Source: a bacterium (lineage in GTDB: Bacteria; Armatimonadota; UBA5829). Taken from it: a stretch of DNA of 64,000 nt. Every line of letters starts with the position of its first letter. Within the stretch, counting starts at the first letter, position 1. Where the stretch lies: assembly GCA_021372295.1 (NCBI GenBank), contig JAJFUS010000006.1, positions 62,001 through 126,000 of the forward strand, in the 5' to 3' direction. The notes beneath the pieces were generated by a model. The model ran no database searches, was not told the DNA's origin, and worked only from the letters and a program-made list of their open reading frames with translations. A program made the position numbers and the translations under genes. Positions 1 to 64,000 of the stretch are shown here, one piece after another.

Positions 1-2
1 TG

Positions 3-527
3 TGGGTCAATCTCATCACTGACAGCGCTCCGAGCCTGGCGCTTGCCGCCGATCCACCCAGCGAGGACGTGCTCACAAAACCGCCTCGCAACACATCTGA
101 AAACGTCATAAACCGGCAATCCATTCAGAGGCTCGCGCTGGTCGCCCCCATAATGGCTGTCGCAAGCCTAGCGGCATTTTTGCTGGGTCAGAGCGCGCAC
201 GGCCTGGCGACAGGCCGCAGTATGGCGTTCGTAACGCTCTCCGCGGCACAGCTTTTCAACGCCGTAAACGTGAGATCATCAGGAAAGTCGACATTTCAGA
301 TATCACCGTTCACAAATATGTGGCTCGTCGCGGCAATAATCATCGCCCTGATTCTGCAAATCATGCCGGTACAGATACCAGGACTGCAGAAGATATTCGG
401 CACAGTCGGGTTATCGCTCGCACAGTGGGCAACAGCTATCGGGCTAGCAAGTCTCATCCTCTGGACTGAAGAAGTGAGAAAGATCATCGCCCGATTCACC
501 GGCGATGCATCTTCCCCAAATTCCTAA
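3..527 (+). CDS. Cation-transporting P-type ATPase, C-terminal part (cut by window start)
   Basis: The reading frame is open from base 3, so the gene begins left of the window; the GTG at 69 is internal. The first visible residues, WVNLITDSAPSLALAADPP, match the sixth transmembrane helix and following loop of type II P-type ATPases. The N, T and D of NLITD fall where SERCA-type pumps place calcium ligands in this helix (family knowledge). Three or four further hydrophobic segments follow, as expected for the last membrane helices. The product would use ATP to move a divalent cation across the cytoplasmic membrane. Calcium is the likeliest ion, but the phosphorylation and nucleotide-binding domains are not visible. 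The stop overlaps the end of the convergent GH94 gene by 4 nt. Confidence 0.85.
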   Translation, partial: WVNLITDSAPSLALAADPPSEDVLTKPPRNTSENVINRQSIQRLALVAPIMAVASLAAFLLGQSAHGLATGRSMAFVTLSAAQLFNAVNVRSSGKSTFQISPFTNMWLVAAIIIALILQIMPVQIPGLQKIFGTVGLSLAQWATAIGLASLILWTEEVRKIIARFTGDASSPNS

Positions 528-2950
528 CCCATCACGCACAAGACCTTCGCCGTGCGGCCTTTCTCGACCTGCGGCAGAATGTTGCCTTCGATCACGCGAC
601 CATCCATCTCCAGTGTCGCGACGCCCTTCTGCACATGTACGGGGTTTCTGACTTCTATCTCGTACGTTGCGCCCCGGAATTTGCGAGCGACCTTAAAACC
701 ATCCCAAGAATCGGGGACACATGGGTCGATAATGAGACCATTGTATGTCGGCCTGACGCCAATTATGTAGTCCAGCGCATCCCTGAACATCCATACTCCC
801 GAACCCGTAAGCCACGAGTGACTGGCCTGGCCGAACGTCGGATGGTCGTCGCTGGTGACATACTCTGCATAGACATACGGCTCCATCTTATACACATCCG
901 GGTCGTGCGCCTGCACCATTGGTAAAGTTTTTCGGTAATCCTCATACGCCCGGTCGCCATTGCCCAAAATAAGGTTTCCAAGGATTGCCCATGCCGCGAC
1001 ATGGTTAAAGATTGCGCCGTTTTCTTTCTTGCCGGGCACGCATCTGGTAGCCAAACCTATACCCTCATCGAGCTGTGTATAACTTGGGGATAAAATCTTT
1101 GGCCCTCTCGAAGTTATGCACAATTTATTTGCGGAGTCCATTGACAAAGGCCCTCTGACTTGATCCGCTACCCCGGAAATCACAGCCCAACTTTGGGCGT
1201 TCATAAATATCTTACCCTCGGGATTTTTCGCAGAACCGATGACATCGCCGTCGTCTCTGATACCGCGAATGTACCATTCTCCGTCCCAGCATCGCCGGTT
1301 TATGGCATCTCGTACCAAACCGTACTCACGCCGATATTTTCGAGCGGTTTCAGTAATATAATCTGCACTCGGACAGCAAGTCTGCGCGCCCACATAATCC
1401 AGCATTTCAGCGGTCTCGCGAAGTATGTAGCACAGGAAATGTGCGACCCACACGCTTTCGCCTATACCCTTGCGCCCGACATAATCCAAAGTATCGTTCC
1501 AGTCGCCGGGGCCAAATTTGGGCAAATGATTTTCCGTAAGCTGGCTGAGCACATAATCGCAAGCCCGAGTTACATGTTCGAGTATATTCGCCTCGCCGCC
1601 ATCCTGAAACGCAACCACATTCGTCAGGAAATCAAAATCGCCGGTCTCCTTCAAATAATTGATCACCGCGAGAGGAATCCATAGCGGAGTGTCGGAATGG
1701 CCGGTCTTCTCACCCTGCCCTGTGAGCTTGAAGTAATTGTGAAGTGTGCTGCCATCCTGAAACTGATGCGTCAGCACTTCAAGCAGCCTATCCGCGACGG
1801 CATTCGCATCGCTTATGATCGGCCCCATCATATCCTGGCACTGATCCCGCATCCCAACGCCGTAAAGCAGCCCGCCATGATAATAACCCGCATTCCGATT
1901 CGCGTTGAATGTGACCCAGGACTGACGCTTGCCCCAGATATTGACCATCCGGTTCAGTTCGGGGTCAGGAGTCTCAGCAATTGCCGACGACAAATATTCT
2001 TCCCAATAGTCATTCACGCGACCAAGCGCGGCATGCGCAGCCGCAGGTGAACGATATTTCGCCATCAGCGGGCGCGACTTCTCCCGATACCCATCCGCCG
2101 GAACGCACCCCATCAGCACGACAAATTCTATTTCCTGCCCCGGTTCGAGCACAATCTCGCCCTGCAGCGCCGCGCATGCGTCACCGGCCGTAATATTGGA
2201 ATTGGAAAGCAGACCGCTTTCCACCCCCACCGGGTTTTCTTCGCTACGCCATGGCCCGATAAACGAATCTTTGGAACCATCCCAGCTCCCAACTTGCAGA
2301 TTAGTAGTGAAGAAAACATAGCGATCCCAAGCCTTGTTCGGCTGCTCGACAGACACCCCCCTATGAGTCACCCAGTAGTTTTTTGTGGCGTAAATTGCAT
2401 TATCTTCGCGGTTGAAGCTCACGATATTGAAATGCTGATCGTTCGGCTGGTTGATCAAGTCTACTAGCGCGTGCCCTAGACAAAGTTCGACATATGCCGT
2501 CACCCCAAGTCGCTTCGTGTCCAAGTTCTCGTTCTTAACCTTGACAACCCATATCTCAAGATCGTCTTCCACAGGAACGAAGTAAGTAACCTCACTTCTG
2601 ACGTCTCTGTGCAGCATCTTGATCGTCTCATAACCCATGCCGACGCGGCACTCGTATTTGTCCGGCTTGTGAGCAGTCGGCTGCCATGACAGGCTCCAAT
2701 AGCTATCGTCCATATCCCTGAGATAAACGTACCTTCCAGGACGATCCCACGGCAGGCAATTATAGCGAAACCTCGTGATACGACTATCTCTGGGGTCCAT
2801 CCAATAACTGAAGCCGCCGCCGGTATTCGAGACCAACCCCGTATACCGACCATTTGACATATAGTTAACCCACGGCGCGGGCGTGTCGGGTCGAGTAATT
2901 ACAAACTCCTTATCTTTGTCCGAAAAGTATCCGTACTTATCGAGAGCCAT
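524..2950 (-). CDS. GH94 glycoside phosphorylase (cellobiose phosphorylase-like)
   Basis: An 808-residue protein of normal length for glycoside hydrolase family 94. These cytosolic inverting phosphorylases split a beta-linked disaccharide with phosphate to give a sugar 1-phosphate and a free sugar. The N-terminal YGYFSDKDKEFVITRPDTP and the GGFSYW stretch are typical of the beta-sandwich domain. The (alpha/alpha)6 barrel shows GMRDQCQD near residue 366 and GPGDWNDTLD near 480; the latter contains the general-acid aspartate region. I chose ATG 2950 because GGAGG lies 5 nt upstream; a longer frame to 3055 would run into the repeat beside it. Cellobiose is the likeliest substrate, but chitobiose, laminaribiose or cellobionate phosphorylases share these motifs. 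It appears to be a single-gene unit. Confidence 0.88.
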   Translation of the reverse strand: MALDKYGYFSDKDKEFVITRPDTPAPWVNYMSNGRYTGLVSNTGGGFSYWMDPRDSRITRFRYNCLPWDRPGRYVYLRDMDDSYWSLSWQPTAHKPDKYECRVGMGYETIKMLHRDVRSEVTYFVPVEDDLEIWVVKVKNENLDTKRLGVTAYVELCLGHALVDLINQPNDQHFNIVSFNREDNAIYATKNYWVTHRGVSVEQPNKAWDRYVFFTTNLQVGSWDGSKDSFIGPWRSEENPVGVESGLLSNSNITAGDACAALQGEIVLEPGQEIEFVVLMGCVPADGYREKSRPLMAKYRSPAAAHAALGRVNDYWEEYLSSAIAETPDPELNRMVNIWGKRQSWVTFNANRNAGYYHGGLLYGVGMRDQCQDMMGPIISDANAVADRLLEVLTHQFQDGSTLHNYFKLTGQGEKTGHSDTPLWIPLAVINYLKETGDFDFLTNVVAFQDGGEANILEHVTRACDYVLSQLTENHLPKFGPGDWNDTLDYVGRKGIGESVWVAHFLCYILRETAEMLDYVGAQTCCPSADYITETARKYRREYGLVRDAINRRCWDGEWYIRGIRDDGDVIGSAKNPEGKIFMNAQSWAVISGVADQVRGPLSMDSANKLCITSRGPKILSPSYTQLDEGIGLATRCVPGKKENGAIFNHVAAWAILGNLILGNGDRAYEDYRKTLPMVQAHDPDVYKMEPYVYAEYVTSDDHPTFGQASHSWLTGSGVWMFRDALDYIIGVRPTYNGLIIDPCVPDSWDGFKVARKFRGATYEIEVRNPVHVQKGVATLEMDGRVIEGNILPQVEKGRTAKVLCVMG

Positions 2951-3055
2951 TTTAGCCTCCATCTCAATATCCATAACATTTCTGTTGACGCGATTGTAAC
3001 ATGTCTCGCCCACCCGCCTCAAGTGCTGGAGAAATTTCAGTTCTGCAAAAATCAT

Positions 3056-3257
3056 CTGAGGGTTTCACCCTAAGACTCCCATAAGGGGTTCCACCCCTTA
3101 ACTCCGCCAGGAGCCAAGTGGCCCATGGACCCCCATTCCAGAGTTGAACGATCCCTTAAGGGATCGTTCAACTCTGAGTCAGAAGGTCAAGGAAACCTGG
3201 TTTCCTTGCAGAGTCCAGAGACAGAGTCTCTGGCGGGGTTTGGGGTGGAGCCCCAAA
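3056..3257. repeat. Hairpin-rich dispersed repeat, copy A
   Basis: This stretch fills most of the gap between the GH94 and psuG starts. It is an inverted copy of the elements at 43157-43354 and 47397-47597. It holds several stems: GAGGGTTTCACCCT, AAGGGGTTCCACCCCTT, AGGAAACCTGGTTTCCT, and a perfect 36-bp palindrome at about 3137-3172 whose half begins AGAGTTGAACGATCCCTT. The flanks match copies B and C, but this central palindrome has a different sequence in this copy. No convincing gene lies here; a frame at 3125-3310 is only a translation of the repeat. Confidence 0.8.
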
Positions 3258-3298
3258 TGGTTCTCACAGAAATGAGTTCTCACCTCGCATTTTTCGTG

Positions 3299-3328
3299 TT
3301 GCAGGAGTAAGGGCTATGGAAGTACAAT
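3299..3328 (+). promoter_or_regulatory. Possible sigma-70 promoter of psuG
   Basis: TTGCAG and TACAAT are separated by 18 bp, and the -10 ends 36 nt before the psuG start. The -35 is a fair rather than strong match, so this is a weak prediction. Confidence 0.4.
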
Positions 3329-3364
3329 AATAGTATTACGTTACTGAAGCAACCGGAGGCAATA

Positions 3365-4291
3365 ATGCAGAACCCGCTTGACATATCCCACGAAATCAGC
3401 AGCGCTTTGAATAGAAACCAGCCCGTGGTGGCGCTTGAGTCATCGGTAATTGCGCAAGGGTTGCCCTCACCTGCCAACATCGAGACGGCTCTTGCAATGG
3501 AACAGGCCGTAAAAAACGCCGGGGCAATGCCTGCAACAATAGGCGTTATCGACGGCAAGATCAGAGTCGGCCTGACCGAAGACGAGATAAAAAAGCTGGC
3601 TGAAGGCAAAGCGGCAAAGCTTGCCGTGCGCGATATCCCCTACTCTCTTGCAAAGAAAATCGATGGCGGCACAACCGTCTCGGCCACCGCAAGGATCGCG
3701 ACAATTGCCGGAATACCGGTAATGGCGACCGGCGGCATCGGCGGCGTGCATCGAGGCGCGTCCGACACATTCGACATATCCGCCGATCTATGGGAGCTTG
3801 CTCGAACACCCATACTGGTCGTCTGTTCCGGCGCAAAGGCCGTGCTGGACATCCATGCGACCGCGGAATGGCTGGAAACCCATGGAGTGCCCGTTTACGG
3901 CTACGGAACCACCGAACTGCCCGCGTTTTACTCGACATCCACCGGCATATCAATCCCAAAGGTCGATGACGCGGATGAGCTCGCCGAAGTCCTCAAACTC
4001 TCTGGAAGCGCGGTCGGAGCCAGATGCGCAGCGATAATCGCGGTGCCGGTGCCGCAGTCGGATGAAGTTCTGGCCGCCGAGCATATCGAAAAAGCCATCC
4101 ACGAAGCCTCGGAAAAGGGGATCAAGGGCAAGCAGCTGACCCCATATCTTCTGAATAGAGTCGGCGAACTCACCGACGGCAAGTCGACCAAATCCAATAT
4201 ATCGCTTCTCATAAACAACGCCAAAGTCGCGGCGGAAATTGCGTGCGCGCTGAATGCCGAGCATGATCGCCGGATGGGGTTTGTCGTGTAG
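3365..4291 (+). CDS. psuG: Pseudouridine-5'-phosphate glycosidase
   Basis: A 308-residue member of the PsuG/IndA family. The enzyme reversibly cleaves the C-C glycosidic bond of pseudouridine 5'-phosphate to uracil and ribose 5-phosphate in the cytosol. The family signatures PVVALESSVIAQGLP, TGGIGGVHRGA and CSGAKAVLDIHATAEWL are all present; the lysine in the last (about residue 158) and the glutamate in ALES (residue 25) match family catalytic positions. ATG 3365 follows GGAGG at good spacing. PsuG is often paired with a pseudouridine kinase (PsuK), but none is adjacent here: upstream is the repeat and downstream a convergent envelope gene. It is presumably a monocistronic salvage gene whose kinase lies elsewhere. 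Confidence 0.95.
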   Translation: MQNPLDISHEISSALNRNQPVVALESSVIAQGLPSPANIETALAMEQAVKNAGAMPATIGVIDGKIRVGLTEDEIKKLAEGKAAKLAVRDIPYSLAKKIDGGTTVSATARIATIAGIPVMATGGIGGVHRGASDTFDISADLWELARTPILVVCSGAKAVLDIHATAEWLETHGVPVYGYGTTELPAFYSTSTGISIPKVDDADELAEVLKLSGSAVGARCAAIIAVPVPQSDEVLAAEHIEKAIHEASEKGIKGKQLTPYLLNRVGELTDGKSTKSNISLLINNAKVAAEIACALNAEHDRRMGFVV

Positions 4292-4337
4292 TCGAGTTGT
4301 CCCGGAACACCTGTCCCAGGACGACTCTCAATAATGC

Positions 4338-5246
4338 TTACTCGGCGTTGCCGCCTGACCCAGCGGGCGGAGTCGGTGGCAACGTCGGAGCGGGGCCGCG
4401 CCTCTGAAACAGATTGGCGAACCAGTTTTGATTGGTTCCAAAACCAGTCATAACAACGGCTCCAAAAGCCATTCCCTGAAGTATAAACACCAGCAGACAG
4501 CCGATTATTGGAACCAATTTGACCAATTCCAACAGCAGCACACCGATGAAAGCAGCCAGGACAGGCGACGCAATGGGTTTGTTGAGAGCCATGCCGACCC
4601 GCCTGCCGACTGCCAACCCCGCGCAGACCCCGGCAACAATAGCCGCCGCAATCACCAAAAGCACCAGAAGCACCGCCAAAGGTATTCCAACGACAGTCAT
4701 AACGAAGATCATCACTATCGTGGGCGCAAGAAAAATCCATATCAGACCATACAGCACAGACCTGCCGGGTTGTTCGAGCACGGATTCAGCCACCAACTCC
4801 ATCTTGGATGGGAATAATGCCGTCACGAGCGCAGCAAGCGCAGCAATGACAATCATAAGAATAATTCTCGGCAAAGGCTTAGGAAGAAAACCAATGTTTA
4901 CCCACGGTTTGAAGTCCCATGTGTGAACGCTGAATGCGCCAACGACCGTGGTTTCGCCTTTGACTACGCTGTTACCATGCCTGATTACATTGCCGCCTAC
5001 TGCCACGGCGTTGCCATCGACAACTCCTCCCGGCTCAACAATCACATTCCCAGCGACCGCAACTGCGTCTCCGGTAACGTGACCCTTTACTGTGACATTG
5101 CCCAAAACAGCGACGGCATCTTCAGCAGTTTTACCTTTCTCCACCACAACGTTTCCCGCGACCTGAACATCTGCGGCAAACGCAGCACATCCTATAATCT
5201 GAAACAGAGTGATTGTAGCCAGTATCACCAGCAATCTAGTCTTCAT
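4338..5246 (-). CDS. Secreted beta-solenoid / polytopic membrane protein of a sigma-factor operon
   Basis: A protein of about 302 residues with a signal peptide (MKTRLLVILATITLFQIIGC). A low-complexity region follows that repeats a GNVxVxGxVxGDAVAVxGN pattern through about residue 85, as in bactofilin-like or other polymer-forming beta-solenoids. The second half has several strong hydrophobic helices, with a proline-rich cytosolic or extracytosolic tail. I chose ATG 5246 because GGAGG lies 7 nt upstream. It is the third gene after an ECF sigma factor and its anti-sigma factor and is probably co-transcribed, so it may be part of an envelope-stress regulon or help sense the signal. Its function is unknown; the solenoid assignment rests on the repeat pattern alone. 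Confidence 0.65.
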   Translation of the reverse strand: MKTRLLVILATITLFQIIGCAAFAADVQVAGNVVVEKGKTAEDAVAVLGNVTVKGHVTGDAVAVAGNVIVEPGGVVDGNAVAVGGNVIRHGNSVVKGETTVVGAFSVHTWDFKPWVNIGFLPKPLPRIILMIVIAALAALVTALFPSKMELVAESVLEQPGRSVLYGLIWIFLAPTIVMIFVMTVVGIPLAVLLVLLVIAAAIVAGVCAGLAVGRRVGMALNKPIASPVLAAFIGVLLLELVKLVPIIGCLLVFILQGMAFGAVVMTGFGTNQNWFANLFQRRGPAPTLPPTPPAGSGGNAE

Positions 5247-5260
5247 TGCAAATCCTCCAT

Positions 5261-5869
5261 TCAAAATATAACGCCAAGCGGCACGACAACAGCCTTACGC
5301 CGCCGCCAAATGCCGTAGCAAGCAATAATCAGCAACACGTCTGCTACCATTGAAAGCAGAATAAACAACCTCATTCTAACTGCAAATCGCAAAATCTCCA
5401 TTATTAAAGAACTTGCCGAAGAAGCAATTGTTTTCATAAACGTAATCGCACCCGCTGCAGTCGATACAATAAACACTGCAACGCTCTTGCCAAAGTCGAA
5501 CACCAGCGCCGGCAAAGACGCAAACGATGTCCCTGTATAAAGCATCCAAGCGCTAAATGCTGTGGCTATAAGCGCAAAACCAACAACCCAGCAGACCGCT
5601 GTCCATACAAGCAGCCTGGCGGGAGTCCAAGCATTTTCCACACCTGCCGGATGCCGTTCAGGCAAGCGCGCCATTACCGCCTCCGAGATATTGATATCCG
5701 GCACATCGTCACTCATGCCACCCGCCGCTGTCATAATGGCGTCCATACCAGCCTTCCATTCACGGCAATCCGCACACCCGGCTATATGCTTGTGAGCCTG
5801 CTCAATGTTCGAGCAACACTCGCCGTCCAACAGACTCTGGATAAGTTCTCTCGCGTCTTCGCACTTCAT
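5261..5869 (-). CDS. Zinc-binding anti-sigma factor, membrane protein
   Basis: A 202-residue protein opening with a ZAS (zinc anti-sigma) domain: H28-x3-C32-x2-C35 in HIAGCADC, which binds and holds an ECF sigma factor. After about residue 85 there are three hydrophobic segments (around 85-110, 120-145 and 165-190), so the sensor part is membrane embedded with little periplasmic domain. Its ATG overlaps the sigma gene stop in an ATGA junction, indicating translational coupling, as is usual for sigma/anti-sigma pairs. Release of the sigma factor probably follows an envelope or redox signal; which one cannot be told from sequence. Confidence 0.85.
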   Translation of the reverse strand: MKCEDARELIQSLLDGECCSNIEQAHKHIAGCADCREWKAGMDAIMTAAGGMSDDVPDINISEAVMARLPERHPAGVENAWTPARLLVWTAVCWVVGFALIATAFSAWMLYTGTSFASLPALVFDFGKSVAVFIVSTAAGAITFMKTIASSASSLIMEILRFAVRMRLFILLSMVADVLLIIACYGIWRRRKAVVVPLGVIF

Positions 5870-6429
5870 ATTTCGATTATCACCCCCTGCAGCTTGCGCC
5901 GCAGCATTTCCCGCGCCGCATGCAGTCCGTGCTTCACAGTGCCCTCGGGCTTATTAAGAAGCTCGGCGATTTCTCTGATTTTCATACCCTGATAATGAAA
6001 CAGCACCACCAGCGTTCGATACCCAACCGGCAGGCTGAGTATCGCTTTCTGAAGCAATCTGCCGCTTTCACTTTTAATAGCCACGCATTCCGGTGACGGT
6101 TCTCCTGAAGGCAAACGTTGCGCCGATTCCGGGTTTTCGTCCAGCGAATCAACTCTGCGTCGAGCCTGCTTTCTTGTCATATCGATACAAGTATTGCTGG
6201 CAATCCTGAAAAGCCAGCTCAGAAACGGAGCGTCCATTTTGAAGCTCTCCAAGGCATAATATGCCTTGACAAACGCCTCTTGAGCGGCATCCGCGGCCAG
6301 GTCAGTGTTGCCGAGAATCCGATAGCAAAAACCAGTTATCGGCTTCTGATATCTCCTCACCAGGCCATCAAACCCTAGATTGTCGCCGTTCAGGCACTGC
6401 CGAATCAGCTCGGCATCGGTACGCTCCAA
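5866..6429 (-). CDS. ECF-family RNA polymerase sigma factor
   Basis: A sigma-70 family, extracytoplasmic-function protein. Region 2 carries AADAAQEAFVKAYYALESF and the helix ending SNTCIDMTRKQARRR; region 4 has LPVGYRTLVVLFHYQGMKIREIAELL followed by the GTVKHGLHAARE recognition helix. I chose the TTG at 6429, giving 187 residues. It has AAGGAG 7 nt upstream, and the longer frame (to 6567) adds an N-terminus without sigma similarity that runs into the divergent leucine-leader promoter. It directs polymerase to its own regulon and is presumably kept inactive by the coupled anti-sigma factor. Autoregulation is common in this family but I did not identify a matching promoter. Confidence 0.88.
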   Translation of the reverse strand: MERTDAELIRQCLNGDNLGFDGLVRRYQKPITGFCYRILGNTDLAADAAQEAFVKAYYALESFKMDAPFLSWLFRIASNTCIDMTRKQARRRVDSLDENPESAQRLPSGEPSPECVAIKSESGRLLQKAILSLPVGYRTLVVLFHYQGMKIREIAELLNKPEGTVKHGLHAAREMLRRKLQGVIIEI

Positions 6430-6542
6430 CAGCGAACTCCTTCCCCATTGCTCTTTATATAAACTACGAACATCAACCTGCTTCGGTTGGATGATTTTTG
6501 CATTCTCCGCGCACAATATACCACAATTGCCCTGTGCATGGG

Positions 6543-6573
6543 TTGACAAGCAGCCCATTTCGGGCAATAATAT
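6543..6573 (+). promoter_or_regulatory. Probable promoter of the leuA T-box transcript
   Basis: A perfect TTGACA at 6543-6548 is followed by overlapping AATAAT (17-bp spacer) and TAATAT (19-bp spacer) boxes. The start site would fall near 6580, just before the T-box leader. Confidence 0.6.
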
Positions 6574-6604
6574 GACTACACAATAGAATAACCACTAAAG
6601 ACTA

Positions 6605-6911
6605 TGATAGAGATCAGTAAGACGGAAATCCGGACTGCCAGAGAGCCGGGTCGCTGGAAACCGGCGTCGGCTGGAACCGCCCGAACTCCCTCTTGAGTCG
6701 CCCACCGAAATCGTCCGGGACGCCTCGACGCGCAAACGAAATTAGACTGGGACGGAAACTTCCACCGTTAAAAGGAAGACACTGTCGCCTCGGACATAAG
6801 GGCCTTGGCCGCAGTGGATAAGCGGGCCGCGCGAGCAATCGCCGGCCAAGCAGAGTGGTACCACGAGGATTATAGCCCCTCGTCTCTGTATCTGGAGACG
6901 AGGGGCTTTTT
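6605..6911 (+). promoter_or_regulatory. T-box riboswitch, leucine specifier, upstream of leuA
   Basis: The leader carries T-box landmarks in order. An AGTAAGACGGAA segment and AGAGAGCCGG (6640-6650) belong to stem I. GAACTCC at 6683-6689 presents CTC, a leucine codon, as specifier at 6686-6688. The conserved T-box core AGAGTGGTACCACGAGG lies at 6852-6868, and an intrinsic terminator follows. TGGT at 6856-6859 would pair with an ACCA acceptor end, as expected for the A discriminator base of leucine tRNA. Uncharged tRNA-Leu should stabilise the antiterminator and switch leuA on. Codon, acceptor pairing and downstream gene all agree on leucine. Confidence 0.93.
6874..6911 (+). terminator. Intrinsic terminator of the leucine T-box
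   Basis: A perfect 13-bp stem (AGCCCCTCGTCTC with its complement at 6895-6907) and an 8-nt loop are followed by TTTTT. This is the regulated terminator arm of the T-box switch. Confidence 0.93.
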
Positions 6912-7004
6912 GTATTGAAAGGTGGTGATGAAGATGGATCAAAGCGATCTTAGCGACCTTGACGGCCTTAAGACACAACCAACAGCAAATATATGGAGGA
7001 CACA

Positions 7005-8180
7005 ATGGAACGAATGGTTCACATCTTCGACACCACCCTGCGCGACGGCGAACAGTCGCCCGGCGCAAGTCTGACTAGCTCCGAGAAGCTGGAAATTGCA
7101 AAACAACTGGTTCGGCTGAACGTCGATATAATCGAGGCCGGGTTTCCCGCTTCATCACCGGGAGATTTCGAGGCGGTTCGCAATATAGCCCGCGAAGTGA
7201 AAGGCCCAATCATCACCGCGCTGGCGCGCGCCGTAAAGTCCGATATCGACGCCGTCTGGGAATCAGTGAAATATGCCGAGCGCCCGCGCATTCACATCGT
7301 GCTCGGCAGTTCGGATGTCCATATTCAAAACAAGTTCAGACGCAGCCGTGACGAAGTCATGGATATGGGAGTCGCAGCAGTTCGATATGCGCGGTCGCTG
7401 TGCCCAGACGTCCAATACTCAACCGAAGACGCCTCCCGCAGCGACAAAAATTACCTCTTCAAAGTAATCGAATCGGTAATAGACGCCGGGGCCACCGTGG
7501 TCAACATCCCCGACAGCGTCGGTTACGCGGTTCCCGCTCAGTGGGGCAGGCTGATCGCCGACATTAAACGATGCGTGCCCAACATCGACCGCGCGACCCT
7601 AAGCGTTCACTGTCACAACGACCTTGGGCTTGCCGTAGCGAACTCTCTTGCGTCCATAAAGGCGGGTGCCCAGCAAGTGGAATGCACCATAAACGGCATC
7701 GGCGAACGCGCGGGCAATGCGTCCCTGGAAGAAGTCGTAATGGGCATCAGAGTGCGACAAAGCTATTACCGCGCTGCAACCGATATCACAACGTCCCAAC
7801 TCTGCCCCACCAGCAATATGGTCAGCCAACTCACGGGACTTGCCCTTGCGCGAAACAAAGCGGTTGTCGGCGAGAATGCCTTCGCTCATTCCTCGGGCAT
7901 CCACCAGGACGGCGTCCTGAAAAACCGCAATAATTACGAAATATTCAGTCCAGAAGAAGTCGGAGCAATTGGCACGACAATCGTGCTGACTGCAAGGTCA
8001 GGCCGCCACGCAGTTCGACATCGACTGGAATCACTAGGCTATAAAGTGTCGCAAGAAGAACTGGAAAGACTGCATTCACGGTTTCTGGCCGTCGCAGATA
8101 CTAAGAAGGAAGTGGATGACGACGATCTGCGAGCTATGATGTCAACCGCCGAGACGCTTATAGCGTCTCGGCGGTTATAG
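7005..8180 (+). CDS. leuA: 2-isopropylmalate synthase lacking the C-terminal regulatory domain
   Basis: The first committed enzyme of leucine synthesis: it condenses acetyl-CoA with 2-oxoisovalerate. The catalytic TIM barrel is complete, with [14 protein letters not shown] at the start, the metal-binding HCHNDLGLA near residue 200 and [16 protein letters not shown] 7005 is chosen because GGAGG sits 5 nt upstream; an in-frame ATG at 6993 overlaps that site. At 391 residues it is far shorter than the usual 500 or more. It ends just after the linker, so the C-terminal leucine-binding (LeuA dimerisation) domain is absent. Feedback inhibition by that domain should be missing and control may rest on the T-box. 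Homocitrate or citramalate synthase are alternatives, but the leucine specifier argues for leuA. Confidence 0.9.
8144..8176. terminator. Perfect 15-bp hairpin inside the leuA 3' end
   Basis: AACCGCCGAGACGCT, a TAT loop and its exact complement encode the last residues of LeuA ([11 protein letters not shown]) just before the stop at 8178. It lies between the convergent leuA and pgk genes. The T-tract is poor, so it may act as a bidirectional terminator or a 3'-end stabiliser. Confidence 0.7.
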
Positions 8181-8191
8181 TCTTGTGTAGG

Positions 8192-9400
8192 CTACTTGTC
8201 CTGCAGTGCAACCACGCCCGGCAACTCCTTGCCCTCAAGGAATTCCAGCGATGCGCCGCCGCCGGTAGACACGTGGCTCATCTTGGATGCAAAGCCCATC
8301 TGCTCGACTGCCGCGGCAGAGTCCCCACCGCCGATAATGGTAGTGGCGTCGGCATTTGCGAGAGCCTCTGCAATGGCCTTGGTCCCGACCGCAAACGTCG
8401 GCATCTCGAACACGCCCATAGGGCCATTCCAGACGACCGTCTTAGCCGAGTTGATGACGCCTTTGAACTTCTCAATGGACTTGGGGCCGATATCCATACC
8501 CATCCAGTCGGCGGGAATACCGTCGACCGGCACAACCTGCGTCTGAGTATCGTTGGCGAACTCTTTGCCGACCACTATATCAACCGGCAGCACCAGATCG
8601 ACACCAAGCGACTTGGCCTTCTCCATAGCATTCTTGGCCAAATCGAGACCCTCGGCGTCAAGCAGCGACTGGCCGATCTCAAAGCCCTGCGCCTTGAAGA
8701 ACGTATAAGCCATGCCGCCGCCAATAATCAAGCTGTTGACTTTCGTGAGCAAATTGTCGATTACAGGAATCTTGTCTGCAACTTTCGCGCCGCCAAGAAT
8801 CGCCAGGAACGGTCTCTCGGGTTCGCCGATAGCCTTGCCCAGGTAATCAAGCTCTTTCTCCATCAGGAAGCCCGCGACGCCCGGTATGAACTTGGTCACG
8901 CCCTCAGTCGAAGCGTGAGCTCTGTGAGCCGTACCGAATGCGTCGTTGACGTAAAGCTCGCCCAGACTCGCAAGCTGTTCGGCGAATTTGGGATCATTCT
9001 TGGTCTCTTTCTTGTAGAACCGCACGTTCTCCAGCAGTAGCACGTCGCCGTCCTTAAGAGCCATCGCAGCGTTCTTGACCTCATCGCCGATGCAGTCGTC
9101 GGCCTTCTTCACGGTCTTGCCGAGAAGATCCGAAAGCCTCTGCGCCACCGGGTCGAGGTTGAACTTCTTCACGGAATCCGGCGTAACGTTGCCGTTTTCG
9201 TCGGTTTCCGGTCGGCCAAGGTGAGACATAAGTATCACCCTGGCCCCGTTATCTATAAGGTACTTGATGGTAGGAAGCGCCGCAACGATACGCCGGTCAT
9301 CGGTTATGTTGCGGTCCGAATCCAGCGGCACGTTAAAGTCAACGCGGACAAGAACGCGCTTCCCGCGAACGTCGATATCCTTTACGGTCTTCTTATTCAT
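8192..9400 (-). CDS. pgk: Phosphoglycerate kinase
   Basis: A 402-residue glycolytic enzyme that transfers phosphate between 1,3-bisphosphoglycerate and ADP. The N-terminal substrate domain shows [14 protein letters not shown] and LMSHLGRPE. The hinge and nucleotide domain carry [23 protein letters not shown] and the glycine-rich [11 protein letters not shown]. Length and motif order are normal. Its ATG is separated from the gapA stop by a single base, so the two are co-transcribed in the order gapA-pgk, as in many bacteria. The enzyme is cytosolic. Confidence 0.97.
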
Positions 9401-9401
9401 C

Positions 9402-10415
9402 TTAGAGACCCTTCTTGACCATGAACATGATGAGGTCGCCGACTCTCATGGAATAAGCCCACTCATTGTCATACCAGCTAAGAACCTTAGCATAAGTGTC
9501 GCCGATCATCATTGTGGACAGACCGTCGAAAATCGAGCTTCTGGGATCGCCCTTGAAGTCGGAAGAAACAACCGGGTCTTCGGTGTAACCGAGGATTCCC
9601 TTCATCGGGCCATCTGCGGCGGCCTTAACGGCAGCGTTGATCTCTTCGACCGAGGTCGCTCTCTTGAAGTTGACCGTAAGGTCTACCAGGGAGACGGTCG
9701 GTGTGGGCACGCGCAGTGAAAGGCCGTGCAGCTTGCCCTTGAGTTCAGGAATGACAAGACCGATAGCCTTGGCGGCGCCAGTGCTGGTCGGTATGATATT
9801 AACGGCGGCCGCGCGCGCTCGTCTCGGGTCCTTGTGAGCCTGATCGGCGGTCTTCTGATCGTTGGTATACGAGTGAATCGTATTCATAAAGCCGTTCTCG
9901 ATACCGATGGCATCGTTCAGGGCCTTTGCGAACGGCGCAAGGCAGTTTGTGGTGCAGCTTGCGTTGGAAACGATGCTGTCCGTCGCAGGGTTGTATACTT
10001 CTTCGTTCACGCCCATAACGATGGTGGCGTCTTCATTCTTCGCAGGAGCGGAGATAATAACCTTCTTGACTGTGCCGTGCTTGTGAGCGGCGGCCTTGGT
10101 AGCGTCGGTGAAGATACCGGTGCTCTCGACCACTATCTCGACTCCATGATTCTGCCACGGAATGTTCGCGGGGTCCTTTTCGGCATAGACAGCGATCTTC
10201 TTGCCGTCAATAATGATCCCGTCTTCGACTGCCTCAACGGTTCCCTTCCACGGGCCGTAGTTGGTGTCATACTTAAAGAGATGAGCATTTGTTTTTGAAT
10301 CGAAAAGGTCGTTAATTGCGACGACTTCTATATCGTTTGCATACTTCTCAAGCATTCCGCGCAGAGACAAGCGACCGATTCTGCCAAATCCGTTAATTCC
10401 GACTTTGACTGCCAT
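9402..10415 (-). CDS. gapA: Glyceraldehyde-3-phosphate dehydrogenase, type I
   Basis: A 337-residue cytosolic enzyme converting glyceraldehyde 3-phosphate, phosphate and NAD+ to 1,3-bisphosphoglycerate. The Rossmann start [12 protein letters not shown] and the active-site [12 protein letters not shown] (catalytic Cys) are intact; [10 protein letters not shown] lies near the C-terminus. ATG 10415 is chosen because the protein starts normally there and AGGAGG lies 12 nt upstream. The longer frame adds 18 residues from the leader. It heads the gapA-pgk operon behind a strong predicted promoter at 10528-10556. Confidence 0.97.
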
Positions 10416-10527
10416 TTTGTTTAGATTCCTCCTAATTATGGGTCGACAAAACCCGATAACACACGTCAAAACAGCCCGTGCAACTGGTCAACACTGAGCC
10501 AAGCCGCCGGGCTCGCTAAACCTATAT

Positions 10528-10556
10528 ATTTTATCCGTCCTGAGAAGAACTGTCAA
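10528..10556 (-). promoter_or_regulatory. Sigma-70 promoter of gapA-pgk
   Basis: On the minus strand TTGACA and TAAAAT are separated by exactly 17 bp. This would give a leader of about 105 nt before gapA. Confidence 0.8.
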
Positions 10557-10599
10557 ACATCGAACCGTTGTAGGATGATTCGGGAGTCCGCCCCAATCC

Positions 10600-10680
10600 A
10601 CGTCAGAAGCCGTGTGGCCGCCGGACCCCCGTCCCAGAGGCAAAGCCTTTGGCAGGAGTTTGGAAGCAGAGCCCCAAATC
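10600..10680. repeat. Degenerate partial copy (D) of the hairpin-rich repeat
   Basis: GTGGCC..GGACCCCC..TCCCAGAG followed by CAGAGCCCCAAAT matches parts of copy A in the same order, with the central palindrome reduced to a short AGGCAAAGCCT stem. It lies between gapA and the LacI-type regulator. Confidence 0.5.
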
Positions 10681-10713
10681 TTTCCATTTTTGCTGTACAC
10701 TCTGGCGCAAATG

Positions 10714-11784
10714 TCAACGCAATTCAGACTTTGTAGAAAGGGCTTCCAATCTAGCCGGTCCCGTAGACTCGCGGACGATCAACTCCATCGGTTCACGGAG
10801 CGGCTCGGGTACAAACGACTCATCCTCTCTTAGCTTCATCAAGAGGTTTATCGCGTCATCTGCGATCTTGCCCGCCGGGATTGCCAGTGTGGTGAGGCTT
10901 GGCCGAAGAAACGTGCCCTCGGGATGCGCGCCGAAGCCGACCACGGATATATCTCCAGGAACCGACAGTCCGAGATTCTGGGCAGAGGCCAGCGCGCCGA
11001 GCGCAATATGATCGTTTATGCACATTACAGCGGTTGCGTCTGGACGCCTTCGCAGCAGCTTGTGAAACCCGTCGTACCCACCCTCGAACCCAAAGCTGGT
11101 GACCTCCTGCAGCAAGCTCTCATGAAACGGAATTCCTGCCTCATCCAGCGCCACGCGGTACCCATCCAGTTTCTTCAAGCTGGTCTTGGCTCTGGACGAA
11201 GTGTCGAGGATCATGCCTATGTGCTGGTGCCCCATCTCGATGAGGTGCCGTGTCGCAATGTAACTGCCCTGAGCCCGGTCGGCAGTCACACTTGCGATAT
11301 TCTTCGACTCCCGCGGCATAAGATCGACCACAGGCAGTCCCGCCAGCTCAACCCTGAGCCTGTCGGCTTCCGGAATCGCATTAGAGTCCCACAGCAGCAG
11401 CAGGCCGTAGGGGTTGAGTGAGGGTACTCTCCCAAGAAATGCGATGGCTTCTTTATCATCCGAAGCCACATGTACAATGGTAGTCATCCCTCGTTCCGCG
11501 GCTGCTCTGCTGACCGATATCGTGGTATGCGAGTGCGACGCCGCCAGTTCCCATGTAACCGCCAGAAGAACAATTGTATCGGAGTATCCCCTGCGCAACG
11601 CGGCGCCAATAGAGTTCCTGCTGTATCCCAGCCGTGCCGCTGCGGCCAGTACCCTTCGCGTTGTCTCGGGGCTTATTCTGTCTTTGTTCTTGCCGCCGGA
11701 CAGCACATAGGACACTGTGCATTGAGATACACCCGCTTCACGGGCAACGTCTTGAGATGTAGGCCTGCCATTAGCCTTAGCCAT
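10714..11784 (-). CDS. LacI-family transcriptional regulator
   Basis: A 356-residue repressor-type protein. An N-terminal helix-turn-helix, TSQDVAREAGVSQCTVSYVLSG, is followed by the hinge helix RVLAAAARLGYSRN. A periplasmic-binding-protein-like sensor domain fills residues 65-345, with FGFEGGYDGFHKLL, VMCINDHIALGAL and ISVVGFG in the usual order. It is the second gene of a probable operon, 22 nt after the URO-D-family gene. Two related palindromes with a central CG, the hallmark of LacI-family operators, sit at the start sites of this operon and of the divergent transporter. The likely job is therefore local repression, released by a small carbohydrate-like ligand that I cannot name. Confidence 0.93.
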   Translation of the reverse strand: MAKANGRPTSQDVAREAGVSQCTVSYVLSGGKNKDRISPETTRRVLAAAARLGYSRNSIGAALRRGYSDTIVLLAVTWELAASHSHTTISVSRAAAERGMTTIVHVASDDKEAIAFLGRVPSLNPYGLLLLWDSNAIPEADRLRVELAGLPVVDLMPRESKNIASVTADRAQGSYIATRHLIEMGHQHIGMILDTSSRAKTSLKKLDGYRVALDEAGIPFHESLLQEVTSFGFEGGYDGFHKLLRRRPDATAVMCINDHIALGALASAQNLGLSVPGDISVVGFGAHPEGTFLRPSLTTLAIPAGKIADDAINLLMKLREDESFVPEPLREPMELIVRESTGPARLEALSTKSELR

Positions 11785-11806
11785 TGTTATTGCCTGTATT
11801 ACTCAA

Positions 11807-12844
11807 CTATACAGTGATACAATGCCGCGCTGCTGCTTCCACCAATGCGTCGATATTCTCCGGCTTGACACCGGGGCTCAATCCTCCGCCGGCAGAAAGG
11901 AGCAGTCCGCCGCGTACAGATGACATGCACGCCTCGGCGGATGCCAGAACCTGCTCAGGAGTCTCGTGAACAAGGACGTCGATAGGAGCAACATTGCCCA
12001 TCAAACACACGCGGTCACCAATAGCGGAGTCAACCTCAGAGATATCCAGCAGATGGCTGAAATTGAACACATCCATTCCGGCGTCGGCCAGACGGTTTAC
12101 AAATCTTATTCCGGGCATATCGTTGTGGTAGATATGCACATGCTCGGGAAAAGCGGAGAATATACGTTCCAAATATGGATGCGCAAACTCCTCGTAGTCA
12201 TTTGGGGAGAGCATCCCCACAATGTCGTCGTGCAGTTCCACCGCCTCTACCTCGTCATATACTTCCGACTGCGCTCTTAACCACATTATGGCTGTTTGGC
12301 AGCACAGCTCTATCAAGTCCTTGGCCGCTTCAGGCTCCACTTTAATATCCATCAGCAAATTGGTTACACCGCGAACCTGCGATGCTATTGCCAGTGGACC
12401 TCTCGCAGTGACGATTTTCACGACTTGCCCATGGTCGGCCAGCCTGGAACGCATGTTTCGCTGCCACTCCAGCGTCACCGGCATAAGGCCATCCACCTCT
12501 GGATTCGGCAGAGACAGTTTGGCGACGTCCGAGGCTTCAGCCAGGATTGGCATGGCTGCGGGCGGACCGGTTTGCGACCATTTCAGCGGACATCCGAATG
12601 CCGATGGTTCTATTGCCACACCATATTCGACCCACGTGCCCGGCAGGAAAATGACATCGGGGAATCTCTGCATCACCGCGAGGTTCGCACGCAGCCATGC
12701 TTCCTGGTTGCACAGGTAGTCCATTGTGGTCACGCCGGTCAATCCAGGGATGCTGGGGCTGTCTGCTATCAGCGCAACGGCAACATCAGGCTGTTTTCTG
12801 TTGCGAACTACTGCGAGCAGCCTTTCCCACTGCTGTTGAGTCAT
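11807..12844 (-). CDS. Uroporphyrinogen-decarboxylase-family protein (MtaA/CmuA-like)
   Basis: A 345-residue protein of the URO-D superfamily. The barrel pattern is visible in MDYLCNQEAWLRANLAVMQRFPDV, EVEAVELHDDIVGMLSPNDYEEFAHPYLERIF and GNVAPIDVLVHETPEQV. It lacks the N-terminal signature and gene context of true HemE, and such divergent members are often corrinoid-dependent methyltransferases or of unknown function. It heads an operon with the LacI-type gene and is divergent from a sugar-acid-type transporter, so a role in breakdown of an imported compound is likely. No corrinoid protein is adjacent, so methyl transfer is unproven. ATG 12844 follows GGAGG at 8 nt. Confidence 0.8.
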   Translation of the reverse strand: MTQQQWERLLAVVRNRKQPDVAVALIADSPSIPGLTGVTTMDYLCNQEAWLRANLAVMQRFPDVIFLPGTWVEYGVAIEPSAFGCPLKWSQTGPPAAMPILAEASDVAKLSLPNPEVDGLMPVTLEWQRNMRSRLADHGQVVKIVTARGPLAIASQVRGVTNLLMDIKVEPEAAKDLIELCCQTAIMWLRAQSEVYDEVEAVELHDDIVGMLSPNDYEEFAHPYLERIFSAFPEHVHIYHNDMPGIRFVNRLADAGMDVFNFSHLLDISEVDSAIGDRVCLMGNVAPIDVLVHETPEQVLASAEACMSSVRGGLLLSAGGGLSPGVKPENIDALVEAAARHCITV

Positions 12845-12877
12845 TTCGTTTTCCTCCGGGCTTGGTAAACTTTTGAT

Positions 12878-12895
12878 TGTTTATACGATTAAACA
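12878..12895. promoter_or_regulatory. LacI-family operator 1
   Basis: TGTTTATACGATTAAACA is an 18-bp near-perfect palindrome with a central CG (halves TGTTTATAC and TGTTTAATC). It begins about one base downstream of the predicted start site of the URO-D/LacI operon, where a bound repressor would block transcription. Confidence 0.75.
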
Positions 12896-12902
12896 CAGCA
12901 TC

Positions 12903-12931
12903 ATAATACCATGCCCAGTGGGCGCAGTCAA
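12903..12931 (-). promoter_or_regulatory. Sigma-70 promoter of the URO-D/LacI operon
   Basis: On the minus strand TTGACT and TATTAT are 17 bp apart. The predicted start near 12896 abuts operator 1. Confidence 0.8.
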
Positions 12932-12986
12932 TTCATTTCGTGCTGAAATTGACACTAAAACGGCAGTGAACGACCCGAAATCGGCG

Positions 12987-13015
12987 TTGACAGTGTCGAA
13001 AAAGCATGATATAAA
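12987..13015 (+). promoter_or_regulatory. Sigma-70 promoter of the MFS transporter
   Basis: TTGACA and TATAAA are 17 bp apart. The start near 13022 leaves a leader of about 210 nt before the transporter; I see no riboswitch in it. Confidence 0.8.
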
Positions 13016-13017
13016 TC

Positions 13018-13035
13018 AGTATATACGTATCAGCA
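13018..13035. promoter_or_regulatory. LacI-family operator 2
   Basis: An 18-bp site centred on CG at 13026-13027. Each half (AGTATATAC and, on the other strand, TGCTGATAC) matches the operator 1 half TGTTTATAC at 7 of 9 positions. It overlaps the predicted start of the transporter promoter, mirroring operator 1. Confidence 0.6.
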
Positions 13036-13232
13036 AACAGGCGCCTGACTACAAAGAACCGGACAAAGGCTACCCACGTTTCCACAACGGATGTGGTTTC
13101 GACATGTATGAGTATTTTCTGGCGTGTGCCGAGTCCGCCCCAAAACACGGCAGTCCATGCTACACTACATAATATGAGTATTAGCGCGTGCTTGTGGGAG
13201 CGCACTACTCAAGCTATTAACGGAGAACTGAG

Positions 13233-14498
13233 TTGATAAAAAATCTGCGGTGGTACATAGTGGGGCTTCTGACCCTCGTAACGGCGATAAACTACCTGGA
13301 CAGGAATGCCTTGTCGGTGGCGCAGACCGTGCTTGAGGACCAGTTCGGCATGACTAATGCCGACTACGGGCATATTGTGTCGGTGTTTCTTCTGGCTTAC
13401 GGGTTAATGCATCCGGTCTCAGGTCGAATCGTTGATTGGCTGGGAAGCAGGCGAGGGCTTGCATTTGGTTTTGTGTGGTGGTCGCTGGCAAGTATAGGTC
13501 ATGCGTTTTGCAGCGGAATCACCAGTTTCGGGATTATGCGTTTTGTTCTGGGATTCGGGGAGTCCGGCAACTTTCCGGCGGCGATAAAGACGGTGGGTGA
13601 GTGGTTCCCTGCGAAAGAACGCGCGCTTGCCACCGGCATTTTTAACGTCGGTGCAGGACTTGGGGCTGTCATCGCACCTCCACTCATTGGAGGATTGATC
13701 ATGCTCTTTGGATGGCGCGCGGCGTTTGTGGCTACTGGAGCAATAGGCTTCCTCTGGTTGATACCTTGGCTTGCGCTGTCGGGCAAGCCGGAAGGTCATC
13801 CTCGGATTACCCCTGAGGAACTGGCGTATATACGCGGCGGCCAGTCGGTGGAGCCGACTGAGGAGCTTCAGAAAGAGGCCGGCGGCGGCGTCTGGAAAGA
13901 AGCGCTGTCGCGCAAGGAGTTGTGGGCGCTTATGGTGGCGCGTTTTCTTTCCGACCCCGTCTGGCTGTTCTTCGCGTTCTGGATACCCAAGTACTTTAAG
14001 ACAGAGCGCGGGTTCGACCTGAAAGATATTGCTCTGTTTACCTGGATGCCGTTTCTGGCCGCGGATGTGGGGAGCGTTGTCGGTGGGTGGTTGTCGTCAT
14101 ATTTTGTCAAGCGCGGCTATTCCACGTTGACTGCGCGCAAGATCGCAATGTGCATGTGTGCCGCGCTGATGCCGGTTGCGATATTCTCCGTGCGTGTGCA
14201 GAGCTGGCAGCTTGCGATTGTGTGTTTGAGTGTGGCTGCATTCGGTCACCAGAGCTGGTCTGCGAGCATGCTCACCCTTCCGACTGACCTGTTTCCCAAG
14301 CGTATGGTTGCCTCCACGTATGGTTTGGCGGCGATGATGGGCGTGCTTGGCTCTGCATGGTCTCAGTGGAATGTGGGAACAATAATCGACTCTATTGGAT
14401 ATGTCCCCGTACTGACGGTGGCGGGCCTCTTGCATCCGATTGCGGCTATCATCATTGTGGCGTTCGTTAGATCGAAGCGGAAAGAAAGTGTGTGTTAG
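13233..14498 (+). CDS. MFS transporter, anion:cation symporter type (hexuronate/sugar-acid-like)
   Basis: A 421-residue inner-membrane transporter with about 12 hydrophobic helices. NYLDRNALSVA in helix 1, the GRIVDWLGSRRGL loop between helices 2 and 3, and FVLGFGESGNFPAAIKTVGEWFP are typical of the ACS family that imports hexuronates, glucarate and related acids with protons. Translation probably starts at TTG 13233, with GGAG upstream. The gene is divergent from the URO-D/LacI operon and shares a LacI-type operator, so the transported compound is probably the inducer or its precursor. A small hairpin follows the stop. The exact substrate cannot be read from sequence. Confidence 0.88.
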   Translation: MIKNLRWYIVGLLTLVTAINYLDRNALSVAQTVLEDQFGMTNADYGHIVSVFLLAYGLMHPVSGRIVDWLGSRRGLAFGFVWWSLASIGHAFCSGITSFGIMRFVLGFGESGNFPAAIKTVGEWFPAKERALATGIFNVGAGLGAVIAPPLIGGLIMLFGWRAAFVATGAIGFLWLIPWLALSGKPEGHPRITPEELAYIRGGQSVEPTEELQKEAGGGVWKEALSRKELWALMVARFLSDPVWLFFAFWIPKYFKTERGFDLKDIALFTWMPFLAADVGSVVGGWLSSYFVKRGYSTLTARKIAMCMCAALMPVAIFSVRVQSWQLAIVCLSVAAFGHQSWSASMLTLPTDLFPKRMVASTYGLAAMMGVLGSAWSQWNVGTIIDSIGYVPVLTVAGLLHPIAAIIIVAFVRSKRKESVC

Positions 14499-14511
14499 CG
14501 GTATTGGTATT

Positions 14512-14532
14512 ATGCCCGGGCAATCCGGGCAT
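14512..14532 (+). terminator. Short hairpin after the MFS gene
   Basis: ATGCCCGG and its complement CCGGGCAT enclose a 5-nt loop 13 nt after the stop. There is no proper T-tract, so termination is uncertain. Confidence 0.4.
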
Positions 14533-14574
14533 GGTTCTCCTCATGTGATATTTATGTGATATCCTCGCCCCCCC

Positions 14575-14603
14575 TTGACATGTGAATGTTTGGCTGCTAC
14601 ACT
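14575..14603 (+). promoter_or_regulatory. Strong sigma-70 promoter of the surface-protein operon
   Basis: TTGACA and TACACT are 17 bp apart, with the start near 14610 and a leader of about 48 nt before the beta-helix gene. Confidence 0.8.
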
Positions 14604-14657
14604 GCAAGTTGGCAGGCATGGCACAAAATTTGCAGTTATATCACATGGGGGAACCAA

Positions 14658-17600
14658 ATGGCTCGGTATTGTGCAGTAGCAATTCTTTTCGTGTTAGCGG
14701 CGCTTCCGATGTCGGCATTCGCTGCCGAGTGCGCGGTGTCCGACATTGTGGCTGACGCTATAAATCAGCCCGACGGGACTAAAGTCACGCTGGAAGACGT
14801 TTTTGTCCAGGACGTGGTTTTGCCTTACGCCTTCGTTACCGACCCGCTGGGACGGGGGTCTCACCAGGTTCTGGCGGTCTACATTAAGAACTTCGTGGTG
14901 GAAAAAAACTGGTCTATTGACGTTTCAGGCACGATGACCACAGTCGAAGATCAGCGCGTCCTGGTTCCAAGCGAGATAATGGTATACCAGGGTGCCGACG
15001 GCGATATATTCCACTGTCCGTTTCCATTCAGGTGGCAGGGATGGCCGTATAAAGTCGACGCCGAGACCAAAACCTCGGTGATGGACATTGGCGGTTTGCC
15101 GGAAGTCCCCGAAATTACCTCAGGCGGTTTGTCCGAACCTCTCACAGCAACAGAAGGAACCATCGCTTACGCCAGGCTCAACGGCGGCGATGTGGAACTG
15201 ACCGGTAAGGTTGTGACGGGGGTCTATCATGGGTCGGATGAGGTCAGTGTGTCGTTCTTTTATGTTCAAGAGAACGTGGTGGGAGGCGCGGGGATCAGGG
15301 TCGTGCCTCAGATGTCGGTTCCTGTGGAGCCTGGATATCTGGTGACGATAGTTGGCACGGTGGTCGACGGGGAGTCTTCCGGCGAGTGCTATATTGATGC
15401 GTCCAGCGTGAAGTGCGTCGGGTCGATAAAGAGACCTGGCCCTGCGGGAATGAACAATCGCTCGACTGCCGGGGGCGAGTTCGGCGTTCAGCCCGCGCTT
15501 TATTCCGATACCTCAAAAACTTCCGCATCCGGCGGTTTGAACGCTGTCGGGACTCGCGTGCGCGTGTGGGGGGCTCTTCTGGCGACCTCGACCGAGGACG
15601 GCCACGCGGTCTGCTATATAGACGACGGTTCCGGGCTTGCTACTGCATCTCATGACGGCCTGAAAGTAATTTATTGGAACCCTGACGATGCTCCGAGCAG
15701 TCAGACATATACATCGCTTACTGGAGTGTTGGGGGCCGAGATGGCTGATGGAAAACCCGTTCCGGTAGTTCGTGTGCCTGAGAGCACGCCCTGGGAGGCG
15801 CCGGGCAGCGTGAAGTATGTTACGCAGAACGGCGCTGGCGACATGGACGGCAGCTCTTGGGGCAGTGCGTACGCGTCTTCGTCTCTTCAGACGGCTATAG
15901 ATGCCGCTGGGGTTGGCGGAGAGGTTTGGGTTGCCTCGGGGACTTACTCGGGCTCCTTTACTCTTGCCGATGGCGTGGCGCTTTATGGCGGGTTTGCCGG
16001 AGGGGAGACTCTTCGGGAGCAGCGGGACTGGGTGACGAACGAGACTGTGCTTGATGGGACGGGGCAGTTCTGTGTGGTTTTCATGTTGGAATGCTCGTCA
16101 AGCACTCGGATTGACGGTTTTACCATTCGAGGAGCGTCAAGAAGCGGCGACGGCGGCGGGATTGCTTGCCATTCCAGCAGTCCTGTCATTGCAAATAATA
16201 CCATTACCGGCAACAGTGTTTATTTCGGCGGTGGAATGTATTGCAACAGCAGTTACGCAGTGATATGGAACAACACGATTTCCGGCAATACATCACAAAG
16301 CGGCGGCGGCGGGATTGCATCGGAACAAGGTTCTCTGCTTATTTTGGACAACGTTATTACCGGCAACAGCAGTGCGGGAAGTTCCTCTGGAGGAATAGTA
16401 TGCTACAACTCCGACAGTTCGGTGATAATGAACAACGTTATCTCGGGCAACTGGGCTTGTGATAGCGGCGGCGTTCGATTGCAGCTTTCCACGGCGAAGG
16501 TGCTGTGCAATAAGATTACCGGCAACTGGGCGACAGCCGAATACGGCGGCGGAATTGCTACATACGATGACTCTTCTACAATATCGGGCAACCTGATATC
16601 CGGCAACACCGGCGTTACGCTTGGCGGCGGAATATTTTGCCAGATGAGCAATACTGTGATCTCCAGCAACGTCATTATCGACAACACCGCGGCTCAGGGA
16701 GCCGGGATAGCTTGTACGAGCAGCTTTCCTGGATACACGACTAAGATCAATAACAACACTATAGCGTGGAATGGGACGGAATCTACTGATATTGGCGATG
16801 GTATCAGCCTGGCGGGCGGCGGCTGTACGTTTATGGTGCAGAATAACATAGTGGCGTATAACTATGGCGCTGGTATACGTGGGGCGACAGATATTGCGTA
16901 TACGCCTGGTCACAATGACGTAATTGGCCAGGATACGCTGGACTATGTGGATGTGACTGCGGCATCTTCGGACATTAGCGCTGCTCCTGGTTTTGCGAAC
17001 CATGATGTGCACATTTCTGCTTCTTCGCCTTGCTATAACGCGGGAACTAACAATGCGGTAGAGATTGGCGATGTTGATATGGATGGCGATTATCGGGTTA
17101 TGGGCAGCAGGGTGGATATTGGTGCTGATGAGTTGCCTGGGGATTTGGTATACTCGATCACATTCGATCCCGCATACACGGATGTCCCCATTGGGAGCAC
17201 GCGGCAGGGCATCTGCGCAAATGTTGTGCGCTGGGATACAGGCGCTGCGGTCAGTCAGGCAGAGGTTCATTTTGCCGTCGATCACGGCCGGATAGCCGCT
17301 ATTTCACCTAACGGCAGTATTGATTCATCAGGTCTGACGGGATATGGCACATCCGGCTCTGACGGCAAGGTTTATGTTGACGTTACCTGCGCCGATGAGG
17401 TTTACGTGCATCTCACCGCCGCTTCATCAACGAACACATCGGAAACTCTGGCCAGTTCACGGCTGTTGTTTTATGACCCGGATGATCCGGTGACTCTGTT
17501 CTTCTGCATAGACTGCACTGTCAGCACAACAGAAAACAGCAGCAACTCCATTACAAGTATCAAGGCGCTGATTGACGATCTGGTGGCACAGGGGGTGAGC

Positions 17601-18098
17601 CTAAGGATCGGTGGAATCAAATTCAACGATCCTCTTGGAGAGGCAGGCATAGATAGCCTGAACACGGATGAGCAGCGGTCATTGAGCGCGTTTACCACTG
17701 TGAGCGCTTTCCATGATTTCTTGGATGATGGCTATTTCCCTAATGGCAACGACTTTGAGGAACTGCAACTAGACGCTCTTGACTATGCCGCAACTGATCT
17801 GGCTGCCAATTGGACATATGGGCGAGCGTTTATCGTGCTGACAACAGACTACTCATATCACGAGTATGGTTCTGGCTCGACGCTGATCAAGTCCGAAGTC
17901 ATTAAAAAACTTGAGTCTGTTGGCGCGCCGGTATACATCTCACTGTGGGAACCCCTTAAAGATTTGCCTACTTATTTGCAAGACTATTACTATTGGGATC
18001 TGACTGTCTGCGGCGGCGAATTTGACCCGGTGAATAGCGGCGGCAATTACAAATATCCATTTGCCTTATTACGCGCACGAATATTACAGAACAACTAG
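14658..18098 (+). CDS. Large secreted beta-helix protein with Ig-like and VWA-like domains
   Basis: A 1146-residue exported protein. ATG 14658 (GGGGGAA upstream) begins a clean signal peptide, MARYCAVAILFVLAALPMSA. Residues of about 25-360 form two or three repeated beta-rich units of OB-like character. From about 390 a DUF1565-type module (VTQNGAGDMDGSSWGSAY) leads into some ten right-handed beta-helix rungs built on IxxNTITGN / GGGI patterns, ending DIGADE. An invasin-like Ig domain follows (about 830-930), then a C-terminal domain like von Willebrand factor A (FFCIDCTVS), whose metal site looks degenerate. There is no PEP-CTERM tail or other anchor. It heads a run with two PEP-CTERM genes. 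Carbohydrate binding or adhesion is likely; no catalytic residues were identified. Confidence 0.8.
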   Translation: MARYCAVAILFVLAALPMSAFAAECAVSDIVADAINQPDGTKVTLEDVFVQDVVLPYAFVTDPLGRGSHQVLAVYIKNFVVEKNWSIDVSGTMTTVEDQRVLVPSEIMVYQGADGDIFHCPFPFRWQGWPYKVDAETKTSVMDIGGLPEVPEITSGGLSEPLTATEGTIAYARLNGGDVELTGKVVTGVYHGSDEVSVSFFYVQENVVGGAGIRVVPQMSVPVEPGYLVTIVGTVVDGESSGECYIDASSVKCVGSIKRPGPAGMNNRSTAGGEFGVQPALYSDTSKTSASGGLNAVGTRVRVWGALLATSTEDGHAVCYIDDGSGLATASHDGLKVIYWNPDDAPSSQTYTSLTGVLGAEMADGKPVPVVRVPESTPWEAPGSVKYVTQNGAGDMDGSSWGSAYASSSLQTAIDAAGVGGEVWVASGTYSGSFTLADGVALYGGFAGGETLREQRDWVTNETVLDGTGQFCVVFMLECSSSTRIDGFTIRGASRSGDGGGIACHSSSPVIANNTITGNSVYFGGGMYCNSSYAVIWNNTISGNTSQSGGGGIASEQGSLLILDNVITGNSSAGSSSGGIVCYNSDSSVIMNNVISGNWACDSGGVRLQLSTAKVLCNKITGNWATAEYGGGIATYDDSSTISGNLISGNTGVTLGGGIFCQMSNTVISSNVIIDNTAAQGAGIACTSSFPGYTTKINNNTIAWNGTESTDIGDGISLAGGGCTFMVQNNIVAYNYGAGIRGATDIAYTPGHNDVIGQDTLDYVDVTAASSDISAAPGFANHDVHISASSPCYNAGTNNAVEIGDVDMDGDYRVMGSRVDIGADELPGDLVYSITFDPAYTDVPIGSTRQGICANVVRWDTGAAVSQAEVHFAVDHGRIAAISPNGSIDSSGLTGYGTSGSDGKVYVDVTCADEVYVHLTAASSTNTSETLASSRLLFYDPDDPVTLFFCIDCTVSTTENSSNSITSIKALIDDLVAQGVSLRIGGIKFNDPLGEAGIDSLNTDEQRSLSAFTTVSAFHDFLDDGYFPNGNDFEELQLDALDYAATDLAANWTYGRAFIVLTTDYSYHEYGSGSTLIKSEVIKKLESVGAPVYISLWEPLKDLPTYLQDYYYWDLTVCGGEFDPVNSGGNYKYPFALLRARILQNN

Positions 18099-18119
18099 AT
18101 TATCAGGAGGATAAACACT

Positions 18120-18779
18120 ATGAGCACCAAAATCATCAAGTTTGTTTGCATTCTTATTCTGCAAAGCATGTGCCTATCTGCACATGCATCCACAACGGAC
18201 TGGCGTTGGTGGTTTTGTTCAGGTTTTCCTGAATACGGTACAGCCCTTGGGACAAGTGCCACGGCTTCGGATGGTGCGGATTCTCTGGATATAGCGCTCC
18301 CAACAGGGCGGTATCTAAATTGCGCTACATATTACGAACAGGGCGTAGACGGCTGGACTGGCAAAACAGGGTTTTACAGAACAGATGTCAGATCTCCACT
18401 TGTTGCGCAAACAGAGAACACTAAGACGTGGTTGTTTTATTTTTGGGGTGGTCCATCTCTTACAGACTCAGACATGTATCTAGCTTGGGGATATAACTCA
18501 GATTATAGGCCAGATTTTCAGAACATCGTGTACACTCTCAAGTATGTGAGGCCTGCAGTTGGCATTACCGAAGGATACGTTGATGTGGGCACAACGATTT
18601 GCTTAAATCATCATGGCCAGGGTGCCTGGAAGTTTCCCACATACACAACCACAAATGGCCTAGATGGCTATATGTTCGAGTTTACTGCAACTGTAATTCC
18701 TGAACCGGCTTCCATACTCGCGCTGCTCACTGGCTTAGCTGGAATCGGCGGGATTGCTATTAAGAAGAGGCAAGCGTGA
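18120..18779 (+). CDS. PEP-CTERM sorting-domain protein, copy 1
   Basis: A 219-residue exported protein. A signal peptide (FVCILILQSMCLSAHAS) precedes a beta-rich middle of unknown function. The C-terminus is a textbook PEP-CTERM signal: PEPASILALLTGLAGIGG plus a short helix and KKRQA. In organisms with an exosortase, such tails are cut and the protein is attached to or passed through the exopolysaccharide layer. It starts 21 nt after the beta-helix gene with AGGAGG upstream, so the two are probably co-transcribed. The next gene is a close paralogue formed by tandem duplication. No exosortase is present in the window. Confidence 0.9.
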   Translation: MSTKIIKFVCILILQSMCLSAHASTTDWRWWFCSGFPEYGTALGTSATASDGADSLDIALPTGRYLNCATYYEQGVDGWTGKTGFYRTDVRSPLVAQTENTKTWLFYFWGGPSLTDSDMYLAWGYNSDYRPDFQNIVYTLKYVRPAVGITEGYVDVGTTICLNHHGQGAWKFPTYTTTNGLDGYMFEFTATVIPEPASILALLTGLAGIGGIAIKKRQA

Positions 18780-19462
18780 TGGACGAAGATCGCGAAGACA
18801 AAATTGCAGTGATCACAAGACTATGCGTTTGCCTTTTTATTTTGCAGAGCCTGTGCTTGTCCGCGTTTGCATCTACAACAGATTGGCGTTGGCAGTTTTG
18901 TACAGTTGATCCTGGTAAAGGTGGAAGCTTTGGAACAAGTGCTACGACTTCAGATGGTGCGGATTTTCTAGATATATCACTCCCAACAGGGCGGTATCTG
19001 AATTGCGCTACATATTATGAGCAAGGTGTAGGCGGCTGGACTGCTGAAACAGGGTTTTACAGCACAGATATTAGATCTCCACTTGTTGCGCAAACAGAAA
19101 ACACTAAGACGTGGCTGTTTTATTTTTGGGGTAGTCCTTCTCTTACAAGCTCAAACATGTATCTGACTTGGGGATACTTCTCGGATAATACGCCAGATTT
19201 TCAGAACAGTGTGTACACTCTCAAGTATGTGAGACCTGCTGTTGGCATTACCGAAGGATACGTTGATGTGGGTACAACGATTTCCCTAAACTATCATAGC
19301 CAGGGTACCTGGAAGTTTCCCGCATACGCAACCACCAATGGCCTGGATGGCTATATGTTCGAACTTACTGCAACTGTAATTCCTGAACCGGCTTCCATAC
19401 TTGCGCTGCTTACTGGTTTGGCCGGAATCGGCGGGATTGCCATAAAGAGGAGACAAGCGTGA
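18776..19462 (+). CDS. PEP-CTERM sorting-domain protein, copy 2 (duplicate with chimeric 5' end)
   Basis: This is a tandem copy of the preceding gene, with nearly identical middle and tail (PEPASILALLTGLAGIGG then KRRQA). Its first codons, reading MDEDREDKIA, are not part of the ancestral gene: the same 33 bases recur at 19459-19491 as the start of the downstream small gene. The duplication junction therefore placed a foreign acidic start before the signal peptide. The frame opens at GTG 18776 or ATG 18779, overlapping the previous stop. A GTG at 18809 would instead give a normal signal peptide (MITRLCVCLFILQSLCLSAFAS) and may be the true start, although no good ribosome site precedes it. Localisation should equal that of copy 1. 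Confidence 0.85.
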   Translation: MMDEDREDKIAVITRLCVCLFILQSLCLSAFASTTDWRWQFCTVDPGKGGSFGTSATTSDGADFLDISLPTGRYLNCATYYEQGVGGWTAETGFYSTDIRSPLVAQTENTKTWLFYFWGSPSLTSSNMYLTWGYFSDNTPDFQNSVYTLKYVRPAVGITEGYVDVGTTISLNYHSQGTWKFPAYATTNGLDGYMFELTATVIPEPASILALLTGLAGIGGIAIKRRQA

Positions 19463-19491
19463 TGGACGAAGATCGCGAAGACAAAATTGCA
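18776..19491 (+). repeat. Tandem duplication marked by a 33-bp direct repeat, period 683 bp
   Basis: The 33 bases at 18776-18808 recur exactly at 19459-19491, and the sequence before each is the end of a PEP-CTERM gene. The spacing of 683 bp defines one duplication unit. The first unit spans copy 1 and the second copy 2; divergence between them shows the event is not very recent. Confidence 0.85.
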
Positions 19492-19653
19492 AAGCCGGAA
19501 ACTGAAGAGAACCGGGGCAAGAAGGGCAAAGATACGCCGCTTAAGAACATCCCGGAGATTGATTGCGGCCGATCCAGCGGAACCGTGATCGAAAGTATAA
19601 GGGACTGGCCTGGGGGCGTTGATTCTTTTGAGAGACGGCCTCGTGATGATTGA
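19462..19653 (+). CDS. Small hypothetical hydrophilic protein
   Basis: A frame of 63 residues starting MDEDREDKIA, highly charged, with no signal peptide or membrane segment. It overlaps the copy 2 stop and ends 8 nt before the convergent nadE stop. Because its first 30 or so bases are the source of the duplicated junction at 18776, it was probably already the downstream neighbour before the PEP-CTERM duplication. I do not recognise a family. It could be a real small protein or a remnant of a longer gene. Confidence 0.45.
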   Translation: MDEDREDKIAKPETEENRGKKGKDTPLKNIPEIDCGRSSGTVIESIRDWPGGVDSFERRPRDD

Positions 19654-19661
19654 GCGATTTG

Positions 19662-21401
19662 CTATTCTCTGTACCGGTTCGTAATTGGCAGGCGTCTGTC
19701 TCGGCCGAAAGCCTTTGGAGTGATCTTCACGCCCGGCGCGGCCTGGCGGCGTTTGTATTCATTGCGGTCGATCATCTTGACCACGCGGCGGACGGTCTCT
19801 TCGTCGAACCCCAACGCCACGATCTCGCGGATGCTACGGTCTTCCTGCACGTAGGCCTCGATTATCGGGTCGAGGATTTCGTACGGCGGCAGGGTGTCCT
19901 GGTCGGTCTGATCGGGCTTGAGCTCGGCTGACGGAGGACGTGTGATGATCGTTTCGGGGATTACAGGCGAGAGAGAGTTGCGATATTTGGCGAGCTTGTA
20001 GACAATAGTCTTGGGTACGTCCTTGATGACCGCGAACCCGCCCGCCATATCACCGTAGAGAGTGGAATAGCCGCACGCCATCTCGCTCTTGTTGCCCGTC
20101 GTGAGCACGAGCAGGCCGAATTTGTTCGATAGAGCCATTAGCAAATTGCCTCTGATTCTAGCCTGCAGGTTCTCCTCCGTGGTTCCCGACTCAGTGCCCT
20201 GGAAAATGTCTGCCAGAGAGCGATTGTACGAGCCGATAATGTCTGCAATCGGAACCCAGTCGTATCGAATTTCGAGGTTTTTGGATATGGTTTCGGCGTC
20301 TGATTGCGTTTCGCTCGACGAATACATCGACGGCATTATGAGCGCTCTCACGCGATCCTTACCCAGAGCATCGACCGCCACGCATGCTGTGATAGCCGAG
20401 TCGATGCCGCCGCTCATCCCGAGGATCACTTCCTTGAACCCGTTTTTGTTCACGTAATCCCGCGTGCCCAGCACCAGAGCCTTGTAGACCTCCTCAATGT
20501 CGTAGGGCTGGTTTGAAGATTCCGACAGTTGGCCATTTCGCTCAACGCTCTGCAGCGGTTCGAGCACAATCTCCGGCACGTCAATTTCGCTCGATCCTTT
20601 GAGCCTGGCTTTGCGGCGTCTGGGGTCGACCAAGCGTTGATGCTCCACCAGAGACAAATCCAGATCGACTATCGCGAGTTGCTCCTCGAATGCTTTGCAT
20701 CTGAACACGACATCTCCCGTCGGTCCGACAACCAGCGAATGACCGTCGAAAACCAGCTCGTCCTGCCCGCCGACCGCATTCAGATATACGAATGCGCAGG
20801 TGTTGTCGGCGGCGCGCGTGCCGAGCATTCGCTCGCGATATTTCCACTTGCCGTGGTGGAACGGCGAGGAATTTATGTCCACGATAAGCTGCGCTCCGCC
20901 CACCAGCGTCTCTATTGTGTGAGGGCCGCCCGCGTACCATGCGTCTTCGCATACCTCGACTCCGAACGTCACCTGTCCCAGCGTATATACTCCGGCTTTT
21001 GTGCCGGATTGAAAGTATCGGTCTTCGTCGAAGACGCCGTAGTTTGGCAAAAAGAACTTGTGCTGAACCCCGACAATCTCGCCGTTATGGATTATCGCAG
21101 CAGCATTATATATGTCTTTTGCGACGTCCACGAACCCGACAATCGCCGTAATGCCATTCGTTTCGGGGACTATGCGTTTTATGGCAGCGATGTTGTCGTC
21201 CACGAAACCCTGTTTCAGGAGCAGGTCTTCGGGCGGGTATCCCGTGACCGCCAGTTCGGGAAAGACTACCATATCCGCGCCGCGGTCTTTTGCCTGATTG
21301 ATGTTGTCGATGATCTTGCGCGTGTTTTCGTCGATATCGCCTACGGTCATATTCAACTGCGCCAGCGCCAGGCGCAGGCTGTGTGACAATCTATTTTTCA
21401 C
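19662..21401 (-). CDS. nadE: Glutamine-dependent NAD+ synthetase
   Basis: A 579-residue two-domain enzyme that turns deamido-NAD into NAD+ with ATP and glutamine. The N-terminal nitrilase-type glutaminase shows its triad in FPELAVTGYPPEDLL (Glu), HKFFLPNYGVFDE (Lys) and VCEDAW (Cys). The C-terminal synthetase has the P-loop-like GMSGGIDSA and later TGNKSEMACGYSTLYGD. I chose GTG 21401: AGGAG lies 7 nt upstream, and the longer frame only translates a heptad-repeat leader. Together with nadA and nadC further right, the window covers most of de novo NAD synthesis except nadB and nadD. Confidence 0.95.
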   Translation of the reverse strand: MKNRLSHSLRLALAQLNMTVGDIDENTRKIIDNINQAKDRGADMVVFPELAVTGYPPEDLLLKQGFVDDNIAAIKRIVPETNGITAIVGFVDVAKDIYNAAAIIHNGEIVGVQHKFFLPNYGVFDEDRYFQSGTKAGVYTLGQVTFGVEVCEDAWYAGGPHTIETLVGGAQLIVDINSSPFHHGKWKYRERMLGTRAADNTCAFVYLNAVGGQDELVFDGHSLVVGPTGDVVFRCKAFEEQLAIVDLDLSLVEHQRLVDPRRRKARLKGSSEIDVPEIVLEPLQSVERNGQLSESSNQPYDIEEVYKALVLGTRDYVNKNGFKEVILGMSGGIDSAITACVAVDALGKDRVRALIMPSMYSSSETQSDAETISKNLEIRYDWVPIADIIGSYNRSLADIFQGTESGTTEENLQARIRGNLLMALSNKFGLLVLTTGNKSEMACGYSTLYGDMAGGFAVIKDVPKTIVYKLAKYRNSLSPVIPETIITRPPSAELKPDQTDQDTLPPYEILDPIIEAYVQEDRSIREIVALGFDEETVRRVVKMIDRNEYKRRQAAPGVKITPKAFGRDRRLPITNRYRE

Positions 21402-21426
21402 TGTGATTCTCCTAAAGAAAACATCA

Positions 21427-21454
21427 GAGAGCGGAGAGTTGAAAGCCAAGAGCC
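21427..21454 (-). repeat. 7-bp periodic pyrimidine-rich ladder upstream of nadE
   Basis: Read on the nadE strand, four consecutive 7-mers (GGCTCTT, GGCTTTC, AACTCTC, CGCTCTC) precede the ribosome site by about 18 nt. The same arrangement recurs before birA and apgM. Confidence 0.7.
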
Positions 21455-21616
21455 ATCACCGCCGCACCGATACGTGATCGTTCGAGGGCTGAATTCCGAT
21501 TATGAGTTCTTTGACTTGAGCCGGATTGCACAAATTTATAAAGTTTCATCGCTGTTCGTCCGATAGATTACCTAGGGAAACAAGCCCGAATCTCGAAGTA
21601 AGGATGGTGTAGCAAA

Positions 21617-22087
21617 GTGCCACAGCTTAAAACAAAAAGTAAGACTTCGGCCTCGACATCTACACTTCGGCAACCGACCGCCGCCGATGCTCGCGATCTC
21701 ATCCAAAAGATGATGGAATATGAGACCGCGGCTCACGAGCGCGGGGTCAGCCCGGCGTCGGGTCGATTCGAGATGCTTACCGCATCCGAGCGACAGTTCT
21801 ACAGAGCCGAGCTTATCGCCGACTATATCAGACTCAGCGCAGGCAACATGGGCGGCACACAGGGCTATTACGATGCCACGCTCAGCAGTTTTTGCTCCAA
21901 GATATGCGATATGAGCATACCGTCGCATGAGCTTATTGGCACATACCTGGCGGCTATGGATATTGTCGGCAAGGAAGAAAGCCTTGCTGATATGACCGAT
22001 CTGGCCGATGCCATCCGCCGCACTATGATCGCCGTGCTCGAAGGCTGCGTAGCCGTCATGACCGAGCACTCTAAAAAAGCGGCATAG
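21617..22087 (+). CDS. Hypothetical helical cytosolic protein
   Basis: A 156-residue protein from GTG 21617 with a polar, Thr/Ser-rich first 20 residues and then an all-helical domain without signal peptide or membrane segments. The segment SKICDMSIPSHELIGTYLAAMDIVGKEESLADMTDLADAI vaguely resembles the small helical RsbU N-terminal type of domain. That resemblance is too weak to assign, although a SpoIIE-type phosphatase lies 1.5 kb away. It converges with the metallo-beta-lactamase-fold gene, 5 nt apart. The function is unknown. Confidence 0.6.
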   Translation: MPQLKTKSKTSASTSTLRQPTAADARDLIQKMMEYETAAHERGVSPASGRFEMLTASERQFYRAELIADYIRLSAGNMGGTQGYYDATLSSFCSKICDMSIPSHELIGTYLAAMDIVGKEESLADMTDLADAIRRTMIAVLEGCVAVMTEHSKKAA

Positions 22088-22092
22088 CCTGC

Positions 22093-22749
22093 CTATAGCG
22101 CCGGTTCGAGAACAATAATTTGTTGGGCGGCAGGCAGTTGTCCCGCCGCCACTTCAAGCACGGAGCTTTTCTGCAGAGTCACGTTCGGCTTGCCTTCTGT
22201 GAACTCATTTACCCCGGCAATGTCGAACGCGCACTTTGCCGTGCGATAGTGCATCGGGATTACTATCTTCGCTCCGATCTGCCCAGCGACCGTTGCCGCC
22301 TGCCGGGCGTCGATAGTGAAGTTTCCGCCTGTCGGTATCATCACTATGTCCACCGTGCCTATTTCAGATGCCTGATCCGCCGTGAGCACGTGCCCCAAGT
22401 CGCCCATATGCGCGATTCGCAGGTCATCCGCGCTTATTATAAAGACCGTGTTCCTGCCTCGTTTCGCGCCGTGCTGGGCATCATGAAAAGTCTCCACTCC
22501 CCAAAATTCCACACCATGAGCGCTGAACTTGCCATTGCCGCGAATGACCATCGGGTGTCCTTTGATCAGGTGTACGGCCTTGTGGTCGTTGTGCTCGTGG
22601 CTGATGGTGACTATGTCCACTGGCTCGTCAAAAACACTGTATGAAATGACGCCGGGATATGCGCCTGGATTGTACGGATCAGTTAGGATCTTCGTACCGG
22701 CGCTCGTTGTTATCAGAAACGATGCGTGTCCCAGAAATTGAATCCTCAT
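22093..22749 (-). CDS. Metallo-beta-lactamase-fold metal-dependent hydrolase (UPF0173/UlaG-like)
   Basis: A 218-residue cytosolic protein with the fold's start MRIQFLGHASFLI, the zinc-binding HEHNDH at residues 51-56, an MGDLGH segment near 118 and a later HYRT. Length and motif spacing fit the small MBL-fold hydrolases annotated as UPF0173 or UlaG-like. These act on diverse esters or phosphodiesters, and the substrate of this one is unknown. It is flanked by unrelated genes on both sides. The class is secure; the reaction is not. Confidence 0.85.
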   Translation of the reverse strand: MRIQFLGHASFLITTSAGTKILTDPYNPGAYPGVISYSVFDEPVDIVTISHEHNDHKAVHLIKGHPMVIRGNGKFSAHGVEFWGVETFHDAQHGAKRGRNTVFIISADDLRIAHMGDLGHVLTADQASEIGTVDIVMIPTGGNFTIDARQAATVAGQIGAKIVIPMHYRTAKCAFDIAGVNEFTEGKPNVTLQKSSVLEVAAGQLPAAQQIIVLEPAL

Positions 22750-22822
22750 TTCTTACATGCACCTCTTCCACCGGCATTATATGTTGTAGCCGGCACCTTG
22801 TCAACGTGATCTGCCGGCCGCT

Positions 22823-23533
22823 TCAGTCTTCGGCATCCAGCGCCAGAGCAATCATCGCCAGCTTGCTCAGACGGCTGGCGGTTACCGCCCACTTGGCATC
22901 TGGGTGCTTGTACCGGTACGTATCCAACGCCGTCGGTACAAGAATCATTACCCCAATCCATCGTTCATTCCACCCCAGGGAGTCCGCCATGCCCTTGGTG
23001 TCGCGCTCATCCGGACCGGTTTTCGTGAATGCGCTCGCGGCGTAGCCTGCGGCCAGCCAGAAGTTGAACGAAGCGATGCCCTTTAATGTCGGCTCGTCCT
23101 CCGCGCTCAGATTGGGGTGTTGGGTGAGTATGCACTCGTTTATGATGTTTTGCGCGTTAAACCCGGCGGAGGCCGTGATATAGTGTTCGCGGTGGTTAAG
23201 AGGCTTTCCCGGTTCGATGGTAAAGAACGGAATTGGGCCGTAGTTGACCGATTTGAGATATAAATGGGTATTTAATGCGCAGTTGGCAATTAGATGACCG
23301 CTCTCGTGCCCGAGAAATCCGATTGCCGCGCCCTGGAAGAACTTGGACGCATTGCCTGCCCACATGCCTTTGGGCTTTATGAGCGGATCGTTGTTGACTG
23401 TGGCTGACGCCAGCTGGACATCGGAGGCCGCCGGTTGGGATTGGGCTGGCTGAGTATTGTCTAAGGCGCTGTCCACTTGGGCAAAACATAGTGTCGGAAA
23501 AAGAATGGCAATTGTGATGATAAGCGATTTCAT
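22823..23533 (-). CDS. Exported or membrane protein with HExGH zinc-protease-like motif
   Basis: A 236-residue protein with a signal peptide (MKSLIITIAILFPTLCFAQ) and a polar linker of about 35 residues. The segment AIGFLGHESGHLIANCAL has H76-E-S-G-H80 embedded in a hydrophobic helix, as in M50-type or other HExxH metallopeptidases. A second conserved-looking hydrophobic region (SFNFWLAAGYAASAF) and a third near residue 195 follow. I do not recognise the family; it may be a divergent intramembrane metalloprotease or a non-catalytic relative. It stands alone between the MBL gene and the divergent MASE3 phosphatase gene. Confidence 0.65.
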   Translation of the reverse strand: MKSLIITIAILFPTLCFAQVDSALDNTQPAQSQPAASDVQLASATVNNDPLIKPKGMWAGNASKFFQGAAIGFLGHESGHLIANCALNTHLYLKSVNYGPIPFFTIEPGKPLNHREHYITASAGFNAQNIINECILTQHPNLSAEDEPTLKGIASFNFWLAAGYAASAFTKTGPDERDTKGMADSLGWNERWIGVMILVPTALDTYRYKHPDAKWAVTASRLSKLAMIALALDAED

Positions 23534-23657
23534 AGTGGTTAGTTATAGATAGGTGTTTAGGTTTCCTGTCGAAAAGGAAGCTTCGTTTCTTGAAATCACG
23601 TATCAATGATGGTAGTCTTTACTTGTAAGCGATGATGGTATTGGATTATCAGACAAA

Positions 23658-25727
23658 ATGAATCGGCGTTATTTAAGAACTGTGATATTGTGCATTGTTG
23701 CGCTGGGCATAACCTATGCGCTTCGGTTCAGCGGTAAAACAATACCGGCCGACTACTTCCTGCAGTTGCATCTTGTACTTGAGTATTCCAGCGTGGTAGT
23801 GAGTTTCGCCGTGTTTGCAGCAGGTTGGGTCGGATACAAGCAGACAAACAATTCACGCGACCTCATTCTGGCGCTTACTTTCTTAGCCGCAGGCACTCTG
23901 GATTTCATTCATACTCTCAGCTATCGCGGCATGCCGGATTTCCTGGGAATCAACACAACCGGCAAGGCTGCGGCATATTGGCTGCTGGCCAGACTCATTG
24001 TTGGCGCTGGGCTTCTGGTTGCGGCGATTGTGTCGCCTGAAGCTCGAAGCAGGCGGCTTTCGGCTAAAGCGATGGTCGCCGCGTCGATAGCGCTGATTGT
24101 GGCGGCTGTCGTAGTGCTGACCGTATATGGCGGCCCTATCGGCAATGCACTTTATGATCCGGCAATGCGGTCGCTCACTCCGTTGAAGATCGCGCTCGAA
24201 TACATATGTATACTCGCTTACGCGGCGGCATTTGTTGCGATTTCAGAGAAGCGGGGTTGGGACGCGCGATCCGCCGAGATCATGCGCACGGCCATTTTGG
24301 TGGCCATATTTGCGGAAATTGCGTTCACGGGCTACTCTACTCCTTATGATTGGCAAAATGCGCTCGGCCATATATTTAAGACCATCTCCTACTACCTTAT
24401 ACTCAGCGGCATATTCATTTCGGCGATTGTGAGGCCGTACGATCAGCTTTCGCGGACTAAAGAAGAGCTTCAGGCGCTTTATCTCGATGCCCGCGAGCAC
24501 AGAAAAGAGATAGAGCGGTCGTTTGTACAGATAGGCAACGCGCTTTCGTCGAGCCTGGATGTCGATGCCGCGCTGGATCAGATATGCGAGCTTTCCAAGG
24601 CGATACTTCATGCGGATTGCGCCATAGTGGCGTCATTGGACGAGCCGGATAATACGATAAGGGCGGCCGCGCAAAAGGGCGGATGTCGCGATTCATACCG
24701 GCCAGCGGAATTGGCTGTGCAGATCGGTCACGTGGCAATAGAGCGTAAGGGCGTTGTGACATTGGACGACCTTGAGGCTCTCGACCTGGTCAATTGCGAT
24801 CCCAACCATCCTGACTGTCTTCGATCCATGGTTTGCGCGCCAATGATCTGCGAAGACCATGCGCTGGGCGTCATAGCGATATTTTCGCACGGCGCCAATG
24901 CCTTTGACGCCGGCGCCATCGGGCTTCTGGAAGGCTTCGCGGCGCATGCGGCTGTCGCTATCCGCAACGCTCTCAGCTATGCTCGTGAAAGCCGGATAGC
25001 TGACGTGCTGCAGAGGTCGTTCCTGAGTACGGCTGTGCCTCTTATCGACAAGTTCGAGATAGCTCAGGTTTATGAGTCCGCCGCAAACGAGGCGCTCATC
25101 GGCGGCGACTTTTACGATGTTATAGATATGGACGACGGCAGGATCGGCCTGGTGATAGGCGACGTATCCGGCAAAGGGCTTAAAGCTGCTGTTCATACCG
25201 CTATGGTCAAATACACTTTGCGCGCTTACGTCAAAGAAGGCCATTCGCCTGCGAAGGTAATGAAACTCCTGAACGCCGCAGTTTCGGAGACGTCAGGTTC
25301 AGAGACGTTCGTCACGACATTCTTTGGCGTGCTGGATCCGAAGACGGGCGAGATGATATACACCAACGCCGGTCATGAGCCTCCAATCCACAGCTTCAGC
25401 GGCAGGCTCGATACTCTTGACTCTAACGGCCCGGCGCTTGGTTTAGGCATTGATATGGACTATGAGGAGTCGACGCTTATACTGGAACCGGGATCGATCC
25501 TGCTTATGTATACAGATGGTATCAGTGAGGCAAGACGCGGTTCCGATCTGCTGGGAACCGAAAGAATCGGTGAGGTGCTGCTCAAATGTACCTGTGCCGA
25601 CTGTGGAAATATTGCCAAGTGCGTGCATTCTGCAGCCGTAGACTTCGCGGGCGGCGAACTCAAGGACGACGCGGCCATACTCGCTGTGCGCGCGAAGGAT
25701 ATTTACAAGGATTCGGTTATCTCTTAG
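23658..25727 (+). CDS. MASE3-GAF-SpoIIE-type serine phosphatase
   Basis: A 689-residue membrane signalling protein. Seven or so hydrophobic segments in residues 1-260, with LAAGTLDFIHTLSYRGMP, are characteristic of the MASE3 sensor. A short coiled linker leads to a GAF domain (about 285-450), then a PP2C/SpoIIE (RsbU-like) domain from about 455. There LQRSFLSTAVP, GGDFYDVIDMDDGRIGLVIGDVSGKG, YTNAGHEPP and MYTDGISEARR carry the metal-binding aspartates. Such phosphatases dephosphorylate anti-sigma-factor antagonists in partner-switching cascades. No STAS or HATPase partner is in the window, so the target is unknown. A decayed relative lies just downstream. Confidence 0.92.
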   Translation: MNRRYLRTVILCIVALGITYALRFSGKTIPADYFLQLHLVLEYSSVVVSFAVFAAGWVGYKQTNNSRDLILALTFLAAGTLDFIHTLSYRGMPDFLGINTTGKAAAYWLLARLIVGAGLLVAAIVSPEARSRRLSAKAMVAASIALIVAAVVVLTVYGGPIGNALYDPAMRSLTPLKIALEYICILAYAAAFVAISEKRGWDARSAEIMRTAILVAIFAEIAFTGYSTPYDWQNALGHIFKTISYYLILSGIFISAIVRPYDQLSRTKEELQALYLDAREHRKEIERSFVQIGNALSSSLDVDAALDQICELSKAILHADCAIVASLDEPDNTIRAAAQKGGCRDSYRPAELAVQIGHVAIERKGVVTLDDLEALDLVNCDPNHPDCLRSMVCAPMICEDHALGVIAIFSHGANAFDAGAIGLLEGFAAHAAVAIRNALSYARESRIADVLQRSFLSTAVPLIDKFEIAQVYESAANEALIGGDFYDVIDMDDGRIGLVIGDVSGKGLKAAVHTAMVKYTLRAYVKEGHSPAKVMKLLNAAVSETSGSETFVTTFFGVLDPKTGEMIYTNAGHEPPIHSFSGRLDTLDSNGPALGLGIDMDYEESTLILEPGSILLMYTDGISEARRGSDLLGTERIGEVLLKCTCADCGNIAKCVHSAAVDFAGGELKDDAAILAVRAKDIYKDSVIS

Positions 25728-25858
25728 GGTTTATCTCATGTGCTTCGTGCCTCTAATAGAGCTCCAAATATGTCTCGCGAAACCCTGGCAACCCAACGCT
25801 CATGGATGTTTTGCATGCCTAAAGCTTGCATGATATACTCTGGCGAGCTGCCTACTCG

Positions 25859-26422
25859 CTAATGAATGCTGTGGCCTATCCGTACTCGGCAAACAACTCG
25901 AAGGCAAAATTTGGAAGTATAAACAGACCGTAGAATGTCAGCCAATCCCCCGGAGCCGAGCATTCTGGGGTTGTTTCTCGCTTCACCCAGTCCGTCAGTA
26001 AGGAGCAGGAGGGCATCTCCCTGCCTAAGCTCAATTGTCGCCTCCGCATACTCCGAATCGACAAAAGCGCCGACAGTTATGCCATCAGCCTTGAGTTCCA
26101 AACACCCACCTGTAATTTTTCTGTATAGTATAGGCGGCTCATGGCCTCCGTTGGAGTATGTAAGCTGCCCATAGGCAGCATTCATTACTCCACCGATTTG
26201 TGTTTCCTCTGATCCCGCTTCGTACATCGCTGCGATTGGCACTGCACCGAAATGTTCAGGAACTCTCGGCAGAAACACTCGCTGCAAAAGCACGACCAGG
26301 CTACAGGTGACTGCGTTTGTCAGGTTCCATGAGCGAAGGCCATTGGTAGGGAGTCTTGGCTTAGGGTGAAGCCATCGCATCATTTCCTCTCGTTTTTTAC
26401 ATGCGCGTCGATTTGACACCAT
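25859..26422 (-). pseudogene. Internally deleted SpoIIE/PP2C phosphatase remnant
   Basis: An open frame of 187 codons whose middle reads LLQRVFLPRVPEHFG...AAMYEAGSEETQIGG, the usual beginning of a SpoIIE-type phosphatase. It then jumps directly to GQLTYSNGGHEPP and LLLLTDGLGEARNN, which belong 80 or so residues later. The segment with the metal aspartates (GGDFYD, GDVSGKG) is missing, so the product could not be an active phosphatase. The ends on either side have no family similarity. It faces the intact phosphatase gene tail to tail and is probably a decaying paralogue. Confidence 0.75.
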
Positions 26423-26477
26423 CAGCCAGATCGTTATAATAGAGATGTATGGTAAAGGGTTTCAGGAGCGAGTCGAT

Positions 26478-27476
26478 ATGGACAACGAACAAATCATCCG
26501 TAATTTGCGACTGCAGCTGCTGATCGAAAGAATCTTCATAGCAGTAATCGCAATTATCCTCATCACAGCCTGGGGCATCGGGCGCATTCGCGGCGACAAG
26601 TCGATGATAGTCGTCGATGGCAGACCCGTGGTATGTGTGCCGTCCGAACAGGAAGCCAAGGGCGTTCTCCAGGAAGTCAAGCGCAGCACAGGCTGCGACC
26701 CCGCCGAAATTGAATTCAAGCAGGAAGTTCGCGTGGCCAGCGCGCCCAGAGACGCTCATCCGGTGAGCCGTCACAAGGCCGTGAGGGTCGTCAGACACGC
26801 GGTGTCCCCGGTTGTGCCGAGATGGTCTGTAATTGTCGACGGCAGGCCGATTGTGGCCGTTCCAGACCGCAAAACAGCGGGAGATGTGCTCGAACTGGCC
26901 AAGATGAAGTTCGGCCAAATGGCGAAAAACCTCGCCGAAGAGCCGCAGTTTAAGGAAAGTGTGAAAGTCGATGTCGCGGCGATCGACCCGGCGTTGTACT
27001 GCAAGACCGCCGAACAGGCCGTTAAGTTGATCTTCCATTCACCGGTACCGGTAAGAAGAGATGCGATATACGTCGTCGAAAATGGCGATGTCGCATCATC
27101 AATTGCGTCCAGACATGGGTTGAGCCTCGCGGAACTGGAATCGCTTAATCCGGGCATCACTCTCGACCGGCTGCAGATCGGCGACAAGATCAGAATCAAA
27201 CAGACCCAGGCGGGCAAGGCCAAGCTGACGGTGGTCGTTCGTGACCAGAGTGAACGTATCGAGAGCACTCGCGCGCCGATTCAGCGAGTCTCCAGCGCAA
27301 GTCTCTACACAGGCAAGACGGTCGAACTCTCGCCTGGAACTTCCGGCAAGCGCCAGATTAAGGTCGCCACGATTTATGAAAACGGCCGCAAGGTCGGTAG
27401 TGAAATCCTGGAAGAGACAGTCCTGCGCGACCCCGCGCCTCGCCGGATTGCAATAGGAATCAAACCCAGAAGATAA
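26478..27476 (+). CDS. Membrane-anchored LysM and G5 domain protein
   Basis: A protein of about 332 residues with one N-terminal transmembrane helix (about 13-33). Two similar units (VDGRPVVCVPSEQEA and VDGRPIVAVPDRKTA) follow, then a LysM domain around 200-245 (YVVENGDVASSIASRHG, LESLNPGI). A C-terminal G5 domain (about 250-330) contains LSPGTSGKRQIKVATIYENG. Both LysM and G5 bind peptidoglycan or amino-sugar polymers, so it probably sits at the cell wall. No peptidase domain is present, unlike many G5/LysM endopeptidases. I favour ATG 26478, with AGGAG 9 nt upstream, over the TTG or ATG starts nearer 26445. Confidence 0.85.
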   Translation: MDNEQIIRNLRLQLLIERIFIAVIAIILITAWGIGRIRGDKSMIVVDGRPVVCVPSEQEAKGVLQEVKRSTGCDPAEIEFKQEVRVASAPRDAHPVSRHKAVRVVRHAVSPVVPRWSVIVDGRPIVAVPDRKTAGDVLELAKMKFGQMAKNLAEEPQFKESVKVDVAAIDPALYCKTAEQAVKLIFHSPVPVRRDAIYVVENGDVASSIASRHGLSLAELESLNPGITLDRLQIGDKIRIKQTQAGKAKLTVVVRDQSERIESTRAPIQRVSSASLYTGKTVELSPGTSGKRQIKVATIYENGRKVGSEILEETVLRDPAPRRIAIGIKPRR

Positions 27477-27542
27477 TCTCAGTTGTTGGGTTAGAAATTG
27501 CCGAGATCGGATATAAACATAGCGCTTGGGCGCATATTGTTT

Positions 27543-29345
27543 ATGAGACGACGATCAAAGCAAATCCCATCAGAGACTTCATATCAGCGTGCGGGAAGTT
27601 GGGCACTGACGCTCACTGTAGCGCTGTTGCCGCTCGTCTTCTGGCCCACCGCCAATAACACCAATCTCGCAAAACCGCTGCTGATTATTGCCGGGTTGCT
27701 GGTAATATGCGGCATTTTTGTCGCGAGGATCGTAGATGGCGAGCGATTGGCGCTGAAGCCGCACGCTCTCGATATATGCGTCGGTGCGTATGCGCTGGTG
27801 GTATCCGCGTCATGGATATATTCCGACTACCGACACGCCACAATCGGCGCGATCCGAATTTGTCTCACTTATACGATCTTCTACTTCGCCGCAAGACTGA
27901 TCCTCACCAACGACCGAGCGCGAGCGCGTTTGGTGTCTGCTCTGCTATGGGGATGCATCGGCGTCTCGCTTGTCGGGATATACGAGCGTTTCGGAAACCT
28001 GCCCTGGGGCGACCCGAACGCGGTCGTTTCGACGTGGTTCAACCGCACTTATCTTGCCGCGTATCTGATGACCGTGATCCCCGTGTCGATCTGGGCGATG
28101 TTGGGAAAACGCCGGGCGCTTGGACTTGTTTGCGCGGCATTGTCGATTCCGGCGCTGGTGTTTACGTCGGCGAAGATCGCCTGGCCAGGCATAATGCTAA
28201 TGATGGCGGTCGCTCTGGCAGGAGCATGGCCTATTCTAGCCGCGAAGAGAAAGAGTCAGATCGGGAAAGCGATGCTCTCGGCGGTTGTGCTTTGTGTCGC
28301 GATTCAGATTGTGGCGGGGTGGCGATTCCCGCAGAGGTCGCCCGCCCGCCTGGTTGCACAGGCATTCTCCACTCAGACCTATTCATCCAACACGGCACGC
28401 CTGGGAATTATGAAGACCGCGTTCCGTGTGGGAATGCGCCAGCCTGTGATTGGCGGGGGCGCGGGGACTTTCAGTGTATACGCGCCCGGATATGCTGGTC
28501 ACGAGTGCAGTGTCAACATTTTTGACGACAAGTCTACGCATGGGTCGGTGGTTATCGGCCACGCCCACAATGAGTTCCTGGAAGTGTTTGCCGACATGGG
28601 AATTTTGGGGCTGATTGCATTTATGTCGATGCTGGCTGCCGCAGTGTGGATGCTCAGACAACTGCTTCGGCGCCAGGATATATCGGTTGCAGACAAGAGT
28701 CTTGCGGTCGCGCTGGCGGCCGGGATTACGGGATTTTTGTCCGCGAATATGGTCGGCATATCCGCGAGAGTGCCCGGCGAGGCTGGATTTCTGTATCTGT
28801 TTCTGGCGCTGATTGGGTCAATTGACTGCATGAGTGTCATGCTAAAAGCCGAAACCGAGCCTCAATGCGATCTAAGGCCGAAAGTCCTTGTAACGGCTCT
28901 GTCCGCCGTTTTTGTGATGCTGCTCGCCATCGGGTGGTCGTCCATTATCGGGCTGCGATCGAGCGTGTATATCCAGAGGGGAGAATTGGTCCTCACAGAT
29001 GCTTACGACAGTTCCGGGGCAGCTATCGCGATAGATCAATTTCGAACCGCATGCGCATTGACCCCAAAAGACCCGCAGGCGTGGTATGAACTGGGGAACG
29101 CGCTGGCGGTATACGGCCGACATCCTCAGGCTCTGGGCGCGTATGAGATTGTGGGGAAGCTCTCTCCGGGTTACGGCCGGTTGCACTTCAACCAGGGCAC
29201 AAGCCTTTTTAACATTGGAAGATACCGCGACGCCGAGCGCGAAATGGCGTTGGCCTACAAACAGGACGGCCTTCCAGACAGCAAGGCAAGGCTGAGTTTC
29301 CTGAGAGATCTGCTCCGCTCAAAACGATATTCATACTTGCGTTGA
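27543..29345 (+). CDS. O-antigen ligase (Wzy/WaaL-like) membrane protein with C-terminal TPR
   Basis: About 600 residues with roughly a dozen membrane helices. The Wzy_C core contains TARLGIMKTAFRVGMRQPVIGGGAGTF and GHAHNEFLEVFADMGILGL; the arginine and histidine there match ligase and polymerase signatures. After the last helix, residues of about 485-590 form two or three TPR units (DPQAWYELGNALAVYGRHPQAL). Family members join or polymerise lipid-linked glycans at the outer face of the inner membrane, and the TPR form is common in EPS systems. The start is uncertain: ATG 27543 or TTG 27498, neither with a good ribosome site. The next gene is unrelated. Confidence 0.83.
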   Translation: MRRRSKQIPSETSYQRAGSWALTLTVALLPLVFWPTANNTNLAKPLLIIAGLLVICGIFVARIVDGERLALKPHALDICVGAYALVVSASWIYSDYRHATIGAIRICLTYTIFYFAARLILTNDRARARLVSALLWGCIGVSLVGIYERFGNLPWGDPNAVVSTWFNRTYLAAYLMTVIPVSIWAMLGKRRALGLVCAALSIPALVFTSAKIAWPGIMLMMAVALAGAWPILAAKRKSQIGKAMLSAVVLCVAIQIVAGWRFPQRSPARLVAQAFSTQTYSSNTARLGIMKTAFRVGMRQPVIGGGAGTFSVYAPGYAGHECSVNIFDDKSTHGSVVIGHAHNEFLEVFADMGILGLIAFMSMLAAAVWMLRQLLRRQDISVADKSLAVALAAGITGFLSANMVGISARVPGEAGFLYLFLALIGSIDCMSVMLKAETEPQCDLRPKVLVTALSAVFVMLLAIGWSSIIGLRSSVYIQRGELVLTDAYDSSGAAIAIDQFRTACALTPKDPQAWYELGNALAVYGRHPQALGAYEIVGKLSPGYGRLHFNQGTSLFNIGRYRDAEREMALAYKQDGLPDSKARLSFLRDLLRSKRYSYLR

Positions 29346-29379
29346 AGACTCCTAACGTATAGACTAATATCTTGGATAT

Positions 29380-30465
29380 ATGAATAACCCAAGCATACAA
29401 CATAATCAACTCAGGATGCTTTTCTGGGAGACGACGGCCGCTTGCAATCTAAAATGCATTCACTGTCGCGCCATGGCCACTGAAAATCGGGATGCGGAAG
29501 AACTATCGCCGGAGCAGAGCATCGATCTTTTGCGCTCGATTGCGTCGTTCGCGCGGCCAGTGGTGGTATTGAGTGGTGGCGAGCCGCTGGTTCGACCTGA
29601 CATATATGACATCGCATCTTTCGGCACTCAACTCGGGCTGAAAATGGTGCTGGCAACCAATGGAACCACGCTCGACACAGCATCGGCGCATAGACTGAAA
29701 GACGCTGGCATTCAAAGGGTGAGCGTGAGCATAGATGGATCGGATTCCGCCGGTCACGATGCGTTCAGAGGCGTCCCCGGCGCGTTCGATTCGGCCCTGA
29801 GCGGTATCGAAAGCCTAAAGGGCGTCGGAATGCCGTTTCAGATCAACACGTCCGTTACACGCGCAAACCTCGGCCGGCTGCCTCAGATACTGGAAATGAC
29901 GAAGTCGCTGGGCGCTTGCGCACTGCATCTGTTTTTGCTCGTGCCGACCGGGTGCGGCAAGCAAATCGCCGAAGACGAGATGATCGAACCAATAGACTAC
30001 GAACGAGTGCTCAACTGGCTTTACGACTCTTCCAGAACTGCGTCAATCGACCTAAAGGCGACCTGCGCTCCGCACTATTTCAGGATTGTGCGGCAGCAAG
30101 CATCAGCAGAAAGCAGAGAGCAGAAAGCAGAGATTACGATGCACCCACTGCATGCCGAGACCAAAGGGTGTCTGGCCGGCAGCGCGGTCTGTTTTGTCTC
30201 GCACAAGGGCGACGTATATCCGTGCGGCTATCTGCCCGTCAGCGCGGGGAATGTGCTCCATACGCCTCTCCAGCGTATATGGGAAGAGTCCGAACTGTTC
30301 AAGCAATTGCGAGATCCATCACTGCTCACAGGTAAGTGCGGCGGATGCCAATTCATACGGGTGTGCGGCGGGTGCAGAGCCAGGGCATATGCCGAGACGG
30401 GAGATTATCTTTCGCAGGAGCCTTACTGCGCATACGAACCACGCAAAGCGCATGTGCAAATCTAG
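29380..30465 (+). CDS. Radical SAM/SPASM protein, AhbD/NirJ2-like
   Basis: A 361-residue enzyme with the radical SAM cluster motif C22-x3-C26-x2-C29 (CNLKCIHC). LSGGEPLVRPDIYDIA, a VSIDGSDSAGHDAFRGVPGAF segment and LHLFLLVPTGCGKQ are typical of the AhbD/NirJ family of alternative haem and haem d1 synthesis. The C-terminal SPASM part has the cysteines of CGGCQFIRVCGGCRARA and a last Cys near 352 for extra Fe-S clusters. No other haem genes lie nearby, so peptide or other tetrapyrrole modification remains possible. The sequence at 30107-30134 is a 7-bp repeat that inserts a polar SAESREQKAE stretch. The 3' end overlaps convergent ribF by 4 nt. Confidence 0.85.
   Translation: MNNPSIQHNQLRMLFWETTAACNLKCIHCRAMATENRDAEELSPEQSIDLLRSIASFARPVVVLSGGEPLVRPDIYDIASFGTQLGLKMVLATNGTTLDTASAHRLKDAGIQRVSVSIDGSDSAGHDAFRGVPGAFDSALSGIESLKGVGMPFQINTSVTRANLGRLPQILEMTKSLGACALHLFLLVPTGCGKQIAEDEMIEPIDYERVLNWLYDSSRTASIDLKATCAPHYFRIVRQQASAESREQKAEITMHPLHAETKGCLAGSAVCFVSHKGDVYPCGYLPVSAGNVLHTPLQRIWEESELFKQLRDPSLLTGKCGGCQFIRVCGGCRARAYAETGDYLSQEPYCAYEPRKAHVQI
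30107..30134 (+). repeat. 7-bp periodic repeat inside the radical SAM gene
   Basis: Four 7-mers (CAGAAAG, CAGAGAG, CAGAAAG, CAGAGAT) in tandem add a charged loop between the radical SAM and SPASM parts. The composition resembles the ladders before nadE, birA and apgM. Confidence 0.7.
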
Positions 30466-31373
30466 CCCTTGTTTTCCAAGTCTCTCTTTATCTGTTCGAC
30501 GAGTTTTTCCGGGCTCTCAAACGCCATTTCGTCTCTAAGCCGCCTGCAGAAAACAACATCTAGGGTGGCCCCGTAAACATCGCCCTCGAAGTCTGAATAG
30601 TGAACCTCAATCGTATCCTGCAAACCCACAAATGTGGGTCTATTGCCGATGTTGCACAGGCCGCTGTATGTCGTGGCGCCGATTACGGACTCGACAACAT
30701 AAACGCCTCGAGCAGGTATCACCTGACGAGGCGATACATGGAGATTCGCCGTGGGAAACCCGAGTGTGCGCCCGATCTGCTGGCCTCTGACCACCGTTCC
30801 CCTAAGCGCAAAACGCCTTCCCAGCAGCTTTGCGGCCTCAGCAACATCGCCCCGGGAGATGAGCGCTCGTATGCGAGTGCTGCTCGCCGGGCCGCCGTCC
30901 ACTATGACCGACGGCACGATACTCACCCCAATGCCGACCTTTGAGGCAACTTCGATCAGGTAACGTGTATCCCCCTCGCGCCCTTTGCCGAAGCGGAAAT
31001 TCGACCCGACCACAACCTGTCTGGCCCGCAGATTGTTCACGAGGATGGTATTCACGAATTCGTCCCGTGACAACCCGGCGAGCTCATGATTAAACTCCGC
31101 CACGATCACTTTGTCGACACCGATGGACTCGATCATCTCTATTCTCTGATCGAGAGTGCTGATATACTGCGGAGCGCGAGTCGGCGAAAGGATTTCAGTG
31201 GGGTGTCTGTCGAACGTAAGCGCCGCGCTCGTCAGCCCGCGTTCGCGAGCAATCCGTAACAACTGCTCAAATATGGCGCGATGCCCCCAGTGAACCCCAT
31301 CGAACACTCCGATGGCCACCGCGCACTCCGTGTCCGCCGCATCGACATTCTCCAAGCCGTAAATCACACTCAA
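30462..31373 (-). CDS. ribF: Bifunctional riboflavin kinase / FAD synthetase
   Basis: A 303-residue cytosolic enzyme making FMN from riboflavin and FAD from FMN. The N-terminal adenylyltransferase has GVFDGVHWGHR and GSNFRFGKGREGD, and a helix ending SSTRIRALIS. The C-terminal kinase domain shows RGQQIGRTLGFPTANL and later NIGNRPTF with a C-terminal helix. Length and motif order are standard. No FMN riboswitch was seen in the 225 bp upstream, where the only clear structure is the terminator belonging to the gene beyond. Confidence 0.95.
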   Translation of the reverse strand: MSVIYGLENVDAADTECAVAIGVFDGVHWGHRAIFEQLLRIARERGLTSAALTFDRHPTEILSPTRAPQYISTLDQRIEMIESIGVDKVIVAEFNHELAGLSRDEFVNTILVNNLRARQVVVGSNFRFGKGREGDTRYLIEVASKVGIGVSIVPSVIVDGGPASSTRIRALISRGDVAEAAKLLGRRFALRGTVVRGQQIGRTLGFPTANLHVSPRQVIPARGVYVVESVIGATTYSGLCNIGNRPTFVGLQDTIEVHYSDFEGDVYGATLDVVFCRRLRDEMAFESPEKLVEQIKRDLENKG

Positions 31374-31536
31374 TGCAGCCTCTCCATCAAACCCATCGGT
31401 ACCTCGCTCGCGTTAATTGTTGGCCGCGATCATCGCGCGGATTGCTTATGTTCGTATGCCTGCGCGGTATCGACAACCACTGGTAGATTAGCACCACGAC
31501 GCGCTGCTGTCAATCTGTGACTGTCAGCGGATCGGA

Positions 31537-31572
31537 CAAAAGAAAGCCGCGCACCTCATTAGATGTGCGCGG
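31537..31572 (-). terminator. Intrinsic terminator of the PEP-CTERM-variant gene
   Basis: On the minus strand a GC-rich stem (GCCGCGCAC with TGCGCGGC) is followed by TTTCTTTT, 28 nt after the stop at 31600. Confidence 0.85.
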
Positions 31573-31599
31573 CATTATGAACTTGCGTTATCTGTCTGA

Positions 31600-32373
31600 C
31601 TAACCCTTACCTATCTTCCGCTTGATAGCGCCTATCAGAGTGAGACCCAGCGAGCCGAGAAGCATCGTGGGAACCTCAGGTACTGGAGGCCCATAATTGG
31701 GAACGAAGAACATCAGATCCTGCCTGGAAGCATCATCTGCCAGGTAGTAACCGTAATTCGAACCGTAACCCGCGGTAGCATTGGCCAGGGCATCGTTATA
31801 GTAACTCTCTGCATAGGTCTCAATGCCGGTTCTTATCGAGCCGGTATAGTCACCGCTGATATTGCCCAGGGCAAACCCGCCCATGGAAAAGCTCTTGTCG
31901 ATGTTCCAACTGCTCCCGTCGGTGATGGTTTCCCACACGGCAACCTGCATCGCAGACTTCTGCTGTTTGAGCGCGGTCGAGTCGTTGGCAGAGCCTTCGT
32001 CTCTCCATTCTTGATGGTTCTGGGTCATATAGATCACTCGGTCCCACGCGGTAGAATTGACCACTGTGGTCGGCATGCCGGTTACATAGTCTGCAGTCCA
32101 GGTCGTTCCCCAGTTGATGGTGCCGTTCAGGTCGATACACAACATGTTGGTGTATGAGATTGCTTCTGTAATCGTGTCGTAGACCTGGATGTACACCGGG
32201 CCGATAGCCACACTTTTAGACTGATACTGGCTTGTCCAGATGGTGCCGTTATACGACGGGTAATACTGGCTGTTGTTGAGTAAAGTGAGCTCATAGCGCC
32301 CAGTTGCAGATGCGGCGACACTTATAGCCAGTAAAAGAGCAACCGCGAGAATTGCAAGTCTTGTTACTTTCAA
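31600..32373 (-). CDS. Secreted protein with variant PEP-CTERM tail, possible thioester domain
   Basis: A 257-residue exported protein. I chose TTG 32373: AGGAGG lies 6 nt upstream and it starts a good signal peptide (MKVTRLAILAVALLLAISVA). The mature part is Tyr/Thr rich. MLCIDLNG near residue 80 and KSAMQVAVWETITD near 140 recall the Cys...Gln/AxW pattern of thioester-forming surface domains. The spacing is plausible but the Cys-Gln bond is only a suggestion. The C-terminus, VPEVPTMLLGSLGLTLIGAI followed by KRKIGKG, is a PEP-CTERM-like sorting signal. It follows the sugar transferase gene by 48 nt, so the pair is probably co-transcribed. Confidence 0.75.
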   Translation of the reverse strand: MKVTRLAILAVALLLAISVAASATGRYELTLLNNSQYYPSYNGTIWTSQYQSKSVAIGPVYIQVYDTITEAISYTNMLCIDLNGTINWGTTWTADYVTGMPTTVVNSTAWDRVIYMTQNHQEWRDEGSANDSTALKQQKSAMQVAVWETITDGSSWNIDKSFSMGGFALGNISGDYTGSIRTGIETYAESYYNDALANATAGYGSNYGYYLADDASRQDLMFFVPNYGPPVPEVPTMLLGSLGLTLIGAIKRKIGKG

Positions 32374-32421
32374 ATTTTCCCTCCTCTTAGTCCGTAGCAA
32401 TCGTAGTGACTTGCTGCTATA

Positions 32422-33204
32422 TCAACATGCTCCGCGTTTCAATAGAACGGCGGGCACGGTCGATACCAATATCCAAAGGTCAAGTAAAATAGATCTCTGC
32501 TCGATATATTGCATGTCCATGCGGACACGCTCCTCATAAGAAGTCTCGCTGCGACCACAAGTCTGCCATAATCCCGTGATGCCGGGCGTGACGGTCTTGA
32601 ACTGCTCTACACAAGGCCCGTAGATCTCTACTTCATCATGATGAATCGGTCTCGGGCCGACGAATGTCATATTCCCCAACAGCACATTCAAGAGCTGTGG
32701 CAGCTCGTCCAGACTGGTCTTGCGCAGGAATTTGCCCAGATTGGTTATTCTTGGATCGCTCTTGAGCTTGCAGTTGACGTAATACTCGCTTTTCAGATCG
32801 TCGCTATGTTCGAGTATCTGCTCCGCCCCATCCACCATGGAACGAAACTTATACATATCGAAGCTCTTGCCGTGTTTGCCGATAACTCTTCTCTTGAAGA
32901 ATATCGGCCCCGGGCTATCCAGTCTGACCAAAGCGGCAATGGCCGCAAACAATGCGCTTGAAACAAGTAAAATGGCCGAAGCCAGCAATATATCCGTCAA
33001 TCTTTTTACTGCAAAGTAAGCCGCGCCTACACCTTGATAAATTTTTGCAAGCCTCCTGCGCCGTCTCTCAACGGCAATAACAGCGGCTATTCCCATCGGA
33101 GCAAGTATGCATGCAGACGCTTCCGGCACCGAATGCTGCGTATCCGCATACGCAACACCGGCAGCAAACAGCAGAATGAATGCCGCCAGAATCACTTTAT
33201 ACAA
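32422..33204 (-). CDS. Priming sugar transferase (WcaJ/EpsE type) with PEP-CTERM-like N-terminus
   Basis: A 260-residue protein. From about residue 65 it is a complete bacterial sugar transferase: one membrane helix, KRRVIGKHGKSFDMYKFRSM, RKTSLDELPQLLNVLLGN, FVGPRP and TPGITGLWQ. These enzymes move a sugar phosphate from a nucleotide sugar to undecaprenyl phosphate to start glycan synthesis. The first 50 residues are unusual: a signal-peptide-like segment ending AGVAYA, five polar residues, VPEASACILAPMG, a hydrophobic helix and ERRRRR. That order copies a PEP-CTERM sorting signal placed straight after a signal peptide. The normal polytopic N-terminal part of long family members is absent. 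The start is TTG 33204 or GTG 33195; G-rich bases lie just upstream. A PEP-CTERM-variant gene follows. Confidence 0.9.
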   Translation of the reverse strand: MYKVILAAFILLFAAGVAYADTQHSVPEASACILAPMGIAAVIAVERRRRRLAKIYQGVGAAYFAVKRLTDILLASAILLVSSALFAAIAALVRLDSPGPIFFKRRVIGKHGKSFDMYKFRSMVDGAEQILEHSDDLKSEYYVNCKLKSDPRITNLGKFLRKTSLDELPQLLNVLLGNMTFVGPRPIHHDEVEIYGPCVEQFKTVTPGITGLWQTCGRSETSYEERVRMDMQYIEQRSILLDLWILVSTVPAVLLKRGAC

Positions 33205-33231
33205 ACTCCACCCCCCGCACGCTAATATGTA

Positions 33232-33260
33232 TTTATAGCACGACCATATGGTCTAGTCAA
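33232..33260 (-). promoter_or_regulatory. Sigma-70 promoter of the sugar transferase operon with a palindromic spacer
   Basis: On the minus strand TTGACT and TATAAA are 17 bp apart. The spacer holds a perfect 12-bp palindrome, GACCATATGGTC (33242-33253), where a repressor could compete with RNA polymerase. The start near 33225 would leave about 20 nt of leader. Confidence 0.7.
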
Positions 33261-33505
33261 GCTTGAATGGCAAACTTGGAACCAAAACTGGTAATTTTAC
33301 GAGTTCGGTTGCCTTACTGCCGACCATTATGTAACCTTGCTGTAACTTTCTGCGCAACCAATACGATATTCTTCACCACTCATTGCCATCATTTATTCAC
33401 GACAACAAATAGGAACAGCAGAGTCTGACAATAACACATGAGGCAAAAAACGTGCCAATATACCTGGTATTGTTGCAGAGTTTCAGAAAGGTGGCTCCAA
33501 AAATC

Positions 33506-33534
33506 TTGACACTTCGCCACACTGATCCTATAAT
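33506..33534 (+). promoter_or_regulatory. Perfect consensus sigma-70 promoter
   Basis: TTGACA, exactly 17 bp, then TATAAT: full consensus in both boxes at optimal spacing. The start would be near 33541. No other feature was seen in 33261-33505. Confidence 0.85.
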
Positions 33535-33565
33535 GAGCTTACATTTAATGTGGGGGTGAACGACA

Positions 33566-33661
33566 CTGAGAGTCAGGGCAAAAGAACTTAGAAGAACCAG
33601 AAAACGAGCGCAGGAAAGCTTCAAAGCGCGACTTCGAGAAGAAACCAAGAAGAAAAAATAG
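33566..33661 (+). CDS. Candidate 31-residue highly basic protein, CTG start
   Basis: A short frame reading RVRAKELRRTRKRAQESF and ending REETKKKK, more than half charged and strongly basic, with helix-forming composition. The first possible start is CTG 33566; it is preceded at 7 nt by GGGGGTGA, one mismatch from GGAGGTGA. The frame lies 25 nt after the start site of a perfect consensus promoter, suggesting high expression. Length and composition suggest binding to RNA or the ribosome, but I recognise no family. The CTG start is rare and makes the call tentative; a small RNA is the main alternative. It ends 30 nt before the convergent sbcC stop. Confidence 0.5.
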   Translation: MRVRAKELRRTRKRAQESFKARLREETKKKK

Positions 33662-33691
33662 TTACAAGTGAGCGGTTGCTCATCTGTTTCA

Positions 33692-36136
33692 TTAAAAAAC
33701 TGTTGCGATGCCGACCTCCGGCTGCTCAATGCGGTCGATGAGTCGGCTTGTCTTTGTACGCTCGTCGAATGTGACCCACAGGCAATTGTCCACAGCATCG
33801 TGGATCGACTCAACGTGCGTAATAAGTATTATCTGCTCGAACCGGTTCTTGAGGTTTTGCAGCAGTGAGACCACGTTGTCGCGGCGAACGTCGTCCAGCG
33901 ACCCGAAGACCTCGTCTAAAATCAGCAGCGAGAACGACTGCCCGGCCCGGTCTGCTATCATCTGCGATATCGCCAGGCGCAGCGCGAGGTTCACTATATC
34001 GTCCTCGCCGCCGGAGATGACGGGCTTGAGCTCGCCGTCGTCACGAATCGTGGCTTGATAGCTGTCATTGATTTCGAGGGTGTTGTAGCGGCCGTCGGTC
34101 ATCATCGAGAGCAATTCGCTCGCGATTGCCTCAAGTTCAGGGCGTATGCGGTCGTTGAGCTCGGCGCGCAGTCTGTCCATCGCCTGCGCCACGATCTCCA
34201 GATGCATGCGCTCAGAACGCTTCTGCTTCAAGTTCTCCAACTTCGACTTATACTGATCCTCTTCGCGCTCGACCGCCGTCAGCATCGTACTTGCAACCTT
34301 AACCTCACCCATCTGGCGTTCGAGTTGAAGCGCGGAATCGCCAAGCGACGACGATGCGGCCTCAAATTTCCTGATAAGCTCCTCGCGCTCTTTGGGTGAA
34401 AACGCAAGTTCAGCCAGAGACTTCTCCGAGCCGGCGATTTCGTTCTTTTTCGCGTCACATGCAGCTGTGATCTCGGCGATTTCCGTGCGCACGACAGGCA
34501 ATCGATCCAGCGCGGACTTCAGCGCAATAGCCCGGTCGTGGATGGGACGGAGTTCGTCGCCTAACCTGCGAAGCTCGGCGTACTTTGCCTGGTCGAACCC
34601 GCCCGGTATCGCCTCGATTTGAGCGATGAGCGACACTTGTTCGTCCTTACGCGACTTCAACTGATCCGCAACCGTCTTGCGCTCGGCCACAAGCGCGTCC
34701 GCGGCGGACTTCTCATTTCTAAGCTGTTCGACCTGTGCAACGACTTTGTCACGCGAGTCTTCGATGCGGTCAATTCGGGTCGAATCAGCAGCTTGAACGA
34801 GCTTTACATCACGCAGCAAAGCGATTTGCCCGTCGATCTCGCGCAACTGAGAATCGAAACCGGCAAGAACGGCAGGCAGTTCATCTCCGAGCGGTCGCTC
34901 ACACGTCGGACATGCGCCTTCTGCTCCGGCCTCGGCTATTCTTGCGCGTTTTGAGTCAACTTCGCCACGCTGGAACTCCAACTGTTTGATCTGAGCCTGA
35001 GTTGAGTGTTCCACCGCGACTTTGCGTTCGCGGAGTGTCCGCAGGATTTCGTCGGTCTTCGCCAGAGCGCGTTCGCCCGCGACCAAGGCCGCCGATGCGC
35101 GCATCTGCTCCTCGTCAGCTTTGGTCAGCGACTTTTCGCGAGCCTGCAGCCGCTTGATGTCCTGCTCAATCGCACCGATCTGACCGGCCAGTCGCTGCCG
35201 GTCACCCTCGTGCTTTTGCAGTTCCGAGAGCTTGCGATACTCGACTTTAGCCTGCTCGTAATCGTCCAGCTTCGACTTTAGCGAGTCAAGCTCTTTTTGC
35301 TTGGCTTCAAGGTCGGCAAATTCGGTCTGAAGCTGAGCCAGACGAGTCTCAGAACGCTTTATATCGGCTCGATCAAGCTCCAATCTGCGGGAAATGTCTT
35401 CAAATCGTTTGGCTTTCTGGTCGGATGCCTCTTTCAAAGGTTTGAGCTTATCGACAGCCTCAGCCGACCTTTTCCGCGTCTTCTCGGCTTCTTCGAGAGC
35501 CGACTTTGCCGCGGATAGTCGCGCTTGAGCTGTTTTCTTGCGCTCTTTGAGTTCTTCGGGATCGGCAAGGCCCTTTTCCAAGCCCTCGATCTCACGACTG
35601 AGACCCTTGCGATCCTCATTGGCCCTGTCGCGAGCCTTGGTCACGCGGTCGTAACCCAGCATCTTCCCAATGGCTGCTGCGCGAGCGCGGCCGTCCATAG
35701 CGGCCATAAACTCCAGCGCCTTTTGCCCAGTGAAAAAGCTTGTGAAGAACGCCCGATAGTCCATCCCGAGGAGCTTTGTGATAGCATCGGAGACCTCGGA
35801 CATGCCCGAGCGCAAAGCCCGGCCATCCACTTCCAGCACCGCCGAACCCGACCGGCCGCTGCCGTCGAGCGTGCGAACAACCCTGTATATCGACCCGCCC
35901 AACTCGAACGTGAGCGTAACGTTGACCTTCGCCCCACCCTCACCGCCTTTTGTGCGGATGGTATCGTTAGTCCCGCGCACTGCGGGTGCGCCGTACAGCG
36001 CCCATGCGAGGGCCTCCAGCACGGTTGATTTGCCCGAGCCGTTTGGGCCTATGATGCCGGTCACGCCATCGGTAAACGTTATCGCCGAATCAACATGCTG
36101 TCTGAAGTTTTTCAGTTCAAGGCTGATTAGTTTCAT
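33692..36136 (-). CDS. sbcC: Rad50/SbcC-type ATPase
   Basis: An 814-residue SMC-like ATPase, shorter than E. coli SbcC and closer to archaeal Rad50. The N-terminal half-ATPase has Walker A GPNGSGKST at 30-38. Two long coiled coils flank a zinc hook, CPTC at 409-412. The C-terminal half carries the signature VISGGEDDIVNLALRLAIS and Walker B LLILDEVFGSLDD. With SbcD it forms the ATP-dependent nuclease complex that opens and trims DNA ends and hairpins. It is the last gene of a five-gene run, 2 nt after sbcD. Confidence 0.95.
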   Translation of the reverse strand: MKLISLELKNFRQHVDSAITFTDGVTGIIGPNGSGKSTVLEALAWALYGAPAVRGTNDTIRTKGGEGGAKVNVTLTFELGGSIYRVVRTLDGSGRSGSAVLEVDGRALRSGMSEVSDAITKLLGMDYRAFFTSFFTGQKALEFMAAMDGRARAAAIGKMLGYDRVTKARDRANEDRKGLSREIEGLEKGLADPEELKERKKTAQARLSAAKSALEEAEKTRKRSAEAVDKLKPLKEASDQKAKRFEDISRRLELDRADIKRSETRLAQLQTEFADLEAKQKELDSLKSKLDDYEQAKVEYRKLSELQKHEGDRQRLAGQIGAIEQDIKRLQAREKSLTKADEEQMRASAALVAGERALAKTDEILRTLRERKVAVEHSTQAQIKQLEFQRGEVDSKRARIAEAGAEGACPTCERPLGDELPAVLAGFDSQLREIDGQIALLRDVKLVQAADSTRIDRIEDSRDKVVAQVEQLRNEKSAADALVAERKTVADQLKSRKDEQVSLIAQIEAIPGGFDQAKYAELRRLGDELRPIHDRAIALKSALDRLPVVRTEIAEITAACDAKKNEIAGSEKSLAELAFSPKEREELIRKFEAASSSLGDSALQLERQMGEVKVASTMLTAVEREEDQYKSKLENLKQKRSERMHLEIVAQAMDRLRAELNDRIRPELEAIASELLSMMTDGRYNTLEINDSYQATIRDDGELKPVISGGEDDIVNLALRLAISQMIADRAGQSFSLLILDEVFGSLDDVRRDNVVSLLQNLKNRFEQIILITHVESIHDAVDNCLWVTFDERTKTSRLIDRIEQPEVGIATVF

Positions 36137-36138
36137 GA

Positions 36139-37278
36139 TTAGTCAGACTGTGCCATTTTCATAAGATAATCGCGGCCAAGGTTTGTAAAACGCTGTTTGT
36201 CGATGCCGGCGGGCGTATCATAGGCTTTTGCGAACTCATCCCATTCTTCTTCCAGAGTTTTTGCTACCCCAGTGTCGGAGCCGGATGTAAGAGTGCGGCC
36301 GTCACGAGTCGGCGGTCTGAGTTGAAGCTCGAAGTGCAAAGCCTCTGAACGCACTTGCCGTACCAATGAGAAGTCTAGTTCGGCCTGTGCAGATCTGTGC
36401 AAGTTTTCGATCATAAGTCTGATAATCTTGTTCTTGTGACCGCCCTCAATGCTCTCTATTCGGCGTTTAATTATCGTGTTGAGGTCGGCTGCGGATATGC
36501 CCTTCGCGTCGATGGGGCGTAGGTCGATGACCTCTCTCGTGTCTATCTCATGGAACTGCATAAGTTTGTGTTCGTCAAGATTATACTCGATTATACCCTT
36601 GGGCTGTTTTATCTCGCTCCAGATGTTGGTGCTGGTGTATTCCAGCGAGCCTGAGTAATATGCGTTCGGCGCGAGTTCCTCAAAAATATGATAGTGGCCG
36701 AACGCAACATAATCCCAGGCGTCTGAGACCACCTGCGCCCGGCTGATCTCGTGAAGATCATACGCATGCCGGATCACGCCCTCAACCGTGCCGTGAACCA
36801 TCAGCACATTATATTTGCTGGACGGGTCGGGCTCGATCTTGATCGAATTAATCTGCGGCAGCGCCCGATGACACAGGCAGAATATAGACATGTCCAAGTT
36901 GTCGAGTTTAACTTGAACATACTCCGAGTGCGCAACGTATATATCCGGCACATTGCAGAACAAATCGAGTATGCAGCCGGTGTCCGCCGAGCGCGGAGAG
37001 TCGTGGTTGCCGCCGATGATGACAATCGGCGCGTCTGTCTTATTTCTCAGGGCAGTGAACTCTCGGAACGTCTGCTGGATCGTCAGGTTGCTGGGTCGGA
37101 CGATGTGGAACATATCACCGGCGATGAGAATCACATCCGGGGCGATCTCCACCACTTTGGCAAGCGCCTGCCGGAACGCCTGGAAGACGTCGGCCTCGCG
37201 GCGGTTCAAGCCCTGGCTGGTTATTCGATTATACACACGGTAGCCCAGATGGGGGTCCGCTATGTGTGCTATTTTCAT
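36139..37278 (-). CDS. sbcD: Mre11/SbcD-type nuclease
   Basis: A 379-residue calcineurin-like phosphoesterase. The metal-binding series is intact: HIADPHLG (residues 4-11), LIAGDMFH, IIGGNHDSPRS, MVHGTVEG and FGHYH. The C-terminal 120 residues would cap the site and bind Rad50. It is a manganese-dependent 3'-5' exonuclease and endonuclease at DNA ends. The gene lies between herA and sbcC with 2-nt gaps, so it is certainly co-transcribed. Length is typical of bacterial and archaeal Mre11 cores. Confidence 0.94.
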   Translation of the reverse strand: MKIAHIADPHLGYRVYNRITSQGLNRREADVFQAFRQALAKVVEIAPDVILIAGDMFHIVRPSNLTIQQTFREFTALRNKTDAPIVIIGGNHDSPRSADTGCILDLFCNVPDIYVAHSEYVQVKLDNLDMSIFCLCHRALPQINSIKIEPDPSSKYNVLMVHGTVEGVIRHAYDLHEISRAQVVSDAWDYVAFGHYHIFEELAPNAYYSGSLEYTSTNIWSEIKQPKGIIEYNLDEHKLMQFHEIDTREVIDLRPIDAKGISAADLNTIIKRRIESIEGGHKNKIIRLMIENLHRSAQAELDFSLVRQVRSEALHFELQLRPPTRDGRTLTSGSDTGVAKTLEEEWDEFAKAYDTPAGIDKQRFTNLGRDYLMKMAQSD

Positions 37279-37280
37279 GG

Positions 37281-39269
37281 TTAGTCCTGAAACGGATCGC
37301 TGGGGTCAGGGTCGAGCACCGGCACGAAGCTCGGTTTGTCGCTTGTAATCATTTGTATTCCCGCTTTCTTACGCACGGAGTTTCTGAAATGTGCGAGCGG
37401 GTCGTCGGGCTTGCGCTGGATTGTAATATTCATCGCCCGAACGATCTCATGCGGGTCGCCTGCCCGTGTAATTATATCGCTGACTTCGTTTCGCGTCACG
37501 CCGGAGTCTAGTCGACTCAGATTCTGCCACACGGCTTCCTCCAGCGGCAGGTCGCTTGCAGGTGGGAACATCTTTATGCCGTCTGGGCCGCGCAGGATGT
37601 TCGGCCTCGGAAATTTGACGAAAATCGGCTGGTTGAAGTGCGGGTGGCGGATCATCAGTTGACCCTTTGAGAGCGTCGCCAGCTTCTCCTTGGTGGAGTG
37701 CGTCAGCACCTGATAGCCCGGCGTGGCGAGTTCGTCCATATCCATGCGGCCGTATATGCACGTCGCGGAGTTGCCGACTATGCGTTTGTGCACCTGGCTC
37801 CTGAACTGCTGCGCCGAAAAGAGCACCAGCCCCAAATACCGGCCTCGCTCGGAGATGTCCAGCAGGGTCTGCTTGAGATACGTCTCCTGACCGTCGGACG
37901 GGGCGTATTTGTTGAGTTCGTCGACCACAACTATCACGTGCTTTACACCTAAATCGCCCTTTTCAAGCCGCTGACGGAGCTGACTGACGATCCGGGTGAA
38001 CACCAAGTCCTGCGCCTGTGGATCGACATTCGCCACATCGACCACATACACCGACCGATCCTCGAACTCGCCCCAGGGCAGGTCTGAGCGGAACTCGTCC
38101 GGGCTTATGAGACCCTGATAACGCGTGGCGAGGTTCGAAAGTCGATTGTAAACCTTGCGGATCGTGGCGTAGTGATGCGTCTTCCACTCGCTTCGATTGG
38201 ACTGCTCCATCTCCTGCAGCACCATGTCGAACCAGTGATTCATATCCTGGAAGTTGCGGACGGTGATCTCCTGGCCGCTTACCTCGCTGATCTGGTTTAC
38301 CACTCGGTCTTTGATATACGAGATCAGGGCGTCGGCCTTGGCGTCGACGTCGTCGCGGTTCAGGACAACCTCGGTAAACTCCAATATATCGGTCAAGCCC
38401 CAGGATAAAGGCGTAACGTCCTTCACCAGGTCGGGATGAGTGCGAAGCGTATTGAGGTTGACACGGTCGGATTTGAACGGCGCGAAATACTTCACCTTAT
38501 CGAACGGCGCGCATGGGATGTCCAACAGGCCGTACATCTCGGAATCGCGTTCATCGATAGTGCTTATGCCGAATCGATTGTAGAGATCGGCATGTGGGTG
38601 CTTATCATCAACCGTGCCGGGAAAGTCTAAAAAGAGCATATCCGGGCCTTTGACGTTAAAGCAGACGACCGCTATGCCATCATCGCCGTGGTCCTGGAAG
38701 TGTTGGAAGATGCTCAGGAGAATGAACTCGATTGAGCTGGTCTTGGTCGCAAGTCCCGAGACGCCCGTGATATTCAGGTGAGCCGCCTCGGGGCCGAGCA
38801 GGAACTCCGAGTCTAGGAACACCGGCGAGAGCAAATCGCCATTTTGATACAGCCCGATGGGGATTCCGCTCTTCTCCCAATAGGCGTCCATGCGAAGGGC
38901 GTTGCGGACAACCGCGTCGTCGGCGAGATATACCGGCGCGACAGGCACGGGCTGCAGCGGCTCCTCAGGCTCGACCCGCAGCACCGCCGCTGTATAGCAT
39001 CGCACCTCGTGGCGAAGTGTTGGAGCATCCATGCCGGGGTCGCCCTCAGAGCCGATATAGTCGTGCATAGCCGAGTTGAGATCGGTGAAGCCGAACCCCT
39101 CGACCACCACGCCGTATACCCTTAGATCGTCCTTTTTCACCATAACCAGCGTGCCTATGCCGACTTTGGAGTCGCCGTCGGCTGCCCAGAAGCTGAAGCT
39201 GTAGGCCGTGCTGGGCTTGGCTTCAGTTGCGACCACTCGCCCGACTTGTATAAGGTTGTCCTGCTCCAT
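37281..39269 (-). CDS. herA: HerA-type DNA translocase (DUF87 ATPase)
   Basis: A 663-residue hexameric ATPase of the FtsK/HerA group, with an N-terminal HAS-barrel (IQVGRVVATEAKPSTAYSF) and the DUF87 motor. Walker B is clear in HVIVVVDELNKYAP, followed by a sensor and arginine region (LFSAQQFRSQVHKRIVGNSA). The expected Walker A is unusual: GVSGLATKTS at about 169-178 lacks the canonical GxxxxGKS/T. I believe some bacterial homologues share this form, but ATP binding is not proven by sequence. HerA pairs with NurA to pump and cut DNA during end resection. ATG 39269 is chosen because GGAGG is 5 nt upstream. Confidence 0.88.
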   Translation of the reverse strand: MEQDNLIQVGRVVATEAKPSTAYSFSFWAADGDSKVGIGTLVMVKKDDLRVYGVVVEGFGFTDLNSAMHDYIGSEGDPGMDAPTLRHEVRCYTAAVLRVEPEEPLQPVPVAPVYLADDAVVRNALRMDAYWEKSGIPIGLYQNGDLLSPVFLDSEFLLGPEAAHLNITGVSGLATKTSSIEFILLSIFQHFQDHGDDGIAVVCFNVKGPDMLFLDFPGTVDDKHPHADLYNRFGISTIDERDSEMYGLLDIPCAPFDKVKYFAPFKSDRVNLNTLRTHPDLVKDVTPLSWGLTDILEFTEVVLNRDDVDAKADALISYIKDRVVNQISEVSGQEITVRNFQDMNHWFDMVLQEMEQSNRSEWKTHHYATIRKVYNRLSNLATRYQGLISPDEFRSDLPWGEFEDRSVYVVDVANVDPQAQDLVFTRIVSQLRQRLEKGDLGVKHVIVVVDELNKYAPSDGQETYLKQTLLDISERGRYLGLVLFSAQQFRSQVHKRIVGNSATCIYGRMDMDELATPGYQVLTHSTKEKLATLSKGQLMIRHPHFNQPIFVKFPRPNILRGPDGIKMFPPASDLPLEEAVWQNLSRLDSGVTRNEVSDIITRAGDPHEIVRAMNITIQRKPDDPLAHFRNSVRKKAGIQMITSDKPSFVPVLDPDPSDPFQD

Positions 39270-39286
39270 TGCGACCTCCATTTGTA

Positions 39287-39305
39287 TTGAGGGTTTCACC
39301 CTCAA
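39287..39305. repeat. Short hairpin module in the nurA-herA gap
   Basis: TTGAGGGTTTCACCCTCAA is an 8-bp stem with a TTC core. It matches the terminal stem of the long dispersed repeats (copies A-C) and may be a solo module of that family. Confidence 0.6.
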
Positions 39306-39332
39306 GCTCCTGACCAAGGGCTCTGCTACAAC

Positions 39333-40430
39333 TCAAACACTCGCGCGGCGGCGAGGCGATCCGGCCAGTCTCATCAGCATGGCGTCCAGGCTGAGATGAG
39401 ACGGCGCGGTACTCTTGAGGTAAAGCTCGCAGTCACGGATCGGATAAATCATTTTGTCCCAGCGAGAATCCGGCAGGCTAATCGGATTGGTCTCGGCCAT
39501 CAACCAACGAGACAACTTGTCGGCCATCTGCAGGGTTCGCTCGCACTTTGGAGCCTCCACCCGCACCAGCCCAAAGTAAACGTCCTGGCCGTCATGCGGG
39601 CGCATCCGCAGATACCAGCTGTAAACCGGACGCCGCCTACCGCCGATTATCGGAATAAACGCGCCGCTGCGTTCGCCCACGTTCAAATCCAGGATTACTC
39701 GCTGCTCGTCCCAGGGGAAATATTGCGTGCTGTGGCTTTTCGTGACCCCGAGAACGCTGCCGGACTCGCATCGACCTGTCTCGCTGTCCAGCGAACCGTC
39801 CACCAGCAGCCAGCCATTGGCAGATAACCCGCTCGCCATCCACTTTGCTACCAGATCCGACTCCAGCGAGCCACGCACTGTACTGATCTTGTCGCGAGCC
39901 GCCTCGATCAGCGCCAGAGGGTGCTCACTAAGAGCCTGGGCATCGACATCCGCCCAAACGCAATCCAAACCCTCAAAACCGATACCTAGCCGCTCCATCA
40001 GTCGTTGTGAGACATACAGTGACTCGTTTTGGTCGAAATATCCGGGAAGCGTGCGCATGCGGCGGTCGATGCCGCGCTGTCGTATGACGGCTGCGACATA
40101 CCCGTACATAATTGGAACCGGCTGATCGGCGATATAAACCGGCCCGCGAGGACGCTGCATGCCATCCATAAAGAACGCAAACCTGCCATATTCCGGCGCG
40201 CCAACTTTTACAGGCCCAATGCCCCTACCCTCGAGATCGTGCCCGCCCTGCTTTGCCACGGCGTCCGCAAGCATTGCCCTGCCCTCCTCATTGGACGCGT
40301 CGGCAAGCGAAACGCGCACATTGGAATTGGGCAGAGTCTGAATGTAGTCCGCGAACCTTTTTAGCAGATCGCTCATATCGGCAGCGTTACCTTCTCTGGC
40401 ACTCGAACATGTGTTAGCTAAATCTACCAT
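39333..40430 (-). CDS. nurA: NurA-type 5'-3' nuclease
   Basis: A protein of up to 365 residues with the NurA domain. The acidic active-site positions are visible in FFMDGMQRPRG (about 87-97) and LLVDGSLDSETGR (about 228-240). A basic GERSGAFIPI stretch and KSHSTQYF follow, as in the nuclease core. NurA degrades DNA ends together with the HerA motor. The gene follows the HEPN gene by 24 nt and precedes herA by 63 nt. Its start is unclear: ATG 40430 or ATG 40376 (MSDLLKRF), neither with a strong ribosome site. Confidence 0.87.
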   Translation of the reverse strand: MVDLANTCSSAREGNAADMSDLLKRFADYIQTLPNSNVRVSLADASNEEGRAMLADAVAKQGGHDLEGRGIGPVKVGAPEYGRFAFFMDGMQRPRGPVYIADQPVPIMYGYVAAVIRQRGIDRRMRTLPGYFDQNESLYVSQRLMERLGIGFEGLDCVWADVDAQALSEHPLALIEAARDKISTVRGSLESDLVAKWMASGLSANGWLLVDGSLDSETGRCESGSVLGVTKSHSTQYFPWDEQRVILDLNVGERSGAFIPIIGGRRRPVYSWYLRMRPHDGQDVYFGLVRVEAPKCERTLQMADKLSRWLMAETNPISLPDSRWDKMIYPIRDCELYLKSTAPSHLSLDAMLMRLAGSPRRRASV

Positions 40431-40454
40431 TTGAGGGGCAAGCTGTCAAGATGT

Positions 40455-40832
40455 TCAATAAAGCGCCTGCTTGATCCAATCAACAATAGTCTGCGCGCAC
40501 CTGAGGTGCAGCCGGGCGGATTTGCGATCGTAGTTTTGAGCAGGAACGCCGGAAACGGCTTCAGGGCTGCGGGTGGCTAGGAACTCCGGGTTGAGTTCGG
40601 CGGCGGCATTCATAACTTCCACCGGGGCGTTCAGGCCGTTGCACATCTGAATGAGATTGTGTCCGCGCGGAACCTTCTGCAACTGCTGGATTGTGGCAGC
40701 CCTCAGCGCCTGCTCGGCAGCCTGCTGAGCAAAAAACACGCATGCAAAATACACTCCAGCATCCAGAAGAGTCACAGCCGCGGCGTAATTCGCGCGAGCC
40801 TGCGCCCAGCACGCCTCGGACATCCTCCTCAT
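40455..40832 (-). CDS. HEPN-domain protein heading the nurA-herA-sbcDC operon
   Basis: A small all-helical protein of about 125 residues with the HEPN pattern WAQARANYAAAVTLLDAG, YFACVFFAQQAAEQALRA, PRGHNLIQM and a C-terminal helix. An RKSARLH segment fits the loose Rx4-6H ribonuclease motif but stands near the C-terminus and may be chance. HEPN proteins are often paired with an MNT nucleotidyltransferase as toxin-antitoxin or defence modules; no MNT gene is adjacent here. Instead it is the first gene of the DNA end-processing operon. The start could be ATG 40832 or GTG 40856. Confidence 0.75.
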   Translation of the reverse strand: MRRMSEACWAQARANYAAAVTLLDAGVYFACVFFAQQAAEQALRAATIQQLQKVPRGHNLIQMCNGLNAPVEVMNAAAELNPEFLATRSPEAVSGVPAQNYDRKSARLHLRCAQTIVDWIKQALY

Positions 40833-40950
40833 ACCTGTCCAACCTTCTCGTTCCACGTCGTTTTCACTCCATCGCGTTCAAAAAAAACCAGACAAGTCTT
40901 GATACCCGTTAAAAGCATATCTTCAACAGCTCAACGTGCAAATCCTGCGG

Positions 40951-40979
40951 TTGTGTAATAGATCAAAGTTCGATATAAT
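40951..40979 (+). promoter_or_regulatory. Probable promoter of the FmdB-family gene
   Basis: TTGTGT and a perfect TATAAT are 17 bp apart. The -10 ends 45 nt before the ATG at 41025. Confidence 0.6.
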
Positions 40980-41024
40980 TGAGCTTGATAGATGAATTCC
41001 CTGCAACTCTTGAGGTGACATAAG

Positions 41025-41285
41025 ATGCCTACGTACGCTTACCGGTGCAAGAAATGCGAGCACCAGTTTGAGACAATCCAGAAAATGACCGACGAACCCT
41101 TGAAAGAATGCCCGAAGTGCAAAGGCGAAATCGCACGGATACTTTTCCCGGTGGGGATTGTTTTCAAAGGCTCCGGGTTCCACGTTAACGACTACCCCAG
41201 CAGAGCTAAGTCTTCCACATCGGCTCCCGCCACAAAAGAAGACAGCAAACCCTCGAAAGAAACCGCGACCGCTGCTAAAAGCTGA
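41025..41285 (+). CDS. FmdB-family zinc-ribbon protein
   Basis: An 86-residue protein with the FmdB/CxxC-CxxC-SSSS pattern. MPTYAYRCKKCEHQFE and EPLKECPKCKG supply two CxxC pairs for one zinc, followed by the FKGSGFHVNDYPSR segment common to the family and a Ser/Thr/Lys-rich tail. The start is supported by GAGGTGA 6 nt upstream. The family is widespread and described as a putative regulatory protein, but its molecular role is not established. It is monocistronic, with a promoter before and a hairpin after. Confidence 0.9.
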   Translation: MPTYAYRCKKCEHQFETIQKMTDEPLKECPKCKGEIARILFPVGIVFKGSGFHVNDYPSRAKSSTSAPATKEDSKPSKETATAAKS

Positions 41286-41319
41286 TTTCGGAAACAGCTG
41301 ATATACGAAAACCATATAA

Positions 41320-41348
41320 AACAGCCGGATCATAATGATCCGGCTGTT
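41320..41348. terminator. Bidirectional terminator hairpin
   Basis: AACAGCCGGATCA, a TAA loop and its perfect complement form a 13-bp stem between the convergent fmdB-like and Ig/stalk genes. T-rich bases follow on both strands, though neither tract is long. Confidence 0.75.
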
Positions 41349-41378
41349 GCATTTCATAGTCATCACGCGGCTGAGGCT

Positions 41379-43061
41379 CTAGCCTCTTTTTGTCTGGGTT
41401 CCGGCGGAGAGAAATGCTTTCGCCTGATGATAGACACCGACATCTATCACAGTCCTGCCGTCAACAATACGCGGCGCTTCGCTGATTCGCATCTTCTTTC
41501 CGTTAACCACGGCCAACGTGCTTCCAATTGTAAGCTCTATCTTCATACCGCCGGATATCGCCGTCACCATGCGGGTTTCGGGATCCCAGAAGAGCACTCC
41601 GCTCAGGTCGTTATACAGGTCGCGCAGCTTCACTTTGCCCGAAACCGATATGGCTTTCTTTTCGAGCTTAGCGCGAGTATCTTTCGCAACCGGCGGAGGA
41701 CATCCATAAGCTCGGTTGGAAACTCGCTGGGCATTTATGTCCTTCACAAAAGGAACCACTGCCACTCTGGTAAGCTTTGGCGCAGAATTGATTGCGGGAG
41801 CAATGGACGCCTCTTCAATAGCCCGCGCGCCGCCGCTGTATGCGGCATCAGCGATTTCGCATCGAAGCGAGGCAGGCTTTGCGGTATGCAGATTGCAAGC
41901 GGGCTGTGTCACTTCAAGACGCGACGGTTCGACCGGCGCGCCGCCATCCGCAAACGATGTGCTCGGCACAGAAATTCTTTCGACCGGATCAACGCTCAAA
42001 ACTTTGACCGGGTTTGCGCTCACAGCCGAAACGGCCACCTTTGCAGGCTCCAGGGACGGAGCGACCTTGTATACCGGCTCGGCTTTGGCCATCAGCGTCG
42101 GCTTTACAGCTGAAGTCGACTTGGAAACGGTGGGAACCTCGTTCTGGGCGAACCTCGCAACGGGAGTAACAGTCATATCGGACACAGGTTTGGGCGCAGA
42201 CGCCACCGGTTCCGACGGAGCTTCCGCACTCAATCGACTGCTTACCACGCGACCCGCGCTGCCTCGCATCACGGGCGACGCCGCCCTGGCGGAAATCGTG
42301 GGAAGAGCTGAGACCGGCGGGGATTCGTCAAACCTTTCGGGGTTCGAGACGGGAACCGCGCTGACTTGAGCGGCGAGAGGCTTCTCTAAATCATTCTTGA
42401 ACGACACCTTTACAACAGCCGAGTCGCTCTTATTGCCCGCGCCGTCGTAGGCATAGGTCTGAAGCTCATGAGCGCCGTCGGAATAGGTTGTCGTATCTAG
42501 ATCGTAAGTATATGGCGATCTATTTTGAACCAGTTTCAATTTCTTGTCCACAAGCAGGCTTACCAGAGGCGCTTCGCCGCTGTCATCCTGGGCGCTGAGC
42601 TTGAGCGTGGTCACGCCTTTGAGCACATCGCCGGACTTGACGTTGATGAAACTGACTACAGGCGGGCGGAGGTCGTACATGTAGTTGCCGACAATCCCCG
42701 TGCTGGACACTTTCGAGAGAAGTTCGTCTCCCGCGTAGACTTTCACGACAAGATCGTGCGGACCGTCAGAATACTTAGCGGTATCCCACCAGAATGAGCA
42801 CACGCCGCGCGTTTCGGCGCGAGCCAGCCCCTTTTTGGCATGAAGCTTGCCGTCTATCCAGAGTTCCAGCCGAGTGACCTTTGTATCAGAACGGGTATTA
42901 TAGCCGACCGCCACTTCGATATTGCGAGCGGTCAGCTTCACTCCGGGCTGCGGAGCGAGCCACGTAGCAACCGCCGCCTCCACCGCCGATGCCGTCACCG
43001 ACAGTATCATGATCATCGCGACGACCATACTGACTACTCTTCTGAAAGTCTTTTTGTCCAT
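41379..43061 (-). CDS. Secreted Ig-like protein with copper-amine-oxidase-N-type stalk domain
   Basis: A 560-residue exported protein with a signal peptide (VVSMVVAMIMILSVTASAVEA). Two bacterial Ig-like modules follow (about 30-120 and 125-225), each ending in a YSDGxHxLxxxxYxGxG strand pair such as YSDGAHELQTYAYDGAGNKS. A low-complexity Pro/Ser/Val-rich linker covers about 230-460. The C-terminal module VLFWDPETRMVTAISGGMK, followed by a VVNGKKM strand, is the Cu_amine_oxidN1 stalk domain. That domain is common in wall-associated proteins and has no oxidase activity by itself. It is probably a cell-surface spacer or adhesin. ATG 43061 was chosen for its ribosome site; ATG 43073 is the alternative. 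Confidence 0.78.
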   Translation of the reverse strand: MDKKTFRRVVSMVVAMIMILSVTASAVEAAVATWLAPQPGVKLTARNIEVAVGYNTRSDTKVTRLELWIDGKLHAKKGLARAETRGVCSFWWDTAKYSDGPHDLVVKVYAGDELLSKVSSTGIVGNYMYDLRPPVVSFINVKSGDVLKGVTTLKLSAQDDSGEAPLVSLLVDKKLKLVQNRSPYTYDLDTTTYSDGAHELQTYAYDGAGNKSDSAVVKVSFKNDLEKPLAAQVSAVPVSNPERFDESPPVSALPTISARAASPVMRGSAGRVVSSRLSAEAPSEPVASAPKPVSDMTVTPVARFAQNEVPTVSKSTSAVKPTLMAKAEPVYKVAPSLEPAKVAVSAVSANPVKVLSVDPVERISVPSTSFADGGAPVEPSRLEVTQPACNLHTAKPASLRCEIADAAYSGGARAIEEASIAPAINSAPKLTRVAVVPFVKDINAQRVSNRAYGCPPPVAKDTRAKLEKKAISVSGKVKLRDLYNDLSGVLFWDPETRMVTAISGGMKIELTIGSTLAVVNGKKMRISEAPRIVDGRTVIDVGVYHQAKAFLSAGTQTKRG

Positions 43062-43156
43062 GCTTTTCCTCATCGTCCTGCCCCTGAAACTCTACCATGA
43101 GAACCTCGGAAAGTCAACATTTGATGTGAGAGCGGCAACCCTACGAGCAATCATTG

Positions 43157-43354
43157 TGGCTCCGCCCCAAACCCCGCCATAGACTCTGTCTCTGGACTCT
43201 GCCAGGAAACCAGGTTTCCTGGACCTTCTGACCCTGAATTGGTTACCCCCTGTACAGGGGGTAACCAATTCAGATATAGGGGTCTGGGGCCCGCGGCCCC
43301 AGCGGGGTTAAGGGGCGGAGGCCCCTTATGGGAGTCTGAAGATGAAACCCTCAG
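43157..43354. repeat. Hairpin-rich dispersed repeat, copy B
   Basis: A roughly 198-bp element nearly identical to copy C over its right 130 bp. Stems include AGGAAACCAGGTTTCCT, a perfect 38-bp palindrome whose half is TGAATTGGTTACCCCCTGT, CTGGGGCC/GGCCCCAG and AAGGGGC/GCCCCTT. It lies between the divergent Ig/stalk gene and nadA. No gene is visible here. Confidence 0.85.
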
Positions 43355-43389
43355 ATAATTCTCATAGGTTGGACTATTGCCATTAATCC

Positions 43390-43418
43390 TTGCCGACGAC
43401 CGGCCATTACAGTATAAT
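43390..43418 (+). promoter_or_regulatory. Sigma-70 promoter of the nadA operon
   Basis: TTGCCG and a perfect TATAAT are 17 bp apart, 32 nt before the nadA start. No NAD-sensing riboswitch was recognised. Confidence 0.75.
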
Positions 43419-43450
43419 CAGAGCAGATTTGAATAACAGACAGGGACATA

Positions 43451-44356
43451 ATGAGCATCAGTGAAATAACAGAGAAAATACAGGCGCTGAAGGCCGAGCG
43501 AAATGCAGTGATACTGGCGCACAATTATCAGCTCGGTGAAGTGCAGGACATAGCAGATTTCGCGGGCGATTCGCTGGAATTATCGCGCAAGGCCGCCGAA
43601 ACCGACGCAGCGGTAATCGTCTTTTGTGGCGTGCATTTTATGGCTGAAACGGCGAAAATTCTTTCGCCCGAAAAGACCGTTCTCATTCCCGACCCGCATG
43701 CGGGCTGCCCGATGGCCGATATGATTAATGCCGAGCAGCTCAGGGAATTCAAAAGTCAGCACCCCGGACTGCCCGTTGTGGCTTATGTCAACACCAGCGC
43801 TGAAGTCAAGGCCGAAAGCGATATCTGCTGCACGTCGGCGAACGCGGTGAGGATCGTCGAGTCGCTGGACGCCGATACAATATTGTTCGTGCCGGATAAG
43901 TCGCTGGGGTCGTACGTCGCGTCGAAGACCAACAAAAAAGTGATAACCTACTGCGGGTTCTGCCCCACTCACCATCGCATTCTGTCGCAGGATGTGGTTC
44001 GGGCGAAACGCGCGCACCCTGAGGCCATCGTGATCGCGCATCCCGAATGCACGCCGGATGTCGTGGCGCTGGCTGATGTGGTCGAGAGCACATCGGGGAT
44101 GATCCGGTTCGTCAAATCAAGCGACGCGCGGGAGTTCATAGTCTGCACGGAGCGCGGCATCCTGCACAGGCTCAAACTTGACAGCCCGGATAAACAGTTC
44201 TACAATCCCAGCCCGCTCAATATCTGCCCGAACATGAAGAAGATCACGCTGGAAAAGGTGCTCTGGAGCCTCCAGGATATGCAATATGAGATCACGCTGC
44301 CGCAGGATATGATCGAGAAAGCGCGCGCAGCAATCGAAGGGATGATAGCCGTATGA
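43451..44356 (+). CDS. nadA: Quinolinate synthase
   Basis: A 301-residue Fe-S enzyme that condenses iminoaspartate with dihydroxyacetone phosphate to quinolinate. AVILAHNYQLGEVQDIAD opens the first domain. The three cluster cysteines are in AESDICCTSANA, HPECTPDVV and LNICPNMKKITLEK, in the order expected for the three-domain NadA. Also present are VFCGVHFMAETAKIL and IPDPHAGCPMADM. Length matches the short type common in bacteria and archaea. The stop overlaps nadC by 4 nt. The partner nadB is not in the window. Confidence 0.96.
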   Translation: MSISEITEKIQALKAERNAVILAHNYQLGEVQDIADFAGDSLELSRKAAETDAAVIVFCGVHFMAETAKILSPEKTVLIPDPHAGCPMADMINAEQLREFKSQHPGLPVVAYVNTSAEVKAESDICCTSANAVRIVESLDADTILFVPDKSLGSYVASKTNKKVITYCGFCPTHHRILSQDVVRAKRAHPEAIVIAHPECTPDVVALADVVESTSGMIRFVKSSDAREFIVCTERGILHRLKLDSPDKQFYNPSPLNICPNMKKITLEKVLWSLQDMQYEITLPQDMIEKARAAIEGMIAV

Positions 44357-45204
44357 TGGGACTTGATGCGATGTATATTGAATCGGTTGTCAAAGCCGCG
44401 CTTCTTGAGGACATCGGCAGCGGCGACATTACCACGCTGCTCACCGTTCCATGCGATGCGACGGCACATGCGACCATCACTGCAAAAGAGTCGGGTGTAC
44501 TGGCCGGTCAGAAACTGACTGGGGCAGTATTCCAGCAATTTTCGGGCGCGGTGTACGAACCCGCCATTCCCGATGGCTCTCGGGTCGAGCCAGGAGATTT
44601 GATCGGAAGCGTGTCAGGGGGCGCTCGTTCGATACTCACAGGCGAGAGGACGGCGTTGAACTTTTTGCAGCAAATGTCTGGAGTCGCAACGCTTACGGCG
44701 AAGTATGTCGATCAGGTGAAGCATACCAAGGCCAGGATCGTCGATACGCGCAAGACCACTCCGGGCCTGCGCAGGCTGGAGAAGTACGCGGTGTGCGTCG
44801 GTGGCGGGTATAACCATCGGTTCGGACTCGATGATGGCATCCTCATTAAGGACAATCATATTGCCGCATCCGGCGGGATTACCGCTGCGATCAAGGCTGC
44901 GAAGGATCGAGCGCCGCATACTCTTAAGATAGAGGTCGAAGTCACGAATATCGAGCAGCTCGACGAAGCCATTCGCGCCGGAGCCGACATAGTAATGCTC
45001 GACAATATGACGTTGGACGAAATGCGCCGGGCTGTTATCAAAGCTGAAGGACGTGTGCCGCTGGAGGCGTCGGGCGGAGTGAACCTCGATACGGTGAGGC
45101 AGATAGCCGAGACCGGCGTGGATATTATATCGGTAGGGGCGCTCACGCACTCGGCTCCCGCGCTGGACATCAGCCTGAATATCGGGGCGTCAGTTGACGG
45201 TTAA
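44353..45204 (+). CDS. nadC: Nicotinate-nucleotide pyrophosphorylase (quinolinate phosphoribosyltransferase)
   Basis: A 283-residue cytosolic enzyme that makes nicotinate mononucleotide, CO2 and pyrophosphate from quinolinate and PRPP. The family hallmarks are LLEDIGSGDITT, ARIVDTRKTTPGLRRLEKYAV, GGYNHRFGLDDGILIKDNHI and LEASGGVNLDTVRQIAETGVD. The gene overlaps nadA by 4 nt and is clearly co-translated. A 7-bp periodic stretch (GACGGTT, AACGGTC, GCCGGTT at 45196-45216) runs across its stop codon. Confidence 0.96.
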   Translation: MMGLDAMYIESVVKAALLEDIGSGDITTLLTVPCDATAHATITAKESGVLAGQKLTGAVFQQFSGAVYEPAIPDGSRVEPGDLIGSVSGGARSILTGERTALNFLQQMSGVATLTAKYVDQVKHTKARIVDTRKTTPGLRRLEKYAVCVGGGYNHRFGLDDGILIKDNHIAASGGITAAIKAAKDRAPHTLKIEVEVTNIEQLDEAIRAGADIVMLDNMTLDEMRRAVIKAEGRVPLEASGGVNLDTVRQIAETGVDIISVGALTHSAPALDISLNIGASVDG

Positions 45205-45216
45205 CGGTCGCCGGTT
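45196..45216 (+). repeat. Three-unit 7-bp repeat over the nadC stop
   Basis: GACGGTT, AACGGTC and GCCGGTT are consecutive 7-mers sharing the core CGGT. They differ in sequence from the CTC-type ladders but have the same period. Confidence 0.5.
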
Positions 45217-45270
45217 GGGGGACTGCGGCCTCTATGGGACAAATCAACTTAAAATACACTGAGCGCCGGT

Positions 45271-45305
45271 GGTTCTGGGCTATTCGCTCTCCACTCTCGG
45301 CTCTC
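45271..45305 (+). repeat. 7-bp periodic pyrimidine-rich ladder upstream of birA
   Basis: Five consecutive 7-mers (GGTTCTG, GGCTATT, CGCTCTC, CACTCTC, GGCTCTC) end about 11 nt before the AAGGAG ribosome site of birA. Confidence 0.7.
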
Positions 45306-45324
45306 ATCTGTTTTCAAGGAGCAA

Positions 45325-46071
45325 ATGATCGTGATTCCCACCCAAATCCACCGCTACGGCACGGTAAAGTCCACCAATGACATCGCAATCGAGATGCTCA
45401 AGCATGGCGAGCCTGAGGGGACGGTGGTCACTGCTCTCGCGCAGAGCAAGGGGCGAGGCAGACGCGGAAGGTCGTGGGCGAGCGAGCCGGGGCAAAATGC
45501 TATTGTCAGCATCGTCTTGACGCCGCACAAGCAGCCGAATCAGTTGCACGAACTGTCTTTTGTGGCCGGGCTTGGGGTGGCCGAATATCTCGCGAACGAT
45601 CACGCGGTGGAAGTCTCGCTGAAGTGGCCTAACGATGTAATGGTCGGCGACAAAAAGATTGTTGGAATACTCGTCGAGACGGCCAAGGTTTCGGGCGAAT
45701 GGAGTGCGGTCGCAGGGATCGGGTTGAACGTCAATCAGTCCAGATTCGATGGCGAACTGCATAATCGCGCCACATCCATCGCTATTGAGACCGGCAGGCA
45801 GGTAGATGTCGACAGCGTATGTGAACGGTTGGCAAAGCGCGTGCTTGAGGTTTACGAGCAATATATAACCGGCGGATTCGAGGATATTCTGGCGCGATGG
45901 ACTAAGTATATGTGGGGCGTCGGCCGAGTTGTGGAAGTCGCAACCGAGGCGCGTTCCATTTTGGGGCACATCGAGGGAGCAGACGACACAGGCGCGCTCA
46001 TAATCAAAGACGCGCGCGGACATCGGCACTGTATACGCGCCGCCGATACAATCAGGGTTCTTTGCGCATAA
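45325..46071 (+). CDS. birA: Biotin-[acetyl-CoA-carboxylase] ligase, no HTH domain
   Basis: A 248-residue enzyme that forms biotinyl-AMP and attaches biotin to carrier lysines. The nucleotide loop GRGRRGRSWASEPG, the catalytic KWPNDVMVGDKKIVGILVE and the GIGLNVN segment are all present, followed by a small C-terminal SH3-like domain. The DNA-binding N-terminus of E. coli BirA is missing, so it is a monofunctional (class I) ligase and not a biotin repressor. ATG 45325 lies close behind AAGGAG; GTG 45331 is an alternative with better spacing. A heptad ladder precedes it. Confidence 0.94.
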   Translation: MIVIPTQIHRYGTVKSTNDIAIEMLKHGEPEGTVVTALAQSKGRGRRGRSWASEPGQNAIVSIVLTPHKQPNQLHELSFVAGLGVAEYLANDHAVEVSLKWPNDVMVGDKKIVGILVETAKVSGEWSAVAGIGLNVNQSRFDGELHNRATSIAIETGRQVDVDSVCERLAKRVLEVYEQYITGGFEDILARWTKYMWGVGRVVEVATEARSILGHIEGADDTGALIIKDARGHRHCIRAADTIRVLCA

Positions 46072-46097
46072 ACAGTAATGCAGCGGTGATGTGTCCG

Positions 46098-46132
46098 GGC
46101 TCTTGGCTCATCACTCTCCGCTCGTAGCTATT
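46098..46132 (+). repeat. 7-bp periodic pyrimidine-rich ladder upstream of apgM
   Basis: GGCTCTT, GGCTCAT, CACTCTC, CGCTCGT and AGCTATT run in series and end 7 nt before the AAGGAGG ribosome site. Confidence 0.7.
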
Positions 46133-46149
46133 ATTTGAAGGAGGATTTC

Positions 46150-47391
46150 ATGACTACACCAAAAGCAGTGCTTTTGATCGCCGATGGCCTGGGGGACAGG
46201 CCCATCAAGGAACTGGGTAATAAAACCCCGCTGGAAGCGGCCGAGAAGCCGAATCTGAACAGGGTCGCTTTGGAAGGCGAATGCGGCCTGATGGACCCGA
46301 TTGCGGTCGGGATTCGCGCGGGCAGCGACACTTCTCACCTCGCGATACTTGGCTACGACCCGTACAAGTATTACACCGGCAGAGGCCCGTTCGAGGCTGC
46401 CGGAATCGGTATGGACGTAAAGAAGGGCGATATCGCATTCCGATGCAACTTCTCCACCGTCGATGACAATATGGTCATTACTGACCGCCGCGCGGGTCGA
46501 ATCACCAGTGGCACCGATCAACTTGCCGCTGCGATCAATGGTATGAAGTTGAGCAACGGCATTGAGGTGATTTTCAAGGAATCGGTCGCCCACCGCGGCG
46601 CTCTAATACTCCGCGCACCCGACCTAAGCGCCGATATCACTGACACCGATCCGCATCATGAAGGCACCGCCGTTATGACCAGCAAGGCGTGCGACCCAAA
46701 TAACGCCTCCGCCGCGAAGACTGCGCAGGCCGTTAACGAGTTCGTGCGGAAGTCTTATGAAGTGCTCAAGGATCACCCTGTCAACAAAGAGCGGATCGCG
46801 CAGGGGCTTAACCCAGCCAATATTATTCTGCCCAGAGGCGGCGGAATCGGACCTCACATGAATAGTTTCGAGTGCGAAACCGGCCTGAAAGCGGCATGCG
46901 TGGCCGAAACCGGGCTCATTAACGGCGTCGCGAGATACGTCGGAATGGACATCACCGAGGTCCCCGGCGCAACCGGCGGGCTGGACTCAAACGTGATGAA
47001 CATCGGCAAGGCGATTGTCGAGCAGCTTGCATCTCACGATTTCGTGCTGTGCAACGTCAAAGGCGCCGACCTAGGCGGTCACGACGGCAACCCGCAGGCC
47101 AAAATCGACACCATTAAGAAACTGGACGAAATGGTGGGCTATCTAGTCGAGAACATGCCCAAAGGCACTTATCTCGTGATTACCGCCGATCACTCCACGC
47201 CGTGCGCCATCAAGGATCACTCGGGCGACCCGGTCGCGATTGTGTTCTGGGGCGAAGGCGTGCGCACCGACAAGTGCCAGCAGTTCGACGAGCGTTCGGT
47301 GACATCAGGCGGGCTTGGCCGAATTCGCGGCATCGACGTCACAAAAATAATCACCCAGCTCATGAACGTCCAGGAGAAGTTTGGAGCGTAG
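46150..47391 (+). CDS. apgM: 2,3-bisphosphoglycerate-independent phosphoglycerate mutase, archaeal type
   Basis: A 413-residue member of the alkaline-phosphatase superfamily that interconverts 3- and 2-phosphoglycerate. [24 protein letters not shown] with the metal Asp at the start, [14 protein letters not shown] with the nucleophile region, [11 protein letters not shown] and [10 protein letters not shown] form the ApgM pattern. This pattern is distinct from the larger GpmI of most bacteria. ATG 46150 has GGAGG 5 nt upstream. It completes lower glycolysis with gapA and pgk in this window. The type is common in archaea and scattered in bacteria. A dispersed repeat copy begins 6 nt after the stop. 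Confidence 0.95.
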
Positions 47392-47396
47392 ATATT

Positions 47397-47597
47397 CTTG
47401 GGGCTTTGCCCCAAACCCCACCAAGGCGCTGTCCTTGGATCCTGCCAGGAAACCCGGTTTCCTGGACCTTCTGACCCTGAATTGGTTACCCCCCTGTACG
47501 GGGGTAACCAATTCAGATATAGGGGTCTGGGGCCCGCGGCCCCAGCGGGGTTAAGGGGCGGAGGCCCCTTATGGGAGTCTGAGGGTGAAACCCTCAG
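47397..47597. repeat. Hairpin-rich dispersed repeat, copy C
   Basis: A roughly 200-bp element in the gap between the convergent apgM and ppsR genes, very close to copy B. It includes GGGGCTTTGCCCC, AGGAAACCCGGTTTCCT, a 16-bp stem starting TGAATTGGTTACCCCC, CTGGGGCC/GGCCCCAG, AAGGGGC/GCCCCTT and a final CTGAGGGTGAAACCCTCAG. The last stem supplies the ppsR stop codon on the minus strand. Confidence 0.87.
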
Positions 47598-48415
47598 GAA
47601 CTGATCGCAAGCAGGGTCAATATCTCCCTAGTCGCTTCCTCGACGGATTTGTCGGTCACATCGACCCGCCGCCAGCCGTGGTCTATGCAAAGTTGGCGTG
47701 CATGCGTAAGCTCCTGACGAGCGTATTCCAGAGTCGCGTAAGGTTCTAGAGGCAATTTCAGCGAATTTGCACGCACCCGTCGCAAGTCCACAAGACGACT
47801 CGGCGACATGTCCAGACAGAATACTCGCTCAGCAGGCACGGCAAAGAGCTCATCCGGCATTGGAATCTCCGGCACGATCGGAACGTTGGCCGCGAACCAT
47901 CCCCTGTAGGCCAGGTAGAGCGTGGTGGGAGTCTTCATTGTCCGTGATATGCCCACCAGAACGATGTCGGCTCGATCCAATTCTTCGGGATGCTGGCCAT
48001 CGTCATGGCGGAATGCATACTCCACAGCCTCGATTTCTCTGGTTCGAGCCTCGATCAGTTGACTTAACAACCCCGGCTGCTGAAGCGGGCTGGCCTTTAG
48101 TAGATTTGTCAGGCGATCCAATACCGGCCCCATCAGATCGACCGCCTCCACATGGTGAAGCCGCGACTGCTCAAGTATAAGCGCGCGGAGGTCGCTGGAG
48201 ACCAGGGTGTGAATAATCGGCGCATCCTTCTCGGCGGCTTCTCGCACCACCGCCTTCACCTGCTGAGCGTCATTTATCTGGCCTCGCCGGATAATGCTCA
48301 CGGGCGCGTCAACGAACTGAACCAGCGCAGACTGCACAATTCTCTCGGCGGTCTCGCCGCTGGCGTCCGACACCGCAAAAATGGCGGCAGGTTGAATTTG
48401 ATTGTGTTCGGCCAT
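47594..48415 (-). CDS. ppsR: Pyruvate, phosphate dikinase regulatory protein (DUF299 kinase/pyrophosphorylase)
   Basis: A 273-residue bifunctional regulator that uses ADP to phosphorylate, and phosphate to reactivate, pyruvate phosphate dikinase or PEP synthase. AIFAVSDASGETAERIVQSAL begins the protein. The P-loop-like VLVGISRTMKTPTTLYLAYRG sits near residue 150, and EIPMPDELFAVP and the C-terminal EEATREIL helix follow. It implies a PEP-pyruvate interconverting enzyme elsewhere in the genome. It follows panC by 21 nt. Its stop lies inside repeat copy C, so the last residues may have been altered by repeat insertion. Confidence 0.93.
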   Translation of the reverse strand: MAEHNQIQPAAIFAVSDASGETAERIVQSALVQFVDAPVSIIRRGQINDAQQVKAVVREAAEKDAPIIHTLVSSDLRALILEQSRLHHVEAVDLMGPVLDRLTNLLKASPLQQPGLLSQLIEARTREIEAVEYAFRHDDGQHPEELDRADIVLVGISRTMKTPTTLYLAYRGWFAANVPIVPEIPMPDELFAVPAERVFCLDMSPSRLVDLRRVRANSLKLPLEPYATLEYARQELTHARQLCIDHGWRRVDVTDKSVEEATREILTLLAISS

Positions 48416-48436
48416 AGATATCCTCGGAAATGGCGA

Positions 48437-49279
48437 TTAGTCCAACACTGTATTATCGATCAATCGTGTTGAGCCGATCCTTACGGCCAGCAAGACCGCA
48501 GCGGGTCGATCAATTGTCTCGATTGAATCGAGCGTTTCGGCATCGACTACCGCCACATAGTCCACCCTGGCGAGCGGCTCGGCGGCAATCAGGTTCAATA
48601 CGCGTGTTTTAATGGCTTTCGCGTTGTGCTCGCCTGACGCGAATGTCTGTCGAGCAAGATCCAGCGATCTACTCAGCACCAGCGCAGCCTCGCGCTCGCG
48701 TGAGTCCAGATAAGCGTTTCGCGACGACATAGCCAGCCCATCGCGCTCGCGCACGATCTCCACTGGCACGATCTCAAGCCTCATGTTGAGATCACGCGTC
48801 ATCTTTTTGATGACTTGAAGCTGCTGATAATCTTTTGTGCCAAAGTACGCGCGGTCGGGCTCGACTATATTGAACAACTTCGCGCAGACAGTGGCAACCC
48901 CTCGAAAATGCCCCGGACGACTCTGACCCTCCAATACGTCAGTGGGGCCCTTAACATCGACCCACGTATCGAAGCCTTCGGGGTACATATCTCCGGCTGA
49001 CGGAGAAAAAACAACGTCAACCCCGCCTGATTCGCACTTGCGAGAATCAGACTCCAGCGTCCTGGGATACTTATGAAAATCTTCGCTGGGACCGAATTGG
49101 GTCGGGTTCACGAACACGCTCACGACTACAAAATCGCACTCTTGCCGCGCTCGACCCACAAGCGTCAGATGACCCGCATGCAGAGCGCCCATAGTCGGAA
49201 CCAGCCCGATAGTCTTGCCCTCATGCCTCGCGCCGGAAATAATGCCGCACATCTCGTCTATAGAATGAATGAGCCTCAT
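48437..49279 (-). CDS. panC: Pantothenate synthetase
   Basis: A 280-residue enzyme that joins pantoate and beta-alanine with ATP to make pantothenate. The HIGH-like PTMGALHAGHLTLV is near residue 30. VSVFVNPTQFGPSEDFHKYPRT, GTKDYQQLQVIKKM and the KMSKS-like AMSSRNAYLD loop follow in standard order. Length is typical. It starts 1 nt after the lipoprotein gene and precedes ppsR by 21 nt, so all are likely co-transcribed. The other pantothenate genes (panB, panD) are not present here. Confidence 0.96.
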   Translation of the reverse strand: MRLIHSIDEMCGIISGARHEGKTIGLVPTMGALHAGHLTLVGRARQECDFVVVSVFVNPTQFGPSEDFHKYPRTLESDSRKCESGGVDVVFSPSAGDMYPEGFDTWVDVKGPTDVLEGQSRPGHFRGVATVCAKLFNIVEPDRAYFGTKDYQQLQVIKKMTRDLNMRLEIVPVEIVRERDGLAMSSRNAYLDSREREAALVLSRSLDLARQTFASGEHNAKAIKTRVLNLIAAEPLARVDYVAVVDAETLDSIETIDRPAAVLLAVRIGSTRLIDNTVLD

Positions 49280-49280
49280 A

Positions 49281-50771
49281 TTATGGTATCTTATTCAGTG
49301 CTGCTTCAATGTCCTTCGCGTCAGGCTGCCCGAGAAGTCTTTGCCTGACCACACCGGACTTGTCGATTATGTATATTGTCGGCAGTATCTGAACGTGATA
49401 CTTGCTCTGGAGCATCTCCGCGATCTGCTCATCGCCATACACCACTGGGAAATTTAGCCCCTTTTCGGAGAGATACTTGCCGACTTTCGCCTTGTCATCG
49501 TTAAGGCAAATCGAGACCAACTGCACCGAGTCTTTGTGCTTCTCATATATCTTCTGGAGGACTGGCAGATGCTTTTCGCACATCGGCAGGCCCCAGCAGT
49601 CGATCATTACCACCTGGCCTCGGAAATCCGACAGCTTCTTCCTCGATCCGTCAGTCCAAGTGAACGCGAAATCGGTAGCCTGCTTGTCCTGAAGATAGTT
49701 TTTTCTTGGGTCTTCGGCGGCTTTTGCCCCTGCCGGAGGAGTAAACGAAAACTTGGAATCGGGTATGTTGGAATCGAACTCGCATTTGGTAGCGGTCAGG
49801 CTGACGGTCGTCTCGACAGACCTGGGAGCCTTGCCCTTGAAGCCTTTGGGTAGTTGAGGCTTGCCCTTTATGACCAGGCAGTTCTTATATATGCCCATGT
49901 CTTTCTTGCCGATCCAAAGAGTTTGGGTGGCGGCCATTCCCTTTGGACATGCCACGCCCTGCTTGAGATTAATACGCAGGACGAACGTATCTCTGCCGCC
50001 GATTTTAGCGTCATCCAGCAGTTTCATTGAAGAAGCCATCGAAGAATAATCGACGCCCATAAGCAGCCCCAGGCTCCTTACGCCCATCTGCGAACCGATC
50101 AGACTCTGCAGAAGTCTCTTTTCGGTGTCCTTGTTCAACGGTGACTTGACGTATCGTCCGGCGGCGGGAGAGTATCGCGCAACCGTCTTGCCGTTAGTTA
50201 CAAGCTGCTCGTCCGAGCCGTTCACCATAAACTTATTCGGTCGCTTGAACAGAAATGCAGACTTGGGGTCGGTCGTTTTTCTCACGAATTTTCCGTCGGC
50301 TTTCACAGTGCCGGTGGAAGTGCCCAACGTCCTGAATGTTTTCGCAGACCGGTAGCGCATCTGCACCACAGCCAGCAACTGCTCGGGTTTGGGTCTTCCC
50401 ATCTTGGACGGAACAATCATTCCCGCGCGAGGCATAGCCTTGACCGAACCGGGCGCCGACGGAACCTTGGAAGAAACTGCGTTCGACGAACCCAAAGCCG
50501 CAAGAGGATTCAAAGCCTGATCGAGAGCGGACGGAGTCTGCTCAACACCAAAAGGCAGACCGGTCGCGGCATCACCGGTGGGCGATTTTGAGTCTGTTCC
50601 TTTTGCGGACGGATGCTTCACGGCTTTCGGCTGACCGATCTTTGACGCAACCCGCTTTTCGACTTTCTCGGGACGTTTCACGGAAGTGCTTTTCCGACCA
50701 CATCCGGTCATGACCACACTCGCCAGCAAAATGCACACCAGCCCGAACAGACATACCTTACATTTCATCAA
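49281..50771 (-). CDS. Lipoprotein with LolA/DUF2092-like and TlpA-thioredoxin domains, atypical active site
   Basis: A 496-residue lipoprotein: signal peptide with lipobox VVMTGC, then a Lys/Pro/Ser-rich linker to about 125. A beta-rich domain (about 125-345) resembles the outer-membrane lipoprotein-sorting / DUF2092 type (RYRSAKTFRTLGTSTGTVKADGKFV). The C-terminal 130 residues have a TlpA-like thioredoxin fold (KKLSDFRGQVVMIDCWGLPMC, VQILPTIYIIDKSG). In the usual WCxxC site the first cysteine is replaced: LPMC instead of CPPC, with an extra Cys before the Trp. Normal dithiol exchange is doubtful. It would sit at the outside of a membrane. It follows the NAGPA gene by 60 nt and leads panC by 1 nt. 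Confidence 0.78.
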   Translation of the reverse strand: MMKCKVCLFGLVCILLASVVMTGCGRKSTSVKRPEKVEKRVASKIGQPKAVKHPSAKGTDSKSPTGDAATGLPFGVEQTPSALDQALNPLAALGSSNAVSSKVPSAPGSVKAMPRAGMIVPSKMGRPKPEQLLAVVQMRYRSAKTFRTLGTSTGTVKADGKFVRKTTDPKSAFLFKRPNKFMVNGSDEQLVTNGKTVARYSPAAGRYVKSPLNKDTEKRLLQSLIGSQMGVRSLGLLMGVDYSSMASSMKLLDDAKIGGRDTFVLRINLKQGVACPKGMAATQTLWIGKKDMGIYKNCLVIKGKPQLPKGFKGKAPRSVETTVSLTATKCEFDSNIPDSKFSFTPPAGAKAAEDPRKNYLQDKQATDFAFTWTDGSRKKLSDFRGQVVMIDCWGLPMCEKHLPVLQKIYEKHKDSVQLVSICLNDDKAKVGKYLSEKGLNFPVVYGDEQIAEMLQSKYHVQILPTIYIIDKSGVVRQRLLGQPDAKDIEAALNKIP

Positions 50772-50831
50772 TTATCCCCCGCGCAGGCCGATTCATTCGG
50801 CTCACATATACTATCGTTCCACAAGTGATAC

Positions 50832-52529
50832 TCACTTGGGAGCCGGAACGGATACATCAGTTTTAATGCCGTCTGAAGACGCGCACACGATCCGCTTATC
50901 CGAGCCCGAAGCCCAGGTGACGTTAGCCGTGAAGTCGCCGTTATCGTTGGTAGTTCCACTGCTGATGTCGGCATAGCCACCTGTGATATCGATCACGACT
51001 TTCTGGCCAGCCAGACGATTGCCGTTCACATCAAAAACGGTAACCGTGACTTTGCTCTTGTTCCGATCGTATTTATCGTTTATGGCATCCACTTTCAACT
51101 CTTTGACAGTGCCGCCAATAACGGAAACCGGCGCGCTCACATGCTGCGCTCCGTAAAACGCGTCAATTGTCCCGGAGCGCGTCTTGGTCGGGTAGAAATA
51201 GCCGTTTTGATCCACAAACCCGACGCCTTTCGTGCATCCCCAAATGACGCGCGACATCTGGCTTTCAGTAAGCATCTGATCGTCATCGCCCCAGGTCAGA
51301 TAAAGCTGAGCACCCTCGCCGGACGCCGTTTCCTCGCCTATCCCGCTGATTTTGAGTTTCGACAGTTCGCGCACAGCAGGTTGATCGGCACTCACCAGCA
51401 GCATATCGGCGACGGGGCGTTCAGTGCCCTCGGACGGGCTGTTTATCACCGTGCCGCGCACAGACATTGTTGTCGATCCGCCGCCGTCCAGGTTGATCGC
51501 CTGACATGCGCCCAGCGTCTTCATCGCCTCGGCCATATTCGCTAGAGAAAGGCCTGCGCTCATTAACTGCCTGCCGTCCACCGTCACGATCAGAAGCATA
51601 TTATCGACCGTCACGCCAACAGCCGTCCTGGGGTGTTTGTTGGTGGCGAATGATCTTTCAAATCCCTCGTCCGAATAATCCACGCAGACCTTGCCGTCCC
51701 TGACGAGCCACGGCCCTCCTCCGAGCGCCTGATCGACCTGTGTCCAATCGATATCGCAGTTGCTCTTTATATCGAACCTGATCTTGAGTTTATCACCTAC
51801 TGCGACGTTTTCCTTAAGAAAGGAAGCCGCAGGCCCGCCCGCCGAAATTACAACGCCGCCTTTTGGGATCGGAGTGTTGAGAGCGTCCTGTCTGACCTCG
51901 GTTACGGTGACATTCACGTCATTGCCGACGCGGATCGGCAGGAACTCGGAAGTCGCGATTATATCCGTGCCCTTGTATTTCGACTGAGTGCTGGGTCCGA
52001 ACGCCTCGGTATATACAATCAGTTGATTGGTCTGCCGGCCACGATTGATACCGTCGATCTGGCGGCTTACTCCACTGGGCATAGTCAATTTTGCGGTAAA
52101 CCTGGGATTATCAAAGAACACGCGGCCGTTGTTCAAGAAACCAAACACTGCCCTTTTGAGTCCCGGTTCGCTTAGTAGAGCGCCGTCCGAGACGCATGTG
52201 CCTAAAGGGTCGCCTGTAAACGGAAAATAATCGGCGTTTACGCCCACTAATGCGCCCTCGCGCGCAGTAATCGAGCTGACGGTCTCACGACCCTGGTTCG
52301 GGCCGTCGCCCATTATCACGTCCTGCGCGATAGCCGCTTTCAGGTGCACATTCGGGTTCGCCAAGTCGATCCTGACCACGTTTGTAATGAGCGGACAAGC
52401 CGGATCGGCGTTAACATCCTGAAAAAGCGTCACACCGTCCGCGAGGTTTTTCGTTATCGGTCCGGCAGTCGCGGCCGAACAAAACACGAATACAAACAAC
52501 AGGAATAAAGCTGATCTATAACGTCGCAT
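50832..52529 (-). CDS. Secreted NAGPA-type phosphodiester glycosidase with Ig-like C-terminus
   Basis: A 565-residue exported protein with a signal peptide (MRRYRSALFLLFVFVFCSAATA). Residues of about 30-380 are a phosphodiester glycosidase / NAGPA domain: VVRIDLANPNV, VGVNADYF, HPRTAVGVT and the family hallmark AINLDGGGSTTM near 345. These enzymes remove sugars linked by phosphodiester bonds, as in surface polymers. A region similar to bacterial Ig folds (about 390-470) and an invasin-like Ig domain at the end (KVTVTVFDVNGNRLAGQKVV) follow. The start has GAGGTG at good spacing. It is first in the run toward the lipoprotein, panC and ppsR. The substrate is unknown. Confidence 0.85.
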   Translation of the reverse strand: MRRYRSALFLLFVFVFCSAATAGPITKNLADGVTLFQDVNADPACPLITNVVRIDLANPNVHLKAAIAQDVIMGDGPNQGRETVSSITAREGALVGVNADYFPFTGDPLGTCVSDGALLSEPGLKRAVFGFLNNGRVFFDNPRFTAKLTMPSGVSRQIDGINRGRQTNQLIVYTEAFGPSTQSKYKGTDIIATSEFLPIRVGNDVNVTVTEVRQDALNTPIPKGGVVISAGGPAASFLKENVAVGDKLKIRFDIKSNCDIDWTQVDQALGGGPWLVRDGKVCVDYSDEGFERSFATNKHPRTAVGVTVDNMLLIVTVDGRQLMSAGLSLANMAEAMKTLGACQAINLDGGGSTTMSVRGTVINSPSEGTERPVADMLLVSADQPAVRELSKLKISGIGEETASGEGAQLYLTWGDDDQMLTESQMSRVIWGCTKGVGFVDQNGYFYPTKTRSGTIDAFYGAQHVSAPVSVIGGTVKELKVDAINDKYDRNKSKVTVTVFDVNGNRLAGQKVVIDITGGYADISSGTTNDNGDFTANVTWASGSDKRIVCASSDGIKTDVSVPAPK

Positions 52530-52838
52530 TCAACACCTCATAATATATAATTGCTACGCCCAAACGAGGCAAGTCGTTCCTTGCATGATTATACTACTTT
52601 CAACCTGTGCGCGTTGATGAAAGTGCTCAGCATTGCTGGAATACTTTCCTCGACAAGTAAGAAGACGATCCGTGGGATAACGCGGTGGAAGATATCGCTT
52701 TTGACTAATGAATACGCCGGGGCTTTCACCAATAAAGAGGGAGTGCCGCTTCAGACATAACTGAAATGGCACTCCCATCGTAGCGATTTCCCAATCTAGA
52801 GCATCTCAATAGATTGCAGGCTGCACGTATTCGGCACG
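52530..52838. other. Intergenic stretch between NAGPA and TPR genes
   Basis: The gap holds the terminator at 52739-52776 and presumably the NAGPA promoter. A 69-codon plus-strand frame here has no ribosome site and runs through the terminator. I see nothing else in it. Confidence 0.6.
52739..52776 (-). terminator. Intrinsic terminator of the TPR gene
   Basis: GGGAGTGCC and GGCACTCCC form the base, with an inner TTCAG/CTGAA stem. On the minus strand TCTTTATT follows. It lies 62 nt after the TPR gene stop. Confidence 0.75.
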
Positions 52839-53927
52839 CTATGTTCCTAGATGAGCTTTTCGGATAGATACTAAGCGAAATGCAATAATCAGCAAAACAA
52901 CTACAGCAAACACTATCTTTGCTGTTTTAGACATGACGCTCTCACTATTCGTTTTTGTATCATCAGAATGGCTAAGCGCGGGAGCCACATCATTCAAATA
53001 CGCCTCTGCATTACTGAGCAGGAAATTATCATGTTGTTGCTTCGCTAATTTTTTTGCCTTTTCATAATGCGAGTGGGCTTCCTCATATTTCCCCTCACGT
53101 TGGGACAATAAGCCCAAACTCATATAGGCCTGTGCATTGGATTTATCCAGTTTTATTGCTTTAAGATACCACTTCCTTGCTTCCGGGTAATTGCCGGATT
53201 CGTTCAGCAGATTTCCTCTGACAACCAGATTGTGCGTAACGTTTTGCTCTTTCGGAAACCGTGCAAGGAGTTGCTTAGATAAATCAATGCCTTTTGCATA
53301 CTCGCCAGAGGCATAATAGCAGTCAACCATAAGAGTCACGATTTTTACTGATTCTTTCGCCATACCGAATTTCGAAAAATAGCCGTCGAAGACCGATTTA
53401 CAGTCCTTGTAATTACCTTTGTTATAGAGTGACTGCATGCATTTAAGGACTTCATCTGCAATCATCGATGGCTTCGCGGCATGCTGCATTACCTTACGAC
53501 ATTTTGCAGCTATGTCGTCATTCTTGCCGGTTGATTGTTTACCAGGTAATCCTGCCGGACTGGTTTTCTTGCTTGTTCCCGGAGATGAACATTTATTGGC
53601 AGATGCTTGGCCGGCTTCCGAAGATGGATATTTATCGGCGATGAATTGGAATGTCTCCTTGGCTTTTTGTGTATTTCCGAGTCGCCGGTATATGTCGGCC
53701 TTAACAAAATATGCATTGGAAAGAGATCTTTTATCTGAATCGGGATTGTCCGTGATCGACTTCTCAATATCCTCTAGCGCCTGCTGCAGGTCTTTTCCCG
53801 CCAAAATGCGCTCCACAACGTCCTTGGTTGACTCTTGGAGTTCCGCGCTACCCGCGAAAACAGCGGATGAGACAAAACAGATACCGATTAACATTGCTAA
53901 AGAGAAAATTGTCTTGATGCTGACCAT
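52839..53927 (-). CDS. Exported TPR protein with C-terminal membrane anchor
   Basis: A protein of about 362 residues. A signal peptide (MVSIKTIFSLAMLIGICF) precedes two TPR units (about 60-100). A Gly/Ser/Lys-rich spacer follows, then four or five further TPR helices (about 150-305, e.g. AQAYMSLGLLSQREGKYEEA), and one transmembrane helix near 330-350 with a short basic tail. It probably scaffolds protein complexes outside the cytoplasmic membrane. ATG 53927 is chosen (GGAG 9 nt upstream); GTG 53942 overlaps that ribosome site. Nearby genes are also secreted or TPR proteins, but direct partnership is inference. Confidence 0.78.
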   Translation of the reverse strand: MVSIKTIFSLAMLIGICFVSSAVFAGSAELQESTKDVVERILAGKDLQQALEDIEKSITDNPDSDKRSLSNAYFVKADIYRRLGNTQKAKETFQFIADKYPSSEAGQASANKCSSPGTSKKTSPAGLPGKQSTGKNDDIAAKCRKVMQHAAKPSMIADEVLKCMQSLYNKGNYKDCKSVFDGYFSKFGMAKESVKIVTLMVDCYYASGEYAKGIDLSKQLLARFPKEQNVTHNLVVRGNLLNESGNYPEARKWYLKAIKLDKSNAQAYMSLGLLSQREGKYEEAHSHYEKAKKLAKQQHDNFLLSNAEAYLNDVAPALSHSDDTKTNSESVMSKTAKIVFAVVVLLIIAFRLVSIRKAHLGT

Positions 53928-54058
53928 ATCGTTTTTCTCCACATCTCAATATAAAGTCTACAGCACATGCCGCGCGGTGAATTAATCATAAGGCTTCCCA
54001 GGCCCATCATTAAACAACCATTATAAGTATACCAAAGCGAGATCAGAGTGCCGTATGC

Positions 54059-54589
54059 TTATTCGCTGCACCCAGCTATCTGGCTTGCAGTGTGAATAGC
54101 AGATAACGCTCTAATCTGCGGGCTTGCCCAAGTCTCCAAAGTTGCTGTAACGATCGGCGTTGGAGTCGTGGTACACAAACTGCATGAGCACGGACTGTCT
54201 TTCTCGGTTATGTTGTAGTTTTGGTAACCCTGTCTTCGTTTGCATTGGCATTCAGAATAATTAACCGCATCAGACGCAGTGGTCTTACTGACCGTTGTAT
54301 CCTCATAGCCTGCCTCCAGGCCAAATTGCTCCCAAGCGGCAGAAACGCTCAAGCTATACTTATGTGTATGCTCAGTTGTAATTTCGTATGTGTACGTGCC
54401 GCTTTCACCCGGGCCATAATCACTATGCCAAGTGTCTATTATTAACTCATGCGTATAGGGCCCGCGAGTGGCTGTTACTGTAGCCCAAGAGAATGAATGA
54501 GAGCCCAGCGCACATATTGGACACCATGCAAATGCACCAGATGCACAAACGATACATAGTGCAATTACCATTAATACCGTCTTACACAT
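54059..54589 (-). CDS. Small secreted cysteine-rich protein
   Basis: A 176-residue protein with a signal peptide (MCKTVLMVIALCIVCASGAFA). The mature part has clustered cysteines: WCPICALG at its start, SECQCKRR in the middle and SPCSCSLC near the end. Thr/Ser/Tyr-rich beta-prone sequence lies between them. The pairs could bind a metal or form disulfides. I do not recognise the family. It lies between a TPR protein and a giant beta-helix protein on the same strand, with a wide gap from the latter. Confidence 0.65.
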   Translation of the reverse strand: MCKTVLMVIALCIVCASGAFAWCPICALGSHSFSWATVTATRGPYTHELIIDTWHSDYGPGESGTYTYEITTEHTHKYSLSVSAAWEQFGLEAGYEDTTVSKTTASDAVNYSECQCKRRQGYQNYNITEKDSPCSCSLCTTTPTPIVTATLETWASPQIRALSAIHTASQIAGCSE

Positions 54590-54928
54590 AGTTGTTCTCC
54601 TTGTGTTTTTGTGAATTGGCTATTTCTTGCCTGTCTGATTATCTTGGAACCTGGGAAGCAACTGACCCGTAAGCGCGCCATATCCCATTTGGATTCAGGA
54701 TCGACCAACGTGTTGGCCGCTCCATCGCCTGATCAATGGAGTGCTTTCGGACTTTCAGACAAGTAGACAAAGCGCGCTGCCGGCTGGTCGTCGGAACACT
54801 TCAATACTCAGACAAACATCCCTCCTCACCTCGCGACCTTCGCGCCGGCATATTTGACTGTCAGTCCACCTAATGGACACTCAGACTAGTGATACCTGAG
54901 CGCCCATTAGGCGGAAAGAAATCACACT
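54590..54928. other. Non-coding stretch with a long hairpin
   Basis: No frame of note lies on either strand. The only clear structure is the hairpin at 54869-54911 beside the beta-helix gene. The promoter of the Cys-rich gene must lie in this gap, but I could not place it with confidence. Confidence 0.5.
54869..54911 (-). terminator. Hairpin after the giant beta-helix gene
   Basis: CCTAATGG pairs with CCATTAGG and the stem continues through GCGCTCAG/CTGAGTGT with two G-U pairs on the minus strand, giving about 16 pairs and an 11-nt loop. It starts 18 nt after the stop. No T-tract follows, so it may stabilise the 3' end rather than terminate. Confidence 0.5.
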
Positions 54929-57900
54929 CTAGTACCTCCAATCATATCCGACGTTGTCATGGATGTGAGTGGAATCTTTGTCATTTATAACAAGACCACT
55001 GCCAGGCACATAAAGCCCGCCTCTGTCATTGTTATAGATGGTGTTGTCATACATGGTTCCTGTCAGGGTTACTGAAATGGAAGATATTAGATAAGCGCCT
55101 GCGCCTTCGCCAAGTTGGTCGCCAAAATAATTCGCTTCATTGTCATGTATGCTGTTGTTGTTAATCTGTACACTAGACCCACCAGCCATGTATATGCCGC
55201 CGCCTTTAACAGCACAGCCTGAAGTTCCACCATAGTATCGCCCTTCATTATTAGCTATCGTATTGTACGATATAACAAGTCTATCGGCATTGTAGGAATA
55301 TATACCGGCACCAGCTTCCAGCATATAACTGGATGATACATAGCCGCCGCTGCTATGTAATCGCGGTTGAGCAATATTGTTCAGAATGTCATTATTTGAT
55401 ATCGTGGCGCGTGTTGACGAAGACATGTTGTCGTAAACATAAATGCCTCCGCCATGTTCCGCATAGTTGCCCAGAGATGTCGTTCCATCACTTCCGCCGA
55501 TCGTATTGCCTGAGATAGTTACGTCCGCATATTTCAGAGCAATTCCGCCACCATATTCAGCCTCATTTTTGCGAATGAGGTTGTTGTTTTGTATATTACC
55601 ATACGACTCCTCGACATATATACCTCCACCATAATAGTCGCAAGAGTTGTCTTCAATGACGTTGGATGTAATTTGAAGGTTGTTTGTGCACCCCGTAACA
55701 TAAATACCGCCGCCGCCGGTATGCACATAATGTCCTGTTATGGTGTTTCCTGTGACGGTCATATCAGCCTGATCCAGGTATATCCCGCCTCCGGTGGAAT
55801 TTGAGATATAGCAGTCATTGTTTACTATAGTGTTGTTGCTTATCGTTCCGGTGCATTTGTAGCAATATATCCCTGATCCATATTGTGCGCAATTGCCTGA
55901 AACTCCAGTCGCGTCGCCGATATAGTTGCTGGAGATAGTGACACTGGATCCCTGATCGCAATAAATCCCGCCGCCTCTACTGTTTGAGCCATTTGAAATC
56001 AAACTGTTGTTTGAGATGGTCGGCTGTGAGTTGGTTCCACAATATATACCACCACCATAAGCAGATCTGCTGTAACCATGCCAAATGTTAAACCCATCTA
56101 TTAGTGTGCCGGATGACGCGCCGGCGGCTATTGTTACCGCGGATCCGTAACTGCCAAAACTCAAGAGGTAGATCTTGGTATCATATTCGGTTGAACTGCG
56201 TGGGAAGACCGGACGAGCGCTAAGGACTGTTTCGGTACCTCGGAAACTACCATAGAGCTTCACGCCCGAAGGCAGCGTGATGCGCTCTCTGTAAGTGCCG
56301 TATTTGACCCAAACTTCACTGCCGGACGTCGCAACGTTCAGCGCGCCTTGAATTGTCTTGAACGCAGTACTCCAGCTTTTGCCGTCGTTGCAATTGCCTC
56401 TGGAATTATTATGATACGAAACGTAATATCGCGTTCCTGTAGTAACAGTTGTTCGGATAACGATATTTTTATCGTCGCTAATAGAATTATAAGCGCCGGG
56501 TGTGGGCAATGTGAGATCAGCGTCTGCGCCATTCGGGAGCTCTATCGTTCCGGCCAATGAGGTTGTGCTTAGATAATCCAGATCGCTTGAGTTATCACCG
56601 CTCTCGATCGTGTAGTGGAACACCAGAGTGTCGGAATTGCTGCCTGAATAATAACTCGCCATCCTGTCTGAACTCGTCAATGCAAGATTCAATGTCGGAA
56701 TGCCGGTTACAACGACAGTCTGATCAAACTGCACCTGGATATCAAGAATCTCACCAACCGTGTTATGAAGACCATCGCTTGCAGTGCTGGTAACACTTAC
56801 CACTTTCGGCGTGGTCCAGTTGCAAGTAAACTCATCAGCGCCCATATCGACGCTATCGCCCTGTTCACGCTCTTCGCCGTCAATGTCGGTCCAATTCTCA
56901 TTAGAGTAATCGCTGTTACCGGCATTGAAGCACGGTGAGTTGACAGTCTGTAGGTGGTAATCTTGATTGCTGGAATTCACAAACAGGGGATCACCGGATA
57001 TATCCGTCGAGTGACTCGCCGTAACATCGTAGTAGTTATACGAGGCGTCGCTGCCGTTTCCATAGACGCAATTGTACCCAATAACTGTTGAACTGGCTCC
57101 TCCGCTGATCCCTCCGCCATTAAACGCTATGATGTTGTTTCTAATGGTGGCGGAGCAACTGCCAAGACTGATTCCGCCGCCGATACTGTTGCCACCGGTG
57201 ATCAGCGTTCCACTATTGCCTGCGATGGTGTTGTTCACAATCGTGGGATTGGAAGTTCCTGAACACTCGATACCGGAAACATAGAAGGTTGAGCCATGGT
57301 TTCCATAAATCATGCAGTTGATTATTGTTGGAGAGGCGTCGGAACAGCTCACTCCGCAGCCAAAGTTATTCCCGATCATATTTCCAGATATTACAGGCGA
57401 CGAGTCAGCACATGATATGCCTGAGCAAGGCATATGTGTATTTGCTATCACTTGACCATCATTGCTAATAATGCGATTGTTGGAGATGGTCAGTGCTGAG
57501 CTTTCGCAACTTATGCCGCTGGAACCATTTTGAATAGTAAAGCCGTCAATTGTTGTAGCGCTGGTTATGTCTGAGCCGGCAGTCACCACTACTCCAAGTA
57601 TGTTTATATATAAGCCATCACCAATACTAGTCCCAATACCACTGCCATCGATGATTGTGACGATACTACTATCCTGGCTGCGCCCGGCAAGAGTGGTTTC
57701 GGTGCCGTCAAAGCCTCCATACAGCGACTCGGCATTGTCCAGCGTAATGGATTCGTTATATACCGTGGCGTCAGAGTAACCCTTCACCCAAATCTGATCG
57801 CCAGCTATTGCGGATTCGATAGCTCCACCGATAGTCGCCTTAGCGGTTCCCCATTCAAATCCATAGTTGTAGTCATTGCCTGCCTTAGCATCTACGTGCA

Positions 57901-59185
57901 AGATCTTCTGGCCTACGCGCAGGTAGATCTTGTCACTAACGATGGCGGACATGTGACCGGCGCTGTCTTCAAATTGCGCATAGACAGTTTTCTCTCCATC
58001 ACCGGAGGCCAGAGTCCATTCCTTACTGCTGGCGTAGTCCTCCCATGTGCTCCAGACCGAGCCGTCGTTGCTGAAATGCATCTGAGCAGCACTGGAACCA
58101 GCCGACAAAGCGAGTGTAACACTACTCTCCTGGGCATACAGCGCTCCGCTCTCAGCAGTAACACTGCACGTCATAGGAATATACTCGCATACGGTGAACT
58201 TCACATTATCTCTCATTACTTCCGTGCCGTCCGAGAGCTGCATCACGGCATCTAGTGTTGCCTCGCCTGTAGCCACTCCTTCTACGTAAACGGATGACGG
58301 AATTGAATCCGTGCCTATAACATAAGTGGTTCCAGTCCCCGAAACTGGAATCTGAGTGCCTTTGCTGGATGTAGTCCAAACCTTTATATTATCGCTTCCT
58401 GTACTGGCCACCAGAGTGATCTTTTGCCCGTTTATATCGGAACTCGGGCCGTATGCGAGATTCACTTGAACCAGATCGTCCTCACCGGTTACTGTGCCGG
58501 TCTCATATCTGTCCTGGATAGTGTTACTATTATCATCATCCACGTTATAGATTATATATCCGCTTGGAGAATCTGCTTCCACCGACTGGTCGGAATCGTC
58601 GATGGAGCCATCGTTATTGGAATCCGAGAGTAGATCGACATAAGAATCGCAAATATCTCCGCCGCCGTTATAAGCAAAAAGCGTGCAGCCGTCAATATCG
58701 TACTGGCCGCTGTAGCAGGTATTGCTGTAATCGATGACCAGATGATAGACTTTACCCCCCACCCAACTCCTAGACAGAGCAATCAGAGAAGGGCTTGCTC
58801 CAATATCGAGATTGGGCAAAGCCTGGCCCTTATCCTTGTTATCAAGGACACAAGTGCCGTTGATATAAAAGTCCACGCCATCGTCAGAGAATATGGCGAC
58901 GCTTGTGCTGTTCGACGCAGGAATAAAGTATCCCTCGAACGTTTTGTAATCCGGTAGGGATGACGGAGAGTTAGGATATACCGGTTTGACTGACGCCTGC
59001 GCTTCGTATGAAGCTTCAGTTCGCACATCAATATAGCTAGCGGTGTCCATATCCATGAAGATCTCATCGAGACCGAGCGCATTCACTGCGCCGGATAGAA
59101 GCAATAAACCCGCCAAAGTCAATGCAACAGACAACGCCTGGCGCGTCATCCGTATCTCTTTCTTATTGCCCCAATTACAATTCAT
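54929..59185 (-). CDS. Giant secreted PA14 / parallel beta-helix protein
   Basis: A 1418-residue exported protein. ATG 59185 has AAGGAG 7 nt upstream and gives a long polar lead before the signal helix (MTRQALSVALTLAGLLLLSG); ATG 59149 would start at the signal itself. A PA14-like domain follows (about 40-165, FEGYFIPASNSTSVAIFSDD), then Ig-like strands. Two successive DUF1565/beta-helix modules begin VDAKAGNDYNYG near 440 and YYVSYHNNSRGNCNDGKSW near 960, each with many NxIxxN / GGGIYC rungs. No C-terminal anchor is visible. It is translationally coupled to the upstream TPR gene. Glycan binding is likely; enzymatic activity is unproven. Confidence 0.8.
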   Translation of the reverse strand: MNCNWGNKKEIRMTRQALSVALTLAGLLLLSGAVNALGLDEIFMDMDTASYIDVRTEASYEAQASVKPVYPNSPSSLPDYKTFEGYFIPASNSTSVAIFSDDGVDFYINGTCVLDNKDKGQALPNLDIGASPSLIALSRSWVGGKVYHLVIDYSNTCYSGQYDIDGCTLFAYNGGGDICDSYVDLLSDSNNDGSIDDSDQSVEADSPSGYIIYNVDDDNSNTIQDRYETGTVTGEDDLVQVNLAYGPSSDINGQKITLVASTGSDNIKVWTTSSKGTQIPVSGTGTTYVIGTDSIPSSVYVEGVATGEATLDAVMQLSDGTEVMRDNVKFTVCEYIPMTCSVTAESGALYAQESSVTLALSAGSSAAQMHFSNDGSVWSTWEDYASSKEWTLASGDGEKTVYAQFEDSAGHMSAIVSDKIYLRVGQKILHVDAKAGNDYNYGFEWGTAKATIGGAIESAIAGDQIWVKGYSDATVYNESITLDNAESLYGGFDGTETTLAGRSQDSSIVTIIDGSGIGTSIGDGLYINILGVVVTAGSDITSATTIDGFTIQNGSSGISCESSALTISNNRIISNDGQVIANTHMPCSGISCADSSPVISGNMIGNNFGCGVSCSDASPTIINCMIYGNHGSTFYVSGIECSGTSNPTIVNNTIAGNSGTLITGGNSIGGGISLGSCSATIRNNIIAFNGGGISGGASSTVIGYNCVYGNGSDASYNYYDVTASHSTDISGDPLFVNSSNQDYHLQTVNSPCFNAGNSDYSNENWTDIDGEEREQGDSVDMGADEFTCNWTTPKVVSVTSTASDGLHNTVGEILDIQVQFDQTVVVTGIPTLNLALTSSDRMASYYSGSNSDTLVFHYTIESGDNSSDLDYLSTTSLAGTIELPNGADADLTLPTPGAYNSISDDKNIVIRTTVTTGTRYYVSYHNNSRGNCNDGKSWSTAFKTIQGALNVATSGSEVWVKYGTYRERITLPSGVKLYGSFRGTETVLSARPVFPRSSTEYDTKIYLLSFGSYGSAVTIAAGASSGTLIDGFNIWHGYSRSAYGGGIYCGTNSQPTISNNSLISNGSNSRGGGIYCDQGSSVTISSNYIGDATGVSGNCAQYGSGIYCYKCTGTISNNTIVNNDCYISNSTGGGIYLDQADMTVTGNTITGHYVHTGGGGIYVTGCTNNLQITSNVIEDNSCDYYGGGIYVEESYGNIQNNNLIRKNEAEYGGGIALKYADVTISGNTIGGSDGTTSLGNYAEHGGGIYVYDNMSSSTRATISNNDILNNIAQPRLHSSGGYVSSSYMLEAGAGIYSYNADRLVISYNTIANNEGRYYGGTSGCAVKGGGIYMAGGSSVQINNNSIHDNEANYFGDQLGEGAGAYLISSISVTLTGTMYDNTIYNNDRGGLYVPGSGLVINDKDSTHIHDNVGYDWRY

Positions 59186-61061
59186 CGCCATTCTCCTTAA
59201 TCTTCTTTTCCAGCTCAGGTATATAGCTTTTTGCACCGGCAAGATCACCACTATCATCGATTGCCTGCAAATAAGCGAGGGCCAGTTTATAATCCTCAGC
59301 CAGATCACATACCTGGGCCAGTCTCACGCGATAAGCATCAGCCTCTCTGGCTTCCGACTCATCGTCCAGCATACTTTGAAGCATATCAATGGCTTTGTCA
59401 TATTGCTCTGCTGAAACCCAGATACGCACGACTCTGCTTTGTATCAGCGATCTCGATAGATACTTACATTTCTTGGAGCTTGCAGCTTTTATGTGAGGCA
59501 ATACATAATCGTCACATATACTGAGCGCCAACTCTGTATCGCCAAGCTTGTCATGCGCACACATTGCCGCGCCCAGAACTACTCCCAAACCTCTGCGCTC
59601 TATACGCGAATCCGTATCATCCAGAAGATCCTGGGCATTCTCGATATTCTCTTCAACAAGACTGCGGATCTCATCCAGATCGTCCCCCGCATCCTCGTAT
59701 TCCTTTGAACACATCCATTGATCAAAGTATCGCTGGTCAGGACCGGTTGTCCTCACCGCTGGAGCGCTCGGTTTCTCATGTATCGAGCCGTCCAACGAAG
59801 AATCATCAGAATGGTCAATTTTCGGTTGTGCGGTATCCGGTTTTTCCGAGTTTGAGCCCAGCCTGGACGACTTTCTTGAACTTGAGTCGCCACTTCCGCC
59901 GGAACCGCTTCCAGACCACCCAGCAATGGACATGCCAGGCAGTCTGTTCTCGATTTGCGGCATAGCAGTCTGAACATTAGAGGCATATTTATACGCCGGC
60001 GCTTGATTGTTGGATTGAGAGACGGCATCGGCCATCTTCATAGCAACAACCGTATCGGTTTTGTCAACTTTGCTCTTCTCTGCCACCGTCTCTTTGGCTG
60101 GAACGTGCTGATCATTCAGCTCGTTCAGGTCGATCACGCAGGCTTCAAGTCGAAGAACGTCGGAATAGCTAGGCTTGAATTCAGAAGACCCGCAGGCTAA
60201 TTGCCATGCCTGCTCAGCTGCCGCTTTCGACCCTGCGTTTTCCGCTATCGCCCGAATCAATAGTCCGGCCGCCTCGGCGCGCATTTTTGAGTCGGTGGAT
60301 TTAAGCAGTTGGCGAGCCGTTTGTTCAGCTTCAAACAAACGTCCTTCGCGAAGTGATTTGAGTATGTCCTCAACCGTAATGTTGTCCGATAAAGCCATAT
60401 TGGTGACGATTGGGCTTGTAGTAGAGTTTGCCTTGCCCTGCCGCAATAGAGCCGCTTCCTGAGCGGCTTTCCAACCGGATCTACTGAGAGGGTAATCGCG
60501 AACGACTCTTTCATAGGCAGCTAAAGCATCCGCCGAAGTGCTAAGCTTCTGGCTGCATATCGCTATCTTAAGCGCGGCTTGAGCCGCTATCTCGCTTTTT
60601 GGATGCGCAGCAATCAGTTTTCGCTGTTCAGTAATTGTCTGTTCATAGTTTGCTCGCCGCTTTTTGAGGCCGGAAAGAATCGTCTTTAAGCAAGTTTGTT
60701 CCTGGGAACTGGACGAGCGAGTCTTTAGCACGTACGCATAAACACCCTCGGCTCTGTCAATAGCGGCATTGTAACCCTGTAAACCTCGAACAGAGGCAAT
60801 GAGGAGCCTGTACGCTTTTGTGCGGTTACTAGAATCTTTTGCAGTCGATAATACCCGCTTCGCAGCATTTATCGCCTGATCATAACGCTCGGCTTTGAAC
60901 GCTGCCTGGGCATCTGCCAGACCGGAACATGCGGTATTGGCGGACACGCCTTTTTTTGCAGCCGCAGGCAAATCCTGCGCCACGGTAGATTGTGCAAATC
61001 TCGCGCAAAACACCAAAGCATAGACTGCCACCAACATCGGGAATAGAACCTTGATCTTCAT
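59175..61061 (-). CDS. Secreted TPR protein coupled to the giant beta-helix gene
   Basis: A 628-residue exported protein: ATG 61061 (GGGAGG 6 nt upstream) opens a signal peptide (MKIKVLFPMLVAVYALVFCA). TPR-like helices run through about 45-320 (QAAFKAERYDQAINAAKRVL) and again about 455-620 (YKLALAYLQAID). A disordered Ser/Gly/Lys-rich region of about 400-430 contains SGSGSGGSGDSSSRKSSR. Its stop overlaps the start of the beta-helix gene by 11 nt, implying joint production and perhaps a physical complex at the cell surface. The promoter is at 61215-61242. Specific function is unknown. Confidence 0.8.
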   Translation of the reverse strand: MKIKVLFPMLVAVYALVFCARFAQSTVAQDLPAAAKKGVSANTACSGLADAQAAFKAERYDQAINAAKRVLSTAKDSSNRTKAYRLLIASVRGLQGYNAAIDRAEGVYAYVLKTRSSSSQEQTCLKTILSGLKKRRANYEQTITEQRKLIAAHPKSEIAAQAALKIAICSQKLSTSADALAAYERVVRDYPLSRSGWKAAQEAALLRQGKANSTTSPIVTNMALSDNITVEDILKSLREGRLFEAEQTARQLLKSTDSKMRAEAAGLLIRAIAENAGSKAAAEQAWQLACGSSEFKPSYSDVLRLEACVIDLNELNDQHVPAKETVAEKSKVDKTDTVVAMKMADAVSQSNNQAPAYKYASNVQTAMPQIENRLPGMSIAGWSGSGSGGSGDSSSRKSSRLGSNSEKPDTAQPKIDHSDDSSLDGSIHEKPSAPAVRTTGPDQRYFDQWMCSKEYEDAGDDLDEIRSLVEENIENAQDLLDDTDSRIERRGLGVVLGAAMCAHDKLGDTELALSICDDYVLPHIKAASSKKCKYLSRSLIQSRVVRIWVSAEQYDKAIDMLQSMLDDESEAREADAYRVRLAQVCDLAEDYKLALAYLQAIDDSGDLAGAKSYIPELEKKIKENGDEL

Positions 61062-61214
61062 CAGCAACCTCCCAAAATGGTCTCTTGTCGAGACTTTCAG
61101 TGCCTAAACAAACAGAGCATTTTTTTGCATAGCCCACTCTTATATTGAGCACGGCTTGTATTTGTTATGCGAAAAGAGCCAACATGCATTCACAATATCA
61201 GATTAGGGTTAAGT

Positions 61215-61242
61215 ATACTAGATTGTTTGAACAGCTTGTCAA
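61215..61242 (-). promoter_or_regulatory. Promoter of the TPR/beta-helix operon
   Basis: On the minus strand a perfect TTGACA is followed after 16 bp by TAGTAT, or after 19 bp by TATACT. The leader would be about 150 nt. Confidence 0.6.
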
Positions 61243-61440
61243 GTGAAATTTTAGCTGTTTAGTGTATTTAATATAAACATTGGATGTGCAATGGGGGCAT
61301 AAGTTTGGCTCAGTTGCTGACAAATATGCGACAGCTACTTGGCAATCAACATAATAGTGATGTATTCTTGGCATATTTGTTTGTGTAGACTCTTCCGAGT
61401 GCATTCCTGCTTGCGCTTTGAAACATAGTCACACAATTGC

Positions 61441-61469
61441 TTGACAACTCAATGCATTGTCGCTACAAT
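61441..61469 (+). promoter_or_regulatory. Strong sigma-70 promoter of the rhodanese/MauE/ligase operon
   Basis: TTGACA and TACAAT are exactly 17 bp apart. The predicted start near 61476 leaves a long leader of about 225 nt before the first gene. Confidence 0.8.
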
Positions 61470-61475
61470 CTACAA

Positions 61476-61700
61476 AAAATGGGCTGAAGTATATCTGGGT
61501 TATGGTTGATCAGTGTTCACGCTTCCACGAGTGGGCACCAGTGACAATCATCATTGTTCAGGAGATGAGAGAAAAAAGACGTCTTTCGTCCAATCAAGCT
61601 TCGGTCACATCTACTGGATGCGTTGGTGTATGGAAGCTGAGTGCATCTAGCCGGCTTAGTCAAGATTATCCCACGCGGTCCAGCCATGTTGGGTGGTTAA
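61476..61700 (+). other. Long untranslated leader of the rhodanese/MauE/ligase operon
   Basis: The stretch between the predicted start site and the first gene shows no known riboswitch motif to my eye. A frame at 61457-61720 would start inside the -10 box and has no ribosome site, so I treat the region as a leader. Confidence 0.45.
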
Positions 61701-62183
61701 ATGAGGCAACGTTTCAGTAACTTCGTATTGATGCTGATCAATCTGTGCTTGGGCTCTTTCGTTATGCTGGTTCTTTGTGCCGGGACTGGGCTTACTGTAA
61801 ACAAACTCAGGCATGATGGCGTGGCATTGGCAGCAAACCCCGGTGGCGCTCCAGACATCGAGCACTACAAACGCAACGAGTTGCTCTATGTCAGGAGCAA
61901 GAGCACAAAAACTTCTCTTTTGTCAGAGTGTATTTTTGTCGATACCAGACCATTATCGCAATACAAGAAACGACATATTGCCGATGCATCTCATTACTCC
62001 ATGGTTGATATGTTTACAGTTAGCAGCCCCATTGTTTTGTACGGGCGGAGCAACAACCTTAAAAAGACAAAAAGTGTTGCCTTGAAGACGCTTCTGGCTA
62101 CGAGCCAACCTGTTTTCATTATGATTGATGGTTTTGATGGGTGGAAAAAGAATGACTTGCCAACAGAAAACTCAAAATTCTAA
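61701..62183 (+). CDS. Membrane-anchored rhodanese-like protein without catalytic cysteine
   Basis: A 160-residue protein with one N-terminal membrane helix (about 8-30) and then a rhodanese-like domain outside the cytoplasm. FVDTRPLSQYKKRHIADASHYSM matches the start of the fold and IVLYGRSNNLKK the active-site loop, but the usual cysteine after VLY is glycine. Sulfur transfer is therefore unlikely and a binding role more plausible. It overlaps the next gene (a MauE-thioredoxin fusion) by 32 nt, so the two are translationally linked. It lies behind a strong promoter with a long leader. Confidence 0.72.
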   Translation: MRQRFSNFVLMLINLCLGSFVMLVLCAGTGLTVNKLRHDGVALAANPGGAPDIEHYKRNELLYVRSKSTKTSLLSECIFVDTRPLSQYKKRHIADASHYSMVDMFTVSSPIVLYGRSNNLKKTKSVALKTLLATSQPVFIMIDGFDGWKKNDLPTENSKF

Positions 62184-63090
62184 GTCTGTAAATGTAAGAC
62201 TGTTCGTGCTGCGGGTAATCCTTGGCTGTATATTCATCTATTCAGCACTGTGGAAGATTCAGAATCCACAGGAGTTTTTGAATGTCGTAATGCAATATCA
62301 AATGGTGCCGGGAGCAATAGTCGGCAGCGTTGCTGTCATTGTGCCCTGGGTCGAAATCACATGCGGTTTTCTCTTGATATTCGACCTTTTCGTTCCTTAT
62401 GCTATTTATCTGCTGATTGTTAGTCTGTGTGTTTTTACAGGGGCTCAACTTACTGCTTTGTGCAAGGGCCTTTCAATTGATTGTGGCTGTTTTCCAGTGC
62501 TCGGATATGCTCCCAAGGTCGGTTGGCTGACCCTTCTGCGAAATGTGGTTTTGCTTGCAATGTGTGTGGGAGCCATGGGACAGATTGCAAAAAAAGATCC
62601 CAAACAATTCATCTCGGCATTCGGTTGGAAACAGAAGGTACTTCTGGTGGGCCTAACGCTTGCCTGCATAGTCAGTATACTCTTTGCATGCACATACAAG
62701 CGCGACACGGTTTTCCATTATCCGGACTATGCCAAGCAGTACTCCTCCAATCTCATGCGGGATGCGGTAAGTAAACACAAGGAAGTCGTCTTGGTTTTTG
62801 TCAGCGGTACATGCAACTATTGTTACTCTCTGTTTGACGGTCCGATGAAAAATAGCCGTCTTGCCGGGAAGATGAGAAACGTCCAATGCCTGGTCGTCAA
62901 CAAGTCGCTGGTGCCGCGCCGCCTCATCAAATCTTACGACGTCCACATATACCCCAGTCTTGTTTTCATCAACAAATATGGCGATGTGGAGCGCGAACTC
63001 GTCGGTTACCATAAAACCAACGATATCATAAAAAGCCTTGACGCAACGAAACATTCAAGTCATACAGTTGCGGAATTGACTAGTGAATGA
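62152..63090 (+). CDS. MauE/DoxX-type membrane protein fused to a thioredoxin-like domain
   Basis: A 312-residue protein. Four or five membrane helices in residues 10-185 contain RVILGCIFIYSALWKIQNP and IDCGCFPVLG, typical of the MauE/DoxX redox-associated family, including its conserved cysteines. The C-terminal 110 residues form a thioredoxin-like domain with CNYC as active site (FVSGTCNYCYSLFDG) and YPSLVFINKYG as the cis-proline region. It probably transfers electrons across the membrane or keeps extracytoplasmic thiols in the right state. ATG 62152 is chosen (GGTGG 7 nt upstream). It overlaps its neighbours on both sides. The nearby Cys-rich secreted protein could be a client, but that is speculation. 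Confidence 0.82.
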   Translation: MTCQQKTQNSKSVNVRLFVLRVILGCIFIYSALWKIQNPQEFLNVVMQYQMVPGAIVGSVAVIVPWVEITCGFLLIFDLFVPYAIYLLIVSLCVFTGAQLTALCKGLSIDCGCFPVLGYAPKVGWLTLLRNVVLLAMCVGAMGQIAKKDPKQFISAFGWKQKVLLVGLTLACIVSILFACTYKRDTVFHYPDYAKQYSSNLMRDAVSKHKEVVLVFVSGTCNYCYSLFDGPMKNSRLAGKMRNVQCLVVNKSLVPRRLIKSYDVHIYPSLVFINKYGDVERELVGYHKTNDIIKSLDATKHSSHTVAELTSE

Positions 63091-64000
63091 CCGGAAGTCT
63101 AAGTTTAGAGATTGGCCGACGTGGCTGCTGATTTTCATTTTAGGATTTGTCCTGCTGGGACAACAAAACAGGTTTTATCGCGCCAATGACAATTGGATAT
63201 GCACAGGCAAAAGCGACTTTGCAGTTATTGGCGCCATTGTTGTTTTGTTGCTGCTGTTGTGGGGATTATTGGCAATCAAGACGGCCAGAACAACATTATG
63301 CGCAGACGGCTTAGTGATAGTGGCAGTGCTGTCGTGCGCGGCAAACAGATTTACCATGGTATCGGCCATATATCTGGTGGCTCTATTGATCGGTATTGTA
63401 GTCTGCGAGTGGGTTGCGTTTCTCAGATTGGACTCGCGGCAGGTCGCAAATCTGCTTTACTGTGTGATCGGCTGCGCGGCGATAATGGCGGTGACCAATC
63501 TTGCCCGCCTGTGGTTCGGATGGACGATGCCATTCACCCAGCCGCAGGATTGGTTCCATTACGGATCGAGTGAGAGGTTGAGCCTGTGGTTTGGAAACCC
63601 GAATGATCTCGGCTGCGTGATGGCCGTGGCAGCAGTCTTGTCTGTGTGGTTGATGAAAAAAGATAGAGGCAGACTTCTCCGGTCAGGAGCCATTGTGCTG
63701 TTCTGTGTCTTCTTCAAGGTCTTGTTGGAGACATATTCGCGGGGCGCCATGGTTGGTTTTTCTGTCGGGCTTATATTATACCTGGCGCGCCCGGGTTGGA
63801 AGACAAGAGCTGTTGCGCCGCTCTTGTGCATTCTCACTGTCACATTGTGCAGCTTTGGCAATGTTGGAGGTTATTCTGCCCGCCTGAAGTCCACTGCGAA
63901 CATAAGAGAAGAGCGTTCCATCAGTTCGAGGTTGATTGTGTGGCGCGAAAGCTTGAAGATGATTAAGGATCATCCTGTTTTTGGTGTAGGGCTGGGGAAC
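63083..64000 (+). CDS. O-antigen ligase (Wzy/WaaL-like), cut by window end
   Basis: An open frame runs from GTG 63083 to the last base with no stop, giving 306 residues. It has nine or so hydrophobic helices. The Wzy_C signature lies at the right edge: ETYSRGAMVGFSVGL and ISSRLIVWRESLKMIKDHP followed by VFGVGLGN. Family members ligate or polymerise lipid-linked glycans at the outer face of the inner membrane. The start overlaps the previous stop by 8 nt. It is the second such protein in the window; unlike the one at 27543, no TPR part is visible yet because the gene continues beyond the window. The rest of an exopolysaccharide cluster probably lies to the right. Confidence 0.85.
   Translation, partial: MNDRKSKFRDWPTWLLIFILGFVLLGQQNRFYRANDNWICTGKSDFAVIGAIVVLLLLLWGLLAIKTARTTLCADGLVIVAVLSCAANRFTMVSAIYLVALLIGIVVCEWVAFLRLDSRQVANLLYCVIGCAAIMAVTNLARLWFGWTMPFTQPQDWFHYGSSERLSLWFGNPNDLGCVMAVAAVLSVWLMKKDRGRLLRSGAIVLFCVFFKVLLETYSRGAMVGFSVGLILYLARPGWKTRAVAPLLCILTVTLCSFGNVGGYSARLKSTANIREERSISSRLIVWRESLKMIKDHPVFGVGLGN

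Follow-up and report, generated by a model that had tools for sequence, protein, structure and literature searches.

Among the sugar transferases of family PF02397, large members carry an N-terminal multi-helix membrane region and small members start directly with a re-entrant helix. Glycosyltransferases of the XrtA/PEP-CTERM system (TIGR03013, EpsB-type) are tied to exosortase loci as separate proteins, and we know of no sorting signal on these enzymes. To our knowledge it is not settled which chemical acceptor PEP-CTERM proteins have, or why exosortase is linked to exopolysaccharide genes. The linkage itself has been recognized since 2006, when exosortase genes were connected to exopolysaccharide loci (PMC1569441). 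Almost all PEP-CTERM signals lie close to the very C-terminal end of the protein, and for the rare internal ones a lack of function was suspected because of their greater sequence variation (PMC1569441). A literature search, with most subscription journals outside its coverage, returned no paper on a PEP-CTERM signal borne by a sugar transferase.

The window, i.e. the whole 64,000-nucleotide stretch of DNA analysed, belongs to genome G000; other G-numbers denote relatives in the same phylum. On its minus strand lies a gene for a priming sugar transferase whose open reading frame, coordinates, strand and N-terminal layout were given exactly in a preliminary description. Residues 1–51 of the product read M(TTG)YKVILAAFILLFAAGVAYA-DTQHS-VPEASACILAPMGIAAVIAV-ERRRRR and are followed by the PF02397 domain. 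The features of the locus are:

33206–33216, minus strand: G-rich ribosome-binding-like element GGGGGGTGGAG, upstream of the TTG of the fused gene
32422–33204, minus strand: fused gene, 260 aa, TTG start at 33204; signal peptide, PEP-CTERM-type segment and sugar (phosphoglycosyl) transferase
33145–33204, minus strand: predicted signal peptide, residues 1–20, MYKVILAAFILLFAAGVAYA, ending A-Y-A (AGVAYA); from sequence, alignment and hydropathy
33130–33144, minus strand: polar linker DTQHS, five residues, predicted to be the entire periplasmic part ahead of the motif
33052–33129, minus strand: PEP-CTERM-type segment, residues 26–51; VPEASA, a 15-residue hydrophobic stretch and ERRRRR
32443–33006, minus strand: PF02397 sugar transferase domain, residues 67–254; SLDELPQ (D166-E167) and GPRP intact
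31600–32400, minus strand: next gene after the fused gene; exported protein with variant PEP-CTERM tail VPEVPTMLLGSLGLTLIGAIKRKIGKG (VPEVPT...KRKIGKG)

As in the WbaP/WcaJ and PglC phosphoglycosyl transferases, the catalytic domain is complete (PF02397, E=2e-60, 203.9 bits versus a cut-off of 27). Motifs SLDELPQ, GPRP and PG[IL]TG are conserved in the fused proteins, and the closest solved structures were those of WbaP (E=1.9e-44) and PglC-type (E=1.4e-28) enzymes. Unlike these enzymes, the fused protein has a signal peptide and a PEP-CTERM-type segment as its N-terminal anchor. An AlphaFold2 model of the fused protein, computed from ten sequences, was too poor for use (pLDDT 51.5). With TIGR03013 the protein shares the association of a sugar transferase with exosortase loci, but there the link is between separate proteins, and the fused protein scored 150.8 bits against a cut-off of 393.35 bits. 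With PEP-CTERM proteins (TIGR02595/PF07589) and their exosortase (EpsH/Xrt, PF09721) systems it shares the signal peptide, Pro-Glu, hydrophobic stretch and basic cluster; it differs from them in that the signal lies N-terminal to a cytosolic enzyme of ~205 residues, that A, V or T stands at the third motif position, and that its scores stay under the cut-offs. PExPT-CTERM proteins (TIGR04200, targets of XrtJ) likewise consist of a signal peptide and a sorting signal with little in between, and residues 4–51 of the fused protein span the 57-position model almost entirely, at a score that is not significant (E=0.12; 12.2 versus a cut-off of 40); in TIGR04200 proteins, however, no enzyme comes after the signal. 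Because ~205 residues of transferase follow the signal, which canonically lies within ~10 residues of the end, and because library cut-offs were not reached, the fused protein was not classed as a canonical PEP-CTERM protein, which it resembles in anatomy and, as judged from sequence, in apparent descent.

The PEP-CTERM models to which the preliminary description had pointed did not call the motif. NCBIfam searches with residues 1–60 yielded NF038129 (E=0.038) and TIGR04200 as best matches, both far under cut-off, and the fused protein was absent from the PF07589 matches in G000, of which 18 were above cut-off. A profile was built from 18 PEP-CTERM tails of stand-alone proteins in G000. On this profile the fused N-terminus reached 13.1 bits versus at most 6.3 in 2000 shuffles, and those of G004 and G002 reached 15.8 and 15.1 bits. 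When all 1186 stop-to-stop frames of the window were scanned, the fused segment ranked third (9.5 bits), surpassed only by the two genuine PEP-CTERM proteins at 18099–19459. Held-out genuine tails scored down to 7–12 bits (lowest 7.3), among them VPEASS...RRRRKI. The distant fused members G006, G011 and G022 were poorly separated from shuffles, and the case for them was therefore based on alignment and context.

In all ten fused proteins the hydrophobic stretch comprises 15 residues with a mean hydropathy of 2.0–2.6 and is followed by 4–5 basic residues, in line with the stretch of ~14 residues and the basic cluster of ~5 that mark PEP-CTERM signals. Of the near-invariant Pro-Glu-Pro of such signals, Pro-Glu is invariant in the fused proteins (10/10), and the third position is occupied by A, V or T instead of Pro. 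Since VPEAS tails are present on stand-alone proteins in G000, and in G001 directly adjoining the fused gene, loss of the third Pro is no strong objection in this clade. Together, the rank on the own-genome profile and the conserved Pro-Glu and Arg residues bear out the PEP-CTERM-like motif noted earlier at the N-terminus of the enzyme, and support its reading as a PEP-CTERM-type signal fused ahead of a priming sugar transferase.

Of 291 genomes from the phylum, ten have the fused arrangement: all five of the genus, four others of the family, and G022 from another family of the class. Most of these members are known from draft, probably metagenome-assembled, genomes. The proteins of the four other genus members are 68–84% identical to that of the window. 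Hits from a scan of genome contigs were for the most part unfused transferases, with a single fused locus among them (L056, G001 contig JAJFTD010000100.1); when ~100 loci were scanned for VPE ahead of the catalytic domain, the arrangement was seen in no unfused transferase.

Fused homologues start with a hydrophobic segment followed by small residues at the probable cut site (hydropathy and alignment). Small residues at -3/-1 recur, and the signal peptides and linkers of the ten differ in both sequence and length. P27, E28, A31, L34, P36, G38, R50 and R51 are invariant in the alignment of the ten, and V26 is nearly so (I once), giving the consensus motif [VI]PE[AVT][SAT]A and the helix core LAPxG[IL]. 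Homologues that retained the hydrophobic segments and dropped the VPE or the Arg cluster had been named as grounds for doubt; Pro-Glu and the Arg cluster are kept in 10/10. Among the five genus members, pN of the VPE-helix-Arg segment was 0.04–0.19 versus a pS of 0.62–0.95, matching the catalytic domain (pN 0.05–0.20) and lying below the juxtamembrane stretch after the Arg cluster (pN 0.15–0.41). These values indicate that motif, helix and Arg cluster are under purifying selection. The internal motif of the fused proteins thus varies less than its surroundings, in contrast to the variable internal cases of PMC1569441.

A start codon downstream of the motif had also been raised as a possible objection. 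The TTG start of the window gene is aligned with the ATG of the G002 orthologue behind a conserved G-rich element (GGGGGTGG) that precedes both, so the start is not downstream of the motif. GGGGTGG is retained ahead of the start in G000, G002, G003 and G004.

The strongest evidence for a homology in role between the VPE-helix-Arg segment and PEP-CTERM signals comes from G022. Its fused protein comprises a signal peptide, ~190 exported residues, the segment SPNIPEATAMVLGPSGLAMIVALEKHRRRYQ with an IPE motif, and the transferase; the ~190-residue passenger occupies the slot held by a short linker in the other fused proteins. Elsewhere in G022, a stand-alone frame of 245 residues shares 82% identity with the passenger and ends in SPAVPEPGTIVAAIALLAPAGITMRRRRS, a canonical PEP-CTERM tail located where the fused protein has its motif. 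Other relatives of the passenger in the phylum with a readable C-terminus nearly all have PEP-CTERM-like tails, and the G022 fused gene is flanked by PEP-CTERM genes. DNA similarity between passenger and paralogue begins right after the signal peptide and stops shortly ahead of the IPE motif; because signal peptides and tails diverge fast, the exact joints of the fusion are suggestive only. The proposal of a PEP-CTERM gene fused to the enzyme thereby gains strong independent support from a paralogue with a canonical tail. An assembly error in G022 was considered and rejected, since nine other genomes align with it across the junction.

A maximum-likelihood tree built from 59 transferase domains placed all ten fused domains in one group (support 95/95) with the unfused transferase of G009 as sister, and G022 was nested within the group (93/87). 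One transferase from a genome of the phylum grouped with a sequence from Armatimonadaceae, a hint that the phylum is Armatimonadota. A separate small PEP-CTERM ORF was sought ahead of the unfused G009 transferase and none was seen. On these sequences, the simplest reading is that the fusion arose once. The position of G022 suggests a transfer between families with later gain of the passenger; alternatively, the passenger may have been ancestral and then lost in the other fused members.

An exosortase is encoded in all ten genomes with the fusion. As it is also encoded in 14 of 18 class genomes with unfused transferases, co-occurrence was set aside as proof. In G000 the exosortase is a single gene (E=5e-63) on a different contig from the fused gene. 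It matches TIGR02602 above cut-off and no named Xrt subtype above cut-off; the locus (L177, 153–5208 of G000 contig C2) also holds a separate EpsI gene and glycosyl transferases. In G001 the exosortase and the fused gene are ~7 kb apart in one glycan cluster, and exosortase and EpsI are apparently fused there (524 aa). In G003 and G004 the distance is 24–27 kb, again within one glycan cluster, with putative chain-length and export genes whose roles were read from sequence. Genus genomes have 20–41 PEP-CTERM matches each (E up to 1). An unfused sugar transferase gene was found within 2.5 kb of the exosortase in nine class genomes (G016, G018, G019, G020, G021, G022, G023, G026 and G027), so the pairing of exosortase and transferase is general in the class. 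The co-occurrence (10/10) and the linkage in some genomes are the basis on which binding or cutting of the motif by exosortase, and a coupling of glycan initiation to sorting, are proposed. Directly after the fused gene, in 5/5 genus genomes, lies the gene corresponding to 31600–32400, whose VPEVPT...KRKIGKG tail agrees with its earlier description as a PEP-CTERM variant.

The explanation considered best, and held to be somewhat probable, is that a priming phosphoglycosyl transferase acquired an exosortase sorting signal, which it uses to anchor itself in the membrane, and that exosortase recognises this signal. Sec and signal peptidase would leave a periplasmic stub of 5–9 residues, with the PE motif lying on the periplasmic side of the inner membrane. 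The helix would run from outside to inside, and the Arg cluster would keep the transferase in the cytosol, its required workplace. Such a topology, expected from the known families, would satisfy PEP-CTERM signal and enzyme alike. Exosortase would engage the motif as on stand-alone PEP-CTERM proteins, and docking, with the stub cut or uncut, would set the glycan-starting enzyme beside the PEP-CTERM-sorting enzyme; it is therefore proposed that the start of the polymer coincides with the sorting of surface proteins. For G022 this signal would, in addition, deliver a complete passenger, and the transferase would replace the discarded tail. Weighing against this explanation are the absent third Pro, the failure of the library models, the ~205 residues behind the signal, the exosortases of unfused class genomes and, in G000, an exosortase cluster away from the contig of the fused gene. 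More tentatively, the transferase itself may be an exosortase substrate, each sorting event leaving a glycan-starting enzyme in place of the discarded tail. If so, polymer initiation and surface-protein attachment would be coupled stoichiometrically or spatially, and the slot between signal peptide and motif would accept passengers, as in G022.

A natural protein that is kept by selection across several genera and bears a sorting signal on a glycan-initiating enzyme would constitute a direct physical link between exosortase and polysaccharide systems. Its conserved motif argues against dismissing internal PEP-CTERM motifs as relics without function, and suggests that PEP-CTERM-type signals away from the C-terminus escape annotation pipelines.

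Exosortase may also cut the motif as a maturation step, by which the transferase would be freed from stub or passenger and switched on or relocated. As cutting is one form of recognition, the probabilities of the two overlap; taken by itself, cutting is possible but doubtful. The anatomy is the same as that of PEP-CTERM substrates thought to be cleaved, and an uncut G022 passenger would remain tethered to a cytosolic enzyme. Yet cutting would release no more than a few residues in nine of the ten members, and unfused relatives function without it (G009 and relatives at order level, with exosortase and unfused transferases).

The main rival to recognition by exosortase is a relic: the segment would derive from a past PEP-CTERM fusion, its present function would be limited to anchoring the protein in the membrane and setting its topology, and exosortase would not recognise it. 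Loss of the third Pro and failure of the library models would fit such an origin, as would the atypical long cytosolic extension behind the signal, given that signals of this kind were suspected to be non-functional in the founding paper (PMC1569441); anchoring alone would also preserve a hydrophobic stretch and an Arg run. It would, however, leave unexplained why Pro-Glu is invariant in 10/10 homologues when the short periplasmic stub ahead of it is otherwise variable. Moreover, constraint is stronger on the segment, which includes the LAPxG[IL] core, than on the next membrane-proximal stretch, and the G022 passenger is positioned exactly upstream of the motif. A relic anchor is accordingly rated rather unlikely. 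Chance resemblance, a wrong start codon or an assembly artefact is extremely improbable: many membrane proteins have a signal peptide with a helix and an Arg cluster behind it, and TTG is a less usual start, but the arrangement recurs in ten genomes with a homologous start codon and low pN versus high pS, chance and a downstream start are excluded by the invariant Pro-Glu and Arg residues and by a constraint like that of the catalytic domain, and the G022 passenger has a stand-alone PEP-CTERM paralogue.

Further observations were made on other genes of the window. In the protein encoded at 31600–32400, MLC[IV]DL and Q[VIL]xVWE are invariant among the five members of the genus, which is reminiscent of Cys-Gln thioester domains. 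Searches with this protein returned no PDB sequence relative, no family above cut-off and no significant PDB fold match (model pLDDT 60.8, best E=0.99), leaving the thioester idea without support. Two tandem genes for exported proteins at 18099–18776 and 18764–19459 (plus strand, stop-to-stop frames) have near-identical PEP-CTERM tails, VIPEPASILALLTGLAGIGGIAIK[KR]RQA, and are apparently the product of a recent duplication. At 27498–29345 (plus strand), a few kilobases from the fused transferase, lies a gene for an O-antigen-ligase-type (Wzy_C) membrane protein with a TPR tail.

Follow-up and report, generated by a model that had tools for sequence, protein, structure and literature searches.

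Three or four distant groups are known to carry heptameric repeats at the borders of genes; every group has its own heptamer, and no function is agreed on. The STRR heptanucleotide repeats of heterocystous cyanobacteria, to which the present case is likened by description only, are degenerate intergenic heptamers of several classes. In Xanthomonas and Nostoc, Rehm et al. (2015, PMC4692102) describe heptamers (GGGAATC, GGGGAYT) whose G-rich strand is antisense in the 50 bp preceding an ORF and sense in the 50 bp that follow a stop codon. In Beggiatoaceae, TAACTGA direct repeats (169 sets in one genome) are absent from relatives with shorter spacers, and MacGregor (2015, PMC4679880) proposes a translational role. 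Published precedents thus exist both for the polarity seen here (Xanthomonas, Nostoc) and for a location at starts (Beggiatoaceae). A first-pass annotation of the DNA studied here had known of no such leader-specific arrangement, a view overtaken by these two reports, the former for starts and stops and the latter for starts. Our literature search found nothing on ladders of this kind in Armatimonadota.

The window analyzed here, a 64,000-nt stretch of an Armatimonadota genome, carries pyrimidine ladders of 7-nt units that are likewise tandem and intergenic. Their consensus, GCTCTCN, and the many other heptamers found alongside it differ from GGGAATC, GGGGAYT and TAACTGA, and by inspection their G strand (GAGAGCN) has no G runs. 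Like the ladders, the Xanthomonas and Nostoc repeats have 7-nt units, are intergenic, avoid genes and keep the same polarity, and inverted repeats are noted among them; unlike the ladders, they are perfect repeats of a single consensus that forms G-quadruplexes and belong to other phyla, and the part of PMC4692102 available reports no conserved 5' half, fixed Shine-Dalgarno (SD) spacing or arm co-variation. The Beggiatoaceae repeats resemble the ladders in lying mostly in sense, just 5' of start codons, before genes without a functional theme. They differ in being one exact heptamer, with an SD kept in about 10% of leaders and almost no predicted structure according to PMC4679880, whereas the leaders studied here retain the SD and their array forms one arm of a palindrome. 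In P6b of the Nostoc trnL intron, complementary 7-nt repeats form a stem-loop, as here; repeat classes are exchangeable with similar structure and length shifts by repeat units, although that case (PMC4476775) is confined to one locus inside a group I intron, whereas the ladders are spread along gene borders across the genome. To these precedents the ladders add a new phylum, a conserved 5' half and a retained SD in a multi-copy element, many coexisting heptamers and evidence of fit between the arms.

The first-pass annotation had reported 7-bp pyrimidine ladders before the ribosome sites of birA, apgM and nadE, and all three were confirmed in the sequence. The birA copy (45258..45318, + strand; 61.3 bits with model R1, described below, with a single-copy fold also computed) consists of a 5' arm, ACTGAGCGCCGGTGGTTCTGG, at 45258-45278 (+) and the ladder GCTATTC GCTCTCC ACTCTCG GCTCTCA TCTGTTT at 45279-45313 (+), followed by the SD AAGGAG (45316..45321, +) and by birA (45325..46071, +), which encodes biotin protein ligase domains (Pfam BPL_LplA_LipB, 1.9e-18, and BPL_C). 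The apgM copy (46082..46136, +; 42.1 bits) opens with the 5' arm AGCGGTGATG..., and AGCGG and TGATG are able to pair with CCGCT and CATCA of the ladder GCTCTTG GCTCATC ACTCTCC GCTCGTA GCTATTA (46099-46133, +). Its SD, AAGGAGG, lies at 46138..46144 (+), and the gene for cofactor-independent phosphoglycerate mutase (46150..47391, +; Pfam PhosphMutase and Metalloenzyme, and orthologs) probably starts at 46150, judging from the SD and the orthologs. On the minus strand, the nadE copy (21417..21467, 34.1 bits) has a partly deleted 5' half and carries the ladder GCTCTTG GCTTTCA ACTCTCC GCTCTCT (21453-21427, -), with the SD AGGAG at 21409..21413 (-); nadE itself (19662..21401, -) encodes NAD synthase with an amidohydrolase domain (Pfam NAD_synthase, 6.9e-77, and CN_hydrolase; orthologs), and we infer GTG as its start codon. 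The ladder-to-SD gap, previously given as 7-20 nt, amounts in the phase given here to 2 nt at birA, where one unit fewer had been counted, 4 nt at apgM and 13 nt at nadE.

In the window, CTCNNNNCTCNNNNCTC with at most one mismatch gave 26 matches versus 14.3 (sd 4.3) in shuffles, none of 100 reaching 26. Across the whole genome, a four-unit pattern with up to three mismatches gave 84 matches, part of them overlapping in 7-nt steps, versus 2 for the reversed pattern. The only other period-7 stretch of the window, at 30102-30133, is probably coding, since it lies within a called gene and scores only 19.1 bits. The genes nadA, nadC, birA and apgM form one string (43451-47391) with ladders only before birA and apgM. 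Relatives of ApgM were Armatimonadota and Abditibacteriota MAGs, which suggests on its own that the window is from Armatimonadota, and no birA relatives were found in viral contigs.

Alignment of 30 pattern matches revealed a longer common sequence in the same orientation: the ladder is part of a dispersed element of about 60 nt that has a conserved 5' half and ends just 5' of the SD. The ladders as first described were real; this 5' half, visible once copies are aligned, had been missed. Among 21 copies the majority consensus reads ACTGAGCGCTGATGAGTCTGGGCTCTTAGCTCTCCACTCTC-n-GCTCTCAGCTATTTT and leads into the SD and start codon. In register it forms eight heptads, the first three diverged, and the ladder units are strongly conserved. 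A sequence-only model of the element (R1) gave 103 matches at E ≤ 1 in the 2.65-Mb genome, of which 14 with E > 0.005 were dropped before counting, leaving 89 of at least 17.7 bits. The earlier suggestion of one shared element in the three leaders is supported. Both anchors were located in 65 of 143 copies, with a spacing that is a multiple of 7 in 53 of the 65 and exactly 28 in 46; a few spacings off the 7-series (17, 24, 31) are anchor shifts, as judged by eye. That spacing changes mostly in steps of 7 lends some support to the idea, also raised in the first-pass annotation, of slippage-prone leaders.

Copies were then placed relative to gene borders called on 528 kb with a simple home-made gene finder, some of whose starts are surely wrong. 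Fifty-eight of the 89 copies lie in sense and end at most 30 nt, mostly 9-14 nt, before a start codon. A further 11 are in antisense, the 3' end meeting a stop codon (-16 to +2) that in several cases falls within the element's own end, AATAG. Another 2 are antisense but farther off, 7 lie elsewhere or at a contig end, and 11 are inside called genes, mostly as weak matches, two of which probably reflect a wrongly called start. Outside called genes, the pre-start and stop-codon classes account for 58 and 11 of 78 copies, against 9.6% and 4.6% expected from random insertion with random orientation in the same spacers. The genome-wide scan proposed with the original observation was therefore strongly positive, with a peak just 5' of ribosome sites, a strand bias and relatives compared; most copies do precede starts, but the arrangement is not leader-only because the second set abuts stop codons in antisense.

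No shared function was found downstream among 30 of the 58 pre-start genes scanned (ncbifam), which include genes for MTA phosphorylase, HisG, CarB, serine hydroxymethyltransferase, GlnS and ribose-phosphate diphosphokinase, as well as ribosomal protein L9, RecA, GreA, UvrA, ClpB, a NuoF-like protein and RNase PH. The element was rejected as an operon-internal feature, the upstream gene being on the same strand for 45 of 58 pre-start copies and for 321 of 421 genes overall, with no excess. A known riboswitch or structured RNA family was likewise rejected, as 12 element loci searched with Rfam models gave no match at E ≤ 1. A hexamer that agrees with a -10 motif at 5 or 6 positions lies about 20 nt upstream of 8 of 35 copies versus 1 of 35 in a control stretch, a weak signal, and transcription may start near the beginning of some elements.

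Matches to the core pattern, 36-72 down to 17 in number, occur in G000, the genome of the window, and in each of G001-G005, which represent four congeners and a sister genus. The pattern gave no match in nine other genomes of the family searched and only stray matches (3, 1 and 3) in three more distant ones among the 61 genomes searched. Model R1 drew the same boundary, with 31, 78, 72, 125 and 96 matches in G001-G005 and 0, 1, 0 and 0 in G006-G009 of the same family. The reversed control pattern gave 17 matches in G045, from the same phylum and another family, so another ladder-like repeat of different sequence probably exists there.

Between orthologous leaders the element turns over. The apgM slot in G003 and G004 holds a clearer palindrome, its 5' arm carrying purine heptads and its 3' arm pyrimidine ones. 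In several other genomes, G001, G005 and G006 among them, the birA stop codon directly abuts the apgM SD. Among G000-G005, the nadE leader carries the element only in G000. One pair of filled and empty sites (L167 of G003 versus L093 of the window's genome) shows CATAG on both flanks, a possible target duplication. At the other filled and empty ortholog pairs, the element is placed directly upstream of the native SD, and by eye no clear target duplication was found. About 100 nt upstream of nadE, a conserved block, GTGGCAC..TACACCATCC.. and then TATCGGCGTAATT (L132-L138), is common to G001-G005, G007 and G011, and the window's genome seems to have a diverged version; the block is possibly a conserved nadE leader.

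Some orthologous leaders that lack the element carry other ladders, of CATCACC, CCTGTTR and AAAGTC types and ACTATCAA (period 8). A sequence-blind autocorrelation scan (score 9) of 780 contiguous kb of the congener G003, with 666 called genes, found, counting intergenic and genic segments in that order, 48 and 9 at period 7, 17 and 6 at period 8, and 34 and 11 at period 14; intergenic segments at periods 4, 5, 6, 9, 10, 11, 12, 13 and 15 numbered 0-4. The same scan gave 1 and 2 segments in 400 kb of G006, from another genus of the family. The G003 set comprises 65 period-7/8 arrays of many consensus sequences. In 37 of these, only the 3' end of the G-poor strand lies at most 40 nt from a CDS border, and in 3 only its 5' end does; the 49 arrays of other consensus show the same bias (29 versus 3). 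The polarity of the G-rich strand reported for Xanthomonas and Nostoc is therefore found in G003 (37 versus 3) as well as in G000 (58 + 11 of 78), although polarity alone cannot tell the acting strand, because the reverse complement of a palindrome has identical form. Usually a G003 array is complementary to a ladder in its own spacer. Exchanging the loop-side sequence for one from a different spacer weakened the pairing: among 5000 swaps, none equaled the native pairing for the 60 arrays taken together or for those near starts, and 5 did for the arrays of other consensus. Period-8 arrays of ATCAAACC and AGTCAAAA types occur in G003 C13 (for example at 175800, 258599 and 342697); their polarity and palindromic arms match those of the heptads.

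The gene slots are in part shared as well. In the G003 stretch, a period-7 or -8 array lies upstream of 7 of 16 reciprocal orthologs of the G000 ladder genes versus 7 of 78 others (p = 0.0019), a test on few genes in which the G000 loci had been chosen around ladders. With spacers of at least 40 nt the counts are 7 of 13 versus 5 of 53 (p = 0.001), and with only arrays lacking the GCTCTC core, 5 of 11 versus 5 of 53 (p = 0.0097). Palindromes of unrelated sequence, built of heptads or in some cases octads, occupy the spaces between genes, and the element belongs among them.

Pairing of the two arms was assessed in several ways. RNAalifold detected no consensus structure at all in 100 aligned copies (matches at E up to 1e-6, from 76 loci), and the folds of single copies frequently failed to beat shuffles (10 copies, z between -2.0 and +1.4). 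Registers differ slightly between subfamilies, GAGCGG pairing off with CCGCTC and GCTGA with TCAGC, and within G000 a G in column 11 co-occurs with a C in column 47 (p = 0.0014). In a register-free arm-swap test on the 65 of 100 copies that are nearly full-length, with kinship among copies left in, each 5' half was folded with its own or another copy's 3' half. Native halves folded better in G000 (n = 38, 0 of 5000 swaps as good) and in G004 (n = 19, 6 of 5000), and the test was null in G003 (n = 7). Mirror-image controls were null in G000, where the sense strand also outscored the opposite strand; one mirror control scored in G004 as well (z -2.8). Arm complementarity thus exceeds that of swapped controls in G000 and G004, and suggests at the sequence level that the two arms co-vary as a hairpin.

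The ladder contains CUCUCC, an anti-SD sequence. Thermodynamic predictions on short windows, with copies taken within anchor and score limits (31, then 28, 17 and 6), gave the SD a probability of 0.395 of being unpaired with the whole element, and deleting or shuffling the 5' arm lowered it to 0.266 (n = 31, p = 6e-4); the corresponding values are 0.73 versus 0.06 for apgM and 0.66 versus 0.58 for birA. A native arm was predicted to open the SD better than a borrowed one in G000 (p = 3e-4, n = 28) and G003 (p = 0.047, n = 6) and no better in G004 (p = 0.29). The SD was predicted to be more open with the native arm than with no arm in all three genomes, and the 5' arm therefore behaves, in these models, as a guard that holds the ladder off the SD. 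The hairpin would possibly affect the ease of ribosome landing.

The reading we favor, with a probability of roughly 0.55, is that the ladders are the 3' arm of palindromic repeats of about 60 nt, with this anatomy and an RNA hairpin as the functional or tolerated form. A palindrome family would have multiplied in one Armatimonadota genus and its sister genus, each arm tending to consist of degenerate 7-nt units. Across the wider heptad set, the C-poor 5' arm would begin at a stop codon, and the G-poor 3' arm would end at the SD or, if read on the opposite strand, at a stop codon. Once transcribed, the pyrimidine ladder (CUCUCC) could mask the purine-rich SD that lies just downstream by pairing with it; pairing of the upstream arm with the ladder would instead leave the SD open, making the leader element self-neutralizing and possibly two-state. 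A one-unit slip would keep the arms complementary, given the period of 7 that they share. That the element performs true regulation we consider doubtful. More speculative again, and in our view unlikely, is a structure-first class of leaders in which sequence is free and geometry is kept, the 3' ladder serving as anti-SD and the 5' arm as anti-anti-SD. If it is real, period 7 lets the arms re-register by slippage without loss of complementarity, and a slot could therefore change its heptamer while the two-state SD switch survives. Many heptamers with the same polarity, partly the same gene slots and complementary arms within one genus point to geometry rather than sequence as what is kept, and would imply a specific effect open to experiment, namely that the SD is opened or closed.

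The principal competitor, which we rate as possible though clearly below an even chance, is a selfish or neutral repeat, either a miniature mobile or a slippage-made palindrome, tolerated only beside coding borders and of no benefit to the cell. High turnover between congeners, downstream genes without shared function, the CATAG flanks of the one filled and empty pair, length changes in 7-nt steps and restriction to one clade would all fit such a repeat. Its fixed SD distance and orientation, far beyond random insertion, fit less well; a selfish element could still yield these, but not the apparent co-variation of the arms or the occupation of the same gene slots by arrays of different sequence in another species. 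REP elements, with their RAYT transposases, are also dispersed intergenic palindromes, and RAYT was rejected as the copying engine. The RAYT-type Y1 transposase (PF01797) has no match in G000, whereas it is present in G001-G005 and G010 and absent from the other six of the 13 genomes; no ladders were found in the 7 RAYT loci examined, which carry ordinary REPs of their own.

Ribosomal protein S1 binds pyrimidine-rich tracts upstream of the SD, and the ladder is such a tract in such a position, with strongly conserved units. An S1-type enhancer, or an RNA-binding protein making one contact every 7 nt as proposed in the first-pass annotation, is nevertheless very improbable: unrelated heptamer arrays occupy the same slots, something no sequence-specific reader would tolerate; antisense copies follow stop codons; and the 5' arm partly sequesters the ladder. 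The one-contact-per-7-nt proposal found no support in the 30 downstream genes without shared function or in the apparent co-variation of the arms as a hairpin. An S1-type role has also been proposed for the heptamer leaders of Beggiatoaceae in PMC4679880. Similarly improbable is a transcription terminator, attenuator or Rho loading site at gene borders. The hairpin followed by TATTTT recalls a terminator, and the G-poor, C-rich strand met on entering a CDS from either side has what we take to be a Rho-like look. However, a run of at least five T is present in only 5 of 35 copies, a scan gave no terminator-like site at the birA, apgM and nadE leaders, and the element precedes essential genes within gene strings. 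An intrinsic terminator, defined as a stem followed by at least 5 T in 8, was rejected on these leaders and copies.

Besides the palindromic repeats favored above, the relatives carry further palindromes of the REP kind. Y1 (RAYT-like) genes at L246 in G004 and L248 in G003 are flanked by genome-specific REP palindromes (GCTTCGGGGCATACGCCCGCGAAG; GGTCGGGGGCAAGAATACCCCCGACC), and REPs resembling these sit upstream of many ladder elements.
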